Of a stretch of DNA of 64,000 bases, positions 1 to 64,000 are shown one piece after another. The stretch is from Methylocystis sp. ATCC 49242 (GTDB lineage Bacteria; Pseudomonadota; Alphaproteobacteria; Rhizobiales; Beijerinckiaceae), in contig NZ_KE124774.1 in NCBI RefSeq assembly GCF_000188155.2, positions 966,736 through 1,030,735 on the forward strand, written 5' to 3'. A program made the translations under genes and the position numbers. Within the stretch, counting starts at the first letter, position 1. The number at the start of each line of letters is the position of its first letter. The notes beneath the pieces are model-generated. The model ran no database searches. It saw only the letters and a program-made list of their open reading frames with translations, and was not told where the DNA came from.

Positions 1-265
1 ACACGCGGTCGAAGCTGACGATGGCGAGCGTGGAGCCCCAATATTCGCTTTCGCGATGCGCGAAAGTCGCCGCTATGTCCCCGAAAACCAGTGAATCCGC
101 GCAGGGCGGAAGATTGCCCGGATATGGCAGGACGCGCTGCTCGGCGGGGGGATTGGGATCGCGTAGCGTGGGGCCGGCGAAACCCGGCGTCGCGCCCAAC
201 GCCATGAGCGCCGCCGCGGTCAGTCCCCTCGACAAGGTTCCGATTGCTGGATCGCGGCGTCGCAT
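1..265 (-). CDS. Secreted conserved protein, 3' end beyond the window
   Basis: A minus-strand frame starts with ATG at 265-263 and stays open to the window edge, so the C-terminus is missing. The start has a GGGAGA ribosome site a few bases upstream. It begins MRRRDPAIGTLSRG, followed by an alanine-rich hydrophobic stretch ending GFAG, which looks like a signal peptide. The visible mature part contains VLPYPGNLPPC and a segment HRESEYWGSTLAIVSFDRV. I have the impression of a small exported protein conserved in Rhizobiales, but I cannot name the family or function. The plus-strand frame over the same bases is less protein-like. Confidence 0.6.
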   Translation of the reverse strand, partial: MRRRDPAIGTLSRGLTAAALMALGATPGFAGPTLRDPNPPAEQRVLPYPGNLPPCADSLVFGDIAATFAHRESEYWGSTLAIVSFDRV

Positions 266-369
266 TCCTATCTCCCGACGATGCATGAGTCGGCGCGATT
301 GAGGCGAAAAGCCCCTCCTGCGTCAAGCCGCATTTGCACGAGGCGACGATCGGTCCCTATATTCCCTTC

Positions 370-1710
370 ATGAGCGCTGAACGAACCCGCAAATCCTTCT
401 CCCCGCGCCGCGCGCTTGCGGCGTTCCTACTCGTCATGGCCGCGCTGGTGATGAGCGCGCCGGAGTCTTTTGCGCAGGATCCGTTCTCGGATTTCTTCGG
501 CGGTCTCTTCGGCGGCGGCGGCGGCGGCGGACAGCGTTCGGCCCCCTCACGCCCGCCCAGCCAGCCGCGTGTGCGGCGCATGATGCCGCATCAGGAAAAT
601 CGCGCGCCCACCTATTGGCGCGGCGGAGAAGCGCGCGCCCCCCGCCGCGCGGCCAAACGGACAGAGGGCTCCGCGGCGACGCCGGGCGCGGAGCAGACGA
701 CTACGGCGCCCGCGGTCCCGCCGTCCTATTTCGTCGCCGTGATGGGCGATACGCTGGGCATTCTGCTTTCCAACGGACTTCAGGAAGCGTTCAGCGACAA
801 GCCCGACATCGCCGTTCTGCGCAAGGGCAAGGAGAGCTCCGGCCTTGTGCGCGACGACTTCTACGATTGGCCCAAGGCCGCGCGAGAGCTGGCGGGCGGA
901 TCGCAGAAAATCGACGTCGCCGTCATGATGATCGGCAGCAACGACCGCCAGACGCTGCGTCAGGGGGCGGACGCCCTAGATCCGCTGTCGCCGAAATGGC
1001 GAGAAATCTACGCCGCCCGCGTCGACGCCATAGTCGCCGCCTTCAAAGAAAAGAAAATCCCGGTGGTTTGGGTGGGCCTGCCGGTGATGAAAAACGAAAG
1101 CTATTCGGCCGACATGGCCAAGCTAAATGAAATCTTCCGCGACCGCGCCTCCGCGAATGGCGCGGTCTTCGTCGACCTGTGGGAGGCGCTCGCGGACGAG
1201 CGCGGCCAATACAGCGCCTTCGGTCCAGACATCAACGGCCAGATCGTCAAGCTGCGCTCCGGCGACGGCGTGCATTTCACCGAGGCCGGCGCGCGCAGCG
1301 TCGCGCATTTCGTCGCCAGCGAAGTGAAGAAGCTCTACGACGCGCGCAAGCCGGCGGAGCCCGCGCCCGCGTCGGGACAGCCGACAGCAACGGCGCCCGC
1401 CGGACAGGACGGACAGCCCGCCTCCCAGACGGCGGGCCATGGCGCGCCGAATGGGGCGCCGGTGGTCTTCCGCTCCCCTGTCGCGGCGCCTGTCTCTCCC
1501 GCGCCAACGCTTCCCGATCGCCCCGCTATTGGTCCGACGCAGCCGCTGAATGCGGTACCGGCGACAGCCGGCGGCGAACTCGCGCGTCGGACCCAGGCCG
1601 CGCCGGCCGCCGACGCAGGGGCGCAGGCGCTGACGCGACATGTGTTCGTGGAAGGCGGCGACCAGGCGCCGCGGCCAAATCGCGCCGACGATTATTCCTG
1701 GAAGCCGTAA
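370..1710 (+). CDS. DUF459-type SGNH hydrolase-like exported protein
   Basis: 446 residues with an N-terminal signal/anchor (ALAAFLLVMAALVMSA), a glycine-rich linker, an SGNH-fold domain at about 125-330, and a long Pro/Ala-rich C-terminal tail. DUF459 landmarks are SSGLVRDDFYDWP, IGSND (block III) and DGVHFTEAGA (block V, Asp-x-x-His). The block I motif reads GDTLG where the family usually has GDS, so the nucleophilic serine is absent and activity is uncertain. A TTG at 334 could add 12 residues, but the ATG at 370 fits the signal peptide better. The family is usually linked to the cell envelope or polysaccharide deacylation; that role is inferred here. Confidence 0.8.
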   Translation: MSAERTRKSFSPRRALAAFLLVMAALVMSAPESFAQDPFSDFFGGLFGGGGGGGQRSAPSRPPSQPRVRRMMPHQENRAPTYWRGGEARAPRRAAKRTEGSAATPGAEQTTTAPAVPPSYFVAVMGDTLGILLSNGLQEAFSDKPDIAVLRKGKESSGLVRDDFYDWPKAARELAGGSQKIDVAVMMIGSNDRQTLRQGADALDPLSPKWREIYAARVDAIVAAFKEKKIPVVWVGLPVMKNESYSADMAKLNEIFRDRASANGAVFVDLWEALADERGQYSAFGPDINGQIVKLRSGDGVHFTEAGARSVAHFVASEVKKLYDARKPAEPAPASGQPTATAPAGQDGQPASQTAGHGAPNGAPVVFRSPVAAPVSPAPTLPDRPAIGPTQPLNAVPATAGGELARRTQAAPAADAGAQALTRHVFVEGGDQAPRPNRADDYSWKP

Positions 1711-1860
1711 GCGCGCCGCGCACATCCCGGAGCAAACCGGGGATCGGCGCATGTTTACAATTTTCGTTTGCAATTCATTTACGATTGTGCGTCAGCGCAC
1801 GGAACGATTTGCCCGCCTCGCGCATTCTCCAAGCCACAGGGGAATTGAGGAGCAGGGGTC

Positions 1861-2556
1861 ATGTCGTTCGTTCCGTCGTCGCAGATCAAAACAAGGGCGC
1901 AGCGTGTTCTTTCCGTCGCGGCGTTCGCCTTGGTGGCGGGCCTTGGCGCGAGCGGCGCACAGGCTGACGATCGCGGCTTCATGGCGCTCTTCGAGGACGA
2001 GCCGCCGGCGCAACAGGAAATGACGGCCTATTACAGCGACCAGCAGCAACCGGCCGCCGCTTATAACCGCGGTCAGGACGAGACACGCCTCGGCCGGGAA
2101 TATCCGTCTTCGACCCGCGAAATCATGCCAGATCCAACCGAGGAAAAGCCCGGCACGATCACGGTCGACACGCAGAACCGCTATCTCTATCTCTCGCTGC
2201 CGAATGGACAGGCGGTGCGTTACGGCATCGGCGTGGGCCGCGAAGGCTTCACCTGGAAGGGCCGCGTCCGCATCGGCCGCAAGGAAAGCTGGCCGGACTG
2301 GACGCCCCCGAAGGAAATGCTGAAGCGCCGCCCCGACCTGCCCCGGCACATGGCCGGCGGCGAAGACAATCCGCTCGGCGCCCGCGCCATGTATCTCTAC
2401 TCGGGCAACCGCGACACGATGTTCCGTATTCACGGCTCCAACGAGCCCTGGACGATCGGTCAGGCCGTCTCTTCGGGCTGCATCCGCATGACGAATGATG
2501 ACGTCACGGATCTCTTCAGCCGCGTGAAGGTGGGCACTGCCGTCGTGGTGCTCTGA
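1861..2556 (+). CDS. L,D-transpeptidase (YkuD/ErfK family)
   Basis: 231-residue periplasmic enzyme that would form 3-3 peptidoglycan cross-links or attach proteins to the wall. A signal peptide (VLSVAAFALVAGLGASGAQA) is followed by a YkuD domain over about residues 95-231. The catalytic signature is intact, with His191 in RIHGSN and Cys207 in SSGCIRM. An AGGAG site lies 7-8 bases before the ATG. A strong intrinsic terminator follows at 2581, so it is probably monocistronic. A second, shorter member of the same family lies at 61416-61973. Confidence 0.93.
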   Translation: MSFVPSSQIKTRAQRVLSVAAFALVAGLGASGAQADDRGFMALFEDEPPAQQEMTAYYSDQQQPAAAYNRGQDETRLGREYPSSTREIMPDPTEEKPGTITVDTQNRYLYLSLPNGQAVRYGIGVGREGFTWKGRVRIGRKESWPDWTPPKEMLKRRPDLPRHMAGGEDNPLGARAMYLYSGNRDTMFRIHGSNEPWTIGQAVSSGCIRMTNDDVTDLFSRVKVGTAVVVL

Positions 2557-2576
2557 CGGACCTCTCCCCGCAAAAG

Positions 2577-2609
2577 AAAAGCCCCGGTTTTCGCCGGGGC
2601 TTTTTTATT
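2577..2609 (+). terminator. Rho-independent terminator after the L,D-transpeptidase gene
   Basis: The stem GCCCCGG/CCGGGGC around a TTTTCG-type loop is followed by six T. It lies 24 bases past the stop codon. Confidence 0.9.
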
Positions 2610-2623
2610 GAGCTGCGCGGCTC

Positions 2624-2833
2624 TTACTCAAGATTGCAGCTGAAGACGAAATTAGTCAGCGCGGAGAAGGTCACCTGGATCGCGACCCAAATGCCGATCA
2701 GCGTCCAGCCCAGCTTCTTCTGCTCGCGCCCGTAAAGGAACGCGCCCGCAAGAGGCAGCAGCAGGAAGAAGAACTGCCATGGCTGGCTGACGAAAGTATC
2801 GCAATACCAGAGATTCAATTTCTCGCTGACCAT
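2624..2833 (-). CDS. Small membrane protein downstream of gltD
   Basis: 69 residues with two hydrophobic segments (FFFLLLPLAGAFLYG and TLIGIWVAIQVTFSALTNF) joined by a short basic loop (REQKKLG). The start is preceded by AAGGTGAGG at a normal distance, and the gene begins 7 bases after the gltD stop, so it is probably co-transcribed with gltD. I do not recognise the family. The position suggests an accessory membrane peptide, but nothing in the sequence shows a function. Confidence 0.75.
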   Translation of the reverse strand: MVSEKLNLWYCDTFVSQPWQFFFLLLPLAGAFLYGREQKKLGWTLIGIWVAIQVTFSALTNFVFSCNLE

Positions 2834-2839
2834 GTTTCC

Positions 2840-4258
2840 TCACCTTGGCAGATTTGTTTCGCCCATCAGATGGGCGTCCACCGCGTGAGCGCACTGGCGC
2901 CCCTCGCGGATTGCCCATACGACGAGAGATTGGCCGCGCCGCATGTCTCCGCACGCGAAAACCTTCTCGCGCGACGATTTATAGGCGCGCGTATCCGCCA
3001 CGACGTTGCCGCGGTTGTCGAGATCGACGCCAAGTTGCTCCAGCATTCCCTCATGCACGGGAGAAACGAAACCCATGGCGAGCAGCACAAGATCGGCCTT
3101 CAGCATAAATGAGCTGTCGGGCGCTTCCTGCATCTTGCCGTCGACATGGACGCAACGCAGGCCCTTCACCGCGCCGCCTTCCCCGACGAATTCCTTGGTC
3201 AGAACGGAGAACTCACGTTTCGACCCCTCTTCGTGGGAGGAAGACGTGCGCAGCTTGAGCGGCCAGTCGGGCCAGGTAAGCAGCTTGTTTTCCTTCGCCG
3301 GCGGCTCCGGCATGATTTCGAGCTGCGTAACCGAAAGCGCGCCATGTCGCACCGAAGTGCCGATGCAGTCGGAACCGGTGTCGCCGCCGCCGATGACGAC
3401 CACATGCTTGCCGGTTGCGAGGATCGGCTCATTGGTCGTGAGCGGCTCTCCAGAGACGCGGCGATTTTGCTGCGGCAGAAAATCCATGGCGAAATGCACG
3501 CCGCGCAGCTCACGCCCCGGAATCGGCAGATCGCGCGGCTTCTCGGCGCCGCCGGCGAGAATCACGGCGTCATGCAGTTCGACGAGATCCTGCACTTTCG
3601 TGTCGAAGCCGACATTGACGTTGTAGTGGAACACCACCCCTTCCGCCTCCATCTGCGCGATGCGGCGGTCGATGAGGTGCTTCTCCATCTTGAAGTCCGG
3701 GATGCCGTAGCGCAGCAGGCCGCCGGCCTTGGCGAACTTCTCGTAGACATGGACCTCATGGCCGGCGCGGGCCAGCTGCTGGGCGGCGGCGAGGCCCGCC
3801 GGGCCGGAGCCGACGACGGCGATACGCTTGCCGGTCTTGCGCTTCGGCGGTTCGGGAACGACCCAGCCTTCCTTGAAGCCGCGGTCGATGATCGCGCATT
3901 CGATCGTCTTGATCGTGACCGGCTGGTCCTGAAGGTTCAACGTGCAGGACGCCTCGCAGGGCGCGGGGCAGATGCGGCCGGTGAATTCCGGAAAGTTGTT
4001 GGTGGAATGGAGGTTCGCGAGCGCGCGCTTCCATTCGCCGTGGTAGACGAGATCATTCCAGTCGGGGATCTGGTTATTGACCGGGCAACCGTTGTGGCAG
4101 AACGGGATGCCGCAATCCATGCAGCGCGACGCCTGATTGCGGGTCGCCTCTTCCGACAGCGGGATGACGAATTCGTCATAGTGGCGAATGCGATCGGCCG
4201 CCGGCTTGTATTTGCGATCCTGCCGATCGATTTCGAGAAAGCCCGTGACCTTGCCCAT
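2840..4258 (-). CDS. gltD: Glutamate synthase (NADPH) small subunit
   Basis: 472-residue beta subunit of GOGAT. It passes electrons from NADPH through FAD and iron-sulfur clusters to GltB for glutamate formation from glutamine and 2-oxoglutarate. The N-terminus has the two cysteine clusters [14 protein letters not shown] and [10 protein letters not shown] dinucleotide fold follows ([19 protein letters not shown]), and a second one is at [12 protein letters not shown]. The start [12 protein letters not shown] is the family start; an upstream in-frame extension is not protein-like. gltB lies upstream on the same strand but is separated by a plus-strand gene, so gltD needs its own promoter or readthrough. 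Confidence 0.96.
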
Positions 4259-4710
4259 ATTGCTTCCAAACCTTTCGCATCGGGCTCCAGCCGCGACCGG
4301 GGCTTTAACTTGCCCCGGTCGAGCGACCGGACACAAAGGCGAAATCCGCCAGCTTGCCGACAGCCGCCGCCACTGCGCAATTTCGCAAAAGTTCTAAACG
4401 CTTTCGCTCGCGCCGCGTCAAGCGGGCGCGAACGACCCATCGCTTTTCCAAGGCCCCGACGTGAGGCCACGCAATCGCTACGCTTGCCCGACACGCCCCG
4501 CCAAACCGCAGCGTCTCCCCTGCTGGCCGCTGTCGACGACGGGTCGACGATCCCTGAGACGGCCTGCTCTCCCCGATGGCATGAACGGATCCAACGATTG
4601 AAACTGCCAGGCTTGCAAAGAGCCTTGAGCGTGAACAATTCACGTCGTGGCTCCCAGGTTCGCATTACGGTGAAAAGCGGCCGGAGGAGCTGTTTTACCG
4701 GGAGGATATC
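4259..4710. other. Non-coding gap upstream of gltD
   Basis: About 450 bases without a convincing gene; reading frames here have arginine-rich, shadow-like composition. It must carry the gltD promoter on the minus strand and the promoter of the His-rich gene at 4711 on the plus strand. I see no clear -35/-10 pair or hairpin. Confidence 0.5.
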
Positions 4711-4941
4711 ATGCGTAGATCACTGTTTCTCGCCGCGGCCGGCGCGGTCATGCTGGCCATTTCCGGTCCGGCTCTCGCTTTCGATCACCACGACCATGAC
4801 GCGCATCGGCATCACAGACGTGAGCTGAGCCGCCACCAGAACATTGGCGGACATCACCGCTATATGCACCGGGACTGGGGCCATCATGTTCACCCCCACC
4901 ACCCCTGCCGCAACAAGCACGGCCATTGGATGTGCCGCTAG
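4711..4941 (+). CDS. Small secreted histidine-rich protein
   Basis: 76 residues. A clean signal peptide (MRRSLFLAAAGAVMLAISG ending PALA) is followed by a mature part of about 52 residues with roughly 19 histidines, in runs such as DHHDHDAHRHHRR and HHVHPHHPC, plus two cysteines near the C-terminus (HHPCRNKHGHWMCR). A GGGAGG site precedes the ATG. The composition suggests periplasmic binding of a soft or borderline metal (Cu, Zn or Ni); in a methanotroph copper is attractive, but that is inference. It lies between gltB and gltD on the opposite strand. A second small His-rich protein is at 31260. Confidence 0.8.
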   Translation: MRRSLFLAAAGAVMLAISGPALAFDHHDHDAHRHHRRELSRHQNIGGHHRYMHRDWGHHVHPHHPCRNKHGHWMCR

Positions 4942-5008
4942 GCGAAGCCGCCCGATATGCGCCAGCGTCGAGGTGTTCCCCGCGCTGGCCGCATATCGCG
5001 GAAATTGC

Positions 5009-9718
<4,710 letters not shown>

Positions 9719-10207
9719 GGCGGCGTCTCCTCGACGTTACGCGACGCGTCCTCCCGCGCCGTCGTCCCGTCTCTCCTCTCGATCCAAAACTGCTTAGAGC
9801 AAGACCAGGACTGTTAGAAGCGCCCGCGCGCCCGTCCCGTCCTCGCTCCGATCCCGGCCGACTTTTCGCCGGCCAAATTCCGTGCGCCTCGCGCTTCCAT
9901 CCGAGCGCCGCGCCCTGAAGGCAAGAGGCGCGCCAAACCGCTCGAAGGTCGATCCCTCCTTCCCCGCGCCTGCATTGGATCGGCGACCGGACAGGAATAT
10001 GAGCGACTTGCGAGGGCGAACCGCGCCGAAAGGTCAGTAGCGCTGACATATCGACGCCGCATATTTCTGCCAGATTTATGCACGGGTGACAAGCAACCGC
10101 CCCCGGATTCGGCAGAGGGACAGCGCGGCGTCCTACGCTTGCCGCATTCGCGGCCGAGCATGGAGGCGCCCGGATCGACCGTCCGGGCGACGACGGGATT
10201 ACTCACA
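9719..10207. other. Divergent intergenic region, gltB and the Pro/Ala-rich gene
   Basis: About 490 bases between the gltB start (minus) and the gene at 10208 (plus). Frames on both strands are arginine-rich and look like chance. It should hold the gltB promoter; I could not pick a convincing promoter or operator. Confidence 0.4.
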
Positions 10208-11359
10208 ATGACCGCATTTTCATGGAAGAGCTGGCGCGTGGCGCTCACGCTCGGCGTCGTTTTGGCCTGTGAGGCGACACCGCAAGCGGCGAATGCGCAG
10301 TTCTTCTTCCGGCCCTTCGCCTACACCTATCGTTACGACATTCCGCCGGACGACTATGACGAGGCCCCGCGCTTCGCTTCGCGTCGCTCGGTTGCGCGCA
10401 TCCTCGCGCGGGAGGGCTATCAGCTCGTCGGGCCTCTCGGCCAGCGCGGCGATCAGGTCGTCGCGACCGGCGTCAACCGTCGCGAGGGCGAAATGCGCTT
10501 CTTCATCGATCCGTTCGAGGGCCAGATCATCCGCGCCGTGAGGATCGGCCCGCCGCCGCAAATCGGCCGCGAGCCTTCGGACGGAGGAAGGGTCATCGAG
10601 CCGCTCGGCGGCTCCCGCCCCGTCGTGCGCGATTATGGCGGCGAGCCGCGCGGCGGGACTCCGACCGAAAAGAAGAGGCCGGGATCGCAGGAGGTCGCCG
10701 CGCCCAATCCGGTGCGGCCGAATCCGGTTGCCCCGATGCATGTCGCGCCCTCTCATGCGCGGCCTCAACACACTCGGCCGAGTCCTGTCATGCCCTCGCC
10801 CGCGAGGCCGGCGCCCTATATTCCGTCCCCCAACGGCAGCCCCGGCAGCAAGCCTGCGCCGGTGCAGCCTGTTCCGACGCCGCCATCGGGCGCCGCGCCG
10901 GCGCCGGCGCCGACAGCCGCCGCCCCGGCAAAAGCGCCTCCCGCGGAAACCGCAAAGCCCGCGCCAGCCGTCGAAGCTGCCAAGCCGGTCGCGCAAACGC
11001 CTGCCCCGGCCGCGGAAACGAAGCCGCCGGCGCCCGTGGCGGCCGAGCCGCAGAAAGCCGCGGCTCCCGCCCCCGCGTCGGCCGAAGCCGCCAAAACGGC
11101 GCCCGCGCCTCGCGCGGCTGAAACCTCCAAGGCGGCCGCGCCCCCGCACGCCGCCGAGGCCGCAAGACTTGCGGCGCCGGCAGGGCGCTCGACTGCGGCA
11201 CGTTCGACCGGCGGCTCCTCCCGCCGCGCCATCGTGCCCCCCGCCGCGGCGTCGGGCGCGTCGGCCGTGACGCCCGCGGCGGCGACGCCGGCGACCGCAA
11301 AACAGCCAGAGACGGCGAAGACTCCAGAGAGCGCGACAAAGCCAAAGTCGGGCGGATAA
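10208..11359 (+). CDS. Secreted Pro/Ala-rich repeat protein
   Basis: 383 residues. The signal peptide ends near PQAANAQ. A small conserved-looking domain follows at about 30-125 (SVARILAREGYQLVGPLGQ, then FIDPFEGQIIRAVRIG, a PepSY-like arrangement). The rest is a low-complexity tail rich in Pro, Ala and Lys, typical of a flexible wall-spanning or anchoring region. An in-frame ATG at 10139 would put 23 non-signal residues in front, so 10208 is preferred. Function is unknown; periplasmic location is the only firm inference. Confidence 0.75.
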   Translation: MTAFSWKSWRVALTLGVVLACEATPQAANAQFFFRPFAYTYRYDIPPDDYDEAPRFASRRSVARILAREGYQLVGPLGQRGDQVVATGVNRREGEMRFFIDPFEGQIIRAVRIGPPPQIGREPSDGGRVIEPLGGSRPVVRDYGGEPRGGTPTEKKRPGSQEVAAPNPVRPNPVAPMHVAPSHARPQHTRPSPVMPSPARPAPYIPSPNGSPGSKPAPVQPVPTPPSGAAPAPAPTAAAPAKAPPAETAKPAPAVEAAKPVAQTPAPAAETKPPAPVAAEPQKAAAPAPASAEAAKTAPAPRAAETSKAAAPPHAAEAARLAAPAGRSTAARSTGGSSRRAIVPPAAASGASAVTPAAATPATAKQPETAKTPESATKPKSGG

Positions 11360-11360
11360 A

Positions 11361-11385
11361 AAAAGGGGCGCCGAACCGGCGCCCC
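11361..11385. terminator. Bidirectional terminator
   Basis: Perfect stem GGGGCGCC/GGCGCCCC with a five-base loop at 11365-11385. On the minus strand it is followed by seven T, so it terminates hsp20. On the plus strand the U-tract is weak (TCCCGTTTT), but it directly follows the stop at 11359. Confidence 0.85.
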
Positions 11386-11414
11386 TCCCGTTTTCAGGTG
11401 ATGTCGTCTCGCTA

Positions 11415-11879
11415 TTATGCGGCCTTCGACTCGACGACCGTTGCGGTCGGCGCGCCGGCGCCGATCTCGATGCGGCGTGGCTTCTGGGCCTCGGGAATCT
11501 CGCGCACGAGGTCTACATGAAGCAGACCGTTCACGAGGCTCGCGCCAGTCACGACCACATGGTCGGCAAGCTGGAATCGACGCTCGAACGCTCTGGCGGC
11601 GATGCCCTGATGCAGGAGCTCACGACCTTGCGCGGGCGGACCCTGCTCTTTGGAGCCCTTGATCGACAGCGTGTTCTCTTTGGTTTCGATCGCCAGTTCT
11701 TCCCGCGAGAAACCCGCAACGGCGAGCGTCACGCGATAGGCGTTTTCGCCGGTGCGCTCGATGTTGTAGGGCGGATAGGTGGAGGCGCTGTCAATCCCGC
11801 TTGCCTGATCAAGCAGATTGAACAGCCGGTCGAAACCAACCGTTTGGCGATAGAGAGGGGAAAGATCGAAATGACGCAT
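11415..11879 (-). CDS. Small heat-shock protein, Hsp20/IbpA family
   Basis: 154-residue alpha-crystallin-type holdase chaperone. The start MRHFDLSPLYRQTVGFDRL matches IbpA-like proteins and has a GGAGG site at a proper distance. The crystallin domain runs from about 35 to 130 (YRVTLAVAGFSREELAI, then NGLLHVDLVREIPE with the usual I/L-x-V strand). The frame stays open about 700 bases upstream, but that part is non-coding shadow. It probably ends at the terminator at 11361. Heat-shock regulation is expected from the family; no CIRCE or ROSE element was identified upstream. Confidence 0.93.
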   Translation of the reverse strand: MRHFDLSPLYRQTVGFDRLFNLLDQASGIDSASTYPPYNIERTGENAYRVTLAVAGFSREELAIETKENTLSIKGSKEQGPPAQGRELLHQGIAARAFERRFQLADHVVVTGASLVNGLLHVDLVREIPEAQKPRRIEIGAGAPTATVVESKAA

Positions 11880-12122
11880 GACATATCCTCCGTCTGAAGC
11901 GACATGCGGCGCGCTTGCGTGACCGCGCCGCGCCTGTTGCGCGTCCGTTTTGGCCCGCGCTGAGCCCGATTTGGGGAGCGCCGCGCCGGAGTTCAAGGGC
12001 GCCGAAAACGGCGCGGCGAAGGATTCGTCCCGGCGACGAACGGAACCCGCACCCGCGCCGCCGACGACTATGCTATGACAGGGCCGCGCGGCGTTGGGCC
12101 GCCGTTCTTCATGGGGCCACGC

Positions 12123-12689
12123 ATGAAACGATTTCTCGCTTTTCTTTTTTTCTCGACGATATGGACGGCGCAGGCCCGCGCCGAGATCATTGGCGTGCAG
12201 ACTCCACGCGCCGTGACCGAAGTACAGATGAAAGCCTCGCTGAGAGAGATCGACCTCGTCGACGAAAAAGGGGCGCCGCTCGACCTTCGCGGGCTGATGT
12301 CGAACGGCAAGCCCACGCTCGTGACCCTCTGGGCGCATTGGTGCACCAATTGCCGCGCGGAAATCGCGGGTTTCAAGGCCATCGCCGACAAATGCCGCGA
12401 TCGCTGGAACGTCGTCTTCGTTTCCGCGCGGGCGAGCGATTTTCCCAAGGATCTTGCAAAGTTCAGGACGTTCGGCCTGCCCTGGAAATTCTACCGCGTG
12501 GGAGACTCCACAAAGACCGACGTGGCGAAGGCGAAGGCCGCGCGCGCCTTCTACGGCCTGACCGCCTCGGGCGGCGTCGTCACACCGCAGCACTATTTGC
12601 TGACCCCTGCCGGGGAAGTGCAGGCGATCGTCAGCGGCAAGATGGACTTCGCAGAGCCGCAGCGCCTCGCAGCCTTCTGCGCGCCATAA
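12123..12689 (+). CDS. Exported thioredoxin-like (TlpA/redoxin) protein
   Basis: 188 residues. A signal peptide (MKRFLAFLFFSTIWTAQARA) precedes a thioredoxin fold with active-site WCTNC in LVTLWAHWCTNCRAEI. A cis-Pro-like region (VVTPQHYLLTPAGEV) is near the C-terminus. It is probably a periplasmic thiol reductase or a redoxin serving cytochrome or copper-site assembly; the substrate is unknown. An upstream ATG at 12075 would add a segment that breaks the signal peptide, so 12123 is preferred. Confidence 0.85.
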   Translation: MKRFLAFLFFSTIWTAQARAEIIGVQTPRAVTEVQMKASLREIDLVDEKGAPLDLRGLMSNGKPTLVTLWAHWCTNCRAEIAGFKAIADKCRDRWNVVFVSARASDFPKDLAKFRTFGLPWKFYRVGDSTKTDVAKAKAARAFYGLTASGGVVTPQHYLLTPAGEVQAIVSGKMDFAEPQRLAAFCAP

Positions 12690-12777
12690 GCGATTTGGCT
12701 GCGGCGCTCTCGGTCGGCGCGAAAAAATGCTCTATTCTTCGGCGGAAGAGAATCGGCCTTCGCGCCGCGGAGACAAA

Positions 12778-13722
12778 ATGCTCAACCTCGTCGCGACCGC
12801 CGACAACCCCATCCCGGAGCGCGCTGAAGTCCTTGGCCTGCGCACGCGCGACGGTCGATTGCTGCGCGCAGCGATTTTTCCCTGCCCCACGCAGCCGCGC
12901 GGTACGATCGCGCTGTTTCAGGGGCATAACGAATTCATCGAGAAATATTTCGAGACGATCGAGGATCTTCGCAAACGCGGCTTCGACGTCGTCACCATGG
13001 ACTGGCGCGGTCAAGCGGGGTCGCAACGTGAACTTGACGATCCGCGCAAGGGGCACATCGACGACTTCTCGCAATATCAGCGCGACCTCGAGGCTTTCGT
13101 TACGCAGGTTCTCAGTTCGCGTCCCCAACCCTGGTACGCTCTTGCGCATTCGATGGGCGGCGCGATCCTGCTCGACGCCGCGCATTCAAGCCGGCCGCCA
13201 TTCCAGCGCCTCGTCACGACCGCGCCCATGATCGACCTCGCGAACCTGCGCTTCCCGCGCGGCGCGCGCTGGCTCGCCGACACGCTCGACATGATCGGAC
13301 TGGGCGGCATGTTCATCCCCGGCGGCACGGGCCGCTCCTTCATCGAGAAGCCCTTCGACAACAATCTGCTGACCACGGACCCGGTTCGCTTCGCCCGCAA
13401 CGCGGAAATCCTCAGAAAGGCGCCGGGGCTCGCGATCGGCGATCCGACAATCGGCTGGGCCAACGCCGCCTTCCGGCTAATGAAACGCTTCGAGGCGCCC
13501 GAATATGCGCGCAGAATCCGCACGCCGATCCTGACCGTCGCCTGCGGCCGCGAGGACATCGTCTCCAACCCGGCCATCGAGCGTTTCGTGCAAAATCTCA
13601 ACAATGGCGCGCTGGTGATGGTCCCCGGCGCCAAGCACGAGATCATGATGGAGCGCGACGAATTGCGCGACCAGTTCTGGCGCGCATTCGACGCGTTCAT
13701 TCCCGGTGAACGGGCGGCTTAA
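12778..13722 (+). CDS. Alpha/beta hydrolase, lysophospholipase-like
   Basis: 314 residues. Serine hydrolase fold with nucleophile elbow HSMGG, an early IALFQGHNEF oxyanion region, MDWRGQAGS (DWRG is typical of PldB-like lipases), and the last-strand histidine in GAKHEIMMER. A GGAG lies just before the ATG at 12778; the open frame extends 17 codons further up but without a site. It ends 4 bases into the convergent inositol monophosphatase-like gene. Probable monoacylglycerol or lysophospholipid hydrolase; substrate not determinable. Confidence 0.88.
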   Translation: MLNLVATADNPIPERAEVLGLRTRDGRLLRAAIFPCPTQPRGTIALFQGHNEFIEKYFETIEDLRKRGFDVVTMDWRGQAGSQRELDDPRKGHIDDFSQYQRDLEAFVTQVLSSRPQPWYALAHSMGGAILLDAAHSSRPPFQRLVTTAPMIDLANLRFPRGARWLADTLDMIGLGGMFIPGGTGRSFIEKPFDNNLLTTDPVRFARNAEILRKAPGLAIGDPTIGWANAAFRLMKRFEAPEYARRIRTPILTVACGREDIVSNPAIERFVQNLNNGALVMVPGAKHEIMMERDELRDQFWRAFDAFIPGERAA

Positions 13723-14522
13723 CCGGCGAGGAGCTTCAACGCTGCGTCATGCAACGCCCGATCGCCGGCGGCGATGATCGAGCCGCCCTGCGCGGCGCTC
13801 CCCCCGCTCCATGTGGTGACAATCCCGCCGGCGCCCTCGATGATCGGGATCAGCGCGACAATGTCGTAGGGGTTGAGATTCGTCTCGATCACAAGATCGA
13901 CATGGCCGGCCGCGAGCGCGCAATAGGCGTAGCAGTCGCCCCCATAGCGCGACAGTCTCACCTCCAGCTCGACACGATGAAAATTCTCGCGCAGCGCCGG
14001 ATCGATGAGGAGCGGCGACGTCGTCATCAGCGTCGCCTGCGAAAGTTTCGGGCACGGGCGCACGGAGAGCTTGCGCCGCTCCTCGCCGCCCTTGCCGTTG
14101 CGCGCCGGACCGCGCCAGAAAGCCGCCTCGCCGTCGCCATGAAAGCGCTCGCGCGTGAAGGGCTGGTGCATGAGCCCATAGCAGGGCCGGCCGCGATGCG
14201 AGAGGCCGATGAGCGTGCCCCAGGTCGGAAAGCCGCAGATGAAACTCTTGGTGCCGTCGATCGGATCGAGCACCCAGACATATTCGGCGTCTTCGTCCGT
14301 CGAGCCGAATTCCTCGCCAATGATCCCGTGGCTGGGGAAGGTCGTCTGGATCAGACGGCGCATGGCAAGTTCGGCGGCGCGGTCGGCCTCGGTGACGGGA
14401 TCGAACGCGCCGCCATGCGCCTTGTCGTCGGCGGAGATCGAAGTGCGGAAGAAGGGGACGATGGCCTCGCCGGATACATCGGCGAGATGTTCGACGAATT
14501 TCTCGAAATCGACGGCTGTCAT
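13719..14522 (-). CDS. hisN: Inositol monophosphatase-family phosphatase, HisN-like
   Basis: 267 residues. Mg-dependent phosphatase motifs are IIGEEFGS, VLDPIDGTKSF and the C-terminal NPYDIVALIPIIEGAGG. The spacing and the phrase GGDCYAYCALAAGHVDLVIE-like region resemble histidinol-phosphatase HisN of actinobacteria and alphaproteobacteria, which removes phosphate from L-histidinol phosphate. SuhB-type activity cannot be excluded. A formylglutamate amidohydrolase-like gene precedes it by 30 bases on the same strand. A second family member (suhB type) is at 19184. Confidence 0.85.
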   Translation of the reverse strand: MTAVDFEKFVEHLADVSGEAIVPFFRTSISADDKAHGGAFDPVTEADRAAELAMRRLIQTTFPSHGIIGEEFGSTDEDAEYVWVLDPIDGTKSFICGFPTWGTLIGLSHRGRPCYGLMHQPFTRERFHGDGEAAFWRGPARNGKGGEERRKLSVRPCPKLSQATLMTTSPLLIDPALRENFHRVELEVRLSRYGGDCYAYCALAAGHVDLVIETNLNPYDIVALIPIIEGAGGIVTTWSGGSAAQGGSIIAAGDRALHDAALKLLAG

Positions 14523-14552
14523 TCAAACTCCGGGCGAGCGAGGGCGCGCTTT

Positions 14553-15512
14553 TTATTCTGCCGCCGCGCGGCGCGGGCCGCCGAAAGCTTCGTCGGTCTC
14601 GACGTCATGGGCGAGGCCATCGACGACTTCGGCGAGGTGTCCGGCGATCACCGGGAAACGCGCGTTTTTTTCGAGCGTCGCCTCGTCCATGTAGAGCCCG
14701 CGCGAGACTTCGATCTGCACCGCATGCCAACCGGCGGCGGGCCGGCCGAAATGCTCGGTGATATAGCCGCCGGCGTAGGGCCGGTTGCGCTGCACATTGT
14801 AGCCCCAACGCCGCAGCCGCTCCTCTACCCCGTCGACGACGGCCGGCGCGGCGCTTGCGCCATACCTGTCGCCGATGACGAAATCGATACGGCGCTTGTC
14901 GCCCCGCGCCGCGAGCGCGGGATCGCGGGCGCTGGTCGAAGGCATGGAATGGCAGTCGACGAGCACCGCGAAGCCGAAACGCCTCGCCGCACGCTCCATC
15001 AGCGAACGCAGCGCCGCGTGGTAGGGCTTGTAGAGCCCCTCGATGCGTCGCAGCGCCTCGTCTATGGGCAAGCGCGACGAATATATGTCCCGCGCATCCG
15101 CGACGACGCGCGGGATGGTGCCGAGCCCTGCGGCCACCCGAAGCGAACGGGTGTTTGCGAAATTCGGCAAGGCGCTGTCGAACAGTTTGGGATCGAGTTC
15201 GTAAGGCTCGCGATTCACGTCTAGATAGGCGCGAGGAAAATGGGCGCGCAGCAGCGGCGCCCCGACAGCCTGCGCAGAAGCGAAAAGCTGGTCGACATAT
15301 GCGTCTTCGGATCGGCGGAGCGTGGAGATGTCGAGCCTCGAGGCGGCGAGAAAGCGCGCAGGATAGACGCTACCAGAATGCGGGGAGGAGAAAACCAGCG
15401 GCGAAAGAAGCACGGCCGGCTCTATCACCTCCAAAGGCGGCATGAATTCTGGCTCGCAGGGCGCGGCGGCGTCCCTTCGCAAAAAGCCTTCATGTCCCCG
15501 GTCGTCGTCCAT
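14553..15512 (-). CDS. N-formylglutamate amidohydrolase family protein
   Basis: 319 residues. The family signature LVFSSPHSGSVYP is near the N-terminus, with RAHFPRAYLDVNREPYELD and LVDCHSMPS following, all typical of the zinc-dependent FGase domain (HutG type). HutG cleaves N-formylglutamate in histidine degradation, but no other hut genes are visible, so the substrate is uncertain. The start chosen is ATG at 15512, which gives a short N-terminal extension; MPPLEVIEP at 15443 is an alternative. It is probably co-transcribed with the hisN-like gene 30 bases downstream. Confidence 0.85.
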   Translation of the reverse strand: MDDDRGHEGFLRRDAAAPCEPEFMPPLEVIEPAVLLSPLVFSSPHSGSVYPARFLAASRLDISTLRRSEDAYVDQLFASAQAVGAPLLRAHFPRAYLDVNREPYELDPKLFDSALPNFANTRSLRVAAGLGTIPRVVADARDIYSSRLPIDEALRRIEGLYKPYHAALRSLMERAARRFGFAVLVDCHSMPSTSARDPALAARGDKRRIDFVIGDRYGASAAPAVVDGVEERLRRWGYNVQRNRPYAGGYITEHFGRPAAGWHAVQIEVSRGLYMDEATLEKNARFPVIAGHLAEVVDGLAHDVETDEAFGGPRRAAAE

Positions 15513-15703
15513 CCGAACGCCTCGCTCACGCCCTCGCTGGCTTCGCAACCCTACCCCATCAACCCGCGAGGTTCGCAACGCGGATGCTCGAAAGGTTCGC
15601 GAAATCGGAATATATGACTTTGTAGGTTAACGTGGAGTGGCGCGACTTTCACCTAATATTTACGAAGCTGCGGCTCTATGGGGAAAAATTCGAGAGGACT
15701 GCG

Positions 15704-16078
15704 ATGAACGATCGGTCGACGGCGAAAATCCTGCTTGCGGAGGATGACAACGACATGCGGCGCTTCCTCGTCAAGGCGTTGCAGCAGGCAGGATTCTCCG
15801 TGAGCTCTTTCGACAACGGGCTTTCCGCCTATGACCAGTTGCGCGTCGAGCCCTTCGAACTGCTCCTTACCGACATTGTGATGCCGGAAATGGACGGAAT
15901 CGAGCTCGCGCGCCGGGCTACGGAGCTCGACCCCGATATAAAGGTGATGTTCATTACGGGTTTCGCCGCTGTGGCGCTCAACCCCGACAATCAGGCGCCG
16001 CGTCAGGCGAAAATCCTGTCCAAGCCCTTCCATCTGCGCGATCTCGTCACCGAGGTGCAGCGCATGCTGGCCGCGTAA
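15704..16078 (+). CDS. cpdR: Single-domain response regulator CpdR
   Basis: 124-residue receiver domain with nothing attached. It has the acidic pocket (LLAEDDNDMRRFL), the phospho-acceptor Asp in LLLTDIVMPEMDGIE, Thr in VMFITGFAA and Lys in ILSKPFHLRDLV. The motif order and short length match CpdR, which in Caulobacter and rhizobia primes ClpXP, when unphosphorylated, to degrade CtrA-pathway substrates. An AGAGG site precedes the ATG. rcdA, encoding another adaptor of the same proteolysis, is only 1.7 kb away. Confidence 0.9.
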   Translation: MNDRSTAKILLAEDDNDMRRFLVKALQQAGFSVSSFDNGLSAYDQLRVEPFELLLTDIVMPEMDGIELARRATELDPDIKVMFITGFAAVALNPDNQAPRQAKILSKPFHLRDLVTEVQRMLAA

Positions 16079-16168
16079 GCATTTCTTTCGATTTTCGTTT
16101 CCCCGCGCCGGATTGCTCGCAGCGTTCGGCGTGGAAAAATTCGCGCGGTGGGCGTCGCGAATCTTTCC

Positions 16169-17215
16169 CTATCGGGCGATCAGAGCGTCGATCCAGCGCC
16201 GCAGGCGTGAGCGTGGCCGATAGACCACAATGCCGCCGATCTCGAACCTCTGCTCGGCAAATGGCCTGGACGGCTCCTTGTCCATCAGTGTCAGATCGCT
16301 CGGCAGCTTCATGAGTTCGGCCTCCGAGGCGGGCAGATCAACGATTATTTCGGAATCGCCGACGATTTCCTGCGCAACATAGTGCAGGATCATCAGCTGG
16401 GGACGGTCATCGCGCGCGGCGGATTGCGCGTTCTTGCGAATGACAAAATCCCCCGACTTTATCCGGTAATATCCGCTGAATTCCGTCGAGCGCACCATCA
16501 GCGCCACAAGGCGGCCGTGCGCCCGCCAACGGCTCGCGCCGCCGGGCGCGAGTTCGATGAAGGGGCCTTCGAACACCGGCGTCCTGATCCGCGTGAGTCT
16601 CGCCGGACCTTCCTGGCCCGCCTGCGTCGCATCGATATAGGAAAAGCAAAGGCTGCGCCTTGCGCCCCGCGGGACCGGGATCGGCGCGCGAAGACGCGCC
16701 GCCAAGGCCTCGGCCACGCGATGGGAGGCCTTGGGGCCCAGGTGCAGGGCGTCGGAATACTGGCCGCCTTCGATCGCGCCCAAAATGTCGCCGAGAAAGA
16801 GGCAATCGGCGCCGCGCGCCCGCGCAACCCCGCGATACAGCCCGTCCATGAAGAGCGAGCCGACCGACTCGCCCTCCCCCTCCGCGGGGCGCACGCACAG
16901 GCACAGGAACAGCAAGCCTATGCCCTCGCGCGCGCAAAGGGTCGCGACGTCGTGCAGCGTCTCCTCGATCACCTGAAGCGAGACGTTGCCGCCGGCCTGC
17001 CACAGCGAGTCGTTGAGCGTGTATTCGAAGATTATTGCGTCCGGCCTGGGGCCGGCTTCCCGGCTCATCCCGAGAAGGCGCACCAGTCCGAAAAGCGATC
17101 CAACCGCTCCAAGAAACCGGTTGTCGAACTGATGCTCCGGCGCCATTTTCCTCAAGGCGGCGGTCCAGCCGATTTGCGGGCCCGAATTCGACCCCCCGAT
17201 TATCGTTATCCGCAA
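16169..17215 (-). CDS. SGNH-like hydrolase, possibly polysaccharide acyl esterase
   Basis: 348 residues. The N-terminus ITIIGGSNSGPQIGW has a serine at the usual SGNH block I position, although the motif is GGSNS and not GDS. FEYTLNDSLW is a block III-like Asn and SDALHLGPKASHRV supplies the Asp-x-x-His. A C-terminal domain of about 150 residues is beta-rich and unrecognised. The start is TTG at 17215 with a GGGAG site. Rhizobial homologues of this kind occur near exopolysaccharide genes; no such genes are seen here, so the role remains open. Confidence 0.7.
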   Translation of the reverse strand: MRITIIGGSNSGPQIGWTAALRKMAPEHQFDNRFLGAVGSLFGLVRLLGMSREAGPRPDAIIFEYTLNDSLWQAGGNVSLQVIEETLHDVATLCAREGIGLLFLCLCVRPAEGEGESVGSLFMDGLYRGVARARGADCLFLGDILGAIEGGQYSDALHLGPKASHRVAEALAARLRAPIPVPRGARRSLCFSYIDATQAGQEGPARLTRIRTPVFEGPFIELAPGGASRWRAHGRLVALMVRSTEFSGYYRIKSGDFVIRKNAQSAARDDRPQLMILHYVAQEIVGDSEIIVDLPASEAELMKLPSDLTLMDKEPSRPFAEQRFEIGGIVVYRPRSRLRRWIDALIAR

Positions 17216-17425
17216 ATTGCCCGCTCCCGGCCCCTTTCGGGTCCTTTTGCGCCATCGACGTCAAACGCTCAAGTCGGGGGCGACGACGCCTGAAGCGCTC
17301 CGGCAATGCACGATCTTGCCGAATCCGCCGCTTTGCGCTAAGAGCGCAGCCAAATCCGTCAGGTTCAACCGGCCGCCCCGCGTTGCGGGGCGTCGCCGTT
17401 TTAGTCGCAGGAAGGACGCATCACG

Positions 17426-17656
17426 ATGAAAAAGGAAATCCACCCCGACTATCACACGATCAAGATCGTGATGACCGACGGCTCCGAGTATGTCACCCGC
17501 TCGACCTGGGGCAAGGAAGGGGACACGATGAACCTCGACATCGACCCCAACACCCATCCGGCCTGGACCGGCGGCACCACCCAGCTGCTCGACCGTGGCG
17601 GCCGCCTGTCGCGCTTCAATTCGCGCTTCGGCAACATGAGCTTCGGCAAGAAGTAA
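17426..17656 (+). CDS. rpmE: 50S ribosomal protein L31
   Basis: 76 residues, beginning [19 protein letters not shown], with [20 protein letters not shown] in the middle and ending NMSFGKK, all diagnostic of bacterial L31. The zinc-binding CxxC pair of some L31 proteins is absent, as usual for the alphaproteobacterial form. A GGAAGGA site precedes the ATG. It is terminated by the hairpin at 17683. Confidence 0.97.
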
Positions 17657-17682
17657 CCGACTCCGATCCCGCAGATCGAATA

Positions 17683-17717
17683 AACGCCGGAGCGCCCGCC
17701 GCCCCGGCGTTTTTTTC
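17683..17717 (+). terminator. Terminator after rpmE
   Basis: Stem AACGCCGG/CCGGCGTT followed by a run of seven T, 27 bases beyond the rpmE stop. Confidence 0.9.
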
Positions 17718-17746
17718 GTGGCCGGCCATCGATTGCCGGCATGCAA

Positions 17747-17779
17747 TAAAAAAGGCGGCGGAAATTTCTTCCCGCCGCC
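17747..17779 (-). terminator. Terminator after rcdA
   Basis: On the minus strand GGCGGCGG and CCGCCGCC form a stem around a ten-base loop, followed by a run of T. It is 30 bases past the rcdA stop. Confidence 0.85.
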
Positions 17780-17809
17780 ATTTGAGCCGACCGACATGAA
17801 CGCCGGCTG

Positions 17810-18343
17810 TTATTGCGCGAACGCCTCGCGCAGCTTGGCCAGTTGCGCCTCCACCGGGCTCGCCGGCGGCATTTTCTCCACCGTGAGCTCGGCGGGCGCG
17901 TAAAACAGTTGATCGAGATGGATGATGCGCGCCTGCAGGCGCAGCGAGTGCAGGGACAGATCGCGCAGCCGCTGCGGCAGGCGGTTGAAGAGGTCAGGCG
18001 CGGAGGCCAATTCCTGCTGATGCAGCTTGACCCTGTGACGGTCGCTGGCCGCCTGCGTGCGGGTCAACTCTCCCTGATTGACCGCGCGCTGCAGAAGAAG
18101 CCATGACGCGATCTGCATCAGCCGCGTCGTTAGCCGCATGCTTTCGGCGGCGTAGGCGAGCGCCTCGGCGCGGGGAAGCGATTTGGCCTCCTCGCGGCCG
18201 GGGCCGTCGAGATAGGCCGCAGCCTCCTCGACAAGACCCATCCCCTCCCGGAACATGGCGCCGAAAGCCTCGGAGCCCGCAAGCTTTTCAACGAAGGAGA
18301 CGGGTTCCGCCCTGTCGTTCAGACTGTCATTGACACGACCCAT
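17810..18343 (-). CDS. rcdA: RcdA, regulator of CtrA degradation (DUF1465)
   Basis: 177 residues, all-helical. The conserved core LVEEAAAYLDGPGREEAKSL, LAYAAESMRLTTRLMQIAS and WLLLQRAVNQGE matches DUF1465/RcdA. In Caulobacter RcdA localises at the pole and works with CpdR and PopA to deliver CtrA to ClpXP. The disordered C-terminal tail of Caulobacter RcdA is present here as a Pro/Glu-containing end. The start chosen is MGRVNDSLNDRAEP; there is no strong ribosome site, and an upstream extension is possible but unlikely. Confidence 0.9.
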   Translation of the reverse strand: MGRVNDSLNDRAEPVSFVEKLAGSEAFGAMFREGMGLVEEAAAYLDGPGREEAKSLPRAEALAYAAESMRLTTRLMQIASWLLLQRAVNQGELTRTQAASDRHRVKLHQQELASAPDLFNRLPQRLRDLSLHSLRLQARIIHLDQLFYAPAELTVEKMPPASPVEAQLAKLREAFAQ

Positions 18344-18499
18344 GAGACGCTCACGCAGATGATGCCGGGATCGGCTCCCGGTTGAACTCGATGCATGAGG
18401 ACTGTAACCCAATTGAAGCGGGCGCGCTTGCTTAGCTCTTCTTTAACCTTAACGGGCCGGCGCCCTCGCGCGGAGAAATCCGCCGGGCGCCGGGCGCGC

Positions 18500-18620
18500 A
18501 AAAAGAGAGCCGCGACTGCGGCTCTCAAGGCTTCTTGACAGGGAGGCATCAAGGACGAGTGGAGAAGATGCCACTCGAGTCCGCGAGGGACGACTCCAAA
18601 GCTGCGCGCAACTTGTTAAT
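18500..18620 (-). ncRNA. Candidate small RNA with three hairpins and a terminator
   Basis: Reading the minus strand from about 18620 there are three successive possible hairpins: GAGTC...GACTC (18577-18596), GAGTGG...CCACTC (18557-18576) and an alternative pairing GGCATC...GATGCC. A perfect nine-pair hairpin (18505-18526) followed by TTTTT is a textbook Rho-independent terminator. No reading frame explains it. The length (about 110-140 nt) and position next to rcdA and rpmE recall the alpha-r45 family of rhizobial sRNAs, but I recall that synteny only loosely. The hairpin could instead simply end the upstream minus-strand gene at 18744, 218 bases away. Confidence 0.45.
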
Positions 18621-18743
18621 TTAAGGTTAACGCGCGCGATTTTAGTAAAAAATCCTCGCGTCGCGCCCTGACCGGCTGAATCCGGCCGCGACGTGAGAAA
18701 GGACGGTGCGAGCGAAGCGTCGCGCCGCCGATCTGTCGGGGAT

Positions 18744-19037
18744 TTATTTGACCTGCATTTGTCCGGGCGCAGGCGACTTCTCGGCGCTGGCTTGTCCGAC
18801 CTGAACAAGCTGCGCCAACCCGAGGCAGGCGATCATCAGGAGCGCGGCGCGCACCACCTGGCCCATGCTCAGGCGGGGAAAAGGCCGCGGCTGCCGCTGC
18901 GGAGCCGGCGCCGACCTGTGCGCCTGCTCTTCGTAGAGGGAGGCGCGGTAGTGTTCGACCAGGGCCCGGGGACGTGAGGGAGACGTCGACGGGTCGTAAC
19001 CGACATCAATCGACAATGCTGCGAACTCCTTCTGCAT
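18744..19037 (-). CDS. Small single-pass membrane protein, unknown
   Basis: 97 residues from MQKEFAALSIDVGYDPS. A hydrophilic N-terminus with a motif PRALVEHYRASLYEEQ is followed by one hydrophobic helix (AALLMIACLGLAQLVQVG) and a short tail. The frame extends upstream to 19178, but no better start is seen and the ribosome site is weak. I do not recognise the family. The composition is protein-like and it lies divergently from suhB, which supports a real gene with moderate certainty. Confidence 0.5.
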   Translation of the reverse strand: MQKEFAALSIDVGYDPSTSPSRPRALVEHYRASLYEEQAHRSAPAPQRQPRPFPRLSMGQVVRAALLMIACLGLAQLVQVGQASAEKSPAPGQMQVK

Positions 19038-19183
19038 CGAGGCCGATAAAATGCGCGTTATTCCATTTAAAATCCGTAAAGCTTGACGATTTGACGAATG
19101 TGGCCGCCCCACGCTTGACGCGCCGACGCCTGGGGGGCATTGGAACCCTCCTCCCCCGACGATGTCCCCCCGAGGCATGAAGA

Positions 19184-19975
19184 ATGATTCGTTCCGCGCT
19201 GATGAATGTGATGACCGCCGCCGCCATCAAGGCTGGTCGTGGTCTCAAACGTGATTTCGGCGAGGTCGAAAATCTCCAGGTCTCGGTCAAGGGGCCGGGC
19301 GATTTCGTCACCGCCGCCGACAAACGCGCCGAGAAGACGCTTTTCGAGGAGTTGTCGAAGGCCCGCCCCGGCTATGGTTTCATCATGGAGGAAGGCGGCT
19401 CGATCGAAGGAGCCGACAAAAGCCACACCTGGCATATCGACCCGCTCGACGGCACGTCCAACTTCCTGCATGGGGTGCCGATTTTCGCCGTCTCGGTAGC
19501 GCTGGAGCGCGAGGGGCAGCTTGTCGCCGGCCTCGTTTACAATCCGGCGACCGACGAGATGTTCGTGGCCGAAAAGGGCCAGGGCGCCTATTTCAACAAC
19601 CGCCGCATGCGGGTCGCGGCCCGCCGCTCGCTGTCGGAGTCGATGGTGGCCTGCGGGATTCCACCGCTGGCCCGCGCACGCGATCACGAATCCTTCAAAC
19701 GCGAGCTCGCCGCCGGCATGGCCAAGATCGGCAATATCCGCCGCCTCGGCGCCGCGTCGATGGATCTCGCCATGGTCGCCTGCGGGCGATTCGACGGCTA
19801 TTGGGAGCGCGGCATCCGGTCGTGGGACGTCGCAGCGGGAATCATGCTCGTGCGCGAGTCGGGCGGTTTCGTCTCCGATTTTTCCGGCGGCGGCGACATG
19901 CTGACGAAGGGCGAGGTCTGCGCCGGCAATGAGACGATCCATCGGCAGCTCCTGGACGTATTGAGGAAAGCGTGA
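19184..19975 (+). CDS. suhB: Inositol-1-monophosphatase family protein SuhB
   Basis: 263 residues. Metal-binding motifs are IMEEGG, HIDPLDGTSNFLHGVP and RSWDVAAGIMLVRESGG, with GPGDFVTAADKRAEKTL at the N-terminus. These match SuhB/IMPase rather than the HisN-like paralogue at 13719. Enzymatically it dephosphorylates inositol phosphates; in many bacteria SuhB also joins the rRNA antitermination complex. The next gene overlaps its stop codon, giving translational coupling. Confidence 0.93.
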   Translation: MIRSALMNVMTAAAIKAGRGLKRDFGEVENLQVSVKGPGDFVTAADKRAEKTLFEELSKARPGYGFIMEEGGSIEGADKSHTWHIDPLDGTSNFLHGVPIFAVSVALEREGQLVAGLVYNPATDEMFVAEKGQGAYFNNRRMRVAARRSLSESMVACGIPPLARARDHESFKRELAAGMAKIGNIRRLGAASMDLAMVACGRFDGYWERGIRSWDVAAGIMLVRESGGFVSDFSGGGDMLTKGEVCAGNETIHRQLLDVLRKA

Positions 19976-20457
19976 CCGCCGCCCTGCCCGAGCGAACGCT
20001 TTCAGCGAGTCTGCGCCCGCGGAGCGACGGCGATTTGCCGGCGATGCTCGATCTCTGGGTCGCGTCCTGGCGCGCCACTTTTCCCGAGATCGACTTCGAC
20101 GCGCGTCGCGACTGGCTGACGCGTCAGATTGCGTCGCTCGAAACCGACGGCGCCGTCACGCTCTGCCTTTTCGCGGACGACCCGCCAGCTCTGGCCGGAT
20201 TCGTCATCATCAATCCGAATACGGGCTGGCTGGACCAGATTTGCGTCGGCCCGGCGCATTTCGGCGAAGGTTTCGGCGAAATGTTGATGGAGGCCGCGCG
20301 CGCAGCCTCCCCCGGCGTCGTCCGCCTCGACGTGAACGCCGACAACGCGCGCGCGATCCGCTTCTATGAACGTCGCGGCTTCCTTCAGGTCGGGCGCGGC
20401 GCCAATACGCTCTCGGGACGCGCGACGATAATGATGGAGTGGCGCGGTTCGCGCTGA
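19972..20457 (+). CDS. GNAT-family N-acetyltransferase
   Basis: 161 residues. It starts with GTG at 19972, overlapping the suhB stop by four bases (GTGA). It shows the GNAT core: RPRSDGDLPAMLDLWVASWR at the N-terminus, LDQICVGPAHFGEGFGEML as the acetyl-CoA loop, and VRLDVNADNARAIRFYERRGF, the classic N-A-x-A-x-x-F-Y motif. The substrate is not predictable. The coupling suggests co-expression with suhB. Confidence 0.88.
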   Translation: MTAALPERTLSASLRPRSDGDLPAMLDLWVASWRATFPEIDFDARRDWLTRQIASLETDGAVTLCLFADDPPALAGFVIINPNTGWLDQICVGPAHFGEGFGEMLMEAARAASPGVVRLDVNADNARAIRFYERRGFLQVGRGANTLSGRATIMMEWRGSR

Positions 20458-20646
20458 AATTGCCAAATCGCCGTCTGCGGGCTTCTCCTTCGGACGCGCG
20501 AGCGCTATATTTGCTCCATCGGGTTTCGGCCGAACGATCTTGCTTTCCCGTCTCAAGACGCGCGGCGACTGACATTCCACCAAAACTTCGATTGGGCGGG
20601 CGCCTCACACTCGGGGCAGCCCCTTTACGTCTTGAAAGGACAGGCT

Positions 20647-20859
20647 ATGGCCACTGGCACCGTAAAATGGTTCAATTCGCAAAAGGGTTTCGGCTTTATC
20701 CAGCCTGACGCTGGCGGAGCCGACGTGTTCGTCCACATCAGCGCCGTGGAGCGTGCAGGCCTGCGCGATCTCCTCGAAGGTCAAAAGGTGAGCTACGAAG
20801 TCGTCGTCGACACCCGCCGCGGAAAGTCCTCGGCCGACAACCTTCAGATCCAGAACTGA
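20647..20859 (+). CDS. Cold-shock domain protein
   Basis: 70 residues with both RNA-binding motifs, GFGFIQ (RNP1) and [10 protein letters not shown] (RNP2), after the standard start [10 protein letters not shown]. It is an RNA chaperone of the CspA family. An AAAGGA site precedes the ATG. The 190 bases upstream may be a structured 5' leader as in other csp genes, though no cold-box was identified. A terminator follows at 20874. Confidence 0.96.
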
Positions 20860-20873
20860 TCCGGGAATAATGC

Positions 20874-20914
20874 AAGTCCGGGCGCCGGCGACGGCCCCGG
20901 ACTTTCGCTTTTTT
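20874..20914 (+). terminator. Terminator after the cold-shock gene
   Basis: AAGTCCGGG pairs with CCCCGGACTT and is followed by TCGCTTTTTT. It overlaps the end of the convergent pyk gene. Confidence 0.8.
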
Positions 20915-22340
20915 ACGGCTTGTCGCCGACATGCGCGATGCGAATCATGTTCGTCGCGCCAGGCGAGCCGAACGGCATGCCGGCGACGATGATCACGCGA
21001 TCGCCCTCCTCGCCGAAGCCCTCGCTCCTCGAATATTCGCAGGCGCGATTCACCATGTCCTCGATATCCGCCGCGTCGCGCGTCTCCAGCGCGTGAACGC
21101 CCCAGACGAGCGCGAGCCGGCGCGCCGTGTCGCGCTTGGGCGTGAGCGCGAGAATCGGCGACATGGGACGCTCGCGGGCGATGCGAAGGGCCGTCGAGCC
21201 GGACGAGGTCCATGCGCAGATCGCCTTGGAGTGCAGCGTCTGAGCGACGTCGCGCGCCGCCACGGCGATGGCGTCGGCGGAGGTAGGATTCGGCAACTCG
21301 CCGCGCTGGGCGTTGATGATCGAGCGGTAGAAGGCGTCGGTCTCGACCTCCTCCGCGATGCGGCTCATGGTCGCCACCGCGTCCTGCGGATATTGGCCGG
21401 CGGCGCTCTCGGCCGAGAGCATCACCGCATCCGCGCCCTCGAACACCGCGGTCGCCACGTCGGAGACCTCGGCGCGGGTCGGTAGCGGCGAAAGAATCAT
21501 CGATTCGAGCATCTGCGTCGCGATCACCACTGGCTTGCCGAGGCGGCGCGCCGAGCGGTTGATGCGCTTCTGCAGGCCCGGCACGCGCTCGAGCGGCACC
21601 TCGACGCCGAGGTCGCCGCGCGCCACCATGAGCGCGTCGGAGACTTCGATCACTTCCTCGAGGCGATGGATCGCCTGCGGCTTCTCGATCTTCGCCATCA
21701 CCAGGGCGCGGCCTTGAGTGATCTGCTTCACCTCGATCACGTCCTCGGGACGCTGCACGAAGGAAATCGCCACCCAGTCGACGCCCTCCTTCAACGCCGC
21801 GTCGAGATCGGCGCGGTCCTTGGTGGTCATGGAGGTGATCGGAATTTCGGTGTCCGGCAGGCTCACGCCCTTGCGGTTCGACAGGCGGCCGGCGACGTCG
21901 ACCACGGCATGGGCGCGCTCGGGCGTCGTCTCGACGACATGCAGCCGCACGCGGCCGTCGTCGATGAGAATCGTGTCGTTGACCTTGAGCGCCGCCAGAA
22001 TTTCCGGATGCGGCAGCCGCACGCGGGTGGCGTTGCCAGGCGTCGGGTCGGAGTCGAATACGAAAACGTCGCCCTTGCGCAGATGGACGGAGCCCTCGTC
22101 GAAAGCGCCGATGCGCAATTTCGGGCCCTGCAGGTCGACGAGAATGCCGATCGCCCGCGACATCTCGGCCTCGATCTCGCGGATCATGCGAACATAGCTC
22201 GCGAGCCCCGAATGGTCGGTGTGGCTCATATTGATGCGGAACACATCGGCGCCGGCGCGCACCAACCCCGCGACGACCGCCTTGTCGACAGTCGCCGGAC
22301 CGAGCGTGGCGATGATCTTGACCCGACGCAACCTTCTCAT
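20913..22340 (-). CDS. pyk: Pyruvate kinase
   Basis: 475 residues. It converts phosphoenolpyruvate and ADP to pyruvate and ATP. Signature motifs are KIIATLGPAT at the N-terminus, FRINMSHTDH, DLQGPKLRIG, the catalytic-lysine region VMAKIEKPQAI, and ARGDLGVEVP. The regulatory C-terminal domain is complete, ending IRIAHVGDKP. The start ATG is at 22340. A DUF1036 gene lies 48 bases upstream on the same strand and is likely in the same transcript. Confidence 0.96.
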   Translation of the reverse strand: MRRLRRVKIIATLGPATVDKAVVAGLVRAGADVFRINMSHTDHSGLASYVRMIREIEAEMSRAIGILVDLQGPKLRIGAFDEGSVHLRKGDVFVFDSDPTPGNATRVRLPHPEILAALKVNDTILIDDGRVRLHVVETTPERAHAVVDVAGRLSNRKGVSLPDTEIPITSMTTKDRADLDAALKEGVDWVAISFVQRPEDVIEVKQITQGRALVMAKIEKPQAIHRLEEVIEVSDALMVARGDLGVEVPLERVPGLQKRINRSARRLGKPVVIATQMLESMILSPLPTRAEVSDVATAVFEGADAVMLSAESAAGQYPQDAVATMSRIAEEVETDAFYRSIINAQRGELPNPTSADAIAVAARDVAQTLHSKAICAWTSSGSTALRIARERPMSPILALTPKRDTARRLALVWGVHALETRDAADIEDMVNRACEYSRSEGFGEEGDRVIIVAGMPFGSPGATNMIRIAHVGDKP

Positions 22341-22388
22341 GACCGTTCCAAATCCTGTTCGTGTGAGCCGCTCTTTCGGCGGCTCTGC

Positions 22389-22811
22389 TTACTGCGCCGG
22401 GGCGGCGTTGGGGTCGGTGAGCTGCACCGTCCAGCTTTTGGCGTCGCGCCCCGTGTCGATCTCGAAGAAGCCCGTGCGCTCATAGCCGCGCGCGAAGCAG
22501 TCTTCCCTGCCGTCGATGCGGAACTCGCGGTCCCGCGTGCACATGAAGGCCTTGCCCTTCCACTCGCCGCCGCGCTCGTCCATCGCATAGACATAGTAAT
22601 ACTGGGCGGCGAGCGGCCCGCGCAGCAGTGTCTCGCAGGCGGTCGGGCGCAGGTTCCACCAGCCTTCGGATAGCCAGTTCTTGCCGTCCGTATAGGCGAT
22701 GGCGACGCTGACGCGCGTCGTCGTGTTGTTGCACAGGCGAAAATCCGCGCGCGCCGGGGCCAGGCCGGCGGCAACCAGCAGGGCGGCAAGGAAAATCGCG
22801 CGTCGGGACAT
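22389..22811 (-). CDS. Exported DUF1036 protein
   Basis: 140 residues. The signal peptide MSRRAIFLAALLVAAGLAPARA is followed by DFRLCNNTTTRVSVAIAYTD and WLSEGWWNLRPTAC, the conserved cysteine and tryptophan pattern of DUF1036. The fold is probably a small disulfide-stabilised beta domain in the periplasm. Function is unknown for the family. The association with pyk is something I recall from other Rhizobiales genomes. Confidence 0.88.
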   Translation of the reverse strand: MSRRAIFLAALLVAAGLAPARADFRLCNNTTTRVSVAIAYTDGKNWLSEGWWNLRPTACETLLRGPLAAQYYYVYAMDERGGEWKGKAFMCTRDREFRIDGREDCFARGYERTGFFEIDTGRDAKSWTVQLTDPNAAPAQ

Positions 22812-22979
22812 GTCTCTTACTATGCGTGGGAAAGACGTGTGACAGCCCGACTCGCCCGCGCGACGGGCGGCCAGACCGACCTAGAGGCAAACCACGCGAG
22901 GGAGGATTTGTCTAGCCTTCAATGCGCCGCGCGCGCCCTTCGCCCCTCACTTGAGGGAACGGGGCCGAGGTACGACGGC

Positions 22980-24586
<1,607 letters not shown>

Positions 24587-24982
24587 ATGGGTTTCGCCGC
24601 GCGGCGTCAGCAGATGATCATGATCACGCTTTACATCGGCGCAGCGATGTGCCCGAGCGGGCCGGGGCATGCGGCGACGACGAAGAGCCCCTCGCCGAAA
24701 CAGCAGCAGCGGCCAGCGGCGCCGGCGGAGGCGAACCGCCCTGCCCCTCGTCCTAAGCCAACTGACGAGACTGCTCCCCCAACCGCCACGTCGCCTTCGG
24801 CGGGCGCGAAGAAACTTGCGCCCGAACCGCCAATCGACACATCGAAGCCGCCGCCATTGCTGCCACGCGCGTCACGAGAACAGATGCGCGCCTGCGCGGA
24901 GGAATGGGACGCTCTGAAGCGCAAGACGAAGACCGGCCTGCCGATGTGGCGCGACTTCGCGACCGAATGTCTGACGCGCTGA
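24587..24982 (+). CDS. Small exported protein with conserved C-terminal Cys motif
   Basis: 131 residues. A signal-like N-terminus ending PGHA is followed by a Pro/Ala-rich linker of about 60 residues and a compact C-terminal segment RACAEEWDALKRKTKTG then MWRDFATECL. This C-x-EEW-x-LK...W-x-F-x-x-EC pattern is common in small secreted alphaproteobacterial proteins; the two cysteines probably form a disulfide. GAGGATGAG precedes the ATG. Function is unknown. Confidence 0.72.
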   Translation: MGFAARRQQMIMITLYIGAAMCPSGPGHAATTKSPSPKQQQRPAAPAEANRPAPRPKPTDETAPPTATSPSAGAKKLAPEPPIDTSKPPPLLPRASREQMRACAEEWDALKRKTKTGLPMWRDFATECLTR

Positions 24983-25116
24983 GGCGGGTTAGGCGACCCT
25001 GAAAAAAGTATCGCCCGAGGAGGCGTCGGCACGACGCTTTCCCCGGGCGATGATTTGCGCGATGGCGCGATCACGGCGCGTGACCTTGCGATCACGCATG
25101 GCGAAGTCGCCTCGAC

Positions 25117-25479
25117 TCAGGCGTCGCCCTCGGTCGGCGCGGCCGGCGGAACCATCACTTTCGCCTTGCGGGGAGCGCGCTTCTTCGCGGGAGCCTTGCG
25201 CGTCGTCTTCTTGGCCGCGCTCTTCCTGGCGGTCGCCTTCTTCGCGGTCGTCTTCTTGGTCACGGCGCGCTTCTTGGTCGCCGCCTTGCGGACAACCTTG
25301 CGAGCGGTCTTCTTGGTAGCGGTCTTGCGCACGCTCTTCTTGGCGGCGGCCTTCTTGGTCGCGCCGCGCTTCTTGGTCGCGGCCTTCTTCGTCGCAGCCT
25401 TCTTCGTCGCGCCTTTGCGCGCGCCTTTCTTGGCCGCCGCTTTCTTGGCCGGCTTACGCTTCGTTGTAGCTTTCGCCAT
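25117..25479 (-). CDS. Lysine/alanine-rich histone H1-like protein
   Basis: 120 residues, beginning MAKATTKRKPAKKAAAKKG and built almost entirely of repeated A-T-K-K-A-A/A-K-K units up to about residue 105, then an acidic end (PPAAPTEGDA). This is the composition of bacterial H1-like nucleoid proteins (HC1/HC2, AlgR3 C-terminal region). It is predicted to bind and compact DNA without sequence preference. AAGGGGA precedes the ATG. No globular domain is present. The opposite strand also has a long hydrophobic-looking frame, which is only the antisense of the repeats. Confidence 0.85.
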   Translation of the reverse strand: MAKATTKRKPAKKAAAKKGARKGATKKAATKKAATKKRGATKKAAAKKSVRKTATKKTARKVVRKAATKKRAVTKKTTAKKATARKSAAKKTTRKAPAKKRAPRKAKVMVPPAAPTEGDA

Positions 25480-26136
25480 AATAAGTCCCCTTGATCCGAA
25501 TTGCCGGAAACCTGGTCGACCGACAATACGCGCAAATAGCGTAACGTGGTTAATCAGTCGTTCAAGTGGCGCGTCGCATGAAGTAACCGCAACAACGCGC
25601 GTCGCGACCATTTGTGCGATCTTCGATGATGAACAATTGCGTTCTGAAACTCGTGTCGACAGGCTTCGCGGATGCTGTCGTGAATGAATTGCGCGCGCCA
25701 TTTCTTCGCGAGAGCAACCCCTCGCAGCGCAGCGCGGACGCGCCCGGCGACGCATTGCAAAGCGCCAGGGGCGCTGTTGCGACACATACGATGCGGCGCA
25801 TCAATTCTTTGATTTTCTTTGCGATCATTACTCGCCGCGCGAAAGTCGCCGGCGCTTGCGAAGATCACGCGCGCACTTGTCGTTCAGAGATCCAGGGCGT
25901 GCGGACGACGCGTGAGACCCGTGTACTTGCGGGCATGAGAAAAGTCATGACGCGCAGTTCGACGAGAGAGCCGCCAGCACGTCGACGAACGCAATGTTGC
26001 GACTCCATCGCAGCAAAAAAAATTGTGCGCAGGGCGCGCAGAGACGCAAAAATCTTCGCCGCGACGCGTGCGCGAGATGAAAAATCGCGCAACACGTCGT
26101 CGTCAGTGATTCGTTTTACGGAAAAATCCGCGCTGG
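25480..26136. other. Long non-coding stretch between the H1-like gene and gatB
   Basis: About 650 bases, with somewhat lower GC than its neighbours in places and many GCGCG-rich words. No frame has protein-like composition or a ribosome site. The first 100 bases must include the H1-like gene promoter. I see no hairpin terminator or repeat that would explain the rest. Confidence 0.4.
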
Positions 26137-27609
26137 TCAGATGCCGAGTTTGCTCTTCAGCAGATCGTTCACGGCTTGCGGATTCGCCTTGCCGCCAGTC
26201 TGCTTCATCACCTGTCCGACAAACCATCCGAGCATCGTCGGCTTCGCCTTCGCCTGCTTGACCTTGTCGGGATTGGCGGCGATGACGGCGTCGACGGCGG
26301 CCTCGATCGCGCCCGTGTCGGTCACCTGCTTCATACCGCGCGCTTCGACGATCTCCTTCGGATCGCCGCCTTCGCTCCAGACAATCTCGAAGAGATCCTT
26401 GGCGATCTTTCCGGAAATGACGTTGCTGGAAATGAGTTCCACGATCGCGCCGAGCGCCTGCGCGGACACGGGCGAACGCGTCACATCCAGACCTTCCTTG
26501 TTGAGGCGGCCGAAGAGTTCGTTGATGACCCAGTTCGCTGCGAGCTTGGCGTCGCGTCCCTTCGCCGTCTCCTCGAAGAAGTCGGCGCTCGCCCGCTCCA
26601 TCACCAGCACGCCGGCGTCATACGGCGGCAGGCCATACTGCTCGATGAAACGCGCGCGCTTCGCGTCGGGCAACTCCGGCAAACCGGCTTTCAGCGCATC
26701 GACATAGGCCTGATCGAACTCGAGCGGCAGCAGGTCGGGGTCAGGGAAATAACGATAGTCATGCGCTTCTTCCTTCGAGCGCATGGAGCGCGTCTCGCCC
26801 TTGCCGGGGTCGAAGAGACGCGTCTCCTGATCGATCTTGCCGCCGTCCTCGAGAATGCCGATCTGGCGGCGCGCTTCGACCTCGATCGCCTGACCGATGA
26901 AGCGGATCGAATTGACGTTCTTGATCTCACAACGCGTGCCGAGAGGTTCGCCCGGACGGCGCACGGAGACGTTCACATCGGCGCGCAACGAGCCCTGCTC
27001 CATATTGCCGTCGCAGGAGCCGATGTAGCGCAGCAGCGCGCGCAGCTTGGTGACATAGGCGCGCGCCTCTTCCGCCGAACGCATGTCGGGCTTGGAGACG
27101 ATCTCCATCAGCGCGACGCCGCTACGGTTGAGGTCTACGTGGCTTTCCGTCGCGGAGAGATCGTGCAGTGACTTGCCGGCGTCCTGTTCGAGATGCAGGC
27201 GCTCGACGCCGACAGTGATGCGCTCGGTCGGCGACACGTCGACAATGACCGCGCCCTCGCCCACGATCGGATATTTGTACTGCGAGATCTGATAGCCCTG
27301 CGGCAGATCGGGATAGAAGTAGTTCTTTCGATCGAAGATGGAGCGCAGGTTGATCTGCGCCTCGAGGCCGAGCCCCGTGCGGATCGCCTGCTTGACGCAT
27401 TCCTCATTGATCACCGGCAGCATACCGGGCATCGCCGCGTCGACGAGCGAGACGTGATCGTTCGGCGCGCCGCCATATTCGGCGGAGGCGCCGGAGAAGA
27501 GCTTGGCCTTGCTCGTCACCTGCGCATGAATTTCCATGCCGATGACGACTTCCCAGTCGCCGGTTGCGCCTTTTATGAGTTTCGAGGGAGCCGGCTGCGC
27601 TGTGGTCAT
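26137..27609 (-). CDS. gatB: Asp-tRNA(Asn)/Glu-tRNA(Gln) amidotransferase subunit B
   Basis: 490 residues. With GatA and GatC it converts misacylated Glu-tRNA(Gln) or Asp-tRNA(Asn) to the amidated form. Landmarks are [19 protein letters not shown], the kinase-domain motif [26 protein letters not shown] and [13 protein letters not shown], and a C-terminal YqeY-like domain ending [11 protein letters not shown]. The start [10 protein letters not shown] at 27609 is used; an ATG four codons further up (27621) is equally possible. Unlike in many genomes it is not adjacent to gatCA, which lie 0.8 kb upstream on the same strand. Confidence 0.96.
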
Positions 27610-28119
27610 GTGAAGGCCCATCTTTCGTGACGGCGGACGCCGTCTGTTTTCCTGCTGCGCCGGATATAAACCAGAGGCGGCGTCCGCGGAAAGCGGCAAG
27701 AGCAGGCGCCCCCGGATGTCTGATTTGGCGGGACGCCATTCGACAGCCTCGCCCTCGCCGCAAAGACCTGTCATCACGCTTCGTCGAGGCGGTCGCCGCG
27801 AGCGGCAAACCGATCGTCTGCTCGCCCCGGACGCCCTGTAAACGCCGCCAGCGGGCTTTTTCTGGACCGATTCCCGCTCCACCCCCTATATAAAGCCCGT
27901 ACGGCGAAGACCGTGAGCTCTAAGCAGGGTAGCCAAAGCCGTCGCAACAGCCGGGCCGCAGAGACGGAGCGGCGCGAGGCCTCGTTTCATCGCGCCGAGC
28001 CCGAAGCTTGCCGACGCGAGACGGATCTCTCGCAAGCGCCGCGAACCCGCAGCGATCGGATCGCTTGTTAAATCGGCGCCGGATTGAAATCGTGGCGCCG
28101 CCGCTGACAGGTTGGTTGC
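27610..28119. other. Intergenic region upstream of gatB
   Basis: About 510 bases. It contains a TATATAAAG stretch near 27890 that could be part of a plus-strand promoter, and GC-rich inverted stretches, but no gene. Frames here are shadows. I compared it by eye with SRP, RNase P and 6S RNA patterns and saw no match. Confidence 0.4.
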
Positions 28120-28422
28120 ATGGACGACAGGACGAACGGAAAAAACAGGCGCAAGGGCTGGATTGCGCGCATGCGCGCCGCGCCGCCCTATGTCAGCGTT
28201 CCGCTGGGGGTGTTTTTTGTCTTTGGCAGCTTTCTGAGTTTCCTGCCCGTCTTCGGGCTATGGATGCTGCCGCTTGGATTGTGGATCCTCGCGCCCAATG
28301 TTCCACTCGCCGACCGTATGGCGCGACGCATGCTCAAATGGTCGATCCGCAACGGCTTCGTGCGGGTGAAGCGCGTTGAGCGCCCCGAGGATCAGGAGCG
28401 CTCGTCGCCGTCTGACGATTGA
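28120..28422 (+). CDS. Small two-helix membrane protein
   Basis: 100 residues. A basic N-terminus (RKGWIARMRAAPPYV) is followed by two hydrophobic helices (GVFFVFGSFLSFLPVFGLW and MLPLGLWILAPNVPLADRM) and a basic, then acidic tail. The pattern of a PVFGLWMLPLGLWILAPN hairpin is typical of small Rhizobiales membrane proteins of unknown role. Its last 31 bases overlap the convergent chorismate mutase gene. Confidence 0.75.
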   Translation: MDDRTNGKNRRKGWIARMRAAPPYVSVPLGVFFVFGSFLSFLPVFGLWMLPLGLWILAPNVPLADRMARRMLKWSIRNGFVRVKRVERPEDQERSSPSDD

Positions 28423-28772
28423 GCGTCGCCCTTCGGCGCCTTGTCGCCCATCAGCCGCTCTTCATACTGGATCGACCATTCGATGATGGTCGTCCACAAA
28501 TTCATCGCGAGTTCGACAGACAGGCTTTCGCGACGCGACGCGCCCAGAACGCGCGCCAGCACTTCGTCGACGCGCTCCGGCGCGCGCGCCGGTATGCCCA
28601 GACCCGGCTTCACTCTGGCGGCGCGTTCGATCTGGCGTTGACGTCTGGCGAGAAGCGTGACGAGCTCGTCGTCGAGTTCGTCTATCACGCGGCGCACGTC
28701 GGACATCTCGTCCTGAAGCGCCTGCAATGTTGAATCGGCAGCGGCCTTTTCGGCGCCGGGCGTGGTCATCAT
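28392..28772 (-). CDS. Chorismate mutase, AroQ type
   Basis: 126 residues. All-helical AroQ domain at about 20-100: VRRVIDELDDELVTLLARR contains the conserved RxxID-x-x-D-x-x-L-x-x-L start, followed by RAARVKPGLGIPARAPERVDE. It rearranges chorismate to prephenate for Phe/Tyr synthesis. The ATG overlaps the gatA stop codon by one base (TGATG), so translation is coupled to gatA. The C-terminus is charged and overlaps the convergent gene at 28120-28422. Confidence 0.88.
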   Translation of the reverse strand: MMTTPGAEKAAADSTLQALQDEMSDVRRVIDELDDELVTLLARRQRQIERAARVKPGLGIPARAPERVDEVLARVLGASRRESLSVELAMNLWTTIIEWSIQYEERLMGDKAPKGDAQSSDGDERS

Positions 28773-30262
28773 CAGGCCTCGCGCCACCAGGGTTGCGGGA
28801 ACTCGATCTTCGGCGCCGCCTGTTCGATGGCGCTGGCGAGCGAGAAGAGCGTCTCTTCGTCGAAGGGTCGGCCGATGAGCTGAAGACCGAGCGGCAGGCC
28901 GTTCGCGGCGAGTCCGCCCGGCACGGCGATGCCCGGCAGGCCAGCCATGTTCACCGTGACGGTGAAGACGTCGTTGAGATACATCTCGACCGGATCACTC
29001 GAACCCTGCTCGCCCTGCGCAAAGGCGGTGGAGGGCGTCGCCGGCGTCAGCACCGCGTCGACGCCCGCGGCGAACGCCTGGTCGAAATCGCGCTTGATGA
29101 GGCTGCGCACCTTCTGCGCGCGCACGTAATAGGCGTCGTAATAACCGGCCGAGAGCACATAGGTTCCGATCATGATGCGGCGACGCACTTCTGCGCCAAA
29201 GCCCTTGGCGCGCGTCTTCTCATACATGTCGATGATATCGCGGCCCTGCTCGCGCAGACCATACCGCACGCCGTCGTAGCGGGCGAGGTTGGACGACGCT
29301 TCGGCCGGGGCGATGATGTAATAGGTCGGCAGCGCATATTTGGTGTGCGGCAGCGAAATCTCGACGATCTCCGCGCCCGCGTCCTTCAGCCAGGCGACGC
29401 CACGGTCCCAGAAGGCGGCGATTTCCGCTGACATGCCATCGAGGCGATATTCCTTCGGCACGCCGATCCGGCGGCCCTTCACCGAGGCGCCGATCGCGGC
29501 TTCGTAATCCGGCACGGGCGCGTCGACGCTCGTCGTGTCCTTCGGATCATGTCCCGCCATCGACCGCAGCATGATGGACGCGTCGCGCACGGTGCGCGTG
29601 ATCGGCCCCGCCTGATCGAGTGAGGACGCGAAGGCGACGATGCCCCAGCGCGAACAGCGGCCATATGTCGGCTTGATGCCGACCGTGCCCGTAAAGGCGG
29701 CGGGCTGACGAATGGAGCCGCCGGTGTCGGTCGCGGTGGCGCCCATGCAGAGACGCGCCGCCACGGCGGCCGAAGAGCCGCCCGACGAACCGCCCGGAAC
29801 GATCTTCGCCGACGGATCGCCTCCGCGCCGCCACGGCGAAATGACGGGACCGAAAGCGCTGGTCTCGTTCGACGAACCCATCGCGAATTCGTCGAGGTTC
29901 AATTTGCCGAGCGTCACCGCGCCGTCGCGCAGAAGATTGGCCGAGACGGTCGACTCATAAGTGGGCGTGAAGTTGCCGAGGATGCGGCTCGCGGCCGTCG
30001 TGCGCACGCCCTTCGAGCAATACAGATCCTTGATGCCGAGCGGCACGCCTTCGAGCGGCCCGCCCTCGCCGCGCGCCAGCTTCGCGTCGCTCGTCTCCGC
30101 CTGCCTGAGCGCGAGCTCCGGCGTTTCGGTGATGTAGCAGTTGAGGGCGCGCGCCTTTTCGATCGCGGCGACATGCGCTTTCGTCAACTCAACCGCCGAA
30201 AGCTTTTTCGTCTTCAGCGCGTCGCGCGCGTCAGCGAGGGAGAGATGCGTGAGATCGGACAT
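28772..30262 (-). CDS. gatA: Amidotransferase subunit A
   Basis: 496 residues. Amidase-signature enzyme that supplies ammonia to GatB. The Ser-cisSer-Lys catalytic triad is visible as Lys in [14 protein letters not shown] and the serines in [14 protein letters not shown]. The substrate-binding [12 protein letters not shown] and [13 protein letters not shown] are present. The start [16 protein letters not shown] is standard. It lies 44 bases after gatC and overlaps the chorismate mutase start. Confidence 0.97.
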
Positions 30263-30306
30263 TGAGTCTCTTTATATATCGAGGGCGGTCGAAGCGGTTG
30301 ACCAAT

Positions 30307-30594
30307 TCATTCGACGACCTTCGGCACGACGAAATAATTGTCCTCGCGCACAGGCGCATTGGCGAGAATGTCGTCGACAATGCCGCCGTCGGTCACCACG
30401 TCGGCCCGCTTTTTCATCTGCATCGGCAGAACGGAGGTGAGCGGCTCGACGCCTTCGACGTCGACGGCGCTGAGAGTCTCGACGAAGGAGAGTATGGCGT
30501 TGATCTCGCCGCCGAGACGTTCGACTTCATTCTCCTCGACGGCGATGCGCGCGAGGTGGGCGATGCGGCGAACGACCGCGGAATCGACAGACAT
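30307..30594 (-). CDS. gatC: Amidotransferase subunit C
   Basis: 95 residues, beginning [19 protein letters not shown] and ending [14 protein letters not shown], with [13 protein letters not shown] in the middle; all are GatC hallmarks. It acts as a belt stabilising GatAB. It is the first gene of gatC-gatA-chorismate mutase on the minus strand, divergent from ruvX. Confidence 0.96.
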
Positions 30595-30729
30595 GTTTGG
30601 CTCCGCCCGATGATCGGTTCAGGGCGCTATAGCGCTTGGGCTTTCGGGGCGCAATGCGGCGGCGGCGGAAAGCCGCAGAATCGGCCTCCGAGGTTTATCC
30701 GCCGGGGCCGACGTGCTAGCGCGGGAGCC

Positions 30730-31203
30730 ATGACTGATGAAGCCACGCCAATCGAGGAAGTCGCCCGGGTTCTCCCCGCGAAAGGCCGCCTCATGGGGCT
30801 CGACCTCGGGACAAAGACGATCGGCCTCGCGCTTTCGGACGTCGAGCGGCGGCTCGCCTCCCCGCTCGACACGATAAAGCGGGTCAAATTCTCTCAGGAC
30901 GCCGGGGCGCTGCTCCAGCGCGCGCAGGACTTCGACGTCCAGGCGCTGGTTTTCGGCCTGCCGCTCAACATGGACGGGACCGCGGGACCGCGCGCGCAGG
31001 CGACGCGAGCCTTCATGCGAAATCTGCGCAAGCTCACGCCCATCCCTTTTGTCTTTTGGGACGAACGGTTGTCCACCGCGGCGGTGACGCGGGAGCTGAT
31101 CGCTCAGGACGCCTCCCGCGCCAAACGCGCCGAGGTCGTGGACCGCATGGCGGCGGCCTACATCCTGCAAGGCGCGCTCGATCGGCTCTCCCGCCTGGCC
31201 TGA
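30730..31203 (+). CDS. ruvX: Putative Holliday junction resolvase RuvX/YqgF
   Basis: 157 residues. RNase H-like fold with the first Asp in [17 protein letters not shown], the central [35 protein letters not shown] and the last Asp in [18 protein letters not shown]. The family processes the pre-16S rRNA 5' end and/or resolves junctions. GGGAG precedes the ATG. It is divergent from gatC. Confidence 0.93.
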
Positions 31204-31206
31204 CAA

Positions 31207-31233
31207 ACGAAAACCCCGCCGTGGCCGGCGGGG
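31207..31233 (-). terminator. Terminator of the His-rich gene
   Basis: CCCCGCC/GGCGGGG stem with a six-base loop. On the minus strand it is followed by TTTTCGTTT, 26 bases beyond the stop at 31260. It could also act weakly on ruvX transcripts. Confidence 0.8.
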
Positions 31234-31259
31234 CGGAGGTTACCGGCTCGCCGCCGTCA

Positions 31260-31499
31260 TCAGCGATGATGATGATGGTGGTGGGAGTGGCTATGGCAGT
31301 GATGGCCATGGCAGTGGCGATGGTGGTGACGAACACTGTGGTGATGATGCCGGCCGGTGTAGTGAACGGCCGTTGTTTGCGATGACAGCCCGATCGATTC
31401 GGGGCGCGTCGCGGTCGCCGGGCCGGCGACGGCTGAACCGGCAAATGTGAACATCGCAACAGCGCCAAGTGTGCTCAGCAAAATCGACTTCGTGCTCAT
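31260..31499 (-). CDS. Second small secreted histidine-rich protein
   Basis: 79 residues. The signal peptide (MSTKSILLSTLGAVAMFTF ending SAVA) leaves a mature peptide whose last 30 residues are almost half histidine: HHHHSVRHHHRHCHGHHCH and HSHHHHHHR. Two cysteines sit within the His cluster (HCHGHHC). GGAGGGACTCC precedes the ATG. Metal binding in the periplasm is the obvious inference; nickel, copper or zinc cannot be distinguished. It shares design, but no clear alignment, with the peptide at 4711. Confidence 0.8.
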   Translation of the reverse strand: MSTKSILLSTLGAVAMFTFAGSAVAGPATATRPESIGLSSQTTAVHYTGRHHHHSVRHHHRHCHGHHCHSHSHHHHHHR

Positions 31500-31738
31500 T
31501 TTGGAGTCCCTCCTTGGGACGGGCAACGTAAGGTCATGTCTTTCAACGGCTCAGCTCAATCCATTCTTAGCCGGGCCGCCTATTGAGAAATAGGCGGTTA
31601 ACGCCGAACTTCCAGAATTCGCGTCTTGCGTGCATTAGCTGGTTGACATTGCAAAACGAAAAAAGGAAAAGAAAGCTTAGAAAACTCTGAAGCTTAAGCC
31701 TGTCCGTCAAGGAGCTTCAGGTCTCCGGAGGCTATAAT

Positions 31739-31993
31739 ATGGGGCGTTCTACCGCATCTATTTCCGCTGCGCGCGCGGGAGCCAAACACGACGCCGCGCC
31801 GCCGCCAGGCGCGCCGCAGTCCAATGAAGATACAGCGGCACTTGCTGGCTATATTGCTGATATGACAGCAGAATTAGCGAAGCTTGCGGGCGGCTCCCAG
31901 ATGCCCATGCTCGCCTATTTCCTCAATCTTGCTCGTGTCGAAGCTGAAATCCGCGCGCGGGAACTCGGCGGCGCCCCGATCAAACGCGGCTAA
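31739..31993 (+). CDS. Small conserved protein, unknown
   Basis: 84 residues. A disordered Ala/Pro-rich N-terminus is followed by a helical segment AALAGYIADMTAELAKLAGG and MLAYFLNLARVEAEIRARE. A GGAGG site precedes the ATG and the promoter region contains AT-rich sequence. The helical part resembles a family of short soluble proteins common in Rhizobiales. No function is known to me. Confidence 0.75.
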   Translation: MGRSTASISAARAGAKHDAAPPPGAPQSNEDTAALAGYIADMTAELAKLAGGSQMPMLAYFLNLARVEAEIRARELGGAPIKRG

Positions 31994-31996
31994 TTA

Positions 31997-33271
31997 TCAC
32001 AACTTTTGATTGTAAACAAGCGAGACGGCGTTTGTCCCGTGACGCTCCAGCCGTCCCGCGAGGTCAAGCTCCACGAGCACGCCGTGAACGTCGCGCGCGG
32101 GCAACCCTGCGATGCGGATAAGTTCGTCCACCGCGACGGGCGACGGCCCCAGCAGCGACAGGACAACCTCATGCGGGTCGGCCACGCGCCCGTGAACTGG
32201 CGCTGAGGGGTCCGGCGAGGCTGTTTCCGGCCCGAGTTCCGGCTCCGGCGCCGCGAAGAGGGGACTCGGCGGTCCTTCCTCGAAGGCGAAAGCGCCCTGT
32301 GCAAGAAAGAGGTCGAGCTCGTCGAAAAGCGGCTCGTCCGCGCCCGCCCCTTCATCCGCGTCGAAAAGCTCGCCTCGGGGCGGTTTTGCCGCGCCCTCCG
32401 CCAGCGCCGTGATCACGTCCTCCGGCCGCGCGCAGAGCGTCGCTCCCTGGCGGATCAGGTCATTCGTTCCTTCCGCGCGCGGATCGAGCGGGGAGCCCGG
32501 CACGGCGAAGACCTCGCGCCCCTGCTCATTGGCGAAACGCGCGGTGATGAGCGAGCCGGACCGCCGCGCCGCCTCGACGACGACCGTCGCCCGGCTGATC
32601 CCCGATATGATTCGGTTTCGCCTAGGGAAATCGCGACCGCGCGGCTCCCACTCCAGCGGCATCTCCGAGACGATCAGGCCCCTTTCGGCGATTTCCTCGA
32701 TGAGTCTGCCGTGCTCGGCCGGATAGGGCCGCGCCTGTCCGCCGGCGAGGACGGCGATAGTGCCGGTGTCCAGCGTCGCCCGGTGCGCCACCGCGTCAAT
32801 GCCGCGAGCCAGACCGGAGACGACGACGAGGTCCTCCCTTGCAAAGCCGCGCGCCAGACGCTCGGCGAATGCGAGCCCTGCGGCGGAAGCGTTGCGCGAG
32901 CCGACGATGGCGACGCCGTCGCGGCGTGTGACCTCGCTGCTCCCCCGCAACGCCAGAACAGGAGGCGCATCCGGGATTTCGCGCAGCAACGGCGGGTAAT
33001 CGGGATCGCCCGTCGTGGCGAAGCGGACGCCCATTGCTCGGGCGCGGTCGATCTCTTGCACTATCTCGTCGCGGGGGGCGATGCGGATACTGCGGTCGCG
33101 GAGCGAGCGCGCGGCAATGTCCGGCAACGCCTCCAGCGCCGCCCGAGCGCCGCCGAAGCGGTTGACGAGTTGTCGAAAAGTGCGCGGCCCGATGTTCTCG
33201 CTTCGGATCAGGCGGAGCCAGTCGACGAGTTGCTCGTCGCTGAGCCGCGCGCCCGGGGCCGCGCCGCTCAT
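31997..33271 (-). CDS. dprA: DNA-processing protein DprA
   Basis: 424 residues. It loads RecA on incoming single-stranded DNA during transformation. An N-terminal SAM-like domain ([17 protein letters not shown]) precedes the Rossmann-like core with [46 protein letters not shown] and [22 protein letters not shown]-terminal winged-helix domain follows a 70-residue acidic linker ([20 protein letters not shown]). Its start overlaps the plsY stop by four bases. Confidence 0.94.
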
Positions 33272-33861
33272 GCCTTCTGCCCGATGCGGCTTTCGGTCCC
33301 CGCGCGCAGCCGGGCGATATTTTCACTGTGCTTGCGCCATAGCATCGCCGCCATCGCCGCAACGACGAGGGCCTCGCCGCCATGCCCCAGCGCGAAAAGC
33401 AGGACGGGCGACGCCGCGCTGGCGACAAGGGCCGAGAGTGAGGAGTAGCGCGAGATCGCCGCCACGCTCAGCCACACCGCGCAGAAGGCGAGACCGGTCG
33501 GCCAATGCAGACCGAACAGGCAGCCGAGGAAGGTTGCGACGCCCTTGCCGCCCTTGAATTTAAGCCAGACCGGAGCGATGTGGCCGACGAAGGCGGCAAA
33601 ACCCGCGATCATCGCGCCCTCGGGCGAAAGCATCCCGCCGACAAGCACGGCGGCGGTTCCCTTCAGCGCATCGAGAATGAGGGTCGCCGCCGCGAGATCC
33701 TTTCGTCCCGTGCGCAGCACATTGGTCGCGCCGATATTGCCGGAGCCGATTGAGCGGAGGTCGCTCGTCCCGGCGCCGCGCGTCAGCAGCAGGCCGAAGG
33801 GGATGGAGCCGAGAAGATAGCCGATGACGAGGGCGAGCGCGTTGGGAAGGAAGGAACCCAT
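33268..33861 (-). CDS. plsY: Glycerol-3-phosphate acyltransferase PlsY
   Basis: 197 residues with five membrane segments. It acylates glycerol-3-phosphate using acyl-phosphate, the first step of phospholipid synthesis. Family motifs are [32 protein letters not shown] (S-G-N-x-G-x-x-N) and [13 protein letters not shown]. The start [15 protein letters not shown] is chosen because PlsY begins just before its first helix; the frame is open further upstream. It overlaps dprA (ATGA). Confidence 0.94.
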
Positions 33862-34129
33862 GGACGGAAACGCGAAATCCTGAGCGAGTGGAAGCGCCTG
33901 CTGGGGCGGCGCGATGCTAAAGGAGCGTCGGCTGCGCCGCAACCCGGCGTTTACAATGTTCGCGCAACCCTGCGACGCTTTCGCGACGACGCACTTATCC
34001 CCACATGGAGCGCAAGCGCAAGCGCAAGCACGGAGAAAAAAAGCCGTCGTTCCGCCGCCGACCGACCGATGCCGCTCCCGTTTTGGAGACGAAAGCGGTA
34101 AAGGGGGGAGCGACAAGCCAGGACAGGAC

Positions 34130-35179
34130 ATGAGCAACTCAGAGCGCAAACCGCGCCCACGCGCCTTCCGACTTCAGGGCGACGAGACGGTGACGACCAA
34201 GGCCAAGCCGCAGGTCATCGAGCCCGACGTCGATGTTTTCGCCCGTGAGGCGGCGGAACTCGTCGACGGCATGACCGGGGACGAGTCGGCCGTCGCGGCG
34301 GCGCAGGCAAATGGGCTGCTGCGACGTTACGTCTTTTCATGGGGCGGGATTTTCTTCTCGGCGCTCAGCGGGCTCATTTCGCTCGGGCTGACCGTCTGGG
34401 CGTGGAACCTGGTCGAAGACCTCTTCAGCCGCTCTCTCGTTCTGGGCACGATCGGATTCGCGCTCGCGGCCCTGACAGCCGTGGCGGCGCTCGTCTTCCT
34501 TACGCGCGAACTCTTGGCGATCGCGCGCCAGAACCGCATCGCCAAATTGCACAAGTTGCTCGCCGACGCCCATTCGGCCGACGATGGCAAAGCCGCCCGC
34601 GAGCATGTGGCGGAACTCTGCAAGATTTACGAGCATCGTCCCGACATGGCGCGCGCGCGCGCCCAGGTCGGCGATTACGTCAAGCAGATCATCGACGGAC
34701 GCGATCTCATCGATCTCGCCGAGCGAAATCTCATCAGGCCGCTCGACGATCAGGCGCGCCGCGAAATCGCCGCGGCGGCGAAGCGCGTGTCCGTCGTTAC
34801 GGCCGTCAGCCCGCGCGCCTTGCTCGATGTGATCTTCGTTGCGGGACAAGTCATCTTCCTGATGCGCCGAGTGTCGGAAATCTACGGAGGGCGGCCGGGC
34901 CTGTTCGGCTTCTTCCGCCTCGCGCGCTCGGTCGGCGCGCATCTCGCGATTACCGGCGTCGTCGCCGTGGGCGACACGCTCTTGCAGCAGGTCATCGGCC
35001 ATGGCGTGGCCTCGCGCCTGTCGGCGAAACTCGGCGAGGGCGTGCTGAACGGCCTGCTCACCGCGCGCGTCGGACTTTCCGCCATGGCGGTGTGCCGCCC
35101 TACTCCCTTCGTCGCCGAGAAGCCCCCGACCGTCGGCGATGTCGCGCCCTTCCTGTTCGGCGACAAATCCAAGAGCTGA
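34130..35179 (+). CDS. UPF0283/TIGR01620-type membrane protein (YcjF-like)
   Basis: 349 residues. It has a hydrophilic N-terminus, two adjacent helices at about 70-120 ([20 protein letters not shown], then [19 protein letters not shown]) and a DUF697-like C-terminal domain with [20 protein letters not shown] and a terminal ...CRPTPF. Homologues usually sit next to a YcjX GTPase-like gene, which is not present here. AGGA precedes the ATG. It ends 4 bases before xthA. Confidence 0.88.
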
Positions 35180-35183
35180 AGAT

Positions 35184-35984
35184 TTGAAGATCACGACCTG
35201 GAACATCAATTCCGTGCGGCTGCGAATGCCGCTCGTCGCGCATTTTCTGAAGACGCGCGCGCCCGATGTGCTCTGCCTGCAGGAAACCAAATGCCGCGAC
35301 GCGGAATTTCCGATGAAGGATTTCCATGCGCTCGGCTATCGACATGTGGCGATCAACGGGCAGAAGGGCTACCACGGCGTCGCGGTCGTTTCGAAAAAGC
35401 CGCTGCGTTTCGTCGAGAAACGCGATTTCTGCGAGAAAGGCGACGCCCGCCACATCGCCGTCGAGATCGAGGCCAAGAGCGGGCCCATCATGCTGCACAA
35501 TTTCTATGTGCCGGCGGGCGGAGACGAGCCCGATGTCGAGATCAATCCGAAGTTCGCGCACAAGCTCGATTTTCTCGACGAAATGAAGAGCTGGATCGAA
35601 ACGGAAGGCGTCACGAAAGGCCGGGTCGCGCTGGTCGGCGACCTGAACATTGCGCCGCTCGAACATGACGTCTGGAGCCACAAGGCGCTGCTGAAAGTCG
35701 TGAGCCATACGCCCGTCGAGGTCGAGAAGCTGACGGACGTCTTTCGCGCCGGCAGATGGATAGACGCCATGCGTCATTTCGTGCCGGCCGACGAAAAGCT
35801 CTATACTTGGTGGAGTTATCGTGCAGCGGATTGGGCGGCGTCCAACCGCGGCCGACGGCTCGATCATATTCTGGTGAGCGAAGCGCTCGGCGGCGCGCTT
35901 TCGCGGCTGGACGTCCTGCAGGAAGCGCGCGGCTGGGAACGGCCGTCGGACCATGTGCCGGTGACGATCGAACTGTCGGAGTAG
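35184..35984 (+). CDS. xthA: Exodeoxyribonuclease III
   Basis: 266 residues. AP endonuclease/3'-exonuclease of base-excision repair. Motifs are KITTWNINSVRLR, LCLQETKCRD (catalytic Glu), RVALVGDLNIAP (Asp/Asn), TWWSYRA and the final SDHVPVTIEL (Asp-His). The conserved start MKITTWNIN requires a TTG initiation codon at 35184; the frame upstream overlaps the end of the preceding gene and is not family-like. A GAGCTGAAG region lies upstream. Confidence 0.94.
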   Translation: MKITTWNINSVRLRMPLVAHFLKTRAPDVLCLQETKCRDAEFPMKDFHALGYRHVAINGQKGYHGVAVVSKKPLRFVEKRDFCEKGDARHIAVEIEAKSGPIMLHNFYVPAGGDEPDVEINPKFAHKLDFLDEMKSWIETEGVTKGRVALVGDLNIAPLEHDVWSHKALLKVVSHTPVEVEKLTDVFRAGRWIDAMRHFVPADEKLYTWWSYRAADWAASNRGRRLDHILVSEALGGALSRLDVLQEARGWERPSDHVPVTIELSE

Positions 35985-36006
35985 GCATCGAGCGACAGGA
36001 GGCCAA

Positions 36007-36948
36007 ATGATCGCCCGCGACCTGATGAACAGTGACTTCCCCTTTGTGACCGTCGACGCTGATCTCGACTATGTCGCAAAGCTGCTCGCTGAATGTGGTC
36101 TCGGCGCGGTTCCCGTCGTCGACGAACGTCGCGCGCCCATCGGCATCGTCACACGCAGCAATCTCGAAGAGAAGATCCAGGCGCCGGGCGCTGACCTCGG
36201 CGAAATACCCGAATTCCTGTTGCGCAATCGCCGCCGGCCGCCACTGCGCGCCAATGGCCGCGCGCTGCGCGACGTGATGACCACGCCCGCGATTTCCGTG
36301 CCCGAAACGGCGGCGCTCGCCGACATCGCGCGAATGATGGAGTCCTGCAAGCTCAAACGCATTCCCGTTGTCGATGGCGACAGGATCATCGGCCTCCTGC
36401 TGCGCAAGGAGGTGATGAATGCAATGAGCGCCGCCGCTTCGACGCAGGAAGCCGGCCGCACACGTCCCGTCATCACCCTGCCCCAGCATGTCGAACCGAC
36501 CGACCGCTGCGCGGTCGCGTCAGCGGAGGAATTTCGTGAGCTCGTGGCGGCGCATGAGCGCAATCTGGACGCAGAGCGCGCCGAACGTCAGCGGATCGTC
36601 CGCGAATCACGCGACGAACGCATCAGGGAACTCGCAAAACGGCGCCTGACCGACGGGCAATGGCGAGAGATGTTGCATCAGGCCCGGCGCAACGCCGCGG
36701 CCGGCCTGACTGAATACATGCTGGTCCGCTTTCCTTCGCAGCTTTGTTCCGATGGCGGCCGCGCCATCAACGCGCCCGATCATCACTGGCCGGAGACGCT
36801 GCGCGGCGAGCCGGCCGACATTTTCCGGCGCTGGCGCAATGAGCTGCAACCGCGGGGCTTCAAGATCGCGGCGCAGATCATCGACTTTCCCGAAGGGATT
36901 CCGGGCGACGCCGCGCTCTTTCTGATCTGGGGCGCAGGCGCTTCCTGA
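36007..36948 (+). CDS. Twin-CBS-domain protein with charged C-terminal region
   Basis: 313 residues. CBS1 at about 1-55 (ARDLMNSDFPFVTVDADLD, GAVPVVDERRAPIGIVTRS) and CBS2 at about 85-140 (LRDVMTTPAISVPETAAL, LKRIPVVDGDRIIGLLLR). The C-terminal half has a charged helical stretch (ERNLDAERAERQRIVRESRD) and an unrecognised domain ending FLIWGAGAS. CBS pairs bind adenosine nucleotides, so a ligand-sensing role is likely. AGGAGG precedes the ATG; it follows xthA by 22 bases. Confidence 0.85.
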   Translation: MIARDLMNSDFPFVTVDADLDYVAKLLAECGLGAVPVVDERRAPIGIVTRSNLEEKIQAPGADLGEIPEFLLRNRRRPPLRANGRALRDVMTTPAISVPETAALADIARMMESCKLKRIPVVDGDRIIGLLLRKEVMNAMSAAASTQEAGRTRPVITLPQHVEPTDRCAVASAEEFRELVAAHERNLDAERAERQRIVRESRDERIRELAKRRLTDGQWREMLHQARRNAAAGLTEYMLVRFPSQLCSDGGRAINAPDHHWPETLRGEPADIFRRWRNELQPRGFKIAAQIIDFPEGIPGDAALFLIWGAGAS

Positions 36949-36953
36949 CGGGT

Positions 36954-37439
36954 TTACTGCTTCCGGGCGTCCGCGACGGCGCGCAGCTCCGCCAGCGAGG
37001 AGAATCGCTCCGACCCCGTCGCGGTGCGCATCTCCACCGAGCCGTCGGAATACATCACATAAGTGGCTTCGCCCGCCGTGTAGCGATCGACTTCCGTCGG
37101 CTCTTCCAAGGGCTTTTCCGCCGGCGCTTCGACTGGCTTTGCCGCAACTGCCGGTTTCGGCGGCGGCGCAGGCGGCGCGGCTGTCGAAACGGGCGGAGCA
37201 GCTATTACCGCCGGCGTGTCGCTCGCGACCTGCGGCGCAAGACGCGCCAGATGCGCCACGACGCGGCCGAGCGCGATCGTCACCACGCCGCCTGACAGCG
37301 CGACCGCGCCGGAGATGAAAAGGCTCCAACCGCGCTCGAGCTGGATGAGATCCCAACCAGACCACATGCCGTATCCGCCCGCGGCCGCCAGCAGCAGCCC
37401 CGACGTCGTGACGCCCAATCCTGACAAGTTGCGTTTCAT
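36954..37439 (-). CDS. Membrane protein with two helices and a cytoplasmic or periplasmic tail
   Basis: 161 residues from MKRNLSGLGVTTSG. Two hydrophobic helices (GLLLAAAGGYGMWSGW and LFISGAVALSGGVVTIALG) are followed by a Pro/Ala-rich linker and a short end with YVMYSDGSVEMRTATGSERF. The last motif suggests a small beta unit. I cannot assign a family. It is convergent with the CBS gene, 5 bases apart. Confidence 0.72.
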   Translation of the reverse strand: MKRNLSGLGVTTSGLLLAAAGGYGMWSGWDLIQLERGWSLFISGAVALSGGVVTIALGRVVAHLARLAPQVASDTPAVIAAPPVSTAAPPAPPPKPAVAAKPVEAPAEKPLEEPTEVDRYTAGEATYVMYSDGSVEMRTATGSERFSSLAELRAVADARKQ

Positions 37440-37851
37440 GTCGTTCCCGCAATTCGAGCCGTGCGGTTGTATCACAACACGCGCGGCGCGGCATGCCGGG
37501 AAAGGCAAGGCTTCAGTCGGAATCAAATACTTTATTTTACATTATATATACATAAAGACCGTAGACGCGGCAGAAGCTCGACCTTAGGCATAGGCTCAAT
37601 ATATATGATATCTTGATATCAAATTTTCAATATGTTGATTTTTTGCCAGCGGCCGAAATGTCGACGCTCCATTTTTTTCCATATAAATCAGCTATTTATA
37701 AAATAACTTAGAATGCGTCTTGATGCCGCATAGTATAATCCACACCTAATACAAACCTCCTGCTGATCGGCCGATAAAGCGGCGGGCCAATGCATCACGC
37801 CCCCCGGGGCACTCGGTCCGGGGGTTACCGAAACTCAATGGAGACGCATTA
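37440..37851 (+). promoter_or_regulatory. AT-rich leader/promoter region of the second pmoD-like gene
   Basis: About 410 bases, of which 37520-37760 is far richer in A+T than anything else in the first 50 kb. It has TATA-like words (CATTATATATACATAAAG, TATTTATAAAATAAC) and an imperfect palindrome TGATATCTTGATATCA near 37608. Closer to the gene a CCCCCGGGGCACTCGGTCC GC block could pair. No reading frame is convincing. It probably contains the promoter and regulator sites of the gene at 37852, or is a remnant of foreign DNA. Confidence 0.5.
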
Positions 37852-38472
37852 ATGAAGGGCTTGTCGCTCAAAAGCGGTCTTGCGGCCGCCGCTCTTACCC
37901 TGGTCGCCGCGGTCGGCGTCAATCTCGCGCCATCCGCCGCATTGGCGCATGGCGGCGTGAAGCTCGAACAGGACGAATGCGTCCTGCGCATCGGCCCCAA
38001 TACGATGCACTTCATCGGCTATCAGCGTACGGGGGAAGAACAGGAATTTTGCGAGGACATCGCCCAGACCGGTCCGACTGTCATCGCGCTCGAAGCCGTC
38101 TCCGAGGAGCTGCGCGACATGGCTATCGGCGTGCGCGTGATCAAGGATGTCGGCGGCGAGGCGAATGAGAAGGGCGACCTGACGGCCGCCACCGTCTTCT
38201 TCATGGAGCCGAAGGTCTACCGCAACGGCATCATGACTTTCGAGCACGACTTCAAGGACGCCGGCCATTACGTCGGCATCGTGACGGTGCGCGACGATCT
38301 CGGCAATGAGTGGACCTCACGCTTCCCCTTCACGGTTGGCCTCTACACCTTCTGGGGAATGATCGAATACATCCTCTACGGAGTTGGCTTCGTGGCGCTG
38401 GTGGTGGGGATGTGGCTCGCCATTCGCGCGAAGGCGAACAAGGCCGCACAACCGGCCGACGTGACGGCCTGA
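37852..38472 (+). CDS. pmoD2: Second PmoD-like copper protein
   Basis: 206 residues, exactly the length of the pmoD product at 46568. A signal peptide ending AALA gives a predicted mature N-terminus His-Gly-Gly. The metal region aligns with pmoD: Cys43, His53 and Cys67 at spacing C-x9-H-x13-C, shared with the paralogue, and an adjacent Met52. Later FEHDFKDAGHYVGIVTV matches the paralogue's VEHNFANNGHYIGLVTL. A single C-terminal helix (YGVGFVALVVGMWLAIRAK) anchors it. PmoD proteins of methanotrophs bind copper in a CuA-like site. The symbol is by analogy. It stands alone, ended by a terminator at 38497. Confidence 0.85.
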   Translation: MKGLSLKSGLAAAALTLVAAVGVNLAPSAALAHGGVKLEQDECVLRIGPNTMHFIGYQRTGEEQEFCEDIAQTGPTVIALEAVSEELRDMAIGVRVIKDVGGEANEKGDLTAATVFFMEPKVYRNGIMTFEHDFKDAGHYVGIVTVRDDLGNEWTSRFPFTVGLYTFWGMIEYILYGVGFVALVVGMWLAIRAKANKAAQPADVTA

Positions 38473-38496
38473 GCCTCTGATAGACAAGGAATGATG

Positions 38497-38525
38497 GGCC
38501 CGGCGTGAGCCGGGCCTTTCTGTTT
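38497..38525 (+). terminator. Terminator after pmoD2
   Basis: GGCCCGGC/GCCGGGCC stem with a GTGA loop followed by TTTCTGTTT, 24 bases after the stop. Confidence 0.88.
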
Positions 38526-38642
38526 GTGCGACGACGGCGCGAAATCGGGCGCCGCGGCTATTCTTCGATATTGCCGCACCGAAGCGGTGGAGCTAGTTAA
38601 CCGCAGGGCCCTTGAAGCTCTATTCCTTGTCAGGAGAGAATT

Positions 38643-39239
38643 ATGTCCTTCACCCTTGAAGACCTCCCTTACGCCTACGACGCTCTTCAGCCGTATTTGT
38701 CGCGCGAATCCTTCGAGTACCACCACGACAAGCACCACGCGACCTATGTGACGAACGCCAACAACCTCGTCAAAGGCACGGAATATGAGGGCAAGCCGAT
38801 CGAGGAAGTGATCGTGACGGCCTTCAATCGGAACACGCCGATCTTCAACAATGTCGCGCAGCACTACAATCATCACCACTACTGGAAGTGGATGAAGCCG
38901 AATGGCGGCGGCGCAATCCCCGGCAAGATCGAGAAGCTGATCGTCGAGTCGTTCGGCTCGGTCGACAAGTTCAAGGAAGACTTCCAGAAGGAAGGCCTCG
39001 CGCAATTCGGCTCGGGCTGGGTTTGGCTCGAAATGAAAGACGGCAAGCTCGCCATCCGCAAGACGCCGAACGCGGAAAATCCGTTGGTGCACGGCGCAGC
39101 GCCGCTCCTCGTCGCGGACGTTTGGGAGCACTCTTATTACATCGACTACCGCAATCGCCGCGCCGACTATCTCAAGGCCTTCCTCGACCATCTCGTGAAC
39201 TGGGAACACGTCGAGGAAATGTACGACGCAGCCGTGTAA
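38643..39239 (+). CDS. sodB: Iron/manganese superoxide dismutase
   Basis: 198 residues. Metal ligands are in FEYHHDKHHATYV (first His), NVAQHYNHHHYW (second His) and VADVWEHSYYIDY (Asp and His). The start MSFTLEDLPYAYDALQPYL has AGGAG upstream. The FxxHxxQ-type pattern QFGSGWVWLE is more iron-like, but metal choice is not certain. It removes superoxide made by the aerobic methane-oxidising chain. Confidence 0.96.
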   Translation: MSFTLEDLPYAYDALQPYLSRESFEYHHDKHHATYVTNANNLVKGTEYEGKPIEEVIVTAFNRNTPIFNNVAQHYNHHHYWKWMKPNGGGAIPGKIEKLIVESFGSVDKFKEDFQKEGLAQFGSGWVWLEMKDGKLAIRKTPNAENPLVHGAAPLLVADVWEHSYYIDYRNRRADYLKAFLDHLVNWEHVEEMYDAAV

Positions 39240-39304
39240 AGGTCGCGCGCGGCGCGAAGGTCGTCCAATCGCGCCGCGCAGCTCGGCTCTCGACCTTGCT
39301 TGCG

Positions 39305-39342
39305 CCGACAAAAAAGGACCGGACTTTCGTCCGATCCTTTAA
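39305..39342 (-). terminator. Hairpin terminator
   Basis: An AAAGGACCGGAC/GTCCGATCCTTT stem with a TTTC loop and one mismatch. On the minus strand it is followed by six T, ending the gene at 39367; it also lies 70 bases after sodB and could act on both strands. Confidence 0.75.
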
Positions 39343-39366
39343 AAAAATGTTCCACGGTCAGGCGGG

Positions 39367-39576
39367 TTAAAAGCAGCGCCTCACGCGCACGCCGTTGATG
39401 AAGACGAAGCGGCATACCGGCACCCTGCGCACGACGGCTGCCCCGCGCGGGCCGGCGCAACCGGCGCGATAAACGCCGCGTGCGCAGACGACGGCGTTGG
39501 CTTCATCAGGCTGCGCCGTCATCGTTGCGGCGAATGTCAGCAGGCCGAGGCCGGCAAGAGCAAGATATTTCATCAC
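39367..39576 (-). CDS. Small secreted cysteine-containing protein
   Basis: 69 residues. The signal peptide (MMKYLALAGLGLLTFAATM ending ANA) gives a mature part of about 40 residues, VVCARGVYRAGCAGPRG then VCRFVFINGVRVRRCF, with four cysteines able to form two disulfides. Similar VVCARGVYRAGCAGPRG peptides occur widely in Rhizobiales in my memory; function unknown. AAAGGA precedes the start. Confidence 0.78.
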   Translation of the reverse strand: MMKYLALAGLGLLTFAATMTAQPDEANAVVCARGVYRAGCAGPRGAAVVRRVPVCRFVFINGVRVRRCF

Positions 39577-39606
39577 GAATGTCCTTTCTTTACGATCGCG
39601 CCACTG

Positions 39607-40155
39607 TTACGGCGCGAGAACTTTCGGCTTCGCCTCGACGACCGCCTTGAGATTGGCGAGACCTTGCTCGAACTGCCCCCCGACCATCTTATCCATATTC
39701 ATGAAAACGCTCATGGCCTTGCCCATGAATTCGTGTTTGCCAGACATGACCCAGGTGATTTCGGTCTGGTTTTCGCCCACGGGCTTCAGATCGAACTGGA
39801 CGTCGTTGACGGCCTGCATCGGCTTCTGGAACGCGATCTTGATCCGAACCCGCTCGTTCTGGGTGCTCTCGATGATCTTCATCCTGCCGGCGCCCACCTG
39901 TTTGTTGCCGGACCACGACATTATAGCCCCGGCGCCGAGTGGCGAGCCTTCAAACGCGATCGTCTGATTGGGATCGAGCTTCGCCCATGGCGACCAGAGC
40001 TCCCAATTGTGAAGATCGTTTATCTCGGGGTAGATGGCCTCGGGCTGCGCATTGACGACAGCCGAACGCGCGATGCGGAAAGTGTCCGCCTGCAAGGAAA
40101 TATAAGCGATCAGGGCGCTTACCGCGCCGAGCAAAAGCAACAGAAACAGGGTCAT
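39607..40155 (-). CDS. Membrane-anchored SRPBCC (START-like) protein
   Basis: 182 residues. One N-terminal helix (TLFLLLLLGAVSALIAYIS) precedes a polyketide-cyclase/START fold: IARSAVVNAQPEAIYPEIND, LHNWELWSPWAKLDPNQ and the C-terminal amphipathic helix KMVGGQFEQGLANLKAVVEA. Such domains bind hydrophobic ligands. GGAG precedes the ATG at 40155. No partner gene is obvious. Confidence 0.82.
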   Translation of the reverse strand: MTLFLLLLLGAVSALIAYISLQADTFRIARSAVVNAQPEAIYPEINDLHNWELWSPWAKLDPNQTIAFEGSPLGAGAIMSWSGNKQVGAGRMKIIESTQNERVRIKIAFQKPMQAVNDVQFDLKPVGENQTEITWVMSGKHEFMGKAMSVFMNMDKMVGGQFEQGLANLKAVVEAKPKVLAP

Positions 40156-40254
40156 TCGCGCCACTCCGGTCGATGCGCGAGCCTGGGGAAGACTCGCGCT
40201 TTTTCGACAATCTAGGGCGCATGGGCGCGCCGCGTAAAGGCGGCGACGCGACCA

Positions 40255-40292
40255 GAGCAAATTCGGTGAATTCGAATTCGCCGAATTTGCTC
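40255..40292. repeat. 38-base near-perfect palindrome
   Basis: The bases at 40255-40292 are their own reverse complement apart from one T/G pair (40267 with 40280), with two overlapping EcoRI-type GAATTC cores at the centre and GAGCAAATTCGG arms. It lies between the aspartate aminotransferase stop and the SRPBCC start, both minus-strand genes. As RNA it forms an 18-19 pair hairpin with no U-tract, so it may be an attenuator, processing site or operator. Confidence 0.7.
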
Positions 40293-40350
40293 CCGCTTCA
40301 TATCCTGTTGCGCGTTCGAAAGGAAAACCGCCGACACTTTGCTCAGCGCT

Positions 40351-41634
<1,284 letters not shown>

Positions 41635-41766
41635 TCAATGGAAAAGCCAATGTTTGCGAGCGCCGAATATTGCTGGTGCGGCGCGGCACACAGCTTGGAC
41701 GTCGCCATTAATCGGATATTTGGGACCGGACAGGCTTAATGCGGCGAGCCAAACGGGGGCTTGCCG

Positions 41767-42726
41767 ATGTCTGCTCGACTGCTGACCTACGCGGATTACT
41801 GGCGTCTCGGCGTCATTTTCGGCTGCGTGGCGCTTTTCGAACTTTTCTCGCCCTTCACGGCGCTGCGAGTGGACTGGAGCACGCTCATCCCCGTCTATCT
41901 GATGGCCGGCGCGCTCACCGGCGTCGGTGTCGTCTATCGCCTGCTGGGGCGCGATGAGGGCATAGCGGCGACTGTTTTCGTCGTCGCGCAGATCGTCGTC
42001 TATTCGAATGTCGCCGTTCTGGACAACTACCTCGGCCTCGAACTTCGTCGCCCGCTGAACGACGCCTTCCTCGCCCGGGTCGACCAGGCGATGGGAATCG
42101 ACTGGTGGGGCTATGTCGTATGGGCGAAATCCAGTCCCCTCTTCGGCCGGATGCTGACCTTCGCCTATCTGACGTCGCTGCCGCAGGTGGCGGCAGCGAT
42201 CATTGTTCTCGGCTTCACGAAACGATTCGAGCGCCTCGACCGGTTTACCCTCGCCTTCATGTTTTCCTCGGCGCTGACGATCGCCCTCTGGACGGCCTTC
42301 CCGAGCTTCGGCGCCTTGCCCTTGCATTACGCGCAGGGTCTTGCCGATCCGACGTTCGAACTGGCCATGTCGAAAGAGGAAGCGCTGAAACTGCTGGCGT
42401 TGCACGTCGGGCCGACGCCGACCCTGCGCATGGAGGACTTCACCGGCCTCATCGGCTGCCCGTCCTTTCACACGGCGTTAGCCATATTGTCGGTTTACGC
42501 GCTGTGGGGAACGCCGTTTTTCGGAAAGCTCGCGATCATGCTGAACATCCTTGTTTTGATGTCGATTCCAGCCGATGGCGGGCATCATTTCGCCGATGTC
42601 GCGGTCGGCGCCGCCATTACCGTCCTTGCCCTGCGCCTCGCCGATTTTGCACTGCGGAGAAAAAGCATCGTCGAAATCGCGGCTTCTACTTCGGCTTCCG
42701 AGCTAACTGGCCGTGTTACAGCATAG
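41767..42726 (+). CDS. PAP2-superfamily membrane phosphatase/transferase
   Basis: 319 residues with about seven membrane helices. The C-terminal PAP2 signature is GCPSFHTALAILSVYALW and PADGGHHFADVAVGAA, with catalytic histidines in both. This arrangement resembles inositol phosphorylceramide synthase-like (Aur1-type) or lipid phosphate phosphatases. The start MSARLLTYADYWRL is at 41767, with a GGGGG stretch upstream; a TTG two codons earlier is possible. Confidence 0.85.
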   Translation: MSARLLTYADYWRLGVIFGCVALFELFSPFTALRVDWSTLIPVYLMAGALTGVGVVYRLLGRDEGIAATVFVVAQIVVYSNVAVLDNYLGLELRRPLNDAFLARVDQAMGIDWWGYVVWAKSSPLFGRMLTFAYLTSLPQVAAAIIVLGFTKRFERLDRFTLAFMFSSALTIALWTAFPSFGALPLHYAQGLADPTFELAMSKEEALKLLALHVGPTPTLRMEDFTGLIGCPSFHTALAILSVYALWGTPFFGKLAIMLNILVLMSIPADGGHHFADVAVGAAITVLALRLADFALRRKSIVEIAASTSASELTGRVTA

Positions 42727-42987
42727 TTCACGCAGCCTGCGGGAGTGCTGCAAGTGCGAAAGAAAAGCGACTCCGCAAGACGAATCAACTATTTGATCCG
42801 GCGGGTGGTTCAATTATTAAAAATTTATAAAAATTCCGAAAAGGCATGCAACTTTTTCCGCCGATCGTCGTTTCTACTGCAAGGACGCGGACGTAACACG
42901 GTCCGGAGCTCTTCCGCGGCGTCTGGAGGGAGCGGTCGCCGGGGTGTTGGGCAGCTACAAGGGCGAAATGCGAGAGGAATAAGTAAA

Positions 42988-43215
42988 ATGTCGCTCGTTG
43001 ATAAGTTCGACGATCAGATTGAACCCGCTTTCACGCGCAGCTTCGATCGCGAGTCGGCTCGTAGGCAGTTTCGTGTGTCGATCCTGCTGGTAGCCGCGAT
43101 GGCGACAGCGGCGTTCGTATTGGGCTTCGCTCTGCCGGTCAATTCCGTTCAAAAATCATCGCCGCTCGCCGACAACGGCGCCTTTTCGGGACGTCTGGTC
43201 TCGATGGAACGCTGA
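42988..43215 (+). CDS. Small single-helix membrane protein
   Basis: 75 residues from MSLVDKFDDQIEPAFTRSFD. A charged cytoplasmic part (RESARRQFRVS) leads into one helix (ILLVAAMATAAFVLGFALPV) and a short tail. GAGAGGAA precedes the ATG. The upstream 260 bases are AT-rich in part (TTAAAAATTTATAAAAATTC), consistent with a promoter. Unknown function. Confidence 0.7.
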   Translation: MSLVDKFDDQIEPAFTRSFDRESARRQFRVSILLVAAMATAAFVLGFALPVNSVQKSSPLADNGAFSGRLVSMER

Positions 43216-43351
43216 ACGGCGTTTTTGAATAAAGTCATTTACATAAGCGCGCGCCGCGAGGCGCGCGTTTGAATTTTTGCGAATAGTTGCTTCGCCGTAG
43301 CCTCGATACGCAGGATGCGGCGTCAAAGCCGCATCCCTCGCCGCGCGCCGG

Positions 43352-43960
43352 TTATTGCGCGCCTTCGGTCTTCTTCTCCTCATGATGGTGCTGGTGGCCG
43401 TGATGGCCCTCGTGCCCGGCTTCCGGCTTCGGCCCGGAGGTGTCCTTGTTGTGGGCTTTTTCCCAACGCTCCATCGCTTCGGCGTCATGCGCGTGCTTGG
43501 CGTCGGGCGCGTCGATCGCGGCGTCGATCACAACTTCGCCCGCCTTCTCGAAGACGAGCGTCATCTCGAGGCCCCAGCCGACTTCGAGATGCTTCTTGGC
43601 GTCGAGCAGCGCGACATAGGCGCCGCCGGGCGCAAGCGTGATCTTCTGCTTGGGCGGCAGCAACACCGGCGCTTCCAGCGCGAGATTCTTGGCGTCGCCA
43701 TGAATGACGGCGCTGCCGAATTTCTCGACCTTGACTGCGACGAGCTTGTCCGGGGTGTCGCCGTTGTTGTGAATGAAGGCGTAGAAAGACGCGTTCTTCT
43801 CGCCGTCCGCGGGGGCGCGGAGCCAGGGATGCTCCACCTTCAGCTTGCCCACGTCATATTCATGCGCCTGCGCTGAACCCCGCAGCGCAACGACTCCGAG
43901 AGCCGCGCCCGCGAGCAAAGAGCCCCCCGACGCCAAAAGATCACGCCGCTTGATCATCAT
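43352..43960 (-). CDS. pmoF: PCuAC-domain copper protein, PmoF-like
   Basis: 202 residues. The N-terminus MMIKRRDLLASGGSLLAGA has a twin-arginine-like pair, and cleavage after SAQA gives a mature protein starting His-Glu-Tyr. The DUF461/PCuAC domain spans about 35-145 (VEHPWLRAPADGEKNASFYA, FGSAVIHGDAKN). The canonical H-x-M copper motif is replaced by H-G-D. A C-terminal tail is very His-rich (GHEGHHGHQHHHEEKK). Methanotroph PCuAC proteins named PmoF use an N-terminal histidine brace, which this fits. It is last in the pmoD-copC-copD run. The symbol is by analogy. Confidence 0.85.
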   Translation of the reverse strand: MMIKRRDLLASGGSLLAGAALGVVALRGSAQAHEYDVGKLKVEHPWLRAPADGEKNASFYAFIHNNGDTPDKLVAVKVEKFGSAVIHGDAKNLALEAPVLLPPKQKITLAPGGAYVALLDAKKHLEVGWGLEMTLVFEKAGEVVIDAAIDAPDAKHAHDAEAMERWEKAHNKDTSGPKPEAGHEGHHGHQHHHEEKKTEGAQ

Positions 43961-44030
43961 CTTTCTCTCCCTTGATAGGCCAGCTTTGGCGCCGGCTTGA
44001 AAGCGCTTTTCTCTCACTCGCGCCAAAAGC

Positions 44031-45956
44031 TCAGTGCGAGTGCAGATTGATTTCGACCAGCGGCTCCTGCGCCATCATTGCGACCTGCGCGGCGAGCTGT
44101 GTGGCGTTGCCGTCGTCAGGCGCGAAGTGGCGGAAGCGCGCGCGCACATAGCCCGAACGATCGACGAGGAAATGCGCCTCGCTGATTTCGGTCGTGTAAG
44201 GCACGTTCGGATAGCGGTTGATGATCGAATACGCCATCTCTACCGCCTTCGGGTGCGTCGCTTCGAGCCCCTTCGCGGCTGCCGGGCAATCGCCGGTGTA
44301 GACCGTCACATGATTCGCGCCGGAGGCCTTGGCGGATTCAGCCGCCTTCAACAGGCTTGCCTCGAGCTCCTTGGCTTCCTCGCCCGTCGCCGTGCAGCGC
44401 GCAAAGGAGATGAGCGTCGGCTTGCCGCGCAGCTTGAAGAAGGTTGTCACCTCCTCCTTCGGATCCACGAGGGCGAAATCCGGAGCGATCAGCCACTGGA
44501 TCATCGCGACGGGGCCGATAAAACGCGAACGATTGGTGTTCGACAACATCAGCAGATAGTTGATCATGTCCCAGCGATCGTCGACGTCGAGCACATGCGC
44601 GAAGCTCGGCATGACGCCGCTTTGCCCGCCGAAGGTCAGCCAGTGGAATATGTCGCCGATCGTATGCGTTCCGACATGCGGCGCGGTCAGATCGGCGGGC
44701 TGGATCGCAAGGCCCTGCGCATTCTTGAGGTCCTTCGCCATCGGCCCATTGCCCTCGCCCATCGGGCCGTGGCACGCGACACAATTTTCCTGAAACGCCT
44801 GCATCCCACGCGTGACCGACTCGGCGGTGAAGTCCTGTGTCGGATCGTTGTAGGTGTCGGTATAGGCTTCCGTCGAGAACGAGACCGCAAGGCAAAGCAG
44901 CGCCGCGATCGTCGCCGCAGGCGCGGCGTAGAGCCGGCGCTCGCGTGTCGCAGGCGTCCACCAGATCATTGCCGCCGCGATCGCAAACACGCCCGATGCG
45001 ATCGCCCACCACCAGATCGGCGACGGGAATGCCGGCTTCTGGCCCCAGGTCGCAATGTAGGAAAGCCGGAACGGCAGAGGCCAATAAATATCCGTCTCAT
45101 GCGACGCCGGCGTAATGACCGCGATATACCCCGCGATCGCCAGCAGCCCCAGGCCAAACGCGGCCTCGACGCCGCCGATCTTGCCGACCCATTCGACGTC
45201 GAATTCGCCCGCGGGACGCTTCGCCATGTAGCGGACGATCGCCAAGGCGCACAGAAGGACCGCGCAAAGGAAGGTGAGCTTCAGTGTCAGCAGCCGACCG
45301 TAAGGAGTCGCCAGCATATTGGGTATGCTGCCGACATTCTCCCAGGCGATGGCCACACCGCTGACCGCCACGAGGCCGACGGCGACCTTCGCGACCATCG
45401 ACCAGCGCTCGGCAAGCTGCGCCGCGACTTCCGGCGGCTTGCTCTTGGCGGTGAACATCCACCAGATGAGACCGAGAAGACCGCCGAGCCAAGTGAGTCC
45501 GGCCGCGGTGTGCAAAAGGAAGCTTATCTGCGTCCACCTCGGCAGGCCGTCGTCGATCGCATGGCCTGTAACGGAGACTACGGCGAGCACCACGACGCCC
45601 GTCCAGAGCGTGATGCGATCGAGCAGGTCGGACGACACAAACAGGCGCGCGACCGTCAGCCCTGCGAAGAAGAAGGCGATGAGTTGCGTCGCAATCCAGG
45701 CCATGCCGACGCTTGTGCCGAGCGTGAATTCGCGGAGCACCTCGAAATTCAACGGCCGCTCGGCGGGAATGATCGCCCGAGCTGTGACGAAAAGCAGCGC
45801 GAAACCAATCAAGGCGCGAAAGACAGCAGCCGCCGCGACAGGAATCTTGAAGCGCCCGCCATCCTCGCCGATGAGGCGGGGCAACAGCAAAAGCCCGACG
45901 GCAAGAGCTGAAGGCAGGCTTTCGAGGAAGCGTATGAACGCGAGAGACAGATACAT
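44031..45956 (-). CDS. copD: CopD-cytochrome c-thioredoxin-like fusion protein
   Basis: 641 residues. The N-terminal half (about 1-365) has eight or more membrane helices with the CopD core HTAAGLTWLGGLLGLIWW. A monohaem cytochrome c domain follows with CVACH at 392-396 and a likely Met ligand in QSGVMPSF. The last 140 residues resemble a redoxin/SCO-like fold (GKPTLISFARCTATGEEAKE) with one Cys in place of CxxC. Plain CopD has only the membrane part, so the tail is notable. The ATG at 45956 is preferred to a TTG at 45983. It lies 130 bases after copC and 70 before pmoF. Confidence 0.85.
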   Translation of the reverse strand: MYLSLAFIRFLESLPSALAVGLLLLPRLIGEDGGRFKIPVAAAAVFRALIGFALLFVTARAIIPAERPLNFEVLREFTLGTSVGMAWIATQLIAFFFAGLTVARLFVSSDLLDRITLWTGVVVLAVVSVTGHAIDDGLPRWTQISFLLHTAAGLTWLGGLLGLIWWMFTAKSKPPEVAAQLAERWSMVAKVAVGLVAVSGVAIAWENVGSIPNMLATPYGRLLTLKLTFLCAVLLCALAIVRYMAKRPAGEFDVEWVGKIGGVEAAFGLGLLAIAGYIAVITPASHETDIYWPLPFRLSYIATWGQKPAFPSPIWWWAIASGVFAIAAAMIWWTPATRERRLYAAPAATIAALLCLAVSFSTEAYTDTYNDPTQDFTAESVTRGMQAFQENCVACHGPMGEGNGPMAKDLKNAQGLAIQPADLTAPHVGTHTIGDIFHWLTFGGQSGVMPSFAHVLDVDDRWDMINYLLMLSNTNRSRFIGPVAMIQWLIAPDFALVDPKEEVTTFFKLRGKPTLISFARCTATGEEAKELEASLLKAAESAKASGANHVTVYTGDCPAAAKGLEATHPKAVEMAYSIINRYPNVPYTTEISEAHFLVDRSGYVRARFRHFAPDDGNATQLAAQVAMMAQEPLVEINLHSH

Positions 45957-46086
45957 TCTCTTTTCGCCCGATAATGCTCTCAAACCGGCGCAGCGCCGCC
46001 GCTGCTCTGCGTCGTCAGGAGATTAGAGGGAGCTGCACAGCAAGGAGCAAACCTTGCCGTGCGCGCGCTGATTGTCGATGATTCGA

Positions 46087-46482
46087 TTACTTGGGATCGA
46101 CCGTGAACTCGTAATTGCCCTCGACGATGTGCCCGTCGGTCGAGAGCACCCGATAGCGCACGACATATTTCCCCGGCGCCAGCTCCGGCGACTCGACCGA
46201 GAGCTCTCGCGGCTTGTCAGGAACGCCAATGGCGCCCGTCGCCAGCACCTTTCCGTCGGCGCCTTCGATCGTGAGCTTCGAATAGGCCGGCTCGACGCCC
46301 CCGCCGAAACGCAGCTTCACGGTCTTCGGCGATGTTGCGACATGGTCCTTGGAGGACGGCGTCGCCTCGACGAGAAAGGAGTGTGCGAGCGCCGGCGAGC
46401 CGGCCATCGACATGGCGACGGCCCCGGCCAACAGCAGCTTCGGGGCGTTGATCCCGCGCAACGATGGAACAAACTTCATCAT
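46087..46482 (-). CDS. copC: Periplasmic copper-binding protein CopC
   Basis: 131 residues. A signal peptide ending SPALA gives the mature N-terminus His-Ser-Phe-Leu, and STDGHIVEGNYEFTV near the C-terminus gives the Asp-x-His pair; together these are the Cu(II) ligands of CopC (His1, Asp, His). The beta-barrel strands (VKLRFGGGVEPAYSKLTI, LAPGKYVVRYRVLS) are intact. AGGGGAAAC precedes the start. With CopD it is thought to carry copper across or along the inner membrane, here for methane monooxygenase. Confidence 0.93.
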   Translation of the reverse strand: MMKFVPSLRGINAPKLLLAGAVAMSMAGSPALAHSFLVEATPSSKDHVATSPKTVKLRFGGGVEPAYSKLTIEGADGKVLATGAIGVPDKPRELSVESPELAPGKYVVRYRVLSTDGHIVEGNYEFTVDPK

Positions 46483-46567
46483 GACGTTTCCCCTGAGGCG
46501 CTTGGGCCTCTTCACTTTGAACGAGCGTTTATCCCGCTTTTTGAAATGAACACGCTGAAGGACCCAT

Positions 46568-47188
46568 TCAAGACGCGGCCAGATCGGTCGCCTCTTTCTT
46601 CTTTCCCCCGGACGGATGGGTGTGTTTCCAATACACAAACACGATGCCGGCGATCAGGATCGTTCCTGCAATCTGCGGCACCCAGGCCCAGAGCGTCTCC
46701 CCGACCATGAATTTGAATTGAGCCGTTTCCTGCTGGCCACTCTCTCGCGTCAGCGTTACCAGGCCGATGTAATGCCCATTGTTCGCGAAATTGTGCTCGA
46801 CGCTGAATGTGCCCTTCGAATATTTCTTGGCCGGGAGATGCAGTTCGGTAAGGGCGTCGAGCTCCTTCTCGCCGGTCGGCAGAACCGGTGTCAGCGGATC
46901 ACGGATGATGCGCAGTTCGAGCGGCAGATCCCGAAAAGCCGGGTTCTCGATGTCGAAGGCCATTATCGTTCGACCCGTCGCCGGAATTTCATCGCAATAT
47001 TCGCTGCGCGATTTGTCCGGCTGAAAGACCGTGATGTGGATCATGTCATAGCCGAACATGACCATGCACATGTTCCCCATCGACATCGCTTCCGGGCCGG
47101 CGCCGCCCTCGGCGCGGGACTGCGGCGCAAACGCCATCGAAAGAACCACCCCGAAGATAGCGGCTACAGCGCTACGCCAATTCATCAT
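46568..47188 (-). CDS. pmoD: PmoD, CuA-like copper protein
   Basis: 206 residues. The signal peptide ends near QSRA. The metal region has Cys41, several Met (M35, M37, M40, M42, M44, M49), His51 and Cys65, which suits the CuA-like site described for methanotroph PmoD. GHYIGLVTLTRESG is shared with the paralogue at 37852. A C-terminal helix (IAGTILIAGIVFVYWKH) anchors the domain, and the tail is Lys-rich. The start at 47188 puts GAGGG six bases before the ATG; 47194 is an in-frame alternative. It follows pmoCAB after a terminator, so it likely has its own promoter. Confidence 0.9.
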   Translation of the reverse strand: MMNWRSAVAAIFGVVLSMAFAPQSRAEGGAGPEAMSMGNMCMVMFGYDMIHITVFQPDKSRSEYCDEIPATGRTIMAFDIENPAFRDLPLELRIIRDPLTPVLPTGEKELDALTELHLPAKKYSKGTFSVEHNFANNGHYIGLVTLTRESGQQETAQFKFMVGETLWAWVPQIAGTILIAGIVFVYWKHTHPSGGKKKEATDLAAS

Positions 47189-47559
47189 TTCCATCCCTCG
47201 ATTGTTCGTTTCTTATGGACGCCTGTCGCCATTCCAGATCGAAGATCGTCCGTGCTCGGTAACCGGGCCGACGTCGCATTCCTTCCCCGCTCGTCTTCAT
47301 GCGTGATCCGCAGACGGGGAAGCGTTTGCGCCAGTGACCGCCAGCTTGCACTCCGCTGATATATTTCCTGAAAACTGCAGCGGAGGCGAGAGAAAAGCCC
47401 GCGTTGAGTTTGCGTCGAATGGACGCACCAATTGATTTTCAGCAAAAGCATTGGCCCTGTTTCAAAATACATCCCGCCGACCGCACCCGCTTTCAACGTG
47501 ACAGGTCATTACTCCGCCACGGGAAATGCTGATCGACGAGCCAAACTGAGCATCGCCCT
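47189..47559 (-). promoter_or_regulatory. Promoter region of the pmoD-copC-copD-pmoF run
   Basis: About 370 bases between the pmoCAB terminator and pmoD. The strong terminator at 47560 makes a separate promoter here likely. I see no unambiguous -35/-10 pair. There is no reading frame with protein-like composition. Confidence 0.45.
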
Positions 47560-47594
47560 AAAAAAGGAACCGGCCGGATTTTCATCCGGCCGGT
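47560..47594 (-). terminator. Terminator of the pmoCAB operon
   Basis: A perfect 11-pair stem (ACCGGCCGGAT with its complement) around a four-base loop at 47569-47594. On the minus strand it is followed by TCCTTTTTT, 28 bases after the pmoB stop. Confidence 0.93.
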
Positions 47595-47621
47595 CGATTG
47601 TATCAGTCGTTCGAAGGACGC

Positions 47622-48884
47622 TTAGGGCATATCGCCGGCGACGAACTTCGGAATGACCGGGCCGCCGATTTCGGAGGCGTAGCGCTTGCCGTCCGGCGAG
47701 AAGAAGAACAGGAGGCCGCCGATCTGGCTGTCGGTGTCGTAAGCCAGGTCAGACAGACGCTCGATGTCCCAACGGGCGTCCTGGATCTTCACGACGATCT
47801 CCTTCGCCTCGCCCGGCGCGATCGGGGTCGCGTCAACCGACAGGCCACGGTCGGCCAGCAGGTAGTCCGGGAAGTCCGGCTTCGTCGTGAACACGTCGGG
47901 GTTCAGGAAGCGCAGGCCAGCGGCGGTGTATTCGCCGAGACGCAGCGGCTGCGACGTGTTGTTCTTCACCTTGACGTTGATCGTCAGCTCGCGGCCCGGA
48001 ACCTTGTAGACGCCGCCGTTCAGCTCGGTCGTCACATTCTCCTTGCCGACGCCCACGGTGCCTTCCGTCTCGATCGGCGTCAGAGGCTTCTGCAAGCCGG
48101 CCTGAAGCGGGATCGTGCGCGGGAAGGTCGAGTTCGTCACAGCGTAACCAACGATCGTCGCGAGGATCGTCAGAGCAAGGACGATCGCGCCGATGCGGCG
48201 GTCGTCATCGCCAATGACGTCATCAGCCTTGCCTTCCGCAACGCGGATGTAGGACGTGATGATGCCCTTCCGGACGAACCAGAAGAAGATCCACGCGGCG
48301 CCAACCGCCATCCACGGCAGATGCCACGCGTAAACGCGGCTGATGCCGTAGTGCTCGAGGTCAACGGTCGAACCGTCGAGGAGCGTCACCGGGTCGGTGA
48401 AGTCCTTCATGTCGCCCTTGATCTCAATCCACTGGCCGGGTCCGATGATCGGGCCGCCGCCTTCGACGTTGATCTGGGCGTGAACGTGCCAACGGCCGGC
48501 GCGACGGCCGCGCAGGTTGATCGAGAAGGCGTAGTCCTTGCCGATCTCCAGCGACACCGAACGCGGAGCAAACTGCTCGCCGATGAACTGCGCCGTGCGG
48601 ACCAGAACCGGGCCGGGCTCGCCGGCGTTCAGGAACGAAACGCGCGGGTTCGCAACGGCCTGCGGCCACGCCGAGAAGACGTGAACCTTGCCCGAAAGAA
48701 CCATTTCCTCGTTGACGTTGACCGTCGTCTTCGACCACTGAACGTCATACCAGTTCAGCGTGCGCATGCGAAGGAACGCCTGCTGCGACTTCTCGCCGTG
48801 CGCCGAGGCCGGAGCAACCGCTCCAAGCGTCGCCGCCACAGCAGCCGCCGCGCCAAAGGCGGCGAGCTTGACTAGCTTTTTCAT
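47622..48884 (-). CDS. pmoB: Particulate methane monooxygenase subunit B
   Basis: 420 residues. The signal peptide ends APASA, leaving His29 as the mature N-terminus. His133 and His135 in GRWHVHAQ complete the copper site (CuB), the numbering known from Methylocystis PmoB. Two periplasmic cupredoxin-like domains flank two membrane helices (HLPWMAVGAAWIFFWFVRK, RIGAIVLALTILATIVGYA). The C-terminal domain ends GPVIPKFVAGDMP. GGGAGG precedes the ATG at 48884. It forms the trimeric membrane complex with PmoA and PmoC. Confidence 0.98.
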   Translation of the reverse strand: MKKLVKLAAFGAAAAVAATLGAVAPASAHGEKSQQAFLRMRTLNWYDVQWSKTTVNVNEEMVLSGKVHVFSAWPQAVANPRVSFLNAGEPGPVLVRTAQFIGEQFAPRSVSLEIGKDYAFSINLRGRRAGRWHVHAQINVEGGGPIIGPGQWIEIKGDMKDFTDPVTLLDGSTVDLEHYGISRVYAWHLPWMAVGAAWIFFWFVRKGIITSYIRVAEGKADDVIGDDDRRIGAIVLALTILATIVGYAVTNSTFPRTIPLQAGLQKPLTPIETEGTVGVGKENVTTELNGGVYKVPGRELTINVKVKNNTSQPLRLGEYTAAGLRFLNPDVFTTKPDFPDYLLADRGLSVDATPIAPGEAKEIVVKIQDARWDIERLSDLAYDTDSQIGGLLFFFSPDGKRYASEIGGPVIPKFVAGDMP

Positions 48885-49049
48885 GAACAAACCTCCCAGG
48901 TTCCTCTTCCGGCCGGCGCCTCGCGCGCCAGCCGATTTTTTCATCCGCAAACCGTCAGGCCAACCCGATGGACAAACCTGATCCAGTTTGCGTTCTTCCT
49001 TTTCCAGACGGGGACCGCGACCCTTCCGAACCGCGGACCACAGCCCGCA

Positions 49050-49808
49050 TCAGATGGTGTCGATGACCTTGGTCGTGGAATACCAGCGACCCATGAACCA
49101 CCACAGGAAATACACCATCATCGAGACGAAGCCCGAGAAGAACGCCGCAACCGGCACAACGTCCTTACCGAACGTGCGCAGCGTGCCGCGCTCGACCATG
49201 CGGATGTATTCCGGCATCGACGTGCGGACGAAGTGGAAGCCGATCAGGTCAGCAAGCGTCATCAGCTGACCATGCTGCTCGGTCGCCTGATGGAACGCCG
49301 CAATCGCCGGCCAGTTGTTCGGGTAGAACAGCAGACCCCAGCCCAGCGAGCCGACAACCGCCGTGATCACGTAGGAGCCCGACAGCAGAAGGATCACGTC
49401 GAGCCAGATCGCCGGAACGATCAGAGCAGACGGGAACACCAGGCTGATCGGGAAATACGTCCAGCCCCAGAAGTTGACGTAGCGGTTGATCCACTCGCCG
49501 ATCAGAAGGCCCAGAGCCGCGAAAACGGCGCCGAACGGAAGACGGAAGTTGACCCACCAGAAAGCCTGCGACGCCGCGCAGAAGGTCACGCCCAGAATCG
49601 GCACAACCGTCGGCCACATACGACGATCCTTCCAGTCAACCCAGAAGTCCCAGTCGCCCGCCGTCAGCATGAAGTGGACGTGATAACCGCCGAGAACGGC
49701 GAAAAACAGCAGAACAAGAAGCATCCAGTCGACCGTCTGAACGCAACCCGCCGCCTCGGCGACGGAGTTGAACGGTCCGACCGCTCCCCCGCTTTTCGAT
49801 TGTGACAT
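49050..49808 (-). CDS. pmoA: Particulate methane monooxygenase subunit A
   Basis: 252 residues, seven predicted membrane helices. It starts MSQSKSGGAVGPFNSVAEAA and has the PCR-target motifs GDWDFWVDWKDRRMWP and, near the C-terminus, VPVAAFFSGFVSMMVYF. The sequence reads like the conventional (pmoA1-type) Methylocystis protein rather than the divergent pmoA2 form. AGGAG precedes the ATG; a GTG one codon earlier is ignored. It lies 165 bases before pmoB and 291 after pmoC. Confidence 0.98.
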   Translation of the reverse strand: MSQSKSGGAVGPFNSVAEAAGCVQTVDWMLLVLLFFAVLGGYHVHFMLTAGDWDFWVDWKDRRMWPTVVPILGVTFCAASQAFWWVNFRLPFGAVFAALGLLIGEWINRYVNFWGWTYFPISLVFPSALIVPAIWLDVILLLSGSYVITAVVGSLGWGLLFYPNNWPAIAAFHQATEQHGQLMTLADLIGFHFVRTSMPEYIRMVERGTLRTFGKDVVPVAAFFSGFVSMMVYFLWWFMGRWYSTTKVIDTI

Positions 49809-50060
49809 CACTCTTCTCCTTGGTGTTTCTCGAGCGCTTCAAAACGCGCGAGTTTCTTTTTGCGACCAGACCGAAGGCTCTTCGCTCCCCGGACCGGCTC
49901 CCGGACGGCGCTCCAATGACGTCGTCCAGATCCCCTTCCACCCCGCGTTCCCGCGGCGTCTCTCTTTCGTGAACCCGAATTCAGGCCAAACTCCAAGAAA
50001 CCGTCGCCGCCAGGCGAGCAGCCAAACCCCGCAAATTGTCCGAAACTTCAGGTCCGCCGA

Positions 50061-50090
50061 GAAAACCGCCCGCGCGCTCGGCGCGGGCGG
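50061..50090 (-). terminator. Hairpin between pmoC and pmoA
   Basis: A ten-pair GC stem CCGCCCGCGC/GCGCGGGCGG with a five-base loop, 10 bases after the pmoC stop, followed by only four T on the minus strand. It may be a partial terminator or an RNA-stabilising end for a pmoC transcript, rather than a full stop. Confidence 0.65.
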
Positions 50091-50099
50091 CCATCGTCA

Positions 50100-50870
50100 T
50101 TACTCGGTCAGGAGCTTGACGCCTTCCTTGCCGACGAGGGCATGGATGCGCATCAGGATCTGAAGGACGACGCCGAACACACCCAGAGCCATCCAGCCGA
50201 AGAACACGAAGCCCCAGTGAAGCGGAGCAACGAACAGCTCTTCCATGAACCAGAAGGTGTGGCCCCACTCATTCAGGCCAACGTTCGGGATGATCATGAA
50301 CGGGCCGATGGCGACGATCAGGAACGCCAGCGAGTAGCCATGAGCAAAATACGGAATGCGGGTCTTCGCATAGAAGAACGCGCCAACCGCGATAACCGAG
50401 TAGATCGGGTAGCTCATGTAGAACTCGATGATGTGCGACGGCGTGAAGTCCGTGTCGCGAATCACCGTCATGTGCCAGGTGCCGTCCTGCTCCGTGAAGA
50501 ACGAAGCGCCCCAGTAAATGGCGATGCCGTAAACGACAAGCCACTGAACCAGGACAACGAGACGACGCATCTCTTCACGAGGCGTAACAGCGTCGACGTT
50601 GCGGTCGCGAGTCTTCCACAGATAGCCGGCAAGGCCGAGGCCCGAAACCAGCTCAAGAGGAATCTCCGTCCACAGGATCGACATCCAATACGTCTGGAAC
50701 TCCGGAGCGAACGAGTCCAGACCCGCGCGCCAGCCAAAGACCTGCTCGTAAATGCGAACGATCAGATAAAACACGTTCAGCAATACGAGGCCAATCCACA
50801 TGCCACGCAGATCGACTACGGATTCTACTTCTGCAGCTGCGCCAGCAGCCGCGCTTGTCGTCGAGCTCAT
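50100..50870 (-). CDS. pmoC: Particulate methane monooxygenase subunit C
   Basis: 256 residues, about six membrane helices. The copper ligands Asp129, His133 and His146 are present in EQDGTWHMTVIRDTDFTPSH, at the numbering expected for Methylocystis. A variable Ala-rich N-terminus (MSSTTSAAAGAAAEVESVVD) precedes the first helix. AGGAGGAG lies just before the ATG. It is the first gene of pmoCAB. Confidence 0.98.
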   Translation of the reverse strand: MSSTTSAAAGAAAEVESVVDLRGMWIGLVLLNVFYLIVRIYEQVFGWRAGLDSFAPEFQTYWMSILWTEIPLELVSGLGLAGYLWKTRDRNVDAVTPREEMRRLVVLVQWLVVYGIAIYWGASFFTEQDGTWHMTVIRDTDFTPSHIIEFYMSYPIYSVIAVGAFFYAKTRIPYFAHGYSLAFLIVAIGPFMIIPNVGLNEWGHTFWFMEELFVAPLHWGFVFFGWMALGVFGVVLQILMRIHALVGKEGVKLLTE

Positions 50871-51354
50871 ATTTTAACTCCTCCTATGTGCTCCCAGGGA
50901 TATGCGCGTGACCGGTATCGCTCCGCCTCCCAGAACAGAGCTGCTTCGTCCTCGTTTTCGTAAACGTTGGGCGCAACCTATCTCAGTAGATCCGCGCCTC
51001 ACCGCCCTTGTCTTGCCGCAGCCTTCCAAAAATCCAGCCCGAAGATCGAAACCCTCAAACCAAACCCTGGCACAGCCGCTTGTTGTTATCGGACGAACAC
51101 CGACGTCGCCGCCTAAGACAAAGCCCAAAACAGACCCTCTCGGACCAGTTCAAAGACCCCGCTTAGCGTGGCCCAACAATTCCCCCTCCCCAAATTAATC
51201 ACAATATCCCTTGGTATAGCTAAAAACTGTCTATCGAATAGTCAGTGCAGCCCCAGTGGATAGGAATAAAACTACCCTTTGGGGTCGCATGAAAGATTTT
51301 TTGGTATAATGGGCGTAACGCCCACCCGCGACAAAATCAGGACTTTCGGGCGAT
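50871..51354 (-). promoter_or_regulatory. pmoC upstream region, divergent with a small Cys-rich frame
   Basis: About 480 bases. The 300 bases next to pmoC are GC-rich with no gene; beyond 51170 it becomes AT-rich. On the minus strand GCTATACC (near 51215) is a possible -10, with no matching -35. A CTATCGAATAG near-palindrome is at 51231-51241. On the plus strand an extended -10, TGGTATAAT at 51302-51310, is followed at once by the palindrome GGGCGTAACGCCC (51311-51323). Copper- or growth-dependent control of pmo would act here; I cannot assign sites to regulators. Confidence 0.5.
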
Positions 51355-51564
51355 ATGCAGGGCCGAGCCGATATTATGGCGAAAGTTTGTTCCCGCCCAG
51401 CCACTCCCCGCCAGATGGATTGTCACAGATGTGACCACAAATGCCTCATCATCTGGACCATCGATGGTCGGCATGGATGCTGTCGATGTCGAAAAAAGAG
51501 ATCCGAGCCGGTTTCAGATCCATTCCGATCTGGTCAAATAATTGAAATGACGCTCGATTACTGA
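51355..51564 (+). CDS. Candidate small cysteine-rich protein divergent from pmoC
   Basis: 69 residues if the ATG at 51355 is used, 62 if 51376. The centre is MDCHRCDHKCLIIW then DGRHGCCRCRKKR: C-x2-C-x3-C and CC-x-C with three histidines, like a zinc or copper knuckle. An extended -10 (TGGTATAAT) lies 45 bases upstream. Against it: no clear ribosome site, codon use less GC-biased than the neighbours, and no family I know. It could be a chance frame. Confidence 0.35.
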   Translation: MQGRADIMAKVCSRPATPRQMDCHRCDHKCLIIWTIDGRHGCCRCRKKRSEPVSDPFRSGQIIEMTLDY

Positions 51565-51816
51565 AATCGCCACGATGCGCTGCCCAATGCGACGCGCGGC
51601 GGCGGAGACCGTTGAGACGCTCCCCAGGCCAAATCTGCCTTCACGGCGCCGCGGCCGGTCGGCGACTGATTCCTATGTAGACAAGATTGGAGAAAACAAC
51701 GCTCGCTATCGCCCTGGATCCTTGCGGGGGACGTCCGACACGACGAGCCCGCGATGCGTCGATTGAATGCGAACGGGATGAAGAGAGCGCGCCACAAGGG
51801 CGCGCTCCCGTGGCTG
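51565..51816. other. Intergenic region with a hairpin after the peroxidase gene
   Basis: About 250 bases without a gene. At 51785-51807 a nine-pair stem GAGCGCGCC/GGCGCGCTC lies 10 bases after the minus-strand stop at 51817 and probably ends that transcript, although its T-tract is weak. Confidence 0.55.
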
Positions 51817-52854
51817 TTATTGAGGACGCGGCGTGTCCTTGGTGCGCGCCGGCAGGATCGGATACTGCACCTTGGGCTGGTCGCCGGTCAGCGTGCCGAG
51901 GAAAGCGACGATGGCGCCGGTTTCGTCCGCCGAAAGCGTCTGGCCGAGCTGGTCCTTCGCCATGATCGCCACGGCGTCCTCCAGCGTCCAGGCGCTGCCG
52001 CTGTGGAAATACGGCGCGTGCAATGCAACATTACGCAGCGGCGCGACGCGGAAGACGAAGTCGTCGGCGGCGTTGCCCGTAATTTTCGAACGGCCCTTGT
52101 CGGTCTGCGAGATAACCTCCGGGCCCGGCTTCTGGGCGACGCCGAACGGCTGGTAGCTGTTGCCGCCGACGTTCACGCCGTTGTGGCAACCCGCGCAGCC
52201 CTTGTCCATGAACAGGCGCAGGCCCTTCTTCTCGACCTCGTTCATGGCGCTGTCGTCGCCCTTGAGGAACTTGTCGAATTTGGCGTTGGGGGTCGTCAGC
52301 GTGGCCTCGAAGGCCTCGATGGCGTTGGCCATGTTGTCGAAGCTGACCGGATTCGCGTCATTCGGGAAGGCGGCGCGGAACTCCGCGACATAGGCGGGCA
52401 TGCTGCGCAGCGTCGCCTCGACGGCGGCGGGGGTGTTGTTCATCTCAACGTCCGCCTGCACGGGGCCTTTCGCCTGCGCCTTGAGATCGACGGCGCGGCC
52501 GTCCCAGAACTGCGCGATGTTGAACACGGCGTTAAGCACGGTCGGGGCGCGGCGTCCGCCCTTCGCCCAACCGTGGCCGATCGAGAGCGGCCCCGCGTCG
52601 ACGCCGCCCGTGGCGAGGTTGTGACAGCTGTTGCAGCTGATGACCTGGCTCTTCGAGAGGCGGGGTTCGAAGAAGAGCTTCTTTCCGAGTTCGGCCTTCG
52701 CAGGCGTCAACTCGTTGTTCTTCACGATGGAAGAGACATTGACCGAATCGACGGTCTTGAACACCGCGGTGGCGTCGGCGCGAAGGTCGCCGGCGTGAGC
52801 CATCAGCGGGAAAAGCAGCATCGCGCTCGTTGAGGCGATCCGAAGTCGAGACAT
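51817..52854 (-). CDS. Di-haem cytochrome c peroxidase/MauG-family protein
   Basis: 345 residues. Signal peptide ending MAHA. Two haem-binding motifs: CNSCH in SKSQVISCNSCHNLATGG and CAGCH in DKGCAGCHNGVNVG. Family landmarks are LGKKLFFEPRLSKS, RRAPTVLNAVFNIAQFWDGR and PLRNVALHAPYFHSGSAWTL, with the latter histidine typical of bacterial CcpA peroxidases. It reduces hydrogen peroxide or oxidises a protein in the periplasm. GGGAGTG precedes the ATG. It is divergent from a second family member at 53256. Confidence 0.92.
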   Translation of the reverse strand: MSRLRIASTSAMLLFPLMAHAGDLRADATAVFKTVDSVNVSSIVKNNELTPAKAELGKKLFFEPRLSKSQVISCNSCHNLATGGVDAGPLSIGHGWAKGGRRAPTVLNAVFNIAQFWDGRAVDLKAQAKGPVQADVEMNNTPAAVEATLRSMPAYVAEFRAAFPNDANPVSFDNMANAIEAFEATLTTPNAKFDKFLKGDDSAMNEVEKKGLRLFMDKGCAGCHNGVNVGGNSYQPFGVAQKPGPEVISQTDKGRSKITGNAADDFVFRVAPLRNVALHAPYFHSGSAWTLEDAVAIMAKDQLGQTLSADETGAIVAFLGTLTGDQPKVQYPILPARTKDTPRPQ

Positions 52855-53255
52855 TATGTTTCACTCCCTGGTTTTTTCGTCACGCAAACCCGATCGCCTC
52901 CGGCGGCCGCATGGCGCCTGAAGCTCGATCATCGGCTACCACAACCCCGGGCGCCGAAAAAGCCCTCACGGCGCAGCGCGGGAACGCGCCAGCCCCTTAT
53001 GGAGGAGCTCTTGTTACGGAATGAGTTCGTCCCCGCCATCAGGCGCCGTGGTGAGATTGCGACCGGAAATTGAATTATCCCGCTGGGAGGAGCATGGGCC
53101 GCCGGACCTCGGGCCGGCGCTTCGCTCGTCTCGAGCCTGACAGCATTCGCGCGACGGAAATACGACAAGCGCGAATGGACTCCCCTTTACATACGTCAAC
53201 AAGCGCCAAGTTAACCACGGGTGGTGAAGAGCCGCATCGGGGACGGGAGGAAACG
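52855..53255. other. Divergent promoter region between the two di-haem genes
   Basis: About 400 bases with no convincing gene. It must carry promoters in both directions. No obvious FNR-like TTGAT-N4-ATCAA site or OxyR-like motif was found by eye. Confidence 0.45.
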
Positions 53256-54404
53256 ATGACCATGCGCCTGGATGCAACGGGGATTCGCGTCGAAGCGACG
53301 CTCGCCGCTCTCTTGCTCACATTCCTTCTCGGCGTCTCTGGTTCCGACGCCGAACCTCTGGGTCTGCCCCCTGTCCCGATTCCCGCTGACAATCCCCAGA
53401 CGCCCGAAAAAATCGCATTGGGCGACAAGCTGTTTCACGACGCGCGCTTTTCGATCGACGGAACTGTGAGCTGCGCGACCTGTCACAATGACAAGAAAGC
53501 ATTCACAGACAGGCCGCTGCGCGTGTCGGAGGGTCATCACAAACTCACCGGGACGCGCAATGCGCCGACGGTGATCAATGCCGCCTATTTCACAACGCAG
53601 TTTTGGGATGGCCGCTCACCGTCCCTCGAAGACCAGTCACAACATCCGATGGTCAATCCGGTCGAGATGGGACTGCCTAGCCACGAGCCCGTGCTCAAGA
53701 TCGTGCGCGAGGATCCGGCCTATGTCGAAGCCTTCAGGAAGGCGTTCGGAAAGACCGGAAACGATGTGACGATGGACCACGTGAAAAAGGCCATCGCCAG
53801 TTTCGAGCGCACGGTCATTTCGGGCGACTCGCCCTTCGACAGATGGCGATTCGGCGGCGACGCCAGTGCGATCAGCGATCAGGCGAAACGCGGATTCGAG
53901 GTTTTCGTCGGACAGGGCCGCTGCGTCTCCTGCCATGTGATCGAACAGACGCAGGCGATCTTTACCGACAACCGGTTCCACAACATCGGGGTCGGCATCA
54001 ATCGCATACAGGCGGATGTCCCGAAACTTGCCGCCGAATTTCTGAAGGCCAAGACGGCGGGAGGCGACGTCGACAGGTCCGTGCTCGGCGATCCGAAGAC
54101 GTCGGACCTCGGCCGTTTCGCTGTAACCGACTCCTTCGACGAGATTGGCGGCTTCAAGACCTCGACCCTGCGCAATGTCGCGGTCACTGCGCCTTACATG
54201 CACGACGGTTCCCTCAAGACGCTCAAGGACGTCGTCATACATTACAACAACGGAGGGATGAGCCCCGGCGATCCGCCGACCGTGAACCCCTATCTCTCGG
54301 GCGGCATTCGTCCGCTCAATCTCTCAAATGAGCAGATGGACGATCTCGTCGCCTTCCTGGAGACGTTGACGAGTCCCGCTTATGTCGCCGCCCGGACGAA
54401 ATGA
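53256..54404 (+). CDS. MauG/peroxidase-like di-haem cytochrome
   Basis: 382 residues. Signal peptide with hydrophobic AALLLTFLLGVSGS. Haem sites are CATCH in GTVSCATCHNDKKAFTD and CVSCH in GRCVSCHVIEQTQ. FTDNRFHNIGVGIN and LRNVAVTAPYMHDGSLKTL are typical of the MauG/peroxidase superfamily. GGGAGG precedes the ATG at 53256. It heads a three-gene run: 28 bases to a metallophosphoesterase and then 14 to a small cytochrome c. Whether it is a peroxidase or modifies a partner protein cannot be told. Confidence 0.9.
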   Translation: MTMRLDATGIRVEATLAALLLTFLLGVSGSDAEPLGLPPVPIPADNPQTPEKIALGDKLFHDARFSIDGTVSCATCHNDKKAFTDRPLRVSEGHHKLTGTRNAPTVINAAYFTTQFWDGRSPSLEDQSQHPMVNPVEMGLPSHEPVLKIVREDPAYVEAFRKAFGKTGNDVTMDHVKKAIASFERTVISGDSPFDRWRFGGDASAISDQAKRGFEVFVGQGRCVSCHVIEQTQAIFTDNRFHNIGVGINRIQADVPKLAAEFLKAKTAGGDVDRSVLGDPKTSDLGRFAVTDSFDEIGGFKTSTLRNVAVTAPYMHDGSLKTLKDVVIHYNNGGMSPGDPPTVNPYLSGGIRPLNLSNEQMDDLVAFLETLTSPAYVAARTK

Positions 54405-54432
54405 CGCGACGCAAACCGCGACGGAGGAAACA

Positions 54433-55512
54433 ATGTCGAAACTCATCACCAGGCGAAGCGTCATGGCCGCGGGCGCTGCCGGGCTCGCGGGAACCGTAAC
54501 GACGCTGCCGCTGAGCATGGTTCGGCTTGCCTTCGGCGGAACGCGCGAGGATTTCACCTTCACCTATATTTCCGATTCCCACATCCAGCAGATCAAGGGC
54601 GCGAGTTTCGTGCGCAATTGGGACACGGGCCTCAAGCGTGCGGTCGCCGAAGCCAATCTCATCGTTCCCGAATCCGATTTCGTGATGTTCGGCGGCGATC
54701 TCGCGCAGCTCGGCAAGCGCGAGGAGCTCGACCATGGCGCCGAGATGCTTTCACATCTCAAGAGCAAGCTCCATGCGGTGATGGGTGAGCATGATTATTA
54801 TCTCGACCTCGGCGAATACTGGTCGAAACTCTACGGCCCGCAGTGGTACAGCTTCGATCACAAGGGCGTGCATTTCGTCGTGCTGAACTCGATCCTCACC
54901 ACCGACGAGTGGACATTTCATCGCTGGCCGACCGCCGAGCGGCGCATGCAGGAGATGGCGGGCCTTGACAATCCCAACGGCTCGCCCTTCATGGTCGGCG
55001 AGAAGCAGCGGAAATGGCTGGCGGATGATCTCGCCAAGGTCTCGAAGGACACGCCTCTCATCGTGTTCTCGCACTCGCCGCTACAAAAAATCTACAAAGG
55101 CTGGAACTTCTGGACAGACGACGCCGAGCAGGTGCAGGCGCTGCTGCAACCGTTCAAGAGCGTAAACGTGATCTACGGACATGTGCACCAGATTCAGTAC
55201 AACCAGATCGGCAATATCGCCTTCAACTCGGTGATGGCGACGGCGTGGCCCTGGCCCTACCCCGATTCTTATGCGCAGGCCGGCGCGCAGGTTCCCGTGC
55301 TCACCGTTCCGATGAACCGCGCCGACCCCTTCTTCGAGCGTGATGCGACAGGCTGGCAGCTCATCGACGTCAACTCCGGCCGGATCACAGCGCGTTACCA
55401 GCTTTGGGACAATCAGGAGCGTGTTGTCGGCTTCGACCGAAAGCAGGGAAAGCCGGTGGACAAGGCTTATCAGGAGCCGAGCCGCCGCAAGACGGCGCAA
55501 ACCCACTACTGA
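54433..55512 (+). CDS. Tat-exported calcineurin-like metallophosphoesterase
   Basis: 359 residues. The N-terminus MSKLITRRSVMAAGAAGLAG is a twin-arginine signal. Metallophosphoesterase motifs: TYISDSHIQQ (D-x-H), FVMFGGDLAQLG (GD), VMGEHDYYLD (G-x-H-D rather than GNHD), VFSHSPLQ and YGHVHQIQYN (GHxH). It is a periplasmic, di-metal phosphohydrolase of unknown substrate. GGAGGAAAC lies before the ATG. Being enclosed by haem proteins suggests a shared periplasmic process. Confidence 0.92.
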   Translation: MSKLITRRSVMAAGAAGLAGTVTTLPLSMVRLAFGGTREDFTFTYISDSHIQQIKGASFVRNWDTGLKRAVAEANLIVPESDFVMFGGDLAQLGKREELDHGAEMLSHLKSKLHAVMGEHDYYLDLGEYWSKLYGPQWYSFDHKGVHFVVLNSILTTDEWTFHRWPTAERRMQEMAGLDNPNGSPFMVGEKQRKWLADDLAKVSKDTPLIVFSHSPLQKIYKGWNFWTDDAEQVQALLQPFKSVNVIYGHVHQIQYNQIGNIAFNSVMATAWPWPYPDSYAQAGAQVPVLTVPMNRADPFFERDATGWQLIDVNSGRITARYQLWDNQERVVGFDRKQGKPVDKAYQEPSRRKTAQTHY

Positions 55513-55526
55513 CCGAGGAGAACAAC

Positions 55527-55925
55527 ATGCGTCGTGTTACAATCGCCCTGGCCCTGGGCCTTTCCCTGATCGCGCAATCCGCTCTCGCGGATGAATTCAG
55601 CAAGGCCGACGTCGAGCGCTGGCAAGGCGAATTCGACTCCGTAGCCAAAAAAGGCCGCGAGTTGTGGACGAGCGGCGCGCTGGGGACGAATGGCGTCGCC
55701 TGCGCCCAATGCCATCCCAACGCCGCCAATACGCATCCGGAGACCTATCCGAAATTCCAGAAGCAGCTCGCGAAGGTCGCGCAGCTTTGGGAAATGGTGA
55801 ACTGGTGCATCAAGAATCCGCTGCAGGGCGCGGCGCTTGCGGCCGACGATCCGAAAATGACCGCTCTCTTGTCCTACATCGCTTTCGAGCGGCGCGGCGT
55901 GAAGCTTACCCCCGGCAAACACTAA
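55527..55925 (+). CDS. Small monohaem cytochrome c
   Basis: 132 residues. Signal peptide ending QSALA. One CAQCH motif in NGVACAQCHPNAANTHPET, and an additional cysteine in EMVNWCIKNPLQG that could be a disulfide or ligand. KMTALLSYIAFERRGV is near the C-terminus; a Met there may be the sixth ligand. The pattern of haem followed by HPETYPKFQ recalls cytochromes of the SoxX/TsdA-partner type. GAGGAG precedes the ATG. It is probably the electron partner of the di-haem protein in the same run. Confidence 0.88.
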   Translation: MRRVTIALALGLSLIAQSALADEFSKADVERWQGEFDSVAKKGRELWTSGALGTNGVACAQCHPNAANTHPETYPKFQKQLAKVAQLWEMVNWCIKNPLQGAALAADDPKMTALLSYIAFERRGVKLTPGKH

Positions 55926-56060
55926 ACTTTCTCTCGCCCTGCGGGGTCGGGATCGCCGGCCCGTCCCGGCCCAGCCCAAGCGAAACTGTTGCGCCGGCTG
56001 ACGTTTTGAGCGACCTTTGTCGACTTGAATTGCGAGCCTACAAGTTTTGCCGGGTTATCG

Positions 56061-57158
56061 ATGGACCAGGATCTCGTCGACCGCATCTATGCAAGTTCTT
56101 TTGCGCCAGAGCTCTGGCCGCGGGTCATGGACGAGCTCTCCCGAATGGCGGACGCGCGAGGGGGCGTGCTGTTCGCCGCGAATCCGAAGGCGATCAACTG
56201 GACGTCCTCGGACTGCGTTCGGGAGCACATGGCGGCCTACGCCACGGAGGGGTGGATCGAGCGGGGACGGGACCGGCGCGCCCGGCTGATGCGCCTTCGA
56301 TACGCCGGGTTCATGGTTGAATCCGACATTTATACCCCCCAAGAGCTGGAGACCGACCCGACCTACCAGCAATTCCTGCGTCCGCGCGGCCTCGGCTGGA
56401 CCGTTTCGACGGTGATGTCACTGCCGACGGGCGACGACCTTTTCATCTGCCTGAACCGCGATTTCGACCGCGGCCCGGTGGAGCCGGCCTTCGTCAGACG
56501 CCTCGACGAATTGCGGCCCCACCTCGCGCGCGGGGCGCTGATGTCGGCGCGCATGCAACTGGAGCGCGCCCGCGTCGCCAGCGAGACGCTCGCGCTCATC
56601 GGTCTGCCGGCCCTCGTCATCGGGGAGAAAGGACGAGTTCTCGCCACCAATCATTTGATGGAAGCCCTGACCGAGCATGTGCGCTGGCGTGCGCAGGACG
56701 CGTTCTCGCTACGGGATGACGCGGCCGACCAGTTGCTCGCCGGCGCGATGACGACCCTCCACGACGACCGGAGCGCCCCCACGCGCTCCTTCCCGGTGCG
56801 CGGCGCCGAAGAGCGTGCGCCCATGATCGTCCATGTCGTGCCGATTCGCGGCGCGGCGCGCGACATATTCGTGGGCTGCGCCGCCGTGGTTGTGATGACG
56901 CCCGTCGGAACGCCACAGGCGCCGCCGGTCGAGCTGGTGCAGTCGCTCTTCGACCTGACGCCCGCTGAAGCGCGCGTGGCGCGCAGCCTGGTCGTCGGAA
57001 AATCGCTGGAGGAGATCGCCGCGGACGGCGCCGTCTCGCGCAACACTGTGCGCACCCACATGCGCAACGTAATGGAAAAGACGGGCTGCAACCGTCAGGC
57101 GGAGGTCGTCTCGCTGCTCGGCGGGCTTTCGCCGCTGGGGGCAGGTTTCCCCGCCTGA
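56061..57158 (+). CDS. LuxR-family transcriptional regulator
   Basis: 365 residues. The C-terminal helix-turn-helix is standard LuxR/FixJ type: LTPAEARVARSLVVGKSLEE then SRNTVRTHMRNVMEKTG and NRQAEVVSLL. The N-terminal 200 residues have a PAS/GAF-like pattern (GLGWTVSTVMSLPTGDDLF, LPALVIGEKGRVLATNHLM). No receiver domain is seen, so it senses a ligand directly. It lies 135 bases after the cytochrome gene, in the same direction, and may regulate that set. Confidence 0.88.
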   Translation: MDQDLVDRIYASSFAPELWPRVMDELSRMADARGGVLFAANPKAINWTSSDCVREHMAAYATEGWIERGRDRRARLMRLRYAGFMVESDIYTPQELETDPTYQQFLRPRGLGWTVSTVMSLPTGDDLFICLNRDFDRGPVEPAFVRRLDELRPHLARGALMSARMQLERARVASETLALIGLPALVIGEKGRVLATNHLMEALTEHVRWRAQDAFSLRDDAADQLLAGAMTTLHDDRSAPTRSFPVRGAEERAPMIVHVVPIRGAARDIFVGCAAVVVMTPVGTPQAPPVELVQSLFDLTPAEARVARSLVVGKSLEEIAADGAVSRNTVRTHMRNVMEKTGCNRQAEVVSLLGGLSPLGAGFPA

Positions 57159-57469
57159 CGGTGCCCGTCATAGAAATCCGCCCGCGTCATCCGTTTGGAC
57201 GATGATCAAGAATTACTTTCGTCATAATTCTTCAATCGAACAACGGGCGGCGGACGAAATTTCCGCGGACGCCAAAAGCCCCGGTGTTCGATACAAAACC
57301 GCGTTTTTCAGGCTACCTTTTAATCGTTCTATAGCTTCCAGCACTTTTCTCGATAAATTTTGGGGGGGGGCCTTCGCGAGGCCCCCTTTGCATTTTTATC
57401 TATATGATTTTTCTGACGTTTTTTTTGCATAGCGCCCGCACCCTAAAGACAGGTGCGGGAATAAAATGT
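57159..57469. other. Junction between chromosome backbone and integrase region
   Basis: About 310 bases, AT-rich in parts (TTTTTATCTATATGATTTTTC). It has the terminator at 57366 and a CCCGCACC/GGTGCGGG inverted pair at 57435-57458 next to the integrase stop. No tRNA is present. This is the natural place for an attachment site, but I could not find a second copy by eye. Confidence 0.45.
57366..57397 (+). terminator. Terminator downstream of the LuxR-type gene
   Basis: GGGGGCC/GGCCCCC stem with a seven-base loop followed by TTTGCATTTTT, preceded by a nine-G run. It is 208 bases after the regulator's stop. Confidence 0.75.
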
Positions 57470-58534
57470 TCACCGTTCGGGCTTGGCGAGCTTGGCAATC
57501 GCCTGTCGCGCGAGCCGGGCGCGATCTGCTTCCTTTGTATAGTGCGACGCCATTTGACCACCCGTCCAACCAAATAGCGCCTCTAGCTCCGCGACGGTCG
57601 CGCCAGCATTCGCCGCGCGCGTCGCCGCGACCTTGCGAAGGCCATGCGGCGAAGCGTCGACGCCAGCGGCTCTACAGGCGCAGAGGAACATGGCGCTGAA
57701 TGCGTCGGCGCAAATCGGTCGACCGGACTTCGTCGCGATGAAATTCAGGTCGCCCGTGGGACTCTTGTCGATAATCTCGGCAAGCGCCGGAAGCATTGGC
57801 AGATGCACCGGCGTGTTCGTCTTTTCCGTCCTCAGGCTGATAACGCCGTCTCGGACGTGCTGACGACCGAGCTTCACCACGTCGCCGCGCCTCAGTCCGG
57901 TATACATCAGAATCGCCAGCGCAAGCCTCTCGCGCGTGCCAACAGGCCAACGCGCTTCAAAGCGTTCAATATCCGCCTCAGTCCACGGACGATGACCGTC
58001 TGTTCTTTGTGACAGCATCTTGACGCCTTCGCACGGATTGGTTGCGACATGGTCCGCCTCGAACGCCCAAGCGAATAGCCCGGCCCTCGCCTTCAAGAAA
58101 TGATTTGCAGCCGACGGGGTTGCGCGGCGCCGGTCCCTGCCCTCGACAATCTTGGCGCGCGTGACGGCCGTATAAGCCTTGTCGCCTGCGGCCTCGATAA
58201 CCGCCTGAAATATGCGCTCGCGTCGCTGGCGCGTCTCTAGGGCGAGTTGTGACCAGTGTGAACTCTCGGCGCGGTATTTGTCGATCAGCCAGCGCAATGA
58301 GCCGCTCTTTGCGCCGGCGGGCTTCTTCGGCGCGACCTCCCCGGCCATGGCGGCGTGGTAGGCGCTCCAGAAATCATCACTGCCATATGCGTCAGGAAGA
58401 CGGACGCGCGGCCCCTTCCCTTTCCGGAAATACCAGACGCGACGGCCGTGGCGCGAGATTTCCGAATGCAGATAGGGAGGGCGCGGGCGCGGCATATCGG
58501 CCTCACGGGAAGGATTATCGACGCGGCGAATCAT
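57470..58534 (-). CDS. int: Tyrosine recombinase/integrase
   Basis: 354 residues. Phage-type integrase with the catalytic set: Arg in ILMYTGLRRGDVVKL, H-x-x-R in SPHGLRKVAATRA, and the nucleophile Tyr in GQMASHYTKEADRARL. The N-terminal half is a core-binding domain (SLRWLIDKYRAESSHWSQL). The start at 58534 overlaps the preceding stop (ATGA); a start at 58495 (MPRPRPPYLH) is also reasonable. It marks the left end of an integrated element running towards the window end. Confidence 0.93.
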   Translation of the reverse strand: MIRRVDNPSREADMPRPRPPYLHSEISRHGRRVWYFRKGKGPRVRLPDAYGSDDFWSAYHAAMAGEVAPKKPAGAKSGSLRWLIDKYRAESSHWSQLALETRQRRERIFQAVIEAAGDKAYTAVTRAKIVEGRDRRRATPSAANHFLKARAGLFAWAFEADHVATNPCEGVKMLSQRTDGHRPWTEADIERFEARWPVGTRERLALAILMYTGLRRGDVVKLGRQHVRDGVISLRTEKTNTPVHLPMLPALAEIIDKSPTGDLNFIATKSGRPICADAFSAMFLCACRAAGVDASPHGLRKVAATRAANAGATVAELEALFGWTGGQMASHYTKEADRARLARQAIAKLAKPER

Positions 58535-58728
58535 AGGACAAAATCCGAATCCGCCTCAAGATGGCGCACCGGGTCATTGGCTGGCGACGACGCAGGGCCG
58601 TCATATGGGACGATGCGGATGGTTCCGTCCGGCGCGATCTCGACAGCCATGCGCGCGCCCGTCTGCTCGACGGCGCGGATGGCGCGGGCGATGTCGGCTT
58701 GGGTGCAGCGTGCGGGGTATCGGCTCAC
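58531..58728 (-). CDS. Small integrase-associated protein
   Basis: 65 residues: MSRYPARCTQADIARAIRAV, then MAVEIAPDGTIRIVPYDG. Short proteins with this A-R-x-T-Q-A-D-x-A-R-A start and a V-E-I-x-P-D-G-T-I middle are regularly found just before integrases of Rhizobiales prophages. It may be an excisionase-like or control protein, though no HTH is certain. It overlaps the integrase start. Confidence 0.75.
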   Translation of the reverse strand: MSRYPARCTQADIARAIRAVEQTGARMAVEIAPDGTIRIVPYDGPASSPANDPVRHLEADSDFVL

Positions 58729-58855
58729 ACCGACTCTATAGCGGCGAGCGCACGGCGAATTCGCGATTTAGCGCACAAATTTTAGGCAATGGCCGGGCGC
58801 GACAAAACGCGCGCAAATGGTTAGCGCTTCGATACGGTCAATCATTGTTGCGACG

Positions 58856-59140
58856 TTAGGACTTCGGTTTCGGAACCGACGCCGCGTCGATCTGCGAGCC
58901 GTCGCATTTATCGAACATCTGGATGTCGCCGGCATAGGCCTTGGTCGGCACGCTCGCGGTCGTCTGCGTGACGCCGAACAGGCCGACATGCGTCGTCACC
59001 GGCTTCTCGACGGCGCCGTCGAAGGTCTGCTGGCCGGCGATGGTGAAGCACTTCTTGCCGGTCTGAAGCGTCACTTCGGCCGCCTTGGTGTAGAATTGCG
59101 GCTGCGCCTGGTCGCGGAACGCCAGACCCTCGCCCTTCAC
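58856..59140 (-). CDS. Hypothetical protein of the integrated element, N-terminus uncertain
   Basis: 94 residues if started at the GTG at 59140. The sequence KCFTIAGQQTFDGAVEKPVT and THVGLFGVTQTTASV is protein-like, with two cysteines. The frame continues upstream without a clear start, so this may be a fragment. I do not recognise it. It has an unusual location just before a truncated-looking small frame at 59167. Confidence 0.4.
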   Translation of the reverse strand: MKGEGLAFRDQAQPQFYTKAAEVTLQTGKKCFTIAGQQTFDGAVEKPVTTHVGLFGVTQTTASVPTKAYAGDIQMFDKCDGSQIDAASVPKPKS

Positions 59141-59166
59141 CTCGATATGCGCCGAACTCGGTCCGG

Positions 59167-59289
59167 TCAGCCGAGCCCGAGGCGCTTGCCGTCGCGGTAT
59201 CGCTTGTGCGCGTCGCGCATGATCGCGGCGCGGTCACAATAGGTCGTTGTCGGCTTGTTTATGTGGCGCTCGGGGGAAAAAGGCGGCAC
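59167..59289 (-). CDS. Very short basic peptide of the element
   Basis: 40 codons from a GTG at 59289 to TGA at 59167. It reads PPFSPERHINKPTTTYCDRA followed by MRDAHKRYRDGKRLGLG. The R-D-A-H-K-x-Y-R-x-G motif looks like the end of small phage or Rhizobiales proteins that I have seen before, so it may be the remnant of a longer gene. There is no convincing ribosome site. Confidence 0.35.
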   Translation of the reverse strand: MPPFSPERHINKPTTTYCDRAAIMRDAHKRYRDGKRLGLG

Positions 59290-59316
59290 CGCAATATTAA
59301 CTTGTGCGCGGACGAT

Positions 59317-59502
59317 TTAAATATCGTCCAGCACCTTCAACATTTCATCAAGTTCGCGGTCGCGTTCGTCTTTGGCCGCAGCATCAAGTTCTGCAACACG
59401 CGCCTTCAGCCGTTTATTTTCGGCCTCCAAATCTCTTATTTTGGACCGATATTCGTTAAAAAGCGACAAGACCTTTGCTTTATCAAGCGGACGTTCGCTC
59501 AC
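59317..59502 (-). CDS. Short coiled-coil protein
   Basis: 61 residues from a GTG at 59502 with GGAGGGAAGC immediately upstream. Heptad-like helix: VLSLFNEYRSKIRDLEAENK, RLKARVAELDAAAKDERDRE. It overlaps the end of the upstream gene's Shine-Dalgarno region, so it is in an operon with 59516-60190. A decayed copy of the same helix is visible at 63277-63462. Function unknown; possibly a dimerisation subunit. Confidence 0.68.
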   Translation of the reverse strand: MSERPLDKAKVLSLFNEYRSKIRDLEAENKRLKARVAELDAAAKDERDRELDEMLKVLDDI

Positions 59503-59515
59503 GCTTCCCTCCTTT

Positions 59516-60190
59516 TCAGTTTTCAAATCCGGGCGTTTCGGCGAGCGCCGCCTCGATGCGCTCGATGTCTGCCTGAGTAAGATCGGCGTGAACGACAGGC
59601 GCCAGCGGCCCGCCGACGGCTTCAAGCCGATGAAGTAATTCAAGTCGCCGACGCGCCACCATGCGCGTCGCGCCCTGCCCTAGCGCCTCCGCATATTCGG
59701 AAAGCGTCGGCTCGCGACCGAGGTGCTCACGGGCGTTGAGAAGCTCGGCGTATGAAGCGACAACGTCGGCGAGCCGGTTCTTGATTGCTCGCTCGCGCGC
59801 GCCGGTCGAGTTGCGCGCGACCCACGCCGACAGACGCCGCTCGATTTCGACAAGAAGCGCCTCGCCCTGATTCGGACCTACAGGGAGCTTCGGGGCCGGT
59901 AGCGCTTCGGCCTTCTTGCGCTGGCGATAACGTCGCTGGCGCAGCACATTTTTGGCGCGATTCAGGTCGAAACCATCGGCCGGCGTTTCGATTAATTCGG
60001 CGTCGTGGCGGCGCGCCGAAGCGTGACGGGACGGATTCGCCGTAAGCTCAGCCTTGAGTGCTTCAACCTTCCGCGCGTGTATGGCGGCGTCACGCGCCTT
60101 CTGCAAAGCCCTGCGTCGTTCCGCGTCTTTCTGGAGTCCCGCTTCGATCCGGTCGCGAGACCGCTGAATCATCTCTTTTGTGAGGCTCAT
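59516..60190 (-). CDS. Charged helical protein of the integrated element
   Basis: 224 residues, very rich in Arg, Ala and Glu, mostly helical. It starts MSLTKEMIQRSRDRIEAGLQ; a basic stretch (VLRQRRYRQRKKAEALPAP) is at about 85-105. The C-terminal part has ADLTQADIERIEAALAETPG. The region LGREPTLSEYAEALGQGATR looks like a helix-turn-helix. It may be a DNA-binding regulator or initiator of the element. Repeats upstream at 60207-60502 could be its binding sites. Confidence 0.65.
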   Translation of the reverse strand: MSLTKEMIQRSRDRIEAGLQKDAERRRALQKARDAAIHARKVEALKAELTANPSRHASARRHDAELIETPADGFDLNRAKNVLRQRRYRQRKKAEALPAPKLPVGPNQGEALLVEIERRLSAWVARNSTGARERAIKNRLADVVASYAELLNAREHLGREPTLSEYAEALGQGATRMVARRRLELLHRLEAVGGPLAPVVHADLTQADIERIEAALAETPGFEN

Positions 60191-60952
60191 TAGCGTAACC
60201 TTTCCGTGTCATTCTGACATGACAATAGTGTAATTTTTTTGTGCCATTCTTTCAAGACCGGACGCTGAAAGGCGTAAAATAATTTCAGTCCGGGTGATCC
60301 CGCGATGTCTTGAGGGGGTCTGGAGAAGTCTAAATGGTTGTGCCAGTCTCTATAGACGCCGAAGGATACTGGACGAGAGACTGGCGCAAATTCGTAGATA
60401 TTGGCACGGTTTTCGTGACGCTCCCCCCTATATATATGTATTATTAGAGTCTTAGAGTCTTAAATAAATTTCGCTTTCTGCGCATCAAAATTGTGCCAGT
60501 CTTCCCCGGAGTGTAACGACACACCTACGGCTCGCCCCTGCGGGGCTCGCTTCCGCGCTACGCGCGGGGTTGCGCTTCGCGCTCCGGCTCGCTTCGCTCG
60601 CGGAGACGCTCCGGCGCAACCGCTTTTTTGAACCACCCCCGGAGGATGGATTTTTGACACCCCCCGGAATGGACTCCGCTGCGCTTTAGTCTACTAAAAT
60701 TTTAAGCTAATCCCTGCGGGCGTTCGCCGGAGGCCCGATGCTAAACCTTTGTCGACACCTTCCTTTTTCCGCCGCGCCGCGCCTGCTAGCTACGCCTACG
60801 CCGGCGAATGCCTCTAGACGGGCCAGAAACGGGCCAAGCATTCGCGGAATCGATACGCTAGCTAAATGTAGCCGCTGAAAAGTTTAGCGCATCAGGGGCG
60901 CTTTCTAGCCATTTTAGCTTATACGGTATTTGGATACCTTATTGTCCTGCCA
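60191..60952. other. Repeat-rich non-coding region of the element
   Basis: About 760 bases. 60207-60219 is TGTCA-TTC-TGACA. The word TTGTGCCAGTCT occurs at 60338 and 60491 and, inverted (AGACTGGCGCAA), at 60378, with partial copies near 60238 and 60400. AGAGTCTTAGAGTCTTA at 60446 is a short tandem repeat. 60535-60620 is a GCTTCGCTCGC-type GC-rich repeat tract. It resembles a replication or control region. No gene is supported. Confidence 0.6.
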
Positions 60953-61156
60953 TCATGAAGACCTCTTGTCGGCGGCGCCGAGAATGGATGGCAGACTGAC
61001 GTTGTTCTCGCGGTTGGCGGAATAGATCATGAGCGCCACCCTGCCCTCGCTGACCTCCGGCTCGACCTGGACGGCTGCGGCGTAGTTATTGATGACGATC
61101 TGCGGCGCCGCGTCCGGCGCAGGAGCGACTGGAGATCGGTCGTTATTCGAGCGCAT
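60953..61156 (-). CDS. Hypothetical small protein, possibly phage tail remnant
   Basis: 67 residues from ATG at 61156, or 109 from a GTG at 61282. The central APQIVINNYAAAVQVEPEVS and GRVALMIYSANRENNVSL look like the C-terminal end of phage tail tape-measure or minor tail proteins. No ribosome site is convincing. It may be a decayed fragment left from a prophage. Confidence 0.35.
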   Translation of the reverse strand: MRSNNDRSPVAPAPDAAPQIVINNYAAAVQVEPEVSEGRVALMIYSANRENNVSLPSILGAADKRSS

Positions 61157-61415
61157 TTTCGGCACGATAGGCGGCGCGGCCACACAGCCAGGCGCTCGCC
61201 GGGAGCTTGCGGGCACCCACCATCTCCAATAGTTCGCGATGCTCCCAATCCGATCGAACAGCCGATGATTACTGCGAGCCACGAACGCAGAGAATGCTTA
61301 GGATGCTCGTCATCATTGAATGAAGGCCGCCAGCGAGTTGCTGACGGCCCTTGCCATGGGCGCCGAGGTCGATCGGAGGGGGCGGTCGGCGCGTTATCCG
61401 CAAGTCGATCCCGGT

Positions 61416-61973
61416 TCAGGGCTGCATGATGACCGTCGCGCCGACGCTCACACGGTCGAAGAGATCCGCGACGTCTTCATTGCGCATGCGGATGCAGCCA
61501 TAAGAGGCGGCCGTTCCGATCGAGGCGCGCATCTTGTTCGTCGTGCCGTGGATGGCGACCTCGCTGCGATCGAGCAGCATGGCGCGTGTCCCCATCGGGT
61601 TATTCGGCGCGCCGCCGGGAATGAGGTCGGGCAGTTCCGGATGGTCGGCCTTCACCGCCGCCGGGGGCGTCCAGTCCGGATTGACGTGCATGGAGCTGAT
61701 CGAGGTGACGCCCGACCATTCCTTGCCGCGCTTCGGCACGGCGACGGGATAGCTGATGGCGACGCCGTTGCCGACGACATAGAACAGCCGGCGCTGGCTG
61801 GCGCTGATGACGATCGCGCCAGGCTCCACGTCCGTCGCGAATTCGACGACAGCGCCGCCCGGGGCCGTGGTTCGGCTCTGGGAGACATTGGCGGCGGCGG
61901 GCGTCGCGGCCATCGCGGAGCCGATCATGATCGCCAGGACTGCGCCGGCGACGAATTTGCGAAGATTGATCAT
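61416..61973 (-). CDS. L,D-transpeptidase (YkuD family), short form
   Basis: 185 residues. Signal peptide MINLRKFVAGAVLAIMIGSA. YkuD core with VNPDWTPPAAVKADHPELPD, His142 in VAIHGTT and Cys160 in SYGCIRMRNEDVADL. It is shorter than the paralogue at 1861 because the linker is missing. GGAGGGGAC precedes the ATG. Because it is intact and flanked by element debris, it may be host sequence between two insertions or cargo. Confidence 0.92.
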   Translation of the reverse strand: MINLRKFVAGAVLAIMIGSAMAATPAAANVSQSRTTAPGGAVVEFATDVEPGAIVISASQRRLFYVVGNGVAISYPVAVPKRGKEWSGVTSISSMHVNPDWTPPAAVKADHPELPDLIPGGAPNNPMGTRAMLLDRSEVAIHGTTNKMRASIGTAASYGCIRMRNEDVADLFDRVSVGATVIMQP

Positions 61974-62071
61974 TGTCCCCTCCAGGGAATTGCGTCGTTC
62001 GATGGAGGGAAGGTAGCGACTGCCGAACGAGCCGCCTGTGTGACGACACACGCGTCTATGCGACGAATTCC

Positions 62072-62149
62072 TGAACTGATGGGGTGGATGCCCCCTCCGC
62101 CCAGCGTCGTAAGATGCTGGGCGGAGGGGGCATCCACCCCATCAGTTCA
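62072..62149. repeat. 34 bp perfect inverted repeat with 10-base spacer
   Basis: Arms 62072-62105 and 62116-62149 are exact reverse complements, beginning TGAACTGATGGGGTGG, with GTCGTAAGAT between. The right arm supplies the stop codon of the truncated transposase at 62147. The whole 78 bp looks like a palindromic miniature element or fused IS ends that cut the transposase gene. As RNA it would be an extremely stable hairpin. Confidence 0.9.
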
Positions 62150-62359
62150 CAGCCGCTCGAGTTCCTGTTGTTCCGGCTTCTGCTGGCCATGGCCGGGGAA
62201 GGCCTGCGCAGGATCCGCCGTCAATTCCCGAACCCAGCGTCGCAACACATTCTCATGCACATCCAGATCGCGACAGGCCTGCGCAACGGTGACGCTGCGC
62301 TCCTTTACGAGCCGAACCGCCTCAACCTTGAATTCCCGACTGAATATCCGTCTCGCCAT
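62147..62359 (-). pseudogene. Truncated IS3-family transposase OrfA
   Basis: 70 residues: FSREFKVEAVRLVKERSVTV then ACRDLDVHENVLRRWVRELT, the classic IS3-type N-terminal helix-turn-helix. A full OrfA has about 90-100 residues with a leucine zipper; here it breaks at QKPEQQELERL just as the zipper begins, exactly at the 34 bp inverted repeat. No OrfB (DDE domain) follows. Confidence 0.88.
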
Positions 62360-62423
62360 AACCGACCTCCGGCCTTATGAAACACCGTTTCTCGGCGTCC
62401 ACGAAACCGGCAGCAGCTCATCA

Positions 62424-63164
62424 TCAAGAAGACAAACGCCAGCGTGCCCTATCAGTCGAACGCGATCTGATGTCGTTGCCACTTACTCCTAATTCTTCGC
62501 TCTGTCGGCGGGTAGCGTGGCGCGGATCGAATAAGACAAGTTCTGTCTCAAATCGAGAGACATATGCGCCGGCGACGTTTTTCTTTTTGATATGGGCGGC
62601 AATGATTATCGGCGACTTGTTTCGGATACCACGATGTCCTTGCGCAAAGGTTTCAGCGACCTCCTTATCGACCGTCCATGATAACCCGAGAGGAGCACAG
62701 CGGTCTTGCCCACGAAAAGCTATAATCTCTTCTGGTAGCTCATCATAAAAATCGCGATCCTTTAAGTCATCTATGTGGTCGGCGCGCCAATCACTCCGAA
62801 TGCTCCGAAGCAATTTGGCGAATTTATAATGAGGGATTGCGTCGAAGGAGTTCCAGAAATAATGGAAATGTTCCCACACAAATCGAGGTCGACTATCGAA
62901 TTCAGAACATACCGCTAAGAACTCGTGCGGGCGTTGCGCAGAACCGAAAGTGAAGAGATAGGCCGCAAATACGTCTCGCACGCGCTCTTTTCCCGCGCTT
63001 TCGTAAACAAGATCGCAAAGATCAGAAAATAGCTTACGACGCCTTTCATTCAGATCGTTCCTACATTCAAGCATATAGCGACGGGTATTGTTGTCCATCA
63101 CAACACGGCTGTGATCAGCGTCAACGATATTCATTTCAAGCATACCTAAGTTAACCTTTCCCAT
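62424..63164 (-). CDS. ADP-ribosyltransferase-like protein of unknown role
   Basis: 246 residues from ATG at 63164; starts at 63143 or 63134 are also possible. The C-terminal half has EEIIAFRGQDRCAPLGLSWT (Arg151, Ser162-Trp-Thr), VDKEVAETFAQG and FETELVLFD with a Glu-x-Glu at 206-208. The order Arg...S-x-T...E-x-E is that of R-S-E type ADP-ribosyltransferases. Codon use is less GC-rich than the backbone. No antitoxin or immunity gene is adjacent. It could be a phage defence or toxin-like effector; this is inference. Confidence 0.65.
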   Translation of the reverse strand: MGKVNLGMLEMNIVDADHSRVVMDNNTRRYMLECRNDLNERRRKLFSDLCDLVYESAGKERVRDVFAAYLFTFGSAQRPHEFLAVCSEFDSRPRFVWEHFHYFWNSFDAIPHYKFAKLLRSIRSDWRADHIDDLKDRDFYDELPEEIIAFRGQDRCAPLGLSWTVDKEVAETFAQGHRGIRNKSPIIIAAHIKKKNVAGAYVSRFETELVLFDPRHATRRQSEELGVSGNDIRSRSTDRARWRLSS

Positions 63165-63276
63165 TTGAAAAAGCCACGCTCATGCCGCAGGGAACTATGC
63201 TTGCGGCGATCTGCGCCGGTGATTACCGCTCGCAGACGACTTCTAACTCACCCCAAGACGATGACCGTTTTGCGCT

Positions 63277-63462
63277 CTACGCTGAACGACGGGTGCACTC
63301 AGAATGAGCGGCTATGCTAAAGACCGTTAGGTGCTGCCGTTGCTCTTCGATCTCCTCTTCGCGCGGATCGTTGTCTTTCACTTCAAGCTCGACAACGCGC
63401 GCCTTCAGCTTCCGATTCTCGACTTTCAAATCTGCGATGCGTGCGGGGGATAGTTGATCATG
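63277..63462 (-). pseudogene. Decayed copy of the coiled-coil gene
   Basis: A minus-strand frame from about 63462 to a TAG at 63277 reads ARIADLKVENRKLKARVVEL then EVKDNDPREEEIEEQ, clearly related to the protein at 59317 (IRDLEAENKRLKARVAELD). There is no start codon after the preceding TGA, so the N-terminus has been lost. Confidence 0.65.
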
Positions 63463-63723
63463 GATTCTACCTCAGTCCGCGATATCGCCGCTCTCCTTGC
63501 CGACAGGGGTGTTGAATATGATCTCTATAGCGTCAAGCGCGCGAATCGCTCGAAAATATTTTTGAGATATTGCGTTGATGGACCCTTGAAAAATGACGCC
63601 CGCGTCGCCAACGCACTGCGTGAGCGTTTTCGTTCGAAAATATTAAGTATTTCCTCCGACGACATTGTCGTTACTCATCACGTTCGACACTCCCGTGTTC
63701 GGGCGGATTCTTTCTCGAACTGA
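63460..63723 (+). CDS. Small hypothetical protein
   Basis: 87 residues from ATG at 63460 with GGGGGAT upstream. The sequence MDSTSVRDIAALLADRGVEY and then KIFLRYCVDGPLKNDARVAN, ISSDDIVVTHHVRHS, looks like a folded alpha/beta domain. I do not recognise the family. It is divergent from the decayed coiled-coil gene. Confidence 0.55.
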   Translation: MDSTSVRDIAALLADRGVEYDLYSVKRANRSKIFLRYCVDGPLKNDARVANALRERFRSKILSISSDDIVVTHHVRHSRVRADSFSN

Positions 63724-63821
63724 AGAACCAAGGTGGGCGGCGCCGACGCGCGGCGTCCGATAATTCCAAACGACCTTTTTCTTCTTCGGCTGCGCGGCGA
63801 TCGAATCTCCGCGTCGTTGCT

Positions 63822-63911
63822 TAGTTCATCCCCGCGTGTGCGAGGAACGCGCCCAGGCGTCATTTGCGCGCTAGCGCAGCGTCGGTTCATCCCCGCCTGT
63901 GTGACGACACA
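63822..63911 (-). CRISPR. Two degenerate type I-E CRISPR repeats with one spacer
   Basis: 63822-63850 and 63883-63911 both contain GTTCATCCCCGC in a 29-base unit resembling type I-E repeats (consensus-like CGGTTCATCCCCGC then GTGTG and GAAC). They are separated by exactly 32 bases, giving the 61-base period of I-E arrays. The repeats differ from each other at several positions in their 3' half. No further repeat is found on either side and no cas gene is seen, so it is a remnant. Confidence 0.6.
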
Positions 63912-64000
63912 CACGTCAATACGACGGATGCCGACCCTTCCGGGGCAAGCATGTTCGATGAGATCAGCGAGTTTGGCGCCGTTAAACCTGATGTCTATTG

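Follow-up and report, generated by a model that had tools for sequence, protein, structure and literature searches.

A conserved, wide-ranging gene set for a MauG-like di-haem protein, a metallophosphoesterase-fold protein and a SoxA/TsdA-type cytochrome c in Methylocystis

The window, a 64,000-nucleotide stretch of the genome of Methylocystis sp. ATCC 49242, carries three genes (DH, MPE, and CYC) arranged head to tail on the forward strand with gaps of 28 and 14 bases, and by eye all three starts are preceded by a GGAGG- or GAGGAG-like sequence, in agreement with the tight spacing and ribosome sites described in an earlier note. A LuxR-type gene follows on the same strand after a gap of 135 bases, and the Pfam domains of the four products are, in gene order, CCP_MauG plus Cytochrom_C, Metallophos, SoxA-TsdA_cyt-c, and GerE. 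The features of the locus are as follows.

51817..52854, reverse strand: CCP2, a di-haem cytochrome c peroxidase of the classical type, oriented away from DH (438 bits to the solved peroxidase 1nml)
52855..53255, no strand: intergenic stretch of 401 bases between the divergent CCP2 and DH
53256..54404, forward strand: DH, exported di-haem CCP_MauG-superfamily protein whose Tyr ligand makes it MauG/MbnH-like (CCP_MauG, 194.4 bits; Tyr330)
54433..55512, forward strand: MPE, Tat-exported metallophosphoesterase-fold protein with GEHD replacing GNHD (Metallophos, 48.5 bits; invariant ligand residues; Foldseek)
55527..55925, forward strand: CYC, single-haem SoxA/TsdA-type cytochrome c with a conserved second Cys, Cys94 (PF21342, 52.4 bits)
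56061..57158, forward strand: LuxR-type regulator gene, a local neighbour (GerE domain)

Relatives of the locus were fetched with MPE alone and the best 80 of 217 candidates were kept, the window itself (L001) being excluded; the sample is thus skewed to near kin. Complete same-strand DH-MPE-CYC triads are present in 75 of these best 80 of 217 loci, which span about 11 phyla as judged by title and include Steroidobacter, Acidobacteria, and Verrucomicrobia among the hosts, besides the methanotrophs Methylotuvimicrobium buryatense 5G and Methylocystis rosea SV97. Four of the five loci without a full triad are contig ends, and in the fifth (L039), perhaps a chimeric assembly, MPE continues into a beta-helix-like frame and there is no CYC. 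Beside DH, it is MPE and CYC that most loci have in common, and the pairwise distances of DH, MPE, and CYC correlate at 0.57 to 0.72 among 56 loci outside the Methylocystaceae, with L048 omitted from the test. The three genes form a conserved and wide-ranging set, as the earlier note proposed, and the finding it named as fatal to the idea, a lack of co-occurrence elsewhere, is not what these genomes show; they are probably expressed as one transcript. Its remark that no described pathway combines these parts also holds among the literature matches listed, which yield neither such a pathway nor a function or name for the triad.

The LuxR gene has a narrower distribution, being present in 13 of the 20 Methylocystaceae loci (of the remaining seven, L002 is cut) and in none of the 60 others, and it is not a member of the set, in which the earlier note had placed it. 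The same note called the regulator ligand-sensing, a description that we drop, as Pfam gives the GerE domain only and no ligand domain. It is possible that LuxR shares a transcript with the triad at the window's locus, since the sole forward-strand terminator-like sites in the scanned stretch, two overlapping ones at 57363-57391, fall downstream of LuxR, although over the whole scan such sites are no commoner than chance (6 observed versus 5.3 expected).

On the other side of the triad, CCP2 lies beside DH in 19 of the 20 Methylocystaceae loci, the twentieth being cut there, and in the window pmoC, pmoA, and pmoB lie 0.95 kb beyond it. The triad could accordingly serve methane oxidation, for example in the maturation or protection of pMMO, a copper enzyme. 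In keeping with such a role, 6 of the 20 Methylocystaceae loci have complete or partial pmo frames on that side (most others are cut there), and 34 of the best 80 of 217 loci bear methanotroph names in their titles. We nonetheless consider it very improbable: keeping the best 80 of 217 biases that title count toward near kin, no pmo match is found in the 60 loci outside the Methylocystaceae, some of which are from methanotrophs and have flanks of up to 10 kb, the triad occurs in Steroidobacter, Acidobacteria, Verrucomicrobia, and further lineages, and 16 of 39 genomes of the window's own genus, some of them incomplete, have no MPE match. A special role in C1 metabolism, hinted at by the C1 sources named in the earlier note, is likewise unsupported, because many hosts among the best 80 of 217 loci are not methylotrophs by title.

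DH was assessed by sequence, the structure models covering MPE and CYC. Classical cytochrome c peroxidases have a Met ligand where the MauG kind has Tyr; Tyr330 of DH aligns with MauG residue 294 (Tyr294), and the position is Tyr in all 78 aligned proteins. DH thus has the ligand of the MauG/MbnH-like proteins and is not a classical peroxidase, whereas the adjoining CCP2 keeps the Met of 1nml within its AVAxM stretch. The CCP_MauG domain and the strict Tyr bear out the earlier description of a di-haem protein of the MauG kind, although DH is neither MbnH nor MauG proper, scoring under both curated cut-offs (TIGR04039 for MbnH, 266.1 versus 362.85 bits; TIGR03791 for MauG, 227.8 versus 443.85 bits). 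MauG and MbnH are di-haem enzymes with neighbouring substrate proteins, methylamine dehydrogenase and MbnP, respectively, and the DH gene similarly adjoins the gene of an exported metalloprotein as well as that of a cytochrome or another partner; it differs in that the partner has a metallophosphoesterase fold and that peroxide-sensor genes lie nearby. Passages of the report on BthA, a Tyr-ligated di-haem protein of Burkholderia, describe it as forming bis-Fe(IV) and also reducing H2O2 (PMC6405878). DH shares the Tyr-ligated di-haem character of BthA, which can use H2O2 in turnover, though 6nx0 matches DH weakly (55 bits) and those passages (PMC6405878) mention no operon like DH-MPE-CYC.

MPE matches PF00149 at 48.5 bits (cut-off, 21.5) and falls under the cut-offs for 3',5'-cAMP phosphodiesterase (NF008359, 33.1 versus 225 bits) and SpdA (NF050112, 28.4 versus 400 bits); the best Foldseek matches of its model (pLDDT 67) are GpdQ and Rv0805, which supports the fold and nothing beyond. 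The ligand residues D48, H50, D89, E119, H120, H214, H250, and H252 are invariant, and the metal-binding Asn of the usual GNH[DE] motif is replaced by Glu (Glu119) in 81 of 81 aligned proteins. Hydrolysis is still possible, since every dimetal ligand but one is kept along with the residue taken as the catalytic His in phosphatases. MPE therefore shares the fold and most metal-ligand motifs of GpdQ, Rv0805, and purple acid phosphatases and differs from them in its GEHD motif, Tat export, and adjoining carrier gene. The twin arginine is invariant in 19 aligned GEHD proteins, and MPE proteins are 65 to 74% identical to the window's copy across phyla. Many Trp residues are also invariant (for example 63, 130, 160, 165, 195, 224, 227, 272, 274, and 308) and could be targets of DH; none is singled out, as Methylocystis MJC1 has DH together with a diverged MPE that lacks some of them.

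The MPE family is associated with electron carriers. A one-electron carrier gene lies beside the GEHD gene in 16 to 18 of 19 phylum-sampled loci (16 by HMM, one more by Pfam, and one more weakly) and beside none of 35 control loci encoding other phosphoesterases; a motif could be called in 16 of the controls and is GNHD in each, the other 19 proteins being unmatched by the family profile and so giving no motif. The relatives behind both the carrier HMMs and the family profile were hand-picked, and the genome of the window itself, like G214, is in the profile as well as among the 19 sampled hits. In distant MPE relatives a cupredoxin takes the place of CYC, and in Gemmatirosa it is fused to MPE. 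The cupredoxin-type and Sinorhizobium-type relatives examined lack DH, which is thus not essential to the MPE family. GEHD genes without a nearby carrier are found in Burkholderia vietnamiensis (L123), as a solitary plasmid copy in M. bryophila (L082), and at L155 of the phylum sample.

These patterns bear on whether MPE truly works as a phosphatase or phosphodiesterase of the periplasm, for example on an oxidised or stress-related phosphoester, with DH and CYC forming a peroxidase and its donor that are co-regulated with MPE and do not interact with it. The PF00149 score, the retention of the usual ligand and catalytic positions save for Asn to Glu, and GpdQ and Rv0805 as the closest solved relatives all agree with this. 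A strict Glu, a carrier pairing that outlasts both the loss of DH and the exchange of cytochrome for cupredoxin, and an MPE-cupredoxin fusion are, however, unexpected for such an enzyme; the Asn-to-Glu change and the carrier pairing point elsewhere, and we regard the phosphatase reading as unlikely.

CYC scores 52.4 bits to the SoxA/TsdA cytochrome domain PF21342 (cut-off, 27), and C59, C62, H63, C94, and H132 are present in 79 of 79 aligned proteins; Cys94, a candidate ligand, aligns with chain position 114 of 1h31. The first 13 Foldseek hits of its model (pLDDT 87) are SoxA/SoxAX and TsdA (best E, 0.004). The PF21342 domain with a second Cys is shared with the thiosulfate cytochromes SoxA and TsdA, whereas CYC has one haem domain (132 amino acids) instead of two and scores under the SoxA cut-off (TIGR04484, 45.6 versus 110 bits). 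SoxB is a sulfohydrolase of the metallophosphoesterase superfamily, to which MPE also belongs; searches of the window's proteins against domain and family models matched no SoxB model at 0.001.

A sulfur system can be envisaged on this basis, with MPE SoxB-like, CYC SoxA-like, bound sulfur species oxidised or hydrolysed, and DH an electron sink or maturation enzyme. Besides the family and fold of CYC, it draws on DH-less relative pairs near soxY and soxZ on a Sinorhizobium plasmid and near a TauE/SafE gene on a Phyllobacterium plasmid, and on a rhodanese-like frame (by eye) 3' of CYC in six loci, five of Steroidobacteraceae or relatives plus L033. Yet no sox gene family recurs in the 60 loci outside the Methylocystaceae (frames of at least 90 amino acids, 70 bits), the single haem domain and SoxA score of CYC and its replacement by cupredoxin fit poorly, and the recurring regulators are of peroxide-sensor types, so that we give this system only a small chance. 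The sulfite-linked ECF26 promoter pattern, first suspected by eye upstream of MPE relatives, is present in 1 of 20 loci (control rate, 1.5%), and the word phosphoesterase is absent from the main texts of the rhizobial ECF papers PMC3420878, PMC6180224, PMC3511301, and PMC6527743.

Outside the Methylocystaceae, 59 loci have DH, and in the 53 left after removing 6 with less than 700 bases upstream, DH is preceded by a PerR-type gene in 12 and by a full-length OxyR-like gene in 3, all these matches falling below the NCBI cut-offs. Neither type is nearby in 31 of the 53, and 7 others have only a short LysR DNA-binding protein; a Fur-family gene is directly 3' of CYC in two further loci (L036 and L043). 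Loci of the window's own group, the Methylocystaceae, have PerR or OxyR types in 0 of 19. The earlier note shows no sign of a peroxide link.

We tentatively favor, at somewhat short of an even chance, a reading of DH-MPE-CYC as one operon whose products form an exported redox module that responds to peroxide, with DH using H2O2 on the MPE-CYC pair. The triad's presence in 75 of the best 80 of 217 loci, the correlated distances of its proteins, the invariant Tyr, Cys, and Glu, the carrier pairing, the peroxide-sensor and Fur-family neighbours, the adjacency of CCP2, and the example of BthA are counted in its support. Counted against it are the loci with neither regulator type, those of the Methylocystaceae among them, the sub-threshold PerR and OxyR scores, the hydrolytic residues that MPE keeps, and the relatives that lack DH or a carrier; a His/Cys cytochrome may, moreover, have a potential too low to feed a peroxidase. 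MPE would be a Tat-exported metalloprotein in which the dimetal site, altered by Glu in place of Asn, operates together with a one-electron carrier (CYC in this locus); it would not act as a free-standing phosphatase. By analogy with Tyr-ligated relatives, DH would react with H2O2 to reach a high-valent di-haem state and draw electrons from the MPE-CYC pair. This would happen either a single time per molecule, in oxidative maturation of an MPE residue as for MauG and MbnH, or repeatedly, in peroxidase turnover as for BthA, options that we consider about equally likely. Maturation of a site by DH had also been raised as a possibility in the earlier note. The redox role of MPE, the direction of electron flow, and induction by peroxide are likewise presumed from these comparisons.

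More broadly, and more doubtfully, GEHD proteins may be exported dimetal redox enzymes of metallophosphoesterase fold that, through the Asn-to-Glu change, have cytochromes c or cupredoxins as partners in electron exchange and protect the periplasm from peroxide or other oxidants, a MauG-type DH installing an oxidised residue in the window's MPE; if so, one ligand change has turned a hydrolase fold into an oxidoreductase. The context of the locus suggests an undescribed periplasmic redox system over a simple phosphatase, and a triad with so similar a central protein across phyla and strict metal and haem ligands must have a specific task. With this system, MauG-like enzymes would gain a new type of partner, and the use of a hydrolase fold in electron transfer could be tested on a concrete case; a GEHD motif with an adjoining carrier gene would be a signature for sorting proteins now annotated as plain metallophosphoesterases.

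The earlier note described four reading frames for this locus, and all four were recovered at the same positions, with gaps of 28, 14, and 135 bases between them. The first three form the triad, and a divergent peroxidase gene lies to their left:

51817..52854 (-), CCP2, cytochrome c peroxidase
53256..54404 (+), DH, di-haem protein (CCP_MauG, 194 bits)
54433..55512 (+), MPE, Tat metallophosphoesterase-fold protein (Metallophos, 48.5 bits)
55527..55925 (+), CYC, small cytochrome c (SoxA/TsdA cytochrome domain, 52.4 bits)
56061..57158 (+), LuxR-type regulator (GerE the sole domain found)

CCP2 is separated from DH by 401 bases and is close to solved cytochrome c peroxidases (438 bits against 1nml); past it, as seen from DH, are the minus-strand genes pmoC, pmoA, and pmoB. 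We note that in a 650-aa protein near pmoB (44031-45983, -) cytochrome c domains are combined with a CopD copper-resistance domain. The first gene to the right of a terminator-like site codes for a tyrosine recombinase (Phage_integrase, 57470-58534, -), the G+C content drops to 0.54 at 62 to 64 kb of the window, and the triad may be bordered by a mobile element.

With MPE as the sole query against genomes of 84,980 species, 217 relatives were confirmed, and 75 of the best 80 of these, which were retained, have the complete triad on a single strand. Contig ends explain four of the misses (L002, L030, L047, and L055), and the fifth, L039, lacks CYC. In this locus, from an Omnitrophota bin (L039:9986-15178), the MPE frame extends into a long beta-helix-like frame, reflecting either a fusion or a chimeric assembly. 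Methanotrophs account for 34 of the 80 loci by title (Methylocystis, Methylosinus, Methylomonas, Methylobacter, and others), and other titles include Steroidobacter, Nitrosomonas, Sulfuriferula, Bdellovibrionales, Acidobacteria, Gemmatimonadales, Hydrogenedentota, Omnitrophota, Verrucomicrobia, Latescibacterota, Desulfobacterium, Phycisphaerae, and Zixiibacteriota; sorted by these names the loci span ∼11 phyla, with many hosts being metagenome bins whose individual names may be wrong. The window's genome has a single match to MPE, 23 of 39 genomes of the genus have a match at 1e-40, and an even sample of the phylum has only two in 398 genomes, one being the window's genome and the other having a relative that lacks DH. 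Identity to the window's MPE is 65 to 89% among 54 aligned relatives. Across 56 loci outside Methylocystaceae, the sequence distances of the three triad proteins correlate with one another at 0.72, 0.57, and 0.72 (permutation maximum, 0.20 in 999), as expected if the set was inherited or moved together. The triad thus has a wide but patchy distribution and strong conservation, suggesting that it spread horizontally while under constraint.

The MPE residues D48, H50, D89, H214, H250, and H252 are kept in all 81 sequences aligned, and in all 81 Glu119 replaces the Asn of the GNHD motif, giving GEHD. The best solved relatives displayed have Asn at this position, and the matches listed include a chain of the mutant Rv0805N97A, presumably altered at the same residue. 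Among eight PF00149 matches in the window's genome, GEHD is present in MPE only; five others have GNHD or GNHE, and two have no motif by the pattern used. The second DH haem motif is kept in 78/78 sequences and the first in 76/78, with gaps in the remaining two. DH Tyr330 is Tyr in 78/78, and both MauG residue 294 and a Tyr of the di-haem enzyme 6e1c align with it. MauG Tyr294 is named as an axial ligand in a reference title of PMC6405878, and the article itself describes Tyr-ligated BthA as able to form bis-Fe(IV) and to reduce H2O2. The first 13 structure matches to the CYC model (pLDDT 87) are SoxA and TsdA, at modest E-values (best, 0.004). Cys94 and the final residue, His132, are invariant in 79 CYC sequences; by our count Cys94 aligns with chain position 114 in SoxA 1h31, a Cys that is a haem ligand in SoxA.

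Beyond the triad, MPE relatives adjoin an electron carrier, either CYC or a cupredoxin, and GEHD is kept in 19/19 aligned members of this wider family. Methylocystis MJC1 has a 52% relative with all three triad genes. Sinorhizobium and Phyllobacterium plasmids code for relatives at 38 to 42% identity with CYC adjoining, and no DH match was found near these pairs; the two annotated loci of this type have SCO and carboxypeptidase-regulatory-like genes upstream of the MPE relative. On one Phyllobacterium plasmid (L119:3180-9684), the MPE-CYC pair without DH is flanked by these two genes and by two cytochrome oxidase subunit genes. At 32 to 37% identity, the cupredoxin gene overlaps MPE by four bases in Streptomyces and Mycobacteroides, and in Gemmatirosa the cupredoxin is fused to MPE.

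As an unpicked test, the family profile was searched against 398 genomes of the phylum, yielding 19 matches, all with GEHD. By HMM, 14 of these loci have a cupredoxin (4e-37 or better, within ∼1.4 kb) and two have CYC, these being the window's own and that of G214, both profile members; of the remainder, L153 has a cupredoxin by Pfam, L154 a weak carrier match (7e-07), and L155 no carrier found. Of 37 PF00149 control loci, two are GEHD with CYC, and neither carrier is present in any of the other 35, of which the 16 with a motif call are all GNHD. Fisher's test gives 5e-11 for 16/19 versus 0/35, and 4e-10 for 14/17 with the two profile members removed. Shared descent reduces the true weight of these values, and the controls were drawn from closer relatives than the sampled loci were. 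Still, the involvement of two carrier folds that are unrelated to each other, and of one fusion, argues against mere hitchhiking. Two loci count against the pairing. A Burkholderia vietnamiensis locus has GEHD, and no carrier was found there. The second MPE copy on M. bryophila plasmid p1 (L082:8923-9999; 78% identical) is solitary, without DH or CYC; its surroundings include IS remnants, a siderophore receptor, and NRPS genes.

Outside Methylocystaceae, the commonest families other than the triad and frames overlapping it are Fur-type (14 loci) and LysR-type (10 loci) genes. In the 53 loci outside Methylocystaceae that extend at least 700 bases beyond the DH start, a Fur-family gene is close upstream of DH in 12, a full-length LysR gene with OxyR as the best match in three, and a gene for a short LysR-type DNA-binding protein in seven; neither type is there in the other 31. 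Scores to the PerR and OxyR models are under NCBI's cut-offs. All 12 Fur-family proteins have an Asp that aligns, as read by eye, with the Asp of PerR 2fe3 corresponding to PerR Asp104. Both LysR proteins checked (L040 and L053) have two Cys with eight residues between them, the spacing of the two OxyR cysteines. The short LysR-type proteins (∼100 aa, DNA-binding part only) are in L024, L025, L029, L031, L033, L038, and L056, and in the first six the gene lies ∼0.3 to 0.7 kb upstream of DH. L036 and L043 have a Fur-family gene directly downstream of CYC. Neither regulator type is upstream of DH in Methylocystaceae (19/19); CCP2 is divergent from DH in 19 of 20 loci there, the twentieth being cut.

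With longer flanks, an ECF sigma and anti-sigma pair adjoins MPE in 10 of 13 further cupredoxin-type GEHD loci, counted with a profile built from five of the 13 and with Pfam and NCBIfam, and eight of the ten have an HxxxCxxC motif. Zinc anti-sigma factors with this motif are thiol-oxidation sensors in known cases. Such a pair, of one subfamily, is often beside the MPE relative in cupredoxin-type loci (L185-L198, L121, L122, and L126), with 10 of 13 sampled loci and three of seven plasmid loci having it. This is a separate undescribed locus. The regulators beside the MPE family thus belong to three classes that are unrelated to one another and that all include known oxidant sensors, and they point to oxidants.

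Among the literature matches listed, none describes a metallophosphoesterase in a di-haem/MauG operon (subscription journals are sparsely covered) or together with diheme, PerR, or OxyR, and none on ECF/anti-sigma and phosphoesterase concerns this gene set (title and abstract start). Searches of SoxA and TsdA with phosphoesterase gave no match, the match listed for metallophosphoesterase with methanotroph cytochrome c concerns Desulfovibrio phosphate limitation, and that for cupredoxin is from plants, with none other among those listed. Pfam and NCBIfam place the triad proteins solely at the superfamily or domain level, and the triad is therefore an operon so far undescribed within reach of these searches. 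We group it with MauG-type di-haem plus partner systems, and MPE is possibly an element of a categorically new type.

The persistence of MPE while its carrier swaps to a different fold suggests that MPE exchanges electrons. Glu would make its dimetal site richer in carboxylate, perhaps resembling the sites of redox-active dimetal enzymes. DH belongs to a class of proteins that react with H2O2 to oxidise either a partner protein or a donor, and together with the suggested electron exchange by MPE this leads us to propose that peroxide would drive oxidation of the MPE-CYC pair by DH, which may be either a one-off maturation of MPE or the removal of peroxide in turnover.
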